DNA of 20,859 bases from a virus: IMG/VR virus record IMGVR_UViG_3300006751_000185, positions 1 through 20,859 of that record; one strand, given 5' to 3'. This document shows positions 1 to 20,859 of this stretch, piece after piece. The notes beneath the pieces are model-generated. The model worked only from the letters and a program-made list of their open reading frames with translations. It was not told the origin of the DNA and made no database searches. The position numbers were made by a program, and so were the translations under genes. The number at the start of each line of letters is the position of its first letter. Within the stretch, counting starts at the first letter, position 1.

Positions 1-746
1 ACATATTTGCCAATAGCCATATCACTGCTAAAGATACTATCGAGGGTGTCATCAGCATCAACCAAAACACAACTTGCAAATTGACGAATAGGGGTCCGTA
101 CTCCCGCCATGACTGGCGTTGGGATGCTGATTTTGTGTCTGGAGATGGCGTCGTAGTATCGTCTGACATAATCTAATCTAGTTTCTTTAGGGTACTCTGA
201 AAACATTGTTGCAGCAATCATGAGATACATGAACTGTGGTGTCTCAAAGACATCACCTGTGCTGCGATCTTGTACCAAATATTTATCAACGACTTGGCGA
301 AGACCTGCATAAGTAAACAGATAATCACGGTCATGATCTATAAAAGATTCTAACACATCAATCTCTTTATCACTATATGATGTAAAGAAATGTTTATCAT
401 AGATGCCCCTCTCAACGCACTGTGTTGCGTGATCTCCTAGATTGGGTGGTTCATGCATACGACCCCACAACTGCTTCCTAAGAGCGAACAGAAGAAGTCT
501 AGCAGCAACGAACTGATAGTTAGGATTCTCTAAGTCAATTAGATCACTAGCACTCTTAATAAGAATCTCTTGAATCTCTTTTGTAGTAATTCCATCATAA
601 AATTGTATTCCAGAATTAATCTCAATTTGAGATGCAGAAACACCAGCAAGATCCTTAACTGCTTCCTCGACCATCTTATGCATTTTATTAAGATTAAGAG
701 GTTCGATAGATCCTTTCCTCTTACGAACTTTAGTTCCGTTGCTCAT
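1..746 (-). CDS. nrdA: Ribonucleotide reductase alpha subunit, class I (N-terminal part)
   Basis: The gene starts at the ATG at 746 and runs off the left edge after 248 codons, so only the N-terminal third is visible. Residues 6-90 look like an ATP-cone regulatory domain (VRKRKGSIEPLNLNKMHKMV). Residues 150-248 match the start of the catalytic barrel, with TPVMAGVRTPIRQFASC; Cys226 corresponds by position to the first redox-active cysteine of class I NrdA (E. coli C225), followed by VLVDADDTLDSI. The enzyme reduces ribonucleoside diphosphates to deoxy forms in the cytoplasm and feeds phage DNA synthesis. Its ATG overlaps the gp61 stop (ATGA), so the two are probably translationally coupled and driven by the promoter at 1735-1763. 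Family known; identification from sequence memory. Confidence 0.95.
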   Translation of the reverse strand, partial: MSNGTKVRKRKGSIEPLNLNKMHKMVEEAVKDLAGVSASQIEINSGIQFYDGITTKEIQEILIKSASDLIDLENPNYQFVAARLLLFALRKQLWGRMHEPPNLGDHATQCVERGIYDKHFFTSYSDKEIDVLESFIDHDRDYLFTYAGLRQVVDKYLVQDRSTGDVFETPQFMYLMIAATMFSEYPKETRLDYVRRYYDAISRHKISIPTPVMAGVRTPIRQFASCVLVDADDTLDSIFSSDMAIGKY

Positions 747-1711
747 ACCCTTTTCCAATTGTTAAATTTGATTTTTGCTTCTAATCCTGAATATGTATTA
801 GATTCTAGCAGAGGCATGATCTTATGCCCCTGAACAACCATATCATTAATGTCCTTCTCCCACATATTAGATGGCCATATCACAACTCTCTCACCTCTGT
901 CGATGGTGTCGGAGATTCGTTTAACAATTTCTGTATTCCTCGGCTCGTTATCATAGACCCAAACAGGAGTGCTAACACCCCACTTCCTAACATCACCGTC
1001 TGCACCGCACATAGCGATGCTATTGCGAACGAACGAGCTGTCGAACGGTCCTTCTGTAACGAAGACTGGAGCATCTGTTCTGATGTTATCCAGTCCGTAG
1101 ATCTTTGGTGCCTCATCATCTAACATGGTTGTGATATATTTAACAGAACTTGGACCTAGAGATCTACCCTGAAATCCTATGAGTTCTTTTTTATAGTAAA
1201 GAGGTATTACTATCCTTGATTCTTCTTTAACCTTTGAAGAAAAAGTAGGTTTATAAGAGTTAACAAACGCACAAAACTTCTCTGCATAATAGAACTTTGT
1301 AGGTTCTAATGCACGAGACTCTAAGTATGTTCGGCCTTGAACAACCTCTGAGCAAAGAGGTAGATCTATCTTAGAATTAAAGACAGGTTTTTCAAATTCA
1401 AACTCTGGTTCCTCAACAGGAAAATTCTTGCCTGTAAACCCTTCCTTGAATTTCTCCATAGAATATTTTCCATGAAGAACTCCATCCAATTTCTTAAGAA
1501 AGTTATTGAATGACATAGAAGCACCACAGTTGTGACACTTATAGTTAGTATTGGTCTTAACCTGATAAAGATATCCTCTAGCTTTATTCCTATGCTTCTG
1601 GGAATCCCCACACAAAGGACATCTAAAATTGTAAAGGTTATCCTTTACCCTTTTAAACTTTTCAAGACGAGCAGATACCAGACCAATATACTTTGAATCA
1701 ATTAGATCCAT
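743..1711 (-). CDS. 61: DNA primase (T4 gp61-like)
   Basis: A 322-aa primase of the T4 gp61/DnaG type. A zinc-binding motif is visible near the N-terminus (C31-x2-C34 and C59-x2-C62). The TOPRIM catalytic core follows, with VFVTEGPFDS (Glu220) and WVYDNEPRN (Asp254) as probable metal-binding motifs. It makes short RNA primers for the lagging strand while bound to the gp41 helicase. In T4, genes 41 and 61 are close; here about 7.8 kb of accessory and late genes separate them (gp41 ends at 9484). Its start overlaps the upstream membrane-protein gene by 14 bases, and a strong promoter candidate sits 24 bases before its ATG. Confidence 0.93.
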   Translation of the reverse strand: MDLIDSKYIGLVSARLEKFKRVKDNLYNFRCPLCGDSQKHRNKARGYLYQVKTNTNYKCHNCGASMSFNNFLKKLDGVLHGKYSMEKFKEGFTGKNFPVEEPEFEFEKPVFNSKIDLPLCSEVVQGRTYLESRALEPTKFYYAEKFCAFVNSYKPTFSSKVKEESRIVIPLYYKKELIGFQGRSLGPSSVKYITTMLDDEAPKIYGLDNIRTDAPVFVTEGPFDSSFVRNSIAMCGADGDVRKWGVSTPVWVYDNEPRNTEIVKRISDTIDRGERVVIWPSNMWEKDINDMVVQGHKIMPLLESNTYSGLEAKIKFNNWKRV

Positions 1712-2084
1712 TCACGGAGGTTTGCTCTGTAGGTATTGTAGCAGAGGTCGTCATCGTTGTCAAAAGTTTTTGTCCTGGGACCGAGACGAGGAAAGATATA
1801 ACAGCAAGAGCACCAAAAATACTCCACATCTTCTTTTCAATGACTCTAAGGCGTTCATCAACCTTTCTGATATCTCTTTCACAACCTTTCTTAATCTCCT
1901 CAGATTGACGATTGACTTCTCTATGCACACTCTCTATCTTCTCAAAAAGTACTGCATCTATTCTATCCTGCTTGTCTAATTTCTCATTATGGACAGCAAG
2001 CAACTGTCCCATCTTGATTGAATTTTCTTGTAAAGAATCCACGACCCTTTCCAATCGCTCTAAGATAGCAGTATTTACATCCAT
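1698..2084 (-). CDS. Coiled-coil protein with C-terminal membrane segment (XhlA-like)
   Basis: A 128-aa protein. Residues 1-85 form a long charged amphipathic helix with heptad-like spacing. One hydrophobic segment follows (about residues 87-102, WSIFGALAVISFLVSV), then a short Ser/Thr-rich tail. The layout of N-terminal coiled coil plus one C-terminal membrane span resembles haemolysin/holin-associated XhlA proteins, but similarity is architectural only. It could assist lysis or be a membrane tether. It lies between late-type genes and gp61, overlapping its upstream neighbour by 10 bases and gp61 by 14. Its 3' end carries the promoter for gp61-nrdA. Confidence 0.75.
   Translation of the reverse strand: MDVNTAILERLERVVDSLQENSIKMGQLLAVHNEKLDKQDRIDAVLFEKIESVHREVNRQSEEIKKGCERDIRKVDERLRVIEKKMWSIFGALAVISFLVSVPGQKLLTTMTTSATIPTEQTSVNGSN
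1735..1763 (-). promoter_or_regulatory. Sigma70-type early promoter for gp61-nrdA
   Basis: On the minus strand, TTGACA (1758-1763) is followed by a 17-base spacer and TACAAT (1735-1740): 6/6 and 5/6 matches to consensus at ideal spacing. Transcription would start near 1728, about 17 bases before the gp61 ATG. The site lies in the 3' end of the preceding coding region, so chance remains possible. Confidence 0.7.
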
Positions 2085-2278
2085 CGCTTACGAGAGCCGT
2101 GACCCCCAGTAGCGTATCTCTTTTGAACTCCTTTCTTTTTCTTACCTAACCCAACCTCTTTACCTGCTACTGGTCCTTTCGCATCAGAACTACCACTAAA
2201 ACCACCACTCTGACCGACTGCATTGCCGACCATCTCTTCTCTAACAAACTTAATTATCTTATCCAGACGGCGATCCAT
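2075..2278 (-). CDS. Small Gly/Lys-rich conserved phage protein
   Basis: A 67-aa protein beginning MDRRLDKIIKFVREEM. The ATG at 2278 is preferred because it overlaps the upstream stop in a TAATG junction; a TTG at 2305 would add nine residues. A helical N-terminus is followed by a Gly/Ser-rich flexible stretch and a strongly basic tail (GKKKKGVQKRYATGGHGSRKRWM region, cited in part). From memory this resembles small conserved hypothetical proteins of marine T4-like phages. Function is unknown. The basic tail could bind nucleic acid or an acidic partner, which is inference. Confidence 0.7.
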   Translation of the reverse strand: MDRRLDKIIKFVREEMVGNAVGQSGGFSGSSDAKGPVAGKEVGLGKKKKGVQKRYATGGHGSRKRWM

Positions 2279-2649
2279 TAGAGTTTCCGTAGTTGAGTCA
2301 GACAAAATTCATCATCTAATACTCTATTTAGTTCTGATGGAGGATATTCAGAGACTCTTCCAAGGTATGTTAGAAAACTCTTAGTACAAGACCAGAGATC
2401 AGTATCTAACTTAAAGAAAAGTAATGGTACTCCAGCATCACCAAAGACATTAAAAAGAACAATGAAGTGATTGAGGATAAGATGAGTCCTCAGCTCTCCA
2501 GTGTTCCGATATCTCTTGAGTAATCGTTTGATATACTTTATTCGCTTTAAATCATCATAAAAATCATCCTCAGTCACAGCCTGAGGATTATCATAATTTT
2601 TTATAGCAAATAAAAGATAATTATTGTCATTCAATTCATCGAATCTCAT
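2278..2649 (-). CDS. Conserved cyanophage protein of unknown function
   Basis: A 123-aa mostly helical protein starting MRFDELNDNNYLLFAIKNYD, a pattern I recognise from conserved hypotheticals of T4-like cyanophages (DUF7207-type, from memory). Features include a basic helix around residues 35-47 (KRIKYIKRLLKRYRNTGE) and a hydrophobic core (LILNHFIVLFNVFGDAGVPLLFF). It lies 7 bases after the probable virion protein gene and is coupled by TAATG to the next small gene, so it may be made late. No catalytic motif is visible. Confidence 0.8.
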   Translation of the reverse strand: MRFDELNDNNYLLFAIKNYDNPQAVTEDDFYDDLKRIKYIKRLLKRYRNTGELRTHLILNHFIVLFNVFGDAGVPLLFFKLDTDLWSCTKSFLTYLGRVSEYPPSELNRVLDDEFCLTQLRKL

Positions 2650-2656
2650 TTACATA

Positions 2657-3154
2657 TTATTCGTCAGTGGGGTATGGCAGGCTTCCTGTTGTGATTCCAC
2701 TCATTGCTACGAGTGTTTCTTTTTTCACTCTCAGTGAACCATGACAATCTATATATGTGGTTACACCGACCCAACCAGCATGGCCTACTGCATAAGCACC
2801 AGTATTTCCAGTTGCAGTACCATAAACAATTGCATCAGCATCTGATCTACCTTCCTTATACACACTATCTGTTACCGAACTCTTAGGAAGTTCAGTTACA
2901 TAGTATGAAGTACCAGCAATACTTGTTGCACTTAGTCCATCCGTTGTATCGATGGTTAGCACTCGGTCGCTAGTAATACCCGTGATTACTGCTGCACCGT
3001 AGTGAGTTCCGACACCGCCTCTAGCACCAACTCGAAGGACTTGACCTACGGTCACATCCGAAGTGAAAGTAGTGCCAGTACCAGTTACAGTAGTACCGCT
3101 TACTGCGATAGTACCGAATGTCGTAATATTATCATTAGAACCCCAGAGAGCCAT
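2657..3154 (-). CDS. Probable virion structural protein
   Basis: A 165-aa Gly/Thr/Val-rich, beta-dominated protein starting MALWGSNDNITTFGTIAVSG. The segment TVTGTGTTFTSDVTVGQVLRV (about residues 21-41, cited in part) follows the 'VTGTGTxFtsdv..Gd.l' pattern common in phage tail, fibre and baseplate beta domains. The MALWG start recalls a conserved cyanophage protein family. It is preceded at 34 bases by an exact late-promoter box (TATAAATA, 3188-3195), consistent with late virion expression. The exact place in the particle is unknown. Confidence 0.75.
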   Translation of the reverse strand: MALWGSNDNITTFGTIAVSGTTVTGTGTTFTSDVTVGQVLRVGARGGVGTHYGAAVITGITSDRVLTIDTTDGLSATSIAGTSYYVTELPKSSVTDSVYKEGRSDADAIVYGTATGNTGAYAVGHAGWVGVTTYIDCHGSLRVKKETLVAMSGITTGSLPYPTDE

Positions 3155-3187
3155 GTTCTTTACCCAAGTACGATTTTAATCTAAATG

Positions 3188-3195
3188 TATTTATA
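3188..3195 (-). promoter_or_regulatory. T4-type late promoter box
   Basis: TATAAATA on the minus strand, identical to the T4 late-promoter -10 consensus. It lies in the gap between the stop at 3202 and the virion-protein ATG at 3154, leaving about 27 bases of leader. In T4 such boxes are read by sigma factor gp55. Confidence 0.75.
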
Positions 3196-3201
3196 CTATA
3201 A

Positions 3202-3489
3202 CTAGTCTTTATTAGATACCCACTTGCCATTCACAAACTTTTTAACTTCACCTGGCCTGAGCTTATTCTTATCCCTAGCCTTTTTCATAAAAGCTTTGTA
3301 TTTAATACTATCTCTAGTCTTACCAGTTTTTTTAGAACCATGCACCATACGATCCTTGTCAAACTTATAATCCTTTTCCTTTTCAATAGTCTTTTTTCTA
3401 TGCTGTGGAGTATCCCAACTGTCACCATATTTCTCACCTAACCAAGGTTGATACTTATTAGCATAAAATGCATCAGGTAACCACCTCAT
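3202..3489 (-). CDS. Small basic protein, unknown
   Basis: A 95-aa lysine-rich protein. The N-terminus is aromatic (MRWLPDAFYANKYQPWLGEKY), followed by a charged stretch and a C-terminal segment ending VNGKWVSNKD. A block TRDSIKYKAFMKKARDK at residues about 59-75 resembles ARDAVKYKKHKEKIAKE in the neighbouring gene, suggesting a shared basic motif. It is coupled to that neighbour by a TAATG overlap. The high Lys content would suit DNA packing in the head or nucleic-acid binding, but no known domain is recognised. Confidence 0.65.
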   Translation of the reverse strand: MRWLPDAFYANKYQPWLGEKYGDSWDTPQHRKKTIEKEKDYKFDKDRMVHGSKKTGKTRDSIKYKAFMKKARDKNKLRPGEVKKFVNGKWVSNKD

Positions 3490-3803
3490 TAGTCAGAACC
3501 CCTATTAGATGTACCAGGTGGATAGCGACCTTGTGATGGATCCTTTTTAAATTCTGCTGCTCTTTCTTTAGCAATCTTTTCTTTATGCTTCTTATATTTT
3601 ACAGCATCTCTTGCTTTCTCTGCAGGAGTTTTCTTAGGAGCTCTGTCAGCAAAAACAGCACCCTGAGTTTTCTCCATATTATCCTTCCACTTATCTAAAT
3701 TAAACTTCTTAGGATTAGTAGCAGACTCTTTAACTCCACCTGTAATAGGATCAGGCAACAAAAGATCAGTGACTTCATATGCCACATCACCATTAGCTTT
3801 CAT
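3489..3803 (-). CDS. Small basic protein, unknown
   Basis: A 104-aa protein with an N-terminal acidic/hydrophobic part (residues 1-20, MKANGDVAYEVTDLLLPDPI) and a lysine-rich helical C-terminal half (ARDAVKYKKHKEKIAKERAA near residues 65-84). The tail is Gly/Pro-rich. It sits 29 bases downstream of the 179-aa coiled-coil gene and overlaps the next basic gene. Expression as part of the late island is likely. No family recognised. Confidence 0.65.
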   Translation of the reverse strand: MKANGDVAYEVTDLLLPDPITGGVKESATNPKKFNLDKWKDNMEKTQGAVFADRAPKKTPAEKARDAVKYKKHKEKIAKERAAEFKKDPSQGRYPPGTSNRGSD

Positions 3804-3832
3804 AAGATATAATTTATCGTTCTCTTCAATCG

Positions 3833-4372
3833 TTAAAGTTTTTTTTTAGCTTCCACACTCTCGTAAGCGTATCTGTCATCAGACTTACTAGTGTTACCCT
3901 TGTCCTTAACTACCTTATCAGCAATCTTATCCTTATCCTTAGGACTCAATTTTCTTCCTTGCCTTTTCATTGCAGAAAGAACCTCACCTTTTTTCACAGT
4001 TTCATAACTTGCCTTTTCATCAAGATACTTATTATTATACATGGCATAGATCTTGCCAACAATAGTCTCTTTCAAATCTGGATTAATAGTAATAGTATTC
4101 TTTACACTCTTCTCTACAATCTCTCTGTCTTTTTCATCAGATGTAGTTGCCTTCTCAGACTTATATTGAATCTTCTCTTCCAATTCTTTTTCTAATTTCT
4201 CAATCACCTTCTGCTTTTCTGCCCTAGACTCAGCAATAGCAGTGGCAATTTCTCGCCTACGAAGTTCTTTCGCTGTCAATTCCTCAACAACCAATTCATC
4301 CTTACCTATAAAAGCATTTTTCATACTCTTAAGTAGGATCTCTTCCGAACTTTCTTCAATAAAGTTTGCCAT
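3833..4372 (-). CDS. Charged coiled-coil protein, late island
   Basis: A 179-aa protein, very rich in Lys and Glu. Residues about 30-85 form a long predicted coiled coil (AESRAEKQKVIEKLEKELEE). A second part (about 135-170) carries the sequence QGRKLSPKDKDKIADKVV, which I associate with conserved marine phage proteins of unknown role. The ORF starts at an ATG 30 bases after a TATAAATA box located inside the 3' end of the preceding gene. It could be a head-core or scaffold-like component, which is inference from composition and late promoter only. Confidence 0.65.
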   Translation of the reverse strand: MANFIEESSEEILLKSMKNAFIGKDELVVEELTAKELRRREIATAIAESRAEKQKVIEKLEKELEEKIQYKSEKATTSDEKDREIVEKSVKNTITINPDLKETIVGKIYAMYNNKYLDEKASYETVKKGEVLSAMKRQGRKLSPKDKDKIADKVVKDKGNTSKSDDRYAYESVEAKKKL

Positions 4373-4387
4373 CGATTGAAAGTTGAG

Positions 4388-5671
4388 TTATTTTCTATTG
4401 TTATTTATAAATGACTTAACCTTTTCCATCGGAGTTAATGCTTGTACATATTCTCTGTAAGAATCTGTACCCACTTCTCTCTTCGATGCTACAACACCAG
4501 AAGGTGCTTTAGACTCCTTGATATCAGTGATCCAGGACTTAAACATTATACCATCATTGGTTGCTGCAATAACATAATTCGTACCCTTTCTCAGAATACG
4601 ACCAGCTAATCCAGTATTAAGACTTTCTATTAATGTTCCAACATTAAAGATAACTCCAGTAATAAAATGCTCTCTCAACTCCTTAAAGTGTAACTTAGGA
4701 GCAACCCTCCAAACTTCAAGACCTTCTTTAGTGGCAGTTGCTTTCTTTCCTCCCCCAATTTTAATAAGTCTCTTCTGAACTGTATTAAAAAGTTCTCTAG
4801 CAACTACACCTCTTGCTGCTTTAGGAAGATCCTTTTTAAATTTTTTAAATGCATCAGGATCATCATCTGCTATTGTTAAGTTTCTGAGAGCCGTAGCATT
4901 GACCTTCTCTGTCCCATCACCCTTGGCAATATCTTCGTCTGTTGCGTCTTCCCCTGCTCTTTTTCCTGCTGAAATGACATTAATCGCATCAAAATTATAA
5001 AGTTGTCCGTTGTATTTGTTCGCGAGCTCCTCAAATTCTTTGACTCGCTTACCGCCAGCCACGACATTAACGGTTTGATACCCTTGTACATCTGCATGAG
5101 TTAAAGCATCAATAATTGTACGAATGGATGGATCATATATGATATTACTTGCATGATCTGGGAAAACTTTCTTCATAAAAAGAACCTTCTCCTCTGCACC
5201 AAGAGGATTTGTCTCATCACCTTCTGAGTGTGATGGATAAACTACATACTGACCTGCTCCACCAGTGTCATCTGCATCATCAGCAATGTCCTTAAGTTTC
5301 TTTAAAAGTTTTTCATGACCAATTGTCGGTGGGTTAAACCTACCAAAACCGATAGTAAGCGTTCCTCTTGTTTTTTCCACACCTCCTTGTTCCTCTGCAG
5401 GGGGCAGTTCTTCAGATGCCTCACCTGGTACAGGCGGCGGCGGTACTTCCGAAACCGTTTGTCTAGCTGCAGATCCTGGCTTAAGAGGATCGGTGTCTTG
5501 TGCTGGTTTTCTTCCACTGTTAAATACTAGTTCTCCTTCGATAGTTCTAGCAACTATTCTGCCATTGGAATCAGTCCAGGCACCATGCGAATCATTACTT
5601 AATCCAAGCTTCTTAGCCTGCTTTGCTGCATTGGATGCTGCTTCAGTTAAAAATTTAGAAAAAGACTTCAT
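4388..5671 (-). CDS. NMNAT/cytidylyltransferase-like nucleotidyltransferase with capsid-targeting-like leader
   Basis: A 427-aa protein. Residues 1-11 (MKSFSKFLTEA) closely resemble the capsid-targeting sequence of T4 internal proteins (MKTYQEFIAEA), including an LTE|A site like those cut by prohead protease gp21. Residues 18-52 form a small domain (KKLGLSNDSHGAWTDSNG) of a type seen in marine phage proteins. A Pro/Glu-rich linker (75-100) follows. Residues 104-290 are an HxGH-type nucleotidyltransferase: GFGRFNPPTIGH (108-119), VVAGGKRVKEF, and VNATALRN (257-264) in place of ISSTxxR. The C-terminal 120 residues are unassigned. The enzyme may make NAD or activate another small molecule, perhaps inside the infected cell after injection. 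Confidence 0.85.
   Translation of the reverse strand: MKSFSKFLTEAASNAAKQAKKLGLSNDSHGAWTDSNGRIVARTIEGELVFNSGRKPAQDTDPLKPGSAARQTVSEVPPPPVPGEASEELPPAEEQGGVEKTRGTLTIGFGRFNPPTIGHEKLLKKLKDIADDADDTGGAGQYVVYPSHSEGDETNPLGAEEKVLFMKKVFPDHASNIIYDPSIRTIIDALTHADVQGYQTVNVVAGGKRVKEFEELANKYNGQLYNFDAINVISAGKRAGEDATDEDIAKGDGTEKVNATALRNLTIADDDPDAFKKFKKDLPKAARGVVARELFNTVQKRLIKIGGGKKATATKEGLEVWRVAPKLHFKELREHFITGVIFNVGTLIESLNTGLAGRILRKGTNYVIAATNDGIMFKSWITDIKESKAPSGVVASKREVGTDSYREYVQALTPMEKVKSFINNNRK
4402..4409 (-). promoter_or_regulatory. T4-type late promoter box
   Basis: TATAAATA on the minus strand, inside the last codons of the nucleotidyltransferase gene and 30 bases before the ATG at 4372. Exact consensus match; it also encodes Phe-Ile-Asn, so chance is possible. 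Confidence 0.6.
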
Positions 5672-5672
5672 C

Positions 5673-6326
5673 TTATTTGCAATAAATTCGTCTGGATGTG
5701 CCCTTAATCGTATTTATATTAAATGCTAATGACATCCTAACCTCATCCGATTCATTACTTACAACTCTATGCTTAAGGAAAGATGGGAAGATAATAATAT
5801 CACCTTCTTCAACATCCTCTGGCCACCACCATTGCCTAGAAAACTGATAGTAATCAGTTATATCCTCTTCATCTCGACAAGCTGCTGAACAAGTATAAAT
5901 GCAATTAAATAACTGGTGCATTGGATTAGCAAACTGTATTGCCTGATGTTCATCAGGATTAAACTGTAGATAATGAATTCCAGAATAAAATGCAGGTAAG
6001 TGATCATGCTCTTCCTGATTCTCACCCTTAGCATAATAATTTAACCAAGACTCATGCATCTCTGCCCTTCCATTCGGACCAAGCCCAACATCTCTAGCAA
6101 AATCTTTCATTATATCATCATACATATGACTGTAAATATTTGCTTGAGAATTCTCAAAGTCAGTTGTTAATTGGCAATCCCAATTAGAAGGTGTCCCATG
6201 CACAGGAATAGATTTATTCCTTAGATATTTCTCATTTGCTATTGCTTTAAGTTCTGTTGGATCCTTATGATAACGAAATAAAGGCATTCCAAAAACTATA
6301 TCCAAAGACTCAGGATGATCCATCAT
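5673..6326 (-). CDS. 2OG-Fe(II) oxygenase family protein
   Basis: A 217-aa protein if started at the ATG at 6326. A TTG at 6332, seven bases after an AGG, would add two residues and overlap the upstream stop. The metal site reads EEHDHLPAFYSGIHYLQF (His107 and His109 region), and the distal part IIFPSFLKHRVVSNESDEVRMSLAFN supplies His186 and the 2-oxoglutarate-binding Arg197. This matches the 2OG-FeII_Oxy_5 type common in cyanophages. Substrate is unknown; protein, nucleobase and small molecule are all possible. Its stop is 1 base before the start of the CTS-led gene, and its 3' end carries that gene's late promoter. Confidence 0.85.
   Translation of the reverse strand: MMDHPESLDIVFGMPLFRYHKDPTELKAIANEKYLRNKSIPVHGTPSNWDCQLTTDFENSQANIYSHMYDDIMKDFARDVGLGPNGRAEMHESWLNYYAKGENQEEHDHLPAFYSGIHYLQFNPDEHQAIQFANPMHQLFNCIYTCSAACRDEEDITDYYQFSRQWWWPEDVEEGDIIIFPSFLKHRVVSNESDEVRMSLAFNINTIKGTSRRIYCK
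5711..5718 (-). promoter_or_regulatory. T4-type late promoter box
   Basis: TATAAATA on the minus strand, within the 3' end of the oxygenase gene and 39 bases before the ATG at 5671. Late expression fits the capsid-targeting-like leader of that product, which would have to be made during head assembly. Confidence 0.7.
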
Positions 6327-6328
6327 AC

Positions 6329-7873
6329 TCAACCACCAACCTTTACATAACTACTGGCTGTCATATAATCTGTTATCTGATCATCACCAAATATTCTAAA
6401 TCCTTTTGATGCTGCCTGAGTATAGACAGACTTCATAATATTCTCCTTAATAGTTGCAGTGATATTAGTTCTCTCTTTATCAAGAACCATACCAACCTCA
6501 TAAGACTGAACTTTATTCTTTATAAACTTTGCACCTGCTGCCCAATTCTTCCTATCACTATTCCCAAGCTTTTTATTATATTCCCTCAATAAACTAGCAG
6601 GTTCATGACGATTATTAGATAACCAATGAATATACTTAGCCCAGAGCTGTGAATGAGGATTCTCATCATCTTCTAAAGTATCCCTTGAAAATGTTCCTGT
6701 TCTATTTGTTGCATAATCATTAAAGATATTCCACTCAGTAAACCAATGATTTTTATTATGAGGAATCTTTACATCATGTTTCCCAAAAATTTCTCTCTTC
6801 TTATTATGCTGAGCTCTTATCGCTGGTGATCCTTTACTCATCATTGTAATTAATGAAAACACAGGTAGAGTAGCCTTACCATGATTAGCAGCAGTACCAA
6901 ACTGAAGTTGCATCTGAACATCTGCATTAACACCAGACGCAGTTGATCTTATATCCATATAATGTCCTGTCTGTCCTCCCAATTTAAAATTAACAATACA
7001 TTTTGCTGCATTCTCTTTCCAATCAACTGATTCAATCTCAAGATCTAAATCAAGAGCATCTTCTATTCCTCTAGTTTCCTTATGATCAAATGAAGTAATC
7101 TGAACTGTAGGAATAGTTACTTTTAATATTTTCTTTTTACCAGTGATCATTACCTTCTTCAAAGATATAGGAACACCCTTCTTACTCTTATAAAGTTCAT
7201 CTATGTACTGATTATACCAATATATACGATTCATATCCTGTACTATATAACACCTCTTCTTTCCTTCTGCTGGTAATCTCCTTGCTAACTCTTCATTCTG
7301 CTGTACTATCTTTTTCAATTTCGGTCTCTGTGCATATCGTATAGTATTATTTTCAAATGCTTTCATCTCCTGCTCTATCTGTTGGGCCTCATTAAATTTC
7401 AATGCTATAACATCAGCAGGATTCCACTTATCTCCAGTACCCCTAGCCATCAAACTATATACTTGCCTCACCTTAGGGTTTACAGCATTCTCTTTAATGC
7501 GTTTTGCTATCGCTTTAAATGCTCCTCTAAACTGTGGCAATTCTCCTGACTGATAAAAAATATATCCCTGACTATCAAGATAAGAAGACTTAAGAACTGC
7601 ATTAGCAGTCCAAACAGAAGAATTTATCCATTCATCTAACTGTTTAGTATCCTTAGGATTCCTGGCCATACTAACCCAAAGAGGAAAGTCCCTAGACATC
7701 TTTGAGTAATCTATTCTAAGCCATTTTGAATACTTCGTATCTAACCCTCCACCTATATCTACCATCGTCTGCTTCAACTCATCATAAGTAATATCCTTAC
7801 CATCCTCTTGCCTCATTGCAAAAGCTAAAGCTTGTAAGGATTCTTTATGATCAGTTAAAGCAGGAAATGCCAT
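6329..7873 (-). CDS. Large protein of unknown function
   Basis: A 514-aa protein with no domain I recognise. It is soluble, with no signal peptide or membrane span. The first 230 residues are helical and charged. The middle (about 240-350) looks beta-rich (KKILKVTIPTVQITSF, KCIVNFKLGGQTGHYMDIRS). The C-terminal part is mixed and aromatic (HNKNHWFTEWNIFNDY). It follows mazG by 22 bases and its stop abuts the oxygenase start. It could be structural or enzymatic; the GGQTGHYMDIRSTASG stretch with many Gly/Ser might be a ligand loop, but this is guesswork. Confidence 0.8.
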   Translation of the reverse strand: MAFPALTDHKESLQALAFAMRQEDGKDITYDELKQTMVDIGGGLDTKYSKWLRIDYSKMSRDFPLWVSMARNPKDTKQLDEWINSSVWTANAVLKSSYLDSQGYIFYQSGELPQFRGAFKAIAKRIKENAVNPKVRQVYSLMARGTGDKWNPADVIALKFNEAQQIEQEMKAFENNTIRYAQRPKLKKIVQQNEELARRLPAEGKKRCYIVQDMNRIYWYNQYIDELYKSKKGVPISLKKVMITGKKKILKVTIPTVQITSFDHKETRGIEDALDLDLEIESVDWKENAAKCIVNFKLGGQTGHYMDIRSTASGVNADVQMQLQFGTAANHGKATLPVFSLITMMSKGSPAIRAQHNKKREIFGKHDVKIPHNKNHWFTEWNIFNDYATNRTGTFSRDTLEDDENPHSQLWAKYIHWLSNNRHEPASLLREYNKKLGNSDRKNWAAGAKFIKNKVQSYEVGMVLDKERTNITATIKENIMKSVYTQAASKGFRIFGDDQITDYMTASSYVKVGG

Positions 7874-7895
7874 CTATCTAATACTTTATAGGTAT

Positions 7896-8627
7896 TTAGA
7901 GGTCGTCTATGCGTCTGTTCTCTGAGAAATACGAACTAAATGTACCGTCAGGATAACGAGAAGAAAGTTTTGTAATGTTCTGAGCAAGAACCTCATCAAG
8001 AGGTACATTAAGTGCCATACATGCCTGTGCAACATACCACAGTACATCACCAAGTTCAATCTTCAAATGATTGATACTTGCATCGTCATATGACTTGCCC
8101 TGAAATGCAATCTTCTTCACGATCTCCAAGAACTCACCACCTTCAGCATTGATACCGATAGCAGCAGTCAATAGACGCTCAATCTTACATCCCTGTGCTT
8201 GAAGTTCTGCAGTACGAGCAATAAATGCTGATCCATTCTTAGAAGCATCACTAGTAACAGCATCAGCAAACCTAAGATACTCTATCCACTTAGGATTGTC
8301 TGCCCTAGTAGAGGATCCCCTAAAAGATTGAGTAGGAGTAATAGTTACATTACTAGTAACTGTTGGAGTAGGTACTGGAGGAGTTGGTGGCTGAACATCA
8401 GCATTTGTACCAACAGATACATCTGAAGGATTTTTGGGGTTAGCAATACTACCAAGTTGAGGAGCAGTACTATCAGTAGGATCGTCTCTCCAACCTAAAG
8501 ATTGATTATCACCAGGCTCTGCTTCCCAAAATTCTTTAGGACGCCTAGGCTTAGGTTGTAGAGTAGTAGTTGGTCTCTGAGGATTTGTAAAATCGTTATC
8601 AGAAATAGCACTTGAATGTGTTGGCAT
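7896..8627 (-). CDS. mazG: MazG-like nucleotide pyrophosphohydrolase with Pro-rich N-terminal extension
   Basis: A 243-aa protein. Residues 115-240 carry a MazG-type fold: AEGGEFLEIV (Glu162, Glu165, Glu168) and, about 25 residues on, IELGDVLWYVA (Glu191, Asp194), the ExxE...ExxD metal-binding signature. MazG enzymes hydrolyse NTPs or dNTPs, and cyanophage MazG has been proposed to affect nucleotide or alarmone pools. Residues 1-112 are low-complexity, rich in Pro, Thr, Ser and Asn (PPTPPVPTPTV at 80-90) and probably disordered. No internal Met lies before the catalytic domain, so the extension is part of the protein. It makes this copy much longer than the roughly 100-140-aa stand-alone phage MazG. 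Confidence 0.85.
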   Translation of the reverse strand: MPTHSSAISDNDFTNPQRPTTTLQPKPRRPKEFWEAEPGDNQSLGWRDDPTDSTAPQLGSIANPKNPSDVSVGTNADVQPPTPPVPTPTVTSNVTITPTQSFRGSSTRADNPKWIEYLRFADAVTSDASKNGSAFIARTAELQAQGCKIERLLTAAIGINAEGGEFLEIVKKIAFQGKSYDDASINHLKIELGDVLWYVAQACMALNVPLDEVLAQNITKLSSRYPDGTFSSYFSENRRIDDL

Positions 8628-8632
8628 AATAA

Positions 8633-9487
8633 TTATCTTGGTGAAGTATTCTTAGGATGATAATTGTGAATCTTATTCAGATGAAAAAATTCCCAAGCAT
8701 AGGAAACATTATCTAAATTTTGTTGTTCAAAATCTAATTCCTCTGGCGAGGTATTTATAAATCCCGTCAGAGTAACTCGATCAGTGTCTATAAACCAATC
8801 TGGTTTAATATATGGGGCATGTAAAAAATGTGTTGGATAGGCTATCATTGTATTATACCCTATTTCCACATTTTCTTCAAGTCGATAGGGTCCATAGTCA
8901 TCAACATTAAACCAAGTAGCATCCTCCTTCAAAGAATTTTCCATCTCTTTAAAGAATTCTCCCTCTTCCATATTATCATTCCAACTATAATCTAATCGTG
9001 TTTTAAGATTATTAAAGGAATAAAATGCTGTATTAACATTATCAGACTTAGTAAGATTAATATTAAAAGCAATCTGATCAGAGACCTGAGGATCAAAATT
9101 TGTAAAATCTGTATGTGGAAAACATGAATGGATATCACTTATCTCCATATTACCATTAAAACAATTACCAAAGACTTGTCCTATTTGAACCTGACTAAGA
9201 CCCAACACAGTTGCAAGTGGTTGAACCAGTGGTTCAGCAAACCAGCTATGCATCTCTGGATGAAAATGAACACTCTTCCCTGGTCTAATTACATTATCAT
9301 CTTTATTATCACTGTTGTCCCACCAATAACCTCCTCTTAAAAACTCCCCAACCTTATCAGGTTCTTTAAAATAATCCTCTGCTACAAGAACTGGAATGTC
9401 ATTATCCTTTCCCAATAATCTAAATTCATATTTAAGATTATTAAGATGACATATGTCATCCCATATACGACTACTAGATTCTATCAT
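8633..9487 (-). CDS. DUF6445-like putative 2OG-Fe(II) oxygenase
   Basis: A 284-aa protein. FPHTDFTNF (His125, Asp127) followed about 95 residues later by MIAYPTHFLHAPYI (His223 or His220) and DTDRVTLTGFIN (Arg237) gives an HxD...H...R arrangement typical of iron/2-oxoglutarate dioxygenases. The overall sequence resembles the DUF6445 family from memory. Substrate unknown. The start overlaps the gp41 stop by ATGA, so it is translated from the replisome operon, and mazG begins 5 bases after its stop. An exact TATAAATA lies inside the gene at 8752-8759. Confidence 0.75.
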   Translation of the reverse strand: MIESSSRIWDDICHLNNLKYEFRLLGKDNDIPVLVAEDYFKEPDKVGEFLRGGYWWDNSDNKDDNVIRPGKSVHFHPEMHSWFAEPLVQPLATVLGLSQVQIGQVFGNCFNGNMEISDIHSCFPHTDFTNFDPQVSDQIAFNINLTKSDNVNTAFYSFNNLKTRLDYSWNDNMEEGEFFKEMENSLKEDATWFNVDDYGPYRLEENVEIGYNTMIAYPTHFLHAPYIKPDWFIDTDRVTLTGFINTSPEELDFEQQNLDNVSYAWEFFHLNKIHNYHPKNTSPR

Positions 9488-10869
9488 GTTAAAAACTGCA
9501 ATTTAGCAAACTTATCTTTCATTGTATTAAATTTTTCCTTTGGATCCTCTTCTCCCTGTCCACTATCTAGTAACTCCCCACCCCTGTCCTGTTCACAATC
9601 AAACAACCTCATCTTCGCTCTATCAATACCTAAAACGAATCTCTTATTCATTGTAGGGTCATTATATCTATTCTTTAACTGCTTCACCATAATCTGATTC
9701 AACCCCTCAAGTTCCTCATTACTAATAAGAGCAAACATAAGGTCAGCAGTGGCGGGAAGACCGAAAGATTCGGAAGTGTCAGTAAGGTCAATATCGCTAT
9801 TAGAAAAACCACTACGGGTAGTCTGGGTAGCCGAGAGAATCGGTAATTTGAATTCAACCGCAAGTCCTCTAAGTTCTTCTGCAATCGCTTTAACATATGA
9901 ATAAGAATTAACGGAACCTAACTTATTATATCTAGATGATGCACATATATTAAGATAATCTATGAAGAGTATATCAGGTTTAAATGATTTTTTCAATAGG
10001 AGTTCATTAAGCAATGCTTTAAAATGTCCTGAATGAGCAGATGCAGTAGGATACTCTTTAATAATTAATGTACCTTGTGTTTTCTTAGCAATATTATTAA
10101 CCTTATTCTCAAACATTACACGAGGAAGTTCACTAATATCTCTGATATTAACATCTAAGAGATTGGCGTCGATGCGTTCAGCAATCTTCTCTTCAGCCAT
10201 CTCCAGCGTGATGTACAAAACATTCTTACCCTGGAGTAAGATACTAGCAGCGCAATGACACATAAAGAGAGACTTACCCACACCAGTACCTGCAAGAGCA
10301 ATGTTGAGAGTTTTATTAGGAAGTCCACCCTTTGTGATACGGTTGAAGAATTCCAAGTCGAAAGGAATTTTGTCCTCACGCTTATGGTATGACTCGTATC
10401 TCTGTTCGTAATCTTCGAGATAATCATGTCCTATATGATTATCGAAAGAGACAGCCAAAGCATCAGACAAAATAGAAGGAATAGCATCCCTTCCTTTAGT
10501 TTCATCTTGTCCATCTGCTATTTTGATTGAGGACATCAACGCTAAGTATATAGCCCTATCTCGACACCACTTCTCAGTAGCATCATACAACCAATCATCG
10601 TTAATTTCACTATCCTCTAAAGCAGGAAGAACATCCTGGAGATCTTTATACTCCTGCTCATTGATATCATCCCTATTCTGAATCTCAATACTTAATACTT
10701 CTGTAGTAAGAAGTTTATTATACTTCGCAACAAAATCAATAATCTCTTGACAGACAATTGCTTCTGCTCTTACATCAAAGTAATCAAGATTAATAAATGG
10801 AATAACCTTTCTGGCATAGTCTTCATTATGAATAAGATTCCTAAGAATCGTCAGTTCAAGTTTTTCCAT
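9484..10869 (-). CDS. 41: Replicative DNA helicase (T4 gp41-like, DnaB family)
   Basis: A 461-aa hexameric helicase of the DnaB/RecA-fold type, close to T4 gp41 (475 aa). An N-terminal helical region (1-150) is followed by the ATPase domain, with Walker A ALAGTGVGKS (residues 191-200), EMAEEKIAERIDANL as the helix after strand 2, Walker B DILFIDYLNI (299-308) and a downstream glutamine-containing sensor LSATQTTRSG. It unwinds DNA 5'-3' on the lagging strand and partners with primase gp61. It overlaps the uvsX stop by 14 bases and the next gene by 4. Confidence 0.95.
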   Translation of the reverse strand: MEKLELTILRNLIHNEDYARKVIPFINLDYFDVRAEAIVCQEIIDFVAKYNKLLTTEVLSIEIQNRDDINEQEYKDLQDVLPALEDSEINDDWLYDATEKWCRDRAIYLALMSSIKIADGQDETKGRDAIPSILSDALAVSFDNHIGHDYLEDYEQRYESYHKREDKIPFDLEFFNRITKGGLPNKTLNIALAGTGVGKSLFMCHCAASILLQGKNVLYITLEMAEEKIAERIDANLLDVNIRDISELPRVMFENKVNNIAKKTQGTLIIKEYPTASAHSGHFKALLNELLLKKSFKPDILFIDYLNICASSRYNKLGSVNSYSYVKAIAEELRGLAVEFKLPILSATQTTRSGFSNSDIDLTDTSESFGLPATADLMFALISNEELEGLNQIMVKQLKNRYNDPTMNKRFVLGIDRAKMRLFDCEQDRGGELLDSGQGEEDPKEKFNTMKDKFAKLQFLT

Positions 10870-11863
10870 AGTTAAATTCTACTGATGCGGTTTCATCAAG
10901 AGCTTGCATTACTTCTGGTGTGAAATACTTTTCAGGGTTCTTATAGATTTCTTTGGCAAATAATTTTTTGCCATTGATCTCATAACGACCAGCAACATTC
11001 TTCCAGAGTCCTCCAATCTCTCCCAATTCTAACAAGCCATAGTACCTATCAAGACCACGGTCATCATAATAGAGACGAATTGTAACATCCTTATTCTCTT
11101 TACTTAAACGCGACTTTGCTGTCTTAGCTTTGATAAGATTTCCGACCGTTTCAGTACCATCCTTCTCTCTCTTTTTGCTGAGATATATGATAGTAGACGC
11201 CGCGTATTTGAGGCCACTGCCTCCGCCCATCTCTTTGGTGGGAACATAGGATCCGATGACATCATAGGTATGATTAGTTACTAGTAGTGGTATTTTAGCC
11301 TGCCCCAGCTTTAAAGTCAACATTCTAAATGCACCCTTAACAAGTTGTGATTTTGTCATGTCACGAACTTGTTTATCATTTAAAGCATCAGTGATTTCCT
11401 TTTCAGTAGAGAGCATACCAAGAGAGTCCAACACAAACATGCATGGTTTGCGATTTTCTTCCTTAGTCTTAAGGTATATATCTACTGCCTTAAGTGCCTT
11501 AGTCCTAAACTCTTCAATGGTCACCACATTAATGACCACAAAACGATTCATATCAATACCACGACTCTCTAATAATGATTTAGATATAGCACTCTCAGTA
11601 TCAAAATAGAGGGTATAAGCATCGGGGTGAGTATCAAGGAAGTTCTTAACCACGGCGAGAGCGAAAAAAGTTTTGCCAGTACTAGACTCTCCAGCAAGGG
11701 CAGTAATCTTATTAGAAGACACACCCCCAAATATACTGCCTGAACACAACCCATTAAAGATATAGCTTCCTGTATCAACGAATTGTTCGACATCAGTAAT
11801 TTCTGACGCCAGTTTTGTAAAGTCATCTCCAATTTCTTTTACAATATCCTTTAAAAAGTCCAT
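10856..11863 (-). CDS. uvsX: RecA-like recombinase UvsX
   Basis: A 335-aa RecA-family protein. Walker A is GESSTGKT (58-65), the Walker B strand is CMFVLDS (141-147), and residues about 190-260 contain the L1/L2-type loops (KEMGGGSGLKYAAS near 214-227). The C-terminal region is acidic/aromatic as in phage UvsX. It forms filaments on single-stranded DNA for strand exchange, recombination-dependent replication and repair. It lies 3 bases after a 38-aa gene and overlaps gp41, keeping the T4 order gp43-uvsX-gp41. Confidence 0.95.
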   Translation of the reverse strand: MDFLKDIVKEIGDDFTKLASEITDVEQFVDTGSYIFNGLCSGSIFGGVSSNKITALAGESSTGKTFFALAVVKNFLDTHPDAYTLYFDTESAISKSLLESRGIDMNRFVVINVVTIEEFRTKALKAVDIYLKTKEENRKPCMFVLDSLGMLSTEKEITDALNDKQVRDMTKSQLVKGAFRMLTLKLGQAKIPLLVTNHTYDVIGSYVPTKEMGGGSGLKYAASTIIYLSKKREKDGTETVGNLIKAKTAKSRLSKENKDVTIRLYYDDRGLDRYYGLLELGEIGGLWKNVAGRYEINGKKLFAKEIYKNPEKYFTPEVMQALDETASVEFNYGKT

Positions 11864-11866
11864 AAA

Positions 11867-11983
11867 TCACTCAAAAATATAATGTGAATTTTGAGATTTA
11901 AACATCTCTACCTGTTCTTCAGTTTTAAAAAACTTAAAGAGTATAATTGAGTGCCCTTTAAGTTGATACTTTACTTTAATCAT
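11867..11983 (-). CDS. 38-aa small protein before uvsX
   Basis: A very short gene (MIKVKYQLKGHSIILFKFF, then TEEQVEMFKSQNSHYIFE). It starts in an ATGA overlap with the previous 56-aa gene and stops 3 bases before uvsX, which argues for real coupled translation rather than chance. The sequence is basic with alternating hydrophobic residues, suggesting a small beta-alpha fold. Function unknown. Confidence 0.55.
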   Translation of the reverse strand: MIKVKYQLKGHSIILFKFFKTEEQVEMFKSQNSHYIFE

Positions 11984-12150
11984 AATACCATGCCATGTGA
12001 TTCTCGTAGTAGTCGCTTATAAGGTCCACCAGGATTCTCATCCCTAGTTTCTTTTACTAGTTTAAGTTTCTGATACAGTGCGGTGTCTCCACCCAAGTGC
12101 ATTGCACTAATAATTGTAGCAAGTTCTTGATCGTTGATAGGGAGATCCAT
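11980..12150 (-). CDS. 56-aa conserved-type small protein after gp43
   Basis: A short gene (MDLPINDQELATIISAMHLG, then GDTALYQKLKLVKETRDENP and a basic tail). Its ATG directly follows the gp43 stop (TAA then ATG) and its stop overlaps the next start. An amphipathic helix followed by a basic segment is visible. I associate similar short proteins with the gp43-uvsX gap of cyanophages. Possibly a polymerase or recombinase accessory, but nothing in the sequence proves this. Confidence 0.65.
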   Translation of the reverse strand: MDLPINDQELATIISAMHLGGDTALYQKLKLVKETRDENPGGPYKRLLRESHGMVL

Positions 12151-14640
12151 TTAAGTAAAAAATGATTCTAGGTTTGCAATTTTTTCAACCTTCCATCCAA
12201 TAGAATCCAGGATAATCCTAAGAGGTTCAAGGAAACTCTTAGAGAATTGTAAGTCATGATCGACATATTTGTCAATCCCTAACTCTTTTGGAAAATCTTG
12301 AATGAACGAGATTACATTTTCATGAATCTTGTTAGGTTTCTTAAGGTAGCAAAATTTAATCTTCTCACCATTACTAATTAACGAATACTTATTCGTCAAC
12401 TTATTCTCCTTGATATAGTGATTGAAGAGCAAAGCACCCCGAACATGTATCGGTGTACCCTTGATATAAATCATGCTTGCCGATTTATATTTAGTGACAT
12501 CTGAAACTGATCTAGGAAATGCAATCTCCTCAGGTGGGAGATTCCTAAATTTCTTACGACTAGTATCAATAAAATCAATAACTTCATCCTCTGTACCATT
12601 CATCATAAGTTTAAGAGCATCCTTAATCATTGCTCTACATGGTGCAGGTGTAGATGATTTAACTGCCTCTATGCCCATCATCTTCAACTTAGGTTCATTG
12701 TATTGAACTCCTTCACTGTTCCATACATTTAAAATGTATCTCTTCTTAGCAGTCCATATACCCCTCTCTGCTATATTCTCTCTTGCCATAACCATCTTCT
12801 GCTCATAGGCACTAACATACTCTGCTAATTCTTTATAGGACTGATCGATGAAGGGTTCAAATTTCTCCTGACAAATCTTATCAAGAAACGGGACAATCTT
12901 AGCAGGATCTCTTTCCTTATCTTTGTAAACAACATCGACAAGAGGACCAAGATTAAGGTAGATACTATCAGTATCACTAGCAATAACATAATCAATACCC
13001 TCCGTTTTAAGAATCTTATTTAAATAATCATTCATCTTATTCTCTATCCATCGGATACTAACCTGACCTGATAGAGTAATTGCTTCAGCATTTGCTAGTT
13101 TATAATACCTGAAGTACTGATTGCCGATAGCACCATAAGCAGAGTTAAGAGATATCTTCTTTGCCATTTGGATGTTGTTACACCTGGCAATCTCTTTGAC
13201 AAGATCAGGCGTGGGTGTCTTCTCATATTTCTTCTTGGCATCAATCATCCTCTTCTTAAAGATCACACGCTCGTTGTACATCTTCTCCATTAATTCTGGT
13301 AGAAAACCTCGTACATCCTTACGATACTGAGCACCATTAGGACATACAGCATAATCGCCATCAATTGACACTTCGCCATTTAAAATCCTCTCAACGCTTG
13401 CGCTGGGATGTCTAGTCTCCCGTAAGGTTTCTGGACTGATATTATATTGCATAATAAGATGAGGATAGAGAGAGTTGAGGTCAAAACTAACAACCCAATC
13501 ATACTTTCCTGGAATCGGTTCCTTAACATATGCTCCTGCGTATTTTTCATCCTTCTGAGAAGTGTTTTTAGGAGGAATAACGATATTCCTTTTCTTAAGA
13601 TAATTATATATGATGTTATCCCACATCCTAACCTGATAGAATACATCAACATAATTAACCTTGGCATCATATGCCATAGTCAATGCAAGTTCAATCAGTT
13701 TCATCTTGTCTTCCAGTTGGTCAACAAGTTCCACATCTATTATATTATACTCTACGAATTTTTGCCAACCATTTGTATAGAAATCTTGAAATGTATCAAA
13801 CTCAGAGTGATCCAATTTCTTTTGTCCAAGTTCTACCTCTGCAATATAATCCAACCTATAAGACTCTTGTGCCTTATAAGTAAACTTCTTATAAAGATCA
13901 AGATAATCTAACTGAGTAATGCCACCAATATCATATGCAATCTGACGACGACCTTTAATAAAGATCTCCTTAGGAGAACACAACCCCCAAGGTGACAGAC
14001 GCTTCATCAATTTAGTACCAAGAACTCTTTCAATACGCTTGGCAATAAAAGGTATATCAAACAGTTGAATGTTCCATCCAGTAACAATGTCTGGAGTATT
14101 ATCCATCCACCACTGAATAAAATCACTCAGCAAATCATGCTCATTATTAAACTGCTTGTAATAAACATTACCCTGTTTTAATTTAAAGGGTCCAACACCC
14201 CAAGTAATAATCTCCTTACTATTATAATCCTGCATTGAGATCAATAAGATCTCCTGATCTGCTGCTGCAACATCAGGGAATCCATTCTCAGAACGAGTCT
14301 CAATATCTATTGTATAAAGACTAATCTTACTAATATCAAACCTAATCTCATCCTCTGGATACTTGTCAGCAATATATTGATAGATAAATCTATCCTGACC
14401 ATACACATTAAAGTTATCTACATACTCATATTTCTTAATAAAATCTCTAGACTCTCTGACTGATCCTGGTTGAATAGATTCAACAGGTTCCCCCTCAAGA
14501 GTCCTATACTTAGACTTCCTCTTTGAGGATACAAACAAAGTAGGGGAGTATCTTTCACGGAACTGAAAAGACTCCCCATTCTCATACCCACGAACGAGGA
14601 AGTGATCCCCGATCATTTGCACATTAGTGTAAAACTTCAT
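12151..14640 (-). CDS. 43: Family B DNA polymerase (T4 gp43-like)
   Basis: An 829-aa replicative polymerase, slightly shorter than T4 gp43 (898 aa). The 3'-5' exonuclease domain has Exo I YTIDIETRS (Asp112, Glu114), Exo II DIVTGWNIQLFDIPF (184-198) and Exo III YNIID (298-302). The polymerase domain has motif A SFDLNSLYP (385-393), motif B KKISLNSAYGAIGNQ (494-508) and motif C ASDTDSIY (554-561). All catalytic acids are present. It copies phage DNA with sliding clamp gp45, loaded by gp44/62. Its ATG overlaps the stop of the upstream 95-aa gene (ATGA), and its stop is directly followed by the ATG of a 56-aa gene. Confidence 0.98.
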   Translation of the reverse strand: MKFYTNVQMIGDHFLVRGYENGESFQFRERYSPTLFVSSKRKSKYRTLEGEPVESIQPGSVRESRDFIKKYEYVDNFNVYGQDRFIYQYIADKYPEDEIRFDISKISLYTIDIETRSENGFPDVAAADQEILLISMQDYNSKEIITWGVGPFKLKQGNVYYKQFNNEHDLLSDFIQWWMDNTPDIVTGWNIQLFDIPFIAKRIERVLGTKLMKRLSPWGLCSPKEIFIKGRRQIAYDIGGITQLDYLDLYKKFTYKAQESYRLDYIAEVELGQKKLDHSEFDTFQDFYTNGWQKFVEYNIIDVELVDQLEDKMKLIELALTMAYDAKVNYVDVFYQVRMWDNIIYNYLKKRNIVIPPKNTSQKDEKYAGAYVKEPIPGKYDWVVSFDLNSLYPHLIMQYNISPETLRETRHPSASVERILNGEVSIDGDYAVCPNGAQYRKDVRGFLPELMEKMYNERVIFKKRMIDAKKKYEKTPTPDLVKEIARCNNIQMAKKISLNSAYGAIGNQYFRYYKLANAEAITLSGQVSIRWIENKMNDYLNKILKTEGIDYVIASDTDSIYLNLGPLVDVVYKDKERDPAKIVPFLDKICQEKFEPFIDQSYKELAEYVSAYEQKMVMARENIAERGIWTAKKRYILNVWNSEGVQYNEPKLKMMGIEAVKSSTPAPCRAMIKDALKLMMNGTEDEVIDFIDTSRKKFRNLPPEEIAFPRSVSDVTKYKSASMIYIKGTPIHVRGALLFNHYIKENKLTNKYSLISNGEKIKFCYLKKPNKIHENVISFIQDFPKELGIDKYVDHDLQFSKSFLEPLRIILDSIGWKVEKIANLESFFT
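12246..12275 (-). promoter_or_regulatory. Possible internal sigma70-type promoter before uvsX
   Basis: On the minus strand, TTGACA (12270-12275), an 18-base spacer and TACAAT (12246-12251), inside the 3' end of gp43. Transcription from near 12239 would serve the two tiny genes, uvsX and gp41. Sequence match is good, but the region is AT-rich coding DNA. Confidence 0.4.
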
Positions 14641-14924
14641 CCAGCAGCAATCAATTCGTTATATGCTTCCAGAATTTCTAATTCTGGATCGACTATAGTC
14701 AGTATAGCATCAGAAGAAATCAAACACTTGTACTGTTGTGTCAGATTCCTACCTGGCCACCGCTGCAACCTTTCCTTCCAAGTTGTACCCTCTTCAATTC
14801 TAAATTCAACAGGATCTGTTAATTCACAATCAGGTTCACCTAATTCAGAACTAACTTCCCGAAGCTTTGTAATCAATACTTTTGATTCGTTCTTAAGAAC
14901 GAGCAATTTAACTACTCCTTCCAT
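14637..14924 (-). CDS. Small conserved-type protein upstream of gp43 (Sm-like fold possible)
   Basis: A 95-aa protein, MEGVVKLLVLKNESKVLITK at the start. The pattern of a short beta strand (KLLVLKN), a second strand (KVLITKLREV), a DPVEF segment, a Trp and a final ILTIVDPELEILEAYNEL is shared in order with the 103-aa protein encoded just upstream, suggesting divergent tandem copies. The small beta-barrel-like layout recalls Sm/Hfq-like folds, which is inference. It is coupled by TAATG to the upstream gene and by ATGA to gp43, so it is translated with the polymerase. Confidence 0.7.
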   Translation of the reverse strand: MEGVVKLLVLKNESKVLITKLREVSSELGEPDCELTDPVEFRIEEGTTWKERLQRWPGRNLTQQYKCLISSDAILTIVDPELEILEAYNELIAAG

Positions 14925-15235
14925 TACATTCTCCTCCCATTTGTAAGTTCCTCATACATTACCCTTAAATCTGGAACTGGTTCACATACAGTAGCTACTG
15001 TATGAGGATTCACAATGTATGTATCATCCTCTGAGATATCCATCCAAGTCTTTAATCCAACTTTCTTTACCTGATTCTTAGTTGCATCATTATCCTCCAT
15101 AAGAGTCATCTCTGGAGTATAAACAATCTGAAAGGGTTTAATGATCATATACTGTTTAGTATCACCATCCAAAACCTCTTTCACATCAGCAAGAAGTTGT
15201 GTACCATCATTTAAAATTGCTACTTTAATTGACAT
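14924..15235 (-). CDS. Small conserved-type protein, first gene of the replisome operon
   Basis: A 103-aa protein starting MSIKVAILNDGTQLLADVKE, of a kind I recall as conserved in T4-like cyanophages. Beta strands near the N-terminus (KVAILNDG, QLLADVKEV), IIKPFQIVYTP in the middle, and TYIVNPHTVATVCEPVPDLR at the end match the arrangement in its downstream neighbour. It is the first gene after the promoter and terminator region at 15257-15340. Function unknown; an Sm-like RNA-binding fold is a guess. Confidence 0.75.
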   Translation of the reverse strand: MSIKVAILNDGTQLLADVKEVLDGDTKQYMIIKPFQIVYTPEMTLMEDNDATKNQVKKVGLKTWMDISEDDTYIVNPHTVATVCEPVPDLRVMYEELTNGRRM

Positions 15236-15256
15236 AGTTTTTATTTCTATTTAACT

Positions 15257-15285
15257 ATTCTACCATAAAGAAAGGGAGGTGTCTA
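15257..15285 (-). promoter_or_regulatory. Strong sigma70-type promoter for the gp43-uvsX-gp41 operon
   Basis: On the minus strand, TAGACA (15280-15285), a 17-base spacer and TAGAAT (15257-15262): 5/6 and 5/6 matches, with an extended -10 TG one base before TAGAAT. It lies in non-coding DNA, 22 bases before the first ATG of the operon (15235). The -35 box uses the loop and one arm base of the terminator hairpin. Confidence 0.75.
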
Positions 15286-15292
15286 CCTCCCT
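15273..15292 (-). terminator. Rho-independent terminator after hsp20
   Basis: On the minus strand an eight-pair perfect stem (AGGGAGGT with ACCTCCCT) and a four-base loop are followed directly by TTCTTTATGG, a T-rich run. It would end transcripts arriving from the regA-hsp20 side. Stem position 15273-15280 with 15285-15292. Confidence 0.75.
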
Positions 15293-15306
15293 CCCTGGCC
15301 TTTAGG

Positions 15307-15318
15307 TGATTGCAATCA
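15307..15318. repeat. 12-bp perfect palindrome
   Basis: TGATTGCAATCA in the hsp20-operon gap, between two hairpins. Its perfect dyad symmetry without a loop looks more like a binding site for a dimeric protein than an RNA hairpin. Confidence 0.5.
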
Positions 15319-15340
15319 GGTAAAGGGTGGACCCCTTACC
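15319..15340 (-). other. RNA hairpin just after hsp20
   Basis: A nine-pair stem on the minus-strand RNA (GGTAAGGGG with CCCTTTACC) with a four-base loop. One pair is G-U only on the minus-strand transcript and a mismatch on the other, so the structure fits RNA from hsp20. No U-tract follows; it may protect the 3' end or help termination. Confidence 0.55.
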
Positions 15341-15349
15341 ACTTCCATC

Positions 15350-15784
15350 TTAGATCCAGTCCTTACGCTGGTGATGTTCTGGTACTACCTTACCAAGTGT
15401 AACGGAAAGTAGTCCATCTTCAAAGGTGACTTCTTTGACAACAGTGTCATCAGCGATAGTCCATGCTCTAGTGAAGGATCTTTGTGCAAGTCCTCTATGT
15501 GCGTAATCAGTATCCTCTTTCTCCTCTCTCTTACCTTCTACAACAAGTTTACCATACTCTGTGTAAACTTTAATCTCATCATGTTTAAATCCTGCTAGAG
15601 CAATCTCTAGTCTGGATAATACATTACTTACATTGATGAGATTGTAAGGTGGATAATTTGTTTGTTGATGATCAAGTGGATTAAAAAAACGATCCAAATA
15701 ATCGTCCATGCCTATGCCATTCTTATTAATCTTCTCCATCAATTCTGGAAGATTGGCAGCATGAAACCTTGCTAGGTTAGTCAT
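15350..15784 (-). CDS. hsp20: Small heat-shock protein (Hsp20/alpha-crystallin family)
   Basis: A 144-aa protein. Residues 44-132 form the alpha-crystallin domain, ending in GLLSVTL, with RGLAQRSFTRAWTI (97-110) as the conserved central strand region of IbpA-like proteins. The N-terminal 40 residues are the usual variable arm. A clear I/L-x-I/L motif is not visible in the short C-terminal tail (VPEHHQRKDWI). It holds unfolding proteins in soluble form; hsp20 is a near-universal T4-like cyanophage gene. A good ribosome-binding site (AAGGAG) lies 7 bases before the ATG. It is followed by hairpins and a terminator. Confidence 0.95.
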   Translation of the reverse strand: MTNLARFHAANLPELMEKINKNGIGMDDYLDRFFNPLDHQQTNYPPYNLINVSNVLSRLEIALAGFKHDEIKVYTEYGKLVVEGKREEKEDTDYAHRGLAQRSFTRAWTIADDTVVKEVTFEDGLLSVTLGKVVPEHHQRKDWI

Positions 15785-15832
15785 AGTAGCTCCTTGTTAA
15801 GCGAGTTTGTGTTGTGTAGTCCCTTGCGGCGA

Positions 15833-16528
15833 CTATACTTTATTTAGATACATCATAGTATCTTTCCACCCTTTAACACAGTGGGAATAACCGCCCCTCT
15901 CTTGTACTGCTTTCGCTAAAGGATAATCATTCTGACCTTCCTCCATCATATCTCCATAGAAATACAACTCATGATACCACTGAAAGTCTCTTAAAATCTG
16001 ACTCTTATTACTACCTGGTGCTCCTAGATCAAGACCAGTCTGCCCTCCTATGTTAACTTCTAGATTAGGAAATTGATTCTTAAGTCTATCAGCAATATCT
16101 TTTCTCTCATGTTTTCTTTTATCCCACTTCACATATTCATCTCTACCTTCTCCTTCACCTCTTCCTAAGATACTAAAGTTAACTCCTCCAGGTCTATGTT
16201 CAATATGCAACCCATTACGAATGGGGAACTGGCTATAATCTAATTCATCTTGTAAGAACCTCTCTACCTCTACAGGTAACTCCCAGTCATCTCTATAGAC
16301 ATTCTTATCACCCTCATACACATCACTACCAGAACAATTATAAACTCTCTTACACTTATTATAAATCTCTGGTGTGATCTGTTCTAAAGTTTTATCTCTA
16401 TCACTACCTGTGACAAGATAAACATCATTCTTCTCAGTAAACTGAAAGAACTCATGGAAAAATTCAGCAGTAATCTTTCTCCTACTAGGAGTTAAAGTGC
16501 CATCAACATCAAAAATAAATTTCTTCAT
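15833..16528 (-). CDS. Eukaryotic-type phosphomannomutase-like HAD enzyme
   Basis: A 231-aa HAD-superfamily protein (type IIB cap). Motif I is FDVDGTLTPSRRKIT (Asp7, Asp9). TGSDRDK (40-46) is motif II, VNFSILGRG (116-124) and GGQTGLDLGAPGSNKSQIL (161-179) are cap motifs, and YFYGDMMEEGQNDYPLA (189-205) is motif IV. Their order and wording match human-type PMM2 (246 aa) more than bacterial phosphatases. PMM enzymes interconvert mannose-6-P and mannose-1-P toward GDP-mannose. A phosphatase role is also possible. It is coupled by TAATG to the upstream nucleotidyltransferase, suggesting joint action. Confidence 0.85.
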   Translation of the reverse strand: MKKFIFDVDGTLTPSRRKITAEFFHEFFQFTEKNDVYLVTGSDRDKTLEQITPEIYNKCKRVYNCSGSDVYEGDKNVYRDDWELPVEVERFLQDELDYSQFPIRNGLHIEHRPGGVNFSILGRGEGEGRDEYVKWDKRKHERKDIADRLKNQFPNLEVNIGGQTGLDLGAPGSNKSQILRDFQWYHELYFYGDMMEEGQNDYPLAKAVQERGGYSHCVKGWKDTMMYLNKV

Positions 16529-17214
16529 TAATACACAGTACGAACACCAGTACTATTTCGCATATAGTCCATTAAAATATTAGTAATGTATGATAACCTT
16601 TGATAATTACCATCCACATACATATCCAATAACTCTTTAGTTATACTATCATACTCTGGATGCTTTTGGGAAAAAAGATACTGGCATGTTTGCAAATCTC
16701 TAGTATAAACTCTCGTCTCCTTACAAACTGTCATAAAACATGTTCGTAAAAGATGTTTTATATATTCTCTAACATCAACCTTATCAACATCACCAAGTAT
16801 CTTATCACCAAAAGAACAATAGTAAGTAATAGATGATAATCTATCTAACTCATTAAGATCTTTTTCTACATTATATTCTAATAAATCAAAATCCAATTCA
16901 TCTAAAGACAGATCTTCTCCCCATATACATTTACAAGTATATCTAAAGAGATAATCATCTTTAAATTCCTCAATACTATCCACACCAACATCAACAACAA
17001 TATCTAATCCTAATCTATCGCCATAAGACTCAGCCTTATCCCGTAGATCATCATCAACTTCTCCATCAATTACCAAATGAAAATCTATATCAGAAAATTC
17101 CGTTACAGTACCACTAACATAGCTTCCGCTAAGATAAACTGAATGTATGTTTGTAAAATTGATGAATACATCTTCCATAAAAAGAGAACATATCTCTTTA
17201 GACTTTAGAATCAT
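16528..17214 (-). CDS. Minimal nucleotidyltransferase (pol-beta/ANT-like)
   Basis: A 228-aa protein. The signature GSYVSGTVTEFSDIDFHL (residues 30-47) is the hG[GS]x(9-13)DxD motif of the polymerase-beta nucleotidyltransferase superfamily, with Asp42 and Asp44 binding metal; a third acid may be Asp71 or Asp75 (LDIVVDVG). The C-terminal 120 residues are helical, like the layout of aminoglycoside nucleotidyltransferases. Target unknown: small molecule, tRNA or protein are all possible. It overlaps the regA stop (ATGA) and the phosphomannomutase-like start (TAATG). The AT-rich codons resemble the neighbours. Confidence 0.8.
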   Translation of the reverse strand: MILKSKEICSLFMEDVFINFTNIHSVYLSGSYVSGTVTEFSDIDFHLVIDGEVDDDLRDKAESYGDRLGLDIVVDVGVDSIEEFKDDYLFRYTCKCIWGEDLSLDELDFDLLEYNVEKDLNELDRLSSITYYCSFGDKILGDVDKVDVREYIKHLLRTCFMTVCKETRVYTRDLQTCQYLFSQKHPEYDSITKELLDMYVDGNYQRLSYITNILMDYMRNSTGVRTVY

Positions 17215-17642
17215 TCCTCTTCTGTCTTCTTTCTTCCTATATTATACTTGGTTTCTAGAATCCAGTCACCCTTATCTCTATATGCTAAGACTTTAATCTG
17301 ATTTAAAGGTGCAATATCTGATACTTGATCTGCATTTAAAATAGTAATGAGTCCCCAATCAGCAAGCAACTGAGTAATACGGTTCCTACGCTGAACATCA
17401 TTAACAGTAATATTAGCCCTCTTTCCATCCAGGGCAAACAACTCTTTAAAATGAACTATAAAATATCTACCTTGCTTATGAAGAATATGACAAGATTGAT
17501 ATAACTTCTTTTCTTTTCTGGATGCAACTCCAATTCTTGTTAAGGTCTCTCTGACCTTGAGAAAGTCATCAGGTTCACCCAATGAAACTTCGACCATCTG
17601 GTCGGCCGACCAATCAACGGTCGGTTCATTCACGACACTCAT
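17211..17642 (-). CDS. regA: Translational repressor RegA
   Basis: A 143-aa protein. From residue 16 it aligns with T4 RegA (122 aa): EPDDFLKVRETLTRIG, LYQSCHILHKQGRYFIVHFK, and DVQRRNRITQLLADWGLI are near-identical in pattern. RegA binds AU-rich start regions of early mRNAs and blocks their translation. This protein has 15 extra N-terminal residues. The ATG at 17642 is supported by an AGGA five bases upstream; Met16 (17597) aligns with the T4 start but has no Shine-Dalgarno. It follows a 28-base gap and is coupled to the nucleotidyltransferase. Confidence 0.95.
   Translation of the reverse strand: MSVVNEPTVDWSADQMVEVSLGEPDDFLKVRETLTRIGVASRKEKKLYQSCHILHKQGRYFIVHFKELFALDGKRANITVNDVQRRNRITQLLADWGLITILNADQVSDIAPLNQIKVLAYRDKGDWILETKYNIGRKKTEEE
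17591..17623. repeat. Four alternating CGACC/GGTCG units with a 14-bp palindrome, inside regA
   Basis: CGACC at 17591-17595 and 17607-17611 alternates with GGTCG at 17600-17604 and 17619-17623. The centre TGGTCGGCCGACCA (17599-17612) is a perfect 14-bp palindrome. The block is GC-rich in an AT-rich region and ends just before the codon for Met16. Confidence 0.6.
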
Positions 17643-17670
17643 CTTATCCTATGGCATGTTGTGAAAGTAT

Positions 17671-18306
17671 TTAGTAAATAATCCTTGCAAAAGGACACTT
17701 GAATATTTTCTTAGAAAGAACCTCTGGATCATTATCTATGATATCCAATTCTTCTTCTCGTCGATCTAAAATAGATTGAGGAATATCATCCTCACTTTCT
17801 TCATGAAGTATTATACCTTCATCCATATCTTTAGAATGAAAGGTTAACCTAAAAAGAGGATCACCTTTTTTAATCACAATAGGACAATCCATATTAACAG
17901 GAAGAATAGCATTACTAGTATTCCTCACCCATCTTGATAGATTCCACCACCCACCAATAGAAATAAAATTATTATTAAGTGCTGTGATTGGGTGATCATA
18001 TTGTTCTATCCAAATATCCGTATCATATGTCCAAAAGAAAAACATAGGAAATCTTAATTGAATAATTGGTTTTGGTCCTAACGCATCAGTCTCATCAAAT
18101 TCAATATACTCATCTAATCCATCTGGAGGCCATGTTGATGGATCTATTTCAAAATCTATAGGAGAAAGACCTACAAAAGTTCTATTTTGTTTATGCCTCC
18201 ATGCAGGACATTCCTGAAATGAATAAGTCTTGTCAAACAATTCACTATTTCTAACTATCTTTGCATCAAAAATTCTATCGTTAGGTTGTGCATAATAAAT
18301 TTTCAT
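17671..18306 (-). CDS. Protein of unknown function
   Basis: A 211-aa protein, rich in aromatic residues (PMFFFWTYDTDIWIEQYDHP near 108-127; GGWWNLSRWVRNTS near 138-151). It looks like a compact beta-rich fold, with an acidic C-terminal helix (EESEDDIPQSILDRREEELD). No catalytic motif is recognised. It is coupled by TAATG to the upstream UPF0489-like gene and may work with it. Confidence 0.75.
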   Translation of the reverse strand: MKIYYAQPNDRIFDAKIVRNSELFDKTYSFQECPAWRHKQNRTFVGLSPIDFEIDPSTWPPDGLDEYIEFDETDALGPKPIIQLRFPMFFFWTYDTDIWIEQYDHPITALNNNFISIGGWWNLSRWVRNTSNAILPVNMDCPIVIKKGDPLFRLTFHSKDMDEGIILHEESEDDIPQSILDRREEELDIIDNDPEVLSKKIFKCPFARIIY

Positions 18307-19100
18307 TAATGAATAGTCCTAGACTCTAGGGTATGCTTTGGGATATGATAATCAATAGTCCTAATGATATCAGTAACACCCTTATAATATTTTTTCATCT
18401 CATATTTTCTATGAAGATCATCTTCATTGATTTTATTCCCTGTCCCCTCTTCGTATATTGCCATAAAGGTAGCCATCATATGCCAATGTAAAGGTGGAAT
18501 ATATCCTGGTGATAAACAAATAAATATCTGATCAAATTTATAATCACCAAAATCATAATCTTCTTTCATAGACCAAGAAAAATTATTAAGTATTTCTTCA
18601 CCCAATTCAGTATCTGTCCATTCTTCACTTCTCCTATTTAAAATCCAATGCCATGACTTCAACCTACCTTGAGACTGTAGATAGTATCCCCAGTTACCTT
18701 CAGTAACTCTTTCTTCTTTATCTATCCAATACATTTCTGTACGAGGATCATCGTATTCACCAGTTAAGATATCACTATGATGATCAATATTAACAATCTC
18801 AATATCCGTATGATCTTCTAAACCAAATAAGATAGAATCATGATCATATCCAAAATGAACATCCTTACAATGAGTAAATGCTCTTATAAATGTTCTTAAA
18901 CAAAATTGATAATTCTCAACATCAATCTCATTACAAAGTTCTCTAAATTGTTGACGATGTAATTCTTGTGTCTGCCTCCACTTAATAACAGGCTGCTCAT
19001 CAAAATCCCTTTCTGCCATCTCCTCTACTAATTTTGTATCCCACAATTTATTAATAGCAGGTGAAGATATAAAATCTAAATCTATACTAAGAACCTTCAT
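18306..19100 (-). CDS. UPF0489-like protein (arginase-fold candidate)
   Basis: A 264-aa protein. It begins MKVLSIDLDFISSP (Asp7, Asp9) and contains EIVNIDHHSDIL (101-112) and FGYDHDSILFG (83-93). The DHHSD block resembles the DAHxD metal motif of arginase-fold hydrolases and the DxHxD signature of UPF0489 proteins. FICLSPGYIPPLHW lies further on. UPF0489 has no settled function; a metal-dependent amide or peptide hydrolase is an inference. It overlaps the gp62 stop (ATGA) and separates gp62 from regA, which are adjacent in T4. Confidence 0.7.
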   Translation of the reverse strand: MKVLSIDLDFISSPAINKLWDTKLVEEMAERDFDEQPVIKWRQTQELHRQQFRELCNEIDVENYQFCLRTFIRAFTHCKDVHFGYDHDSILFGLEDHTDIEIVNIDHHSDILTGEYDDPRTEMYWIDKEERVTEGNWGYYLQSQGRLKSWHWILNRRSEEWTDTELGEEILNNFSWSMKEDYDFGDYKFDQIFICLSPGYIPPLHWHMMATFMAIYEEGTGNKINEDDLHRKYEMKKYYKGVTDIIRTIDYHIPKHTLESRTIH

Positions 19101-19471
19101 ACAATACCTCCAGTATCAAGTTTATCTTTAATATATTTAACTTGTTCTTTAGTAAGGATCCTCATTGCCTGTTGTGCTTTCTCAGTACTATACCTATAAT
19201 ATTTCTTAACTGCCTCTAAGTCTTCAATCTTACCCTTCTTTAACCAAGGGGCAAATCTCTTCTTCTTTCGCAAAGAATTCATAAGAAAATCATATTGAAG
19301 TTTCTGATCTAAGTAGTGAGACTTATTCATCTCATTAACAAAGAGTACAGAATCCAAAGATCCAGACAAACATTTGTTCACAACAAATGCTGGATATTTC
19401 TCATAAGGATCTTCATCGAGAAGATTTTCCTTTGTGAAATTAATAGAATTCAACCAGTGCTTAAGTTCCAT
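19097..19471 (-). CDS. 62: Sliding-clamp loader small subunit (T4 gp62-like)
   Basis: A 124-aa protein, beginning MELKHWLNSINFTKENLLDE, matching gp62 of T4-like cyanophages; T4 gp62 is longer (187 aa). Features are a YPAFVVNKCLSGSLDSVLF core and a helical C-terminus (YRYSTEKAQQAMRILTKEQV) typical of the clamp-loader A family. Together with gp44 it loads clamp gp45 onto primer ends; gp44 and gp45 are not in the window and would lie to the right. It overlaps the dam stop by 11 bases. Confidence 0.88.
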   Translation of the reverse strand: MELKHWLNSINFTKENLLDEDPYEKYPAFVVNKCLSGSLDSVLFVNEMNKSHYLDQKLQYDFLMNSLRKKKRFAPWLKKGKIEDLEAVKKYYRYSTEKAQQAMRILTKEQVKYIKDKLDTGGIV

Positions 19472-20294
19472 AATTCAATAACAAAAGTTCTTTACGCTGT
19501 TGCTGTTCACTCATATAAACACCAACAGATCTCATAGTATATGTGTGATCAAACTCAGCAACATTCCAATTCTTGAAACGATCCCTAATTAACTGACTAC
19601 TATTATAAGATATCATCTGATGTGCTGTATGATCGTCACACCATTTAGCAAAATGATCATGATTAAACAACTTATGCATCTCACCCTTCCTACCATACAA
19701 ATTATCTTTAATATCGTATGGTGGATCTAGATAGATAAAATTATTATGATCAACATCATCAGATACTAAATCCTGCCAATCATATTTGGTAATATTCCAA
19801 TTCTCAATTAGTTTACCATACTCTGCTAATTTCTCAATACCTCTGAAGGAAAAGTTGGATTCACTTGCTTGTGGTGAGAACGATGAGGACTCACCGAGAC
19901 CAGAAAAAGAGCACTTGTTAATAACATAAAAACTAACGGCACGATTAAAGTTGGATTGTTCTTCAGCATTAACTTTCTCCTTAGATTCTTTAAACAATTC
20001 TCTAGCACTATCCCTATCAGGATAATGATTCTTTATACTCCAAAGAGCATCCTGTATATCTTGCCCACTATACTGCAACTCTTTCCAAAAATTATAAAGA
20101 GGTTCATAAAGATCATTAACCCATATATCAAGATGAGGATACAACTTAGTAACATATAATGCCACAGATCCACCACCTACAAATGGTTCACGATAATATT
20201 TGTACTTGCTAAGATCAGGAAAGTGCTGTGCTAACTTAGTACAAGCACGAGATTTACCTCCTGGGTAGCGCAAAGGCGTTTTAAGTGCTTTCAT
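19461..20294 (-). CDS. dam: Dam-type DNA adenine N6-methyltransferase
   Basis: A 277-aa D12-class methylase. LRYPGGKSRA (8-17) plus EPFVGGGSVAL (36-46) form the S-adenosylmethionine pocket, NDLYEPLYNFW follows, and YLDPPYD (188-194) is the catalytic DPPY motif. The length matches Dam/T4 Dam (259 aa). It methylates adenine, probably in GATC-like sites, to protect phage DNA or mark it. Its ATG overlaps a truncated membrane-protein gene by 14 bases, and its stop overlaps gp62. The insertion of dam into the clamp-loader block differs from T4. Confidence 0.92.
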   Translation of the reverse strand: MKALKTPLRYPGGKSRACTKLAQHFPDLSKYKYYREPFVGGGSVALYVTKLYPHLDIWVNDLYEPLYNFWKELQYSGQDIQDALWSIKNHYPDRDSARELFKESKEKVNAEEQSNFNRAVSFYVINKCSFSGLGESSSFSPQASESNFSFRGIEKLAEYGKLIENWNITKYDWQDLVSDDVDHNNFIYLDPPYDIKDNLYGRKGEMHKLFNHDHFAKWCDDHTAHQMISYNSSQLIRDRFKNWNVAEFDHTYTMRSVGVYMSEQQQRKELLLLNYGT

Positions 20295-20496
20295 GATTTA
20301 ATAATACTATATGATACCAGGTTAAGTCAACCTGTCCTGGTAGATACCCTAAGGTGACCCCCAGACACGCTGTAACCCAGTACAAGATAAGAAGTACCCA
20401 TAGGGCACCCCAACTCCAATACTGTGGTTGTAGTGCCACCACGGCAAGAGTATGAACTGCTATCATAAACAGAATTGTTGGCCATTCAATCTTCAT
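20281..20496 (-). pseudogene. Truncated fatty-acid desaturase-like membrane protein
   Basis: A 71-aa ORF. Residues 4-50, with WPTILFMIAVHTLAVVALQP and LYWVTACLGVTLGY, read like the N-terminal membrane region of cyanobacterial acyl-CoA/acyl-lipid delta-9 desaturases (DesC). There LGY is followed by HR and the first His box. Here the sequence leaves the family after LGY (LPGQVDLTW), and no His boxes or downstream catalytic part follow; dam begins instead. Reading the +1 frame after LGY gives YQDRLT and a stop. It may be a remnant of a desaturase gene or a co-opted small membrane protein with two spans. It overlaps the preceding 48-aa gene (ATGA). Confidence 0.6.
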
Positions 20497-20639
20497 GTTA
20501 ACTCCTTAATTTTATATTTCCAATAATCTCTATCTTCTTCAGAGATCCAAGGAGAATGTACCATCGCATAAGCATGTTGCAACCATTCTTTATCAGTCCA
20601 ATCTTTTTTTGGATCCCCAATATAATCCTTTAGACTCAT
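20493..20639 (-). CDS. 48-aa small protein, unknown
   Basis: A short gene: MSLKDYIGDPKKDWTDKEWL, then a Trp/Tyr/Lys-rich remainder. The start overlaps a mini-ORF stop and its own stop overlaps the next start (ATGA), which favours real translation. It is charged, helical and soluble. Function unknown. Confidence 0.5.
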   Translation of the reverse strand: MSLKDYIGDPKKDWTDKEWLQHAYAMVHSPWISEEDRDYWKYKIKELT

Positions 20640-20671
20640 TTAAATTTCCATTCTGTTTTATTAAAAATCAT
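20636..20671 (-). CDS. 11-codon mini-ORF linking two genes
   Basis: MIFNKTEWKFK then stop. Its ATG overlaps the preceding stop (ATGA) and its stop overlaps the next ATG (ATGA). It may be a translational relay rather than a functional peptide. Too short to judge by composition. Confidence 0.25.
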   Translation of the reverse strand: MIFNKTEWKFK

Positions 20672-20859
20672 TTTAATACATGATCCCATGTGTCTCTGAA
20701 TTTCCTGTCCCAATTATCAATATAAACAGGCATGAAAGCATTAAGTGCAAGAGTAAGATCTACAATTTCCTTAGTCCTACCATTGTCTACTGCCTCCTGT
20801 AGTTGTTCCAGCATAAAATTAAATGTAGTGATCTCTGAGAATGCTACCTCTAGATCACT
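20668..20859 (-). CDS. C-terminal part of an unknown small protein
   Basis: Reading is open from the right edge for 63 codons and ends at 20668, so the N-terminus is outside. The visible part is helical (FNFMLEQLQEAVDNGRTKEI, then a Leu-rich and a Trp/Asp-rich tail). It could be a conserved hypothetical of the clamp-loader region. No family recognised. Confidence 0.6.
   Translation of the reverse strand, partial: SDLEVAFSEITTFNFMLEQLQEAVDNGRTKEIVDLTLALNAFMPVYIDNWDRKFRDTWDHVLK

Follow-up and report, generated by a model that had tools for sequence, protein, structure and literature searches.

A probable T4-type capsid-targeting leader on a cyanophage nucleotidyltransferase, recurring on unrelated proteins of T4-like phages, as a candidate address for injected head cargo

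The proteins that T4-like phages inject into their hosts are mostly unknown, because they are present in few copies per particle and carry no recognised mark outside the phages of E. coli. In T4 there is such a mark, the capsid-targeting sequence (CTS; Mullaney and Black 1996, as reviewed in PMC9026906), and in the internal protein IPIII residues 4 and 7 have been assigned to capsid targeting and residues 8 and 10 to processing (PMC9026906). The T4 record gives MKTYQEFIAEA as the start of IPII and IPIII and MKTFKEF...ITEA as that of IPI. Residues 59-66 of T4 gp23 read FGSFLTEA, which we take to be the gp23 processing site. The injected enzyme Alt, which the original prediction named as a carrier of the IPII/IPIII leader, does not have it: Alt is cut after ITE-6 and LTE-619 (PMC5694885), and we rejected it as a model since its N-terminus is processed elsewhere, at ITE-6.

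The protein studied here belongs to a family annotated in GenBank as cytidyltransferase, T4-GC190. This family belongs to the gene core of 16 cyanophage genomes, its S-SM1 member was detected in purified virions (PMC3037559), and homologues were detected by mass spectrometry in the virions of S-SCSM1 (PMC9602691), S-SZBM1 (PMC9146016) and S-CREM2 (PMC10665884); in S-SZBM1 the emPAI of the enzyme was 0.26 compared to 27.6 for the capsid protein (PMC9146016). The authors of the S-SCSM1 (PMC9602691) and S-CREM2 (PMC10665884) studies speculated on entry into the host and allowed carry-over from the lysate as a possibility. Virion association is therefore already published and injection already proposed in print, so that the 'new kind of injected effector' originally predicted had been partly anticipated. 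The accessible text of the earlier reports on cyanophage T4-GC190 virion proteins does not mention a CTS leader, and our search of papers readable without subscription found no earlier report of a CTS in cyanophages or of the CTS as a general cargo code, nor any measurement of cleavage or injection for a cyanophage.

We analyzed a window of 20,859 nucleotides (IMG/VR record IMGVR_UViG_3300006751_000185), whose gp43 is 76% identical to the gp43 of the Synechococcus phages S-T4 and S-SM2, indicating that its source is a T4-like cyanophage or close relative. The gene of interest has an ATG start and encodes a protein beginning MKSFSKFLTEA (Table 1). A second contig (L015) holds an identical copy of the enzyme, which argues against sequencing error. 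The promoter box of the gene falls inside the 2OG-oxygenase ORF that lies upstream, at its 3' end, and two further TATAAATA boxes lie 29 and 33 nt ahead of the ORFs at 4372 and 3154; with three such boxes, the locus looks like a small late-gene island amid replication genes. The downstream neighbour is, by its position alone, the counterpart of the virion proteins that adjoin the enzyme in S-SZBM1 (_139) and S-CREM2 (gp155). A small ORF at 2075-2305 (-) has GGFSGSSDAKGPVAGKE, which resembles the sequence following the predicted cut in the N-arm of cyanophage gp23 (GFSGLATATGPVAGFDP), and this ORF may be a capsid N-arm mimic; stretches similar to GGFSGSSDAKGPVAGKE also occur in S-SM1 SSM1_197 and in the S-CREM2 virion protein gp160.

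Table 1. The leader-tagged enzyme gene and adjacent features, in window positions (a slash marks a cut site)
Feature	Position	Strand	Size or basis
Leader-tagged nucleotidyltransferase, T4-GC190 / phrog_395 'cytidyltransferase' family	4388..5671	-	427 aa
CTS-like leader MKSFSKFLTE, residues 1-10; predicted prohead-protease cut after Glu10 (LTE/A)	5642..5671	-	homologue conservation, T4 comparison, cyanophage gp23
T4-type late promoter box TATAAATA, 39 nt 5' of the ATG	5711..5718	-	conserved in homologues
Module 'KKLGL..DGHGxW.D..GxxVAxTxxGxL' of ~39 aa, residues 12-50	5522..5638	-	phrog_3561 N-terminus match; pLDDT 78-88
Pro/Glu-rich variable linker, residues 51-100	5372..5521	-	zero invariant columns; pLDDT ~40 over most
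T/HxGH nucleotidyltransferase domain, residues 101-308	4748..5371	-	pLDDT, Foldseek, VIA, PF01467 in relatives
TIGH active-site motif, residues 116-119	5315..5326	-	T116 and H119 invariant
Second nucleotide-binding motif VNATALR, residues 257-263; (M)SASKxR in most relatives	4883..4903	-	R263 invariant
SH3/KOW-like C-terminal module, residues 321-388	4508..4711	-	tentative fold assignment; separate ORF in some cyanophages
Downstream neighbour ORF, 179 aa	3833..4372	-	own TATAAATA box at 4402-4409

Relatives of the window protein were found by tblastn in 499 phage records, 380 of which cover at least 80% of the protein (~33-41% identity), and in most full-length matches the alignment begins at residue 1, so that the leader is included. 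From 80 viral-contig loci we retained 40 non-redundant full-length members. All of these have M1, K2, F4, F7 and E10; L or I stands at position 8 in 39/40 and A or S at position 11 in 35/40, with positions 3, 5, 6 and 9 varying freely. The conserved positions are those assigned by published T4 mutants to targeting (4 and 7) and to processing (8 and 10), and the window leader has all four of these residues, including E10. The proposed likeness of MKSFSKFLTEA to MKTYQEFIAEA was thus borne out, both by the IPII and IPIII sequences and by the positions invariant in all 40 homologues. A regular expression for the leader, applied to ORF starts in 1.09 Mb of related contigs, matched nothing but the 80 nucleotidyltransferases and a further three conserved families. 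The leader in the enzyme family is more than a chance resemblance.

The variants that occur naturally are consistent with a detachable element. Short leaderless enzymes are found in P-HM2, S-CAM1, S-H9-2 and the jumbo phages GAP32 and Cassandra, P-RSM6 and S-SZBM1 have the leader without the GDGHG module, the leader of S-CAM9 is degenerate, and the C-terminal module is a separate ORF in S-CAM1, S-H9-2 and P-HM2. The existence of forms with and without the leader suggests that the tag is an added part, as expected for a sorting signal, and the leaderless versions, together with the degenerate S-CAM9 leader, indicate that the enzyme sometimes does without it.

The late promoter is conserved as well. 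ATAAATA lies within 100 nt upstream of 35/40 enzyme homologues compared to 1.5 expected, in agreement with the box that had been predicted ahead of the window gene, which is probably transcribed late from TATAAATA; the same motif precedes 15/45 of the other tagged ORFs among the matches listed in the scan described below, compared to 1.3 expected. Of ten records of relatives, seven encode the prohead protease gp21 (62-65% identity) and the other three are the shortest; the window itself is a 20.9-kb fragment. Furthermore, the major capsid proteins of S-SZBM1, S-CREM2 and S-SM1 have ILTE/A, LLTE/A and ILTE/T, respectively, at a place comparable to the T4 gp23 site.

We scanned 2.9 million viral contigs with the pattern ATG AAA NNN TTY NNN NNN TTY NTN NNN GAR GC. 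The matches listed number 82 in 80 loci, and all 82 start an ORF that is at least 60 aa long or runs off the contig, with none inside a longer open frame. Among the matches listed, 36 are members of the window enzyme family and the remaining 46 are different proteins, most of them strongly basic; a few of the latter are truncated by the contig end and too short for classification. T or S occupies position 3 in 34/46 of these other proteins and Q or E position 6 in 34/46, both positions having been left free by the pattern. Of the contigs among the matches listed, 44/45 and 36/36 also hold, at another site, a homologue of S-SM1, S-SZBM1 or T4 (80/81 T4-like). A decoy pattern, with Phe at 5 in place of 4, gave 80 listed matches, 72 of which also have F/Y at position 4 and are real leaders; the eight pure decoys listed (four ORFs of at least 60 aa, two internal, 0/8 on T4-like contigs) act like chance matches. 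The suggested search for the leader on other proteins gave, across viral contigs, at least 46 tagged proteins outside the window enzyme family, and few within single genomes: S-SM1 has only one plausible leader ORF and S-SZBM1 only three.

The tagged proteins are diverse, and the proportions of cargo types, taken from samples of the matches listed, are rough. Domains that score above the Pfam cut-offs, among the matches listed, include a GNAT acetyltransferase, a glucosaminidase, DUF5661 and an S-AdoMet lyase, the last on a contig (L019) whose enzyme is 72% identical to that of the window. Tagged S-AdoMet lyases (PF23780; L019 tested) lie at L019:15830-16351 (+) and L023:20242-20769 (+) and belong to the family of the S-CREM2 virion protein gp6; in these close relatives of the window phage, they are possibly injected anti-restriction enzymes. 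At L117, two tagged ORFs adjoin each other (3736-4149 and 4149-4529, +), one weakly RNA 2'-phosphotransferase-like, and thus possibly ADP-ribosyltransferase-like, and the other a GNAT acetyltransferase. A tagged protein at L170:339-1253 (+) starts MKPFKEFLNEA... and continues with GFGANAADGGPVAGFDKY, again resembling the gp23 N-arm. Small tagged proteins, one of them phrog_1742, are encoded at S-SZBM1 122311-122628 and 122628-123125 (-) and at L068:8883-9197; those of S-SZBM1 adjoin head and packaging genes and are absent from the S-SZBM1 virion proteome list. A Pol-beta-like nucleotidyltransferase look-alike with an MK(T/N)Y..F(F/L).ES leader is found at L084:1129-1854 (+) and four other loci, and S-CREM2 gp156, a virion protein that adjoins the enzyme, is a Pol-beta-like nucleotidyltransferase.

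The published S-CREM2 proteome allowed the leader to be compared with virion content. The motif F/Y-x-x-F/Y-[LIMVF]-x-E within the first 25 residues is present in 5/52 virion proteins and 1/167 other proteins (Fisher p=0.003), and the enrichment is weaker when proteins shorter than 150 aa are set aside (5/45 vs 0/51, p=0.02). The five motif-bearing virion proteins include all four that are enzyme-like, namely the cytidylyltransferase, the SAM hydrolase, an APH-like kinase and 'Cas9', which the authors classed as regulatory or DNA-metabolic; it was the authors who grouped these four as cargo, and our attention to them was post hoc. 'Cas9' and the kinase (gp12 and gp14, both virion proteins) also have the ~39-aa GDGHG-type module after the leader. 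The annotated CRISPR-Cas9, gp12 (L009:7704-10313, -), combines leader and GDGHG module and matches phrog_3561; it has no Pfam match, which makes the Cas9 label doubtful.

Together, these data make it probable that T4-like phages of marine and fresh waters share MK[TSKN][FY]xxF[IL]xE/[AS] as a general cargo address, one that defines a readable set of injected proteins. On this reading, the set would probably comprise nucleotidyltransferases, S-AdoMet lyases, kinases, acetyltransferases, the 'Cas9'-annotated protein and many small basic proteins, and the nucleotidyltransferase would, with similar confidence, be its most widespread member.

For the window enzyme, we assign a probability of roughly 0.7 to the reading that a T4-type CTS, cleaved by gp21, carries an NMNAT/PPAT-fold nucleotidyltransferase into the head in a few copies, to be injected. 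Packaging by means of such a CTS is well supported: the leader is conserved, occurs on virion enzymes unrelated to this one and is confined to T4-like contigs, and to this are added the late promoters, the gp21 of relatives and the published virion mass spectrometry of homologues. The enzyme would be synthesized late, from TATAAATA, and residues 1-10 would direct a small number of copies to the prohead core, where a gp21-type protease may cut after Glu10 (LTE/A). The mature protein, consisting of the GDGHG module, the linker, the T/HxGH domain and the SH3/KOW-like C-terminus, would then stay in the head and presumably exit with the DNA, as a natural consequence of packaging, and in the host it would most likely act early as an adenylyltransferase of the NMNAT/PPAT type.

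The catalytic domain was examined with an AlphaFold2 run on the family alignment, in which pLDDT is mostly above 85 over residues 101-308 except in short loops. The model matched phosphopantetheine adenylyltransferase (PPAT) in Foldseek (E 7.8e-6), and VIA ranked PPAT (Z 13.5, rmsd 3.2, 155 residues) and an archaeal NMN adenylyltransferase (NMNAT; Z 12.9) at the top. The domain is thus predicted to have the Rossmann-like nucleotidyltransferase fold that includes these two enzymes. T116, H119 and R263 are invariant across the alignment, and the (H/T)xGH and SxTxxR-like motifs are present as TIGH and NATALR. The 'full HxGH nucleotidyltransferase' of the original prediction was therefore right as to fold and wrong as to motif. 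NATALR stands in the window copy where most relatives have SASKxR, and K208 where most have D/E. The window protein scores 16.1 bits against PF01467, below the gathering cut-off of 21, whereas 37/40 members match this family at E<=0.01, the best relative at 1.5e-8. The C-terminal module weakly, and tentatively, resembles the KOW/SH3 barrels of ribosomal eS4 and Spt5.

The substrate is the part of our reading for which an alternative survives best. The comparison with NMNAT suggested earlier confirmed the nucleotidyltransferase fold and left PPAT and NMNAT tied within 1 Z, and we therefore rejected the assignment of NMN from the fold alone. The signature of glycerol-phosphate/choline-type cytidylyltransferases is RTEGISTT; this class was likewise rejected, since the alignment has SASKxR/NATALR as the second motif. 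We infer that NMN is the likeliest substrate, in that NMNAT-type NCBIfam models match most members (TIGR00482 37/40, nadR 32/40). All of these matches are weak, the window copy has none to the NCBIfam NMNAT models, and PPAT structures rank level with or above NMNAT, which leaves an appreciable, though smaller, chance that the protein is packaged and injected as a PPAT-like or new adenylyl- or cytidylyltransferase with a substrate other than NMN, possibly linked to DUF6267. A DUF6267 protein with a KWDG motif (S-SM1 SSM1_189, S-SZBM1 _141, L346-L353), ligase-like by eye, adjoins the nucleotidyltransferase in S-SM1 and S-SZBM1, a DUF6267-like ORF lies upstream of the enzyme in P-HM2 and several other cyanophages, and phrog_455 contains a fusion. 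A leader-tagged DUF6267 protein is also found at L103:4695-5942. However, a KxDG motif near the gene is absent at all 40 related loci and in the window, and for this reason we dropped the DUF6267 partnership as main evidence on the substrate.

A structural role in the head is a less probable alternative: the leader would load the protein for core assembly, DNA condensation or head stability, its nucleotidyltransferase activity being lost or irrelevant, and there would be no injected effector. The modular build, with conserved non-enzymatic modules at both ends, the altered second motif of the window copy and the position of the gene beside those of other virion proteins are in keeping with such a role. 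We nevertheless regard it as unlikely, since T116, H119 and R263 are invariant, the published emPAI in S-SZBM1 is low compared to that of the capsid protein, and the leader is shared with SAM lyase, GNAT and glucosaminidase domains, which are cargo-like rather than scaffold-like. Carry-over of an abundant cytosolic auxiliary metabolic enzyme whose N-terminus has another role, although raised by the authors of two of the proteomes and compatible with the leaderless homologues, is very improbable given the detection in four different phages, the S-CREM2 and S-SZBM1 virion lists, which contain no cytosolic replication enzymes, the occurrence of the leader on unrelated proteins and T4 internal proteins, and the conserved late promoter.

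If the leader also functions as a CTS in cyanophages, their injected cargo becomes recognisable from sequence, and the presence of the tag on many unrelated proteins could be used to predict what T4-like phages inject into bacteria. The long-noted core 'cytidyltransferase' of cyanophages would then become a head cargo that acts at time zero, and the SAM hydrolase, kinase and 'Cas9' in S-CREM2 virions would be accounted for.

Among known systems, T4 IPI, IPII and IPIII share with the window protein a 10-residue N-terminal leader with an aromatic residue at position 4, Phe7, Ile/Leu8, Glu10 and a predicted cut before Ala, as well as a late-type promoter and membership in a set of tagged proteins. 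They are small and basic, whereas the window protein is a multidomain enzyme of near-neutral charge (+2), for which cleavage and injection are predictions. The NMNAT-like virion proteins of S-SM1, S-SCSM1, S-SZBM1 and S-CREM2 (T4-GC190) are of the same family, from which the window copy differs in short insertions and its changed second motif. T4 Alt, an ADP-ribosyltransferase, is similarly an enzyme carried in the virion, from which action at the outset of infection is expected, but it lacks such a leader and its chemistry is different. Finally, in phage P1 an N-terminal signal likewise puts an anti-restriction protein, DarB, into the head (PMC9024508), although its sequence and phage lineage differ from those of the window protein.

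Follow-up and report, generated by a model that had tools for sequence, protein, structure and literature searches.

Background

Intrinsic terminators, like extended -10 promoters, belong to textbook knowledge. The bacterial intrinsic (Rho-independent) terminator is a G+C-rich hairpin with a T-rich tail at the end of a gene, and the extended -10 promoter of the sigma70 type, the type of T4-like early promoters, combines a TTGACA-like -35 box, a 16-18-nt spacer and TGN-TATAAT. The element described here has these parts and differs from an ordinary intrinsic terminator in that the loop and 3' arm of its hairpin double as the -35 box and spacer of a promoter, and from an ordinary extended -10 promoter in being embedded in the terminator of the preceding gene.

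Adjacency of a terminator and a promoter is already known. In Kayvirus 515A1 the early promoter p98 lies immediately 3' of the terminator t97, a single case, described as adjacency and not as sharing of bases (PMC7698491). Studies of RNA polymerase recycling, carried out in vitro with the E. coli enzyme, present a terminator beside a promoter as a favourable geometry (Kang 2020, PMC6978380; Harden 2020, PMC6978322), and the former names the terminator-promoter distance as a factor in re-initiation; a natural fused element is not discussed in the sections of these papers that concern recycling. Promoters and terminators of cyanomyoviruses have been predicted separately, and overlap between them is not mentioned in the sections describing those predictions (Sullivan 2010, PMC3037559). 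The manA motif was reported in potential 5' UTRs, including those of T4-like cyanophages, in the section given to it (Weinberg 2010, PMC2864571). A search of the open-access literature found no description of a systematic fused terminator-promoter.

Gene order and anatomy of the element

The window is a virus record of 20,859 bases, and the region of the element is read on its minus strand. The order of genes on that strand is regA, two genes, hsp20 (15350-15784; small heat-shock protein, phrog_432, E 7e-51), a gap of 114 nt, two small genes of phrog_431/483 type, gp43 DNA polymerase (12151-14640), uvsX (10856-11863) and gp41 (9484-10869). The first of the small genes (14924-15235; phrog_431/471/483-like, function unknown) opens the replisome operon and the second (14637-14924; phrog_483) follows it; the gap on the other side of hsp20 is 48 nt. 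The gp43 product has 60-76% identity to those of ten named cyanomyoviruses and 32% to that of T4, and hsp20 also adjoins the gp43 operon in S-SM2, S-SRM01 and S-SKS1. By sequence comparison, the virus is a T4-like cyanophage whose T4-type replication genes are nearest those of the Kyanoviridae.

The anatomy of the element can be read directly from the gap. A G+C-rich hairpin about 55-60 nt past the hsp20 stop codon, placed as an intrinsic terminator would be, has the core GGGAGGT-AGAC-ACCTCCC, in which 15292-15285 pairs with 15280-15273 around a loop at 15284-15281; with its G-U extension it spans 15271-15294 and folds at -14.7 kcal/mol (RNAfold). Of the -35 box TAGACA (15280-15285), the middle four bases make up the loop and the two outer ones pair with each other to close it; relatives have TTGACN or a near match at the same position. 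The T-rich tail TTTCTTTAT (15265-15273), partly drawn into the stem in the window where most relatives have T5-T7, doubles as promoter spacer: the 17-nt spacer (15263-15279) consists of the 3' arm of the hairpin, the T tail and TGG. The -10 box TAGAAT (15257-15262) is of the extended type, with TG at 15265-15264, one base before the box, and the hexamers stand within the 16-18 nt expected of a sigma70-type promoter; a promoter scan scores TAGACA-17-TAGAAT at 10/12, with "TG before". Folding, promoter scan and minus-strand reading thus bear out the original prediction that the terminator hairpin of hsp20 holds the -35 element of the replisome promoter in its loop. Transcription is predicted to start at about 15250 (15249-15251), and the -10 box begins 27 nt ahead of the ATG of the first operon gene, a distance that is mostly 24-32 nt in the named cyanomyoviruses.

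The copy in the window is among the weaker ones, having TAGACA instead of TTGACA and a broken T tract, and a generic terminator scan of the window did not list the hairpin, probably because the extended stem takes up the first Ts. Promoter-like sites number 23 in 6.5 kb of the window compared to 27.7 in shuffles, so that the boxes on their own are weak evidence, no better than background. The case therefore rests on comparison with relatives. The fused layout occurs only once across the 20.9-kb window when both strands are scanned.

Other features of the gap may be recorded here. The leader predicted here, some 15 nt long (within 15256-15236, minus strand), has no evident Shine-Dalgarno sequence, whereas GGAGG or AGGA occupies this place in several relatives. 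Right after hsp20 (15340-15319, minus strand) is a second hairpin, GGTAAGGGG-TCCA-CCCTTTACC, with no T tail and followed by a short palindrome; three related loci (L010, L022, L024) have similar hairpins after hsp20 with different stems, together with a GAAATGCATTTC palindrome, and the second hairpin is possibly a conserved structure of the hsp20 3' UTR. An Rfam search of the window gave no RNA at gathering score, only sub-threshold chance matches.

Conservation of the hairpin and promoter in relatives

Loci related to the window were retrieved from IMG/VR by means of hsp20, and the gap downstream was searched with a detector for -35/-10 pairs whose spacer contains a T tract and whose -35 box is spanned by a folded hairpin; TG was not among its requirements. 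Strong elements were those with a hairpin of -10 or lower in this survey and of -9 or lower in the scan of named genomes. Among 80 loci (L001-L080), the best 80 of 160 relatives, in which close relatives are over-represented, there were 76 strong elements (37 distinct), compared to 1.3 in shuffles; the gap is identical in the window, L001 and L002, and so these three are not independent. When hsp20 was clustered at 95% identity, leaving 34 clusters with enough downstream DNA, the fused element was found downstream of hsp20 in 32 of the 34, compared to 3 of 680 shuffled regions, a count that omits elements whose -35 box begins before the hsp20 stop codon and that becomes 33 of 34 when they are not omitted. 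TG precedes the -10 box in 31 of the 32 elements of relatives although the detector ignored it. The sequences of the elements vary widely, from tetraloop and pentaloop to long bulged types, and the layout is constant. At the gp43-operon border of named isolates, the element is present in S-SM2, S-SRM01, P-TIM68 and S-SKS1 (four of ten genomes) and weak in S-PM2; none was found before gp43 in P-SSM2, S-PRM1, S-SSM7, Syn9 or P-SSM7, nor in T4, among the named genomes checked.

Co-conservation is also observed within the structures. In 29 elements of the long type at this border (29 aligned of 31 regular-expression matches, L168 and L061 being left out as chance matches; the tetraloop type of the window is outside this alignment), 33 cells are altered on both sides of the stem, compared to 14.1 in shuffled alignments (0 of 500 reached the observed count) and at most 18 in slid controls; the 33 are counted over the whole structure, and the covariation concerns the outer stem. 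Most hairpins of the long type have the -35 GAC as a bulge of 3 nt, on the 3' arm of a stem that is otherwise paired. A related terminator module, marked by a TATCGTCGNCGC stretch ahead of it, was found in 37 copies (42 matches minus five without hairpin and T tract), of which 32 have a -35 box, and 31 of those 32 an in-register -10 box; none of the five copies without a -35 box has TANAAT after the hairpin. One of these (L036:4414-4528), having neither -35 nor -10, is a natural promoterless control. By these comparisons, hairpin, -35 and -10 are kept together and not by chance, as the original prediction had proposed should be looked for by aligning the same gap in related phages; and the further proposal that a single stretch of bases is both the terminator on the hsp20 side and the -35 and spacer of the replisome operon agrees with both the sequence and its co-conservation.

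The position of the manA RNA (RF01745) in two relatives of the window points to a probable start of transcription. It begins exactly 6 nt past the -10 box of the fused element in L007 (4472-4667, 128.4 bits) and in L010 (2500-2578, 68.9 bits), the place expected for the 5' end of an RNA initiated at this promoter, and in L007 it stands upstream of the leader gene of the gp43 operon. To judge from this placement, manA in these two loci is probably a leader transcribed from the fused promoter. A search of the window with RF01745 gave no match.

Recurrence across cyanomyoviruses

Ten cyanomyovirus genomes were scanned, nine of them listed as Kyanoviridae and one, S-SKS1, under Llyrvirus without that family name. 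The distance from the start of the T tract to the -10 box peaks at +8 to +13, with 25 pairs in these six positions and about 0.5 per position elsewhere; no pairs occupy the peak in shuffled genomes or in T4, and the tail in the window, beginning 11 nt ahead of the -10 box, falls within it. Terminators followed by an extended -10 box account for 37 of 1876 candidates in the ten genomes; shuffles gave 2 of 994 and T4 gave 0 of 126. When terminators are chosen by the extended -10 alone, the match to a -35 box rises at a spacer of 16-17 nt only. Among the 62 sites found genome-wide, several fall within long open reading frames, some of them probably spurious, or have a poor -35 box and may be spurious. 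The borders that carry the element in more than one genome are those of the gp43-operon leader gene (five genomes), a helicase-like gene (four; the label is a reading of the translated gene start), hli (three), a small ORF (three), cobS (three; in Syn9 with the -10 box at 130405) and epimerase-type genes (two). The same borders thus recur in different genera, and in S-SKS1 the psbA border has one too.

A pattern scan of IMG/VR collected promoters whose spacer has a T5 tract, with a control pattern in which the T tract was moved; after removal of repeats and of sites with less than 45 nt upstream, 113 distinct test sites and 109 distinct control sites remained. Among the matches listed, a hairpin lies over the -35 box at 76 of the 113 test sites and 15 of the 109 control sites. 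Where the contig encodes a protein of at least 50% identity to one of the ten genomes, 72 of 81 sites have the hairpin among the matches listed, compared to 4 of 32 on other viral contigs and to 2 of 29 for the control pattern on contigs of the same identity, again among the matches listed. Pattern sites with different hairpin sequences keep the same promoter layout. Recurrence in the virus family is thus observed directly, the fused terminator-promoter being found across the cyanomyoviruses without being universal in them; scans of the T4 genome found no fused design.

Two wider distributions, as a design general to bacteria and as one of the cyanobacterial host, were considered and rejected. 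Bacterial pattern sites have a hairpin in 16 of 118 cases among the matches listed, the strongest being mostly AT-rich palindromes of another kind, and 291 cyanobacterial genomes gave two pattern matches, both AT-rich where a G+C-rich 3' arm is expected.

Predicted function and alternatives

The element is probably a one-piece insulator and early promoter of the sigma70 type, an economical design with insulation rather than a dedicated switch. Termination and initiation during infection, and the early timing, are what the layout would predict. A polymerase arriving from regA and hsp20 would make the hairpin and its U-rich tail and stop in the T tract, and the replisome operon would thereby be shielded from upstream transcription. 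The sigma70-type RNA polymerase of the host would use the same DNA, with the -35 box in the loop, the 17-nt spacer made of 3' arm and T tract, and the extended -10 box, to initiate an mRNA at about 15250, leaving roughly 15 nt ahead of the opening gene of the gp43/uvsX/gp41 operon; the anatomy would place the end of the terminated RNA some 18 nt upstream of this start. Because both need the same DNA, a promoter-bound and a terminating polymerase would be momentarily exclusive. Cyanobacteria are not known to have Rho, which would make intrinsic terminators the main insulators.

Genome economy could by itself press terminator and promoter together to save bases, with no coupling between them, an account to which we give somewhat less than an even chance and which departs from the insulator-promoter only by denying selection for insulation of the downstream operon. 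The short gaps around hsp20 and the leaders of about 15 nt accord with it; yet more than 50 nt of the 114-nt gap, including another hairpin, lie upstream of the element, the parts are still fused in the 15 of 32 clusters in which the hairpin begins 138-318 nt from the hsp20 stop codon, and T4 does without any such element. Recycling of polymerase would add a function to the same layout: an enzyme that stays on the DNA after releasing its RNA would rebind sigma and re-initiate at the fused promoter, handing transcription from unit to unit. This is unlikely but deserves consideration; after release the active site would lie some 18 nt short of the new start, a geometry that would favour recycling. 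E. coli RNA polymerase does stay on DNA after termination and can re-initiate at nearby promoters, according to two studies (PMC6978380, PMC6978322), and in the fused element the terminator-promoter distance is zero, tandem terminator-promoter pairs at other short spacings (+16 to +60) being rarer (18, compared to 31 fused). This support comes from the E. coli enzyme in vitro, and economy by itself accounts for the layout. A relay throughout the Kyanoviridae, in which a terminating host polymerase is passed at early-gene borders to the promoter of the same hairpin and never leaves the DNA, is a little more speculative still.

The original prediction saw in the shared bases a switch between read-through from the regA side and fresh starts for gp43; if this were regulated, occupancy of the promoter would block or favour read-through from regA and hsp20, and either source could supply gp43. 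The shared bases do force exclusion, and the early promoter of Kayvirus 515A1 immediately follows a terminator that hardly impedes late transcription (PMC7698491); but no regulator site, for which there was no dedicated search, and no alternative RNA structure was found in the gap, and a switch is doubtful. The prediction also had the hairpin form in the template DNA, a notion that is set aside: intrinsic terminators work through a hairpin in the RNA, nothing points to extruded DNA, and a template hairpin is unlikely. The G.U and A.C cells in the stems number 21 and 15, a count that leaves the selected strand undecided.

That the hairpin is mainly a stabiliser of the mRNA 3' end or part of a small RNA, with termination and promoter secondary, is improbable. 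Many relatives have a conserved CTAAATA...TATCGTCGNCGC stretch before the hairpin and a conserved CTGGCAAAATCCAG tip, as such a role might suggest, but the stretch is absent upstream of the hairpin in the window, and other copies differ strongly in sequence with the same promoter layout. Chance overlap of an unrelated hairpin with a promoter-like sequence is scarcely credible and was rejected on the conservation in relatives compared to shuffles: promoter-like sites are common in the AT-rich DNA of the window, but the cluster counts, the peak of T-tract distances, the covariation, the -35 spacing signal and the module copies all contradict it.

The CTAAATA module has further occurrences. In relatives (for example L034:3838-3952 and L087:1191-1305) CTAAATA...TATCGTCGNCGC lies directly before a long-type terminator hairpin with the CTGGCAAAATCCAG tip, and similar copies are present in Syn9, S-PM2 and S-PRM1; in the window, CTAAATA followed by TATAGTCGCCGC lies upstream of hsp20 (15847-15826, minus strand). 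CTAAATA resembles a T4-type late promoter, and by this likeness the module could make an RNA of about 70 nt.

Significance

The element bears on the annotation of genomes in which promoters and terminators are predicted separately, and its natural zero-distance terminator-promoter pairs are material for testing the recycling of RNA polymerase after termination. If the relay were true, a small number of captured polymerases would be enough for a series of separate transcription units. For the insulator-promoter itself, the finding means that a virus family counted among the most common in the ocean would fit operon insulation and a promoter together in about 50 bp. It does so where genes of replication and photosynthesis adjoin their neighbours (gp43, hli, cobS and, in S-SKS1, psbA).
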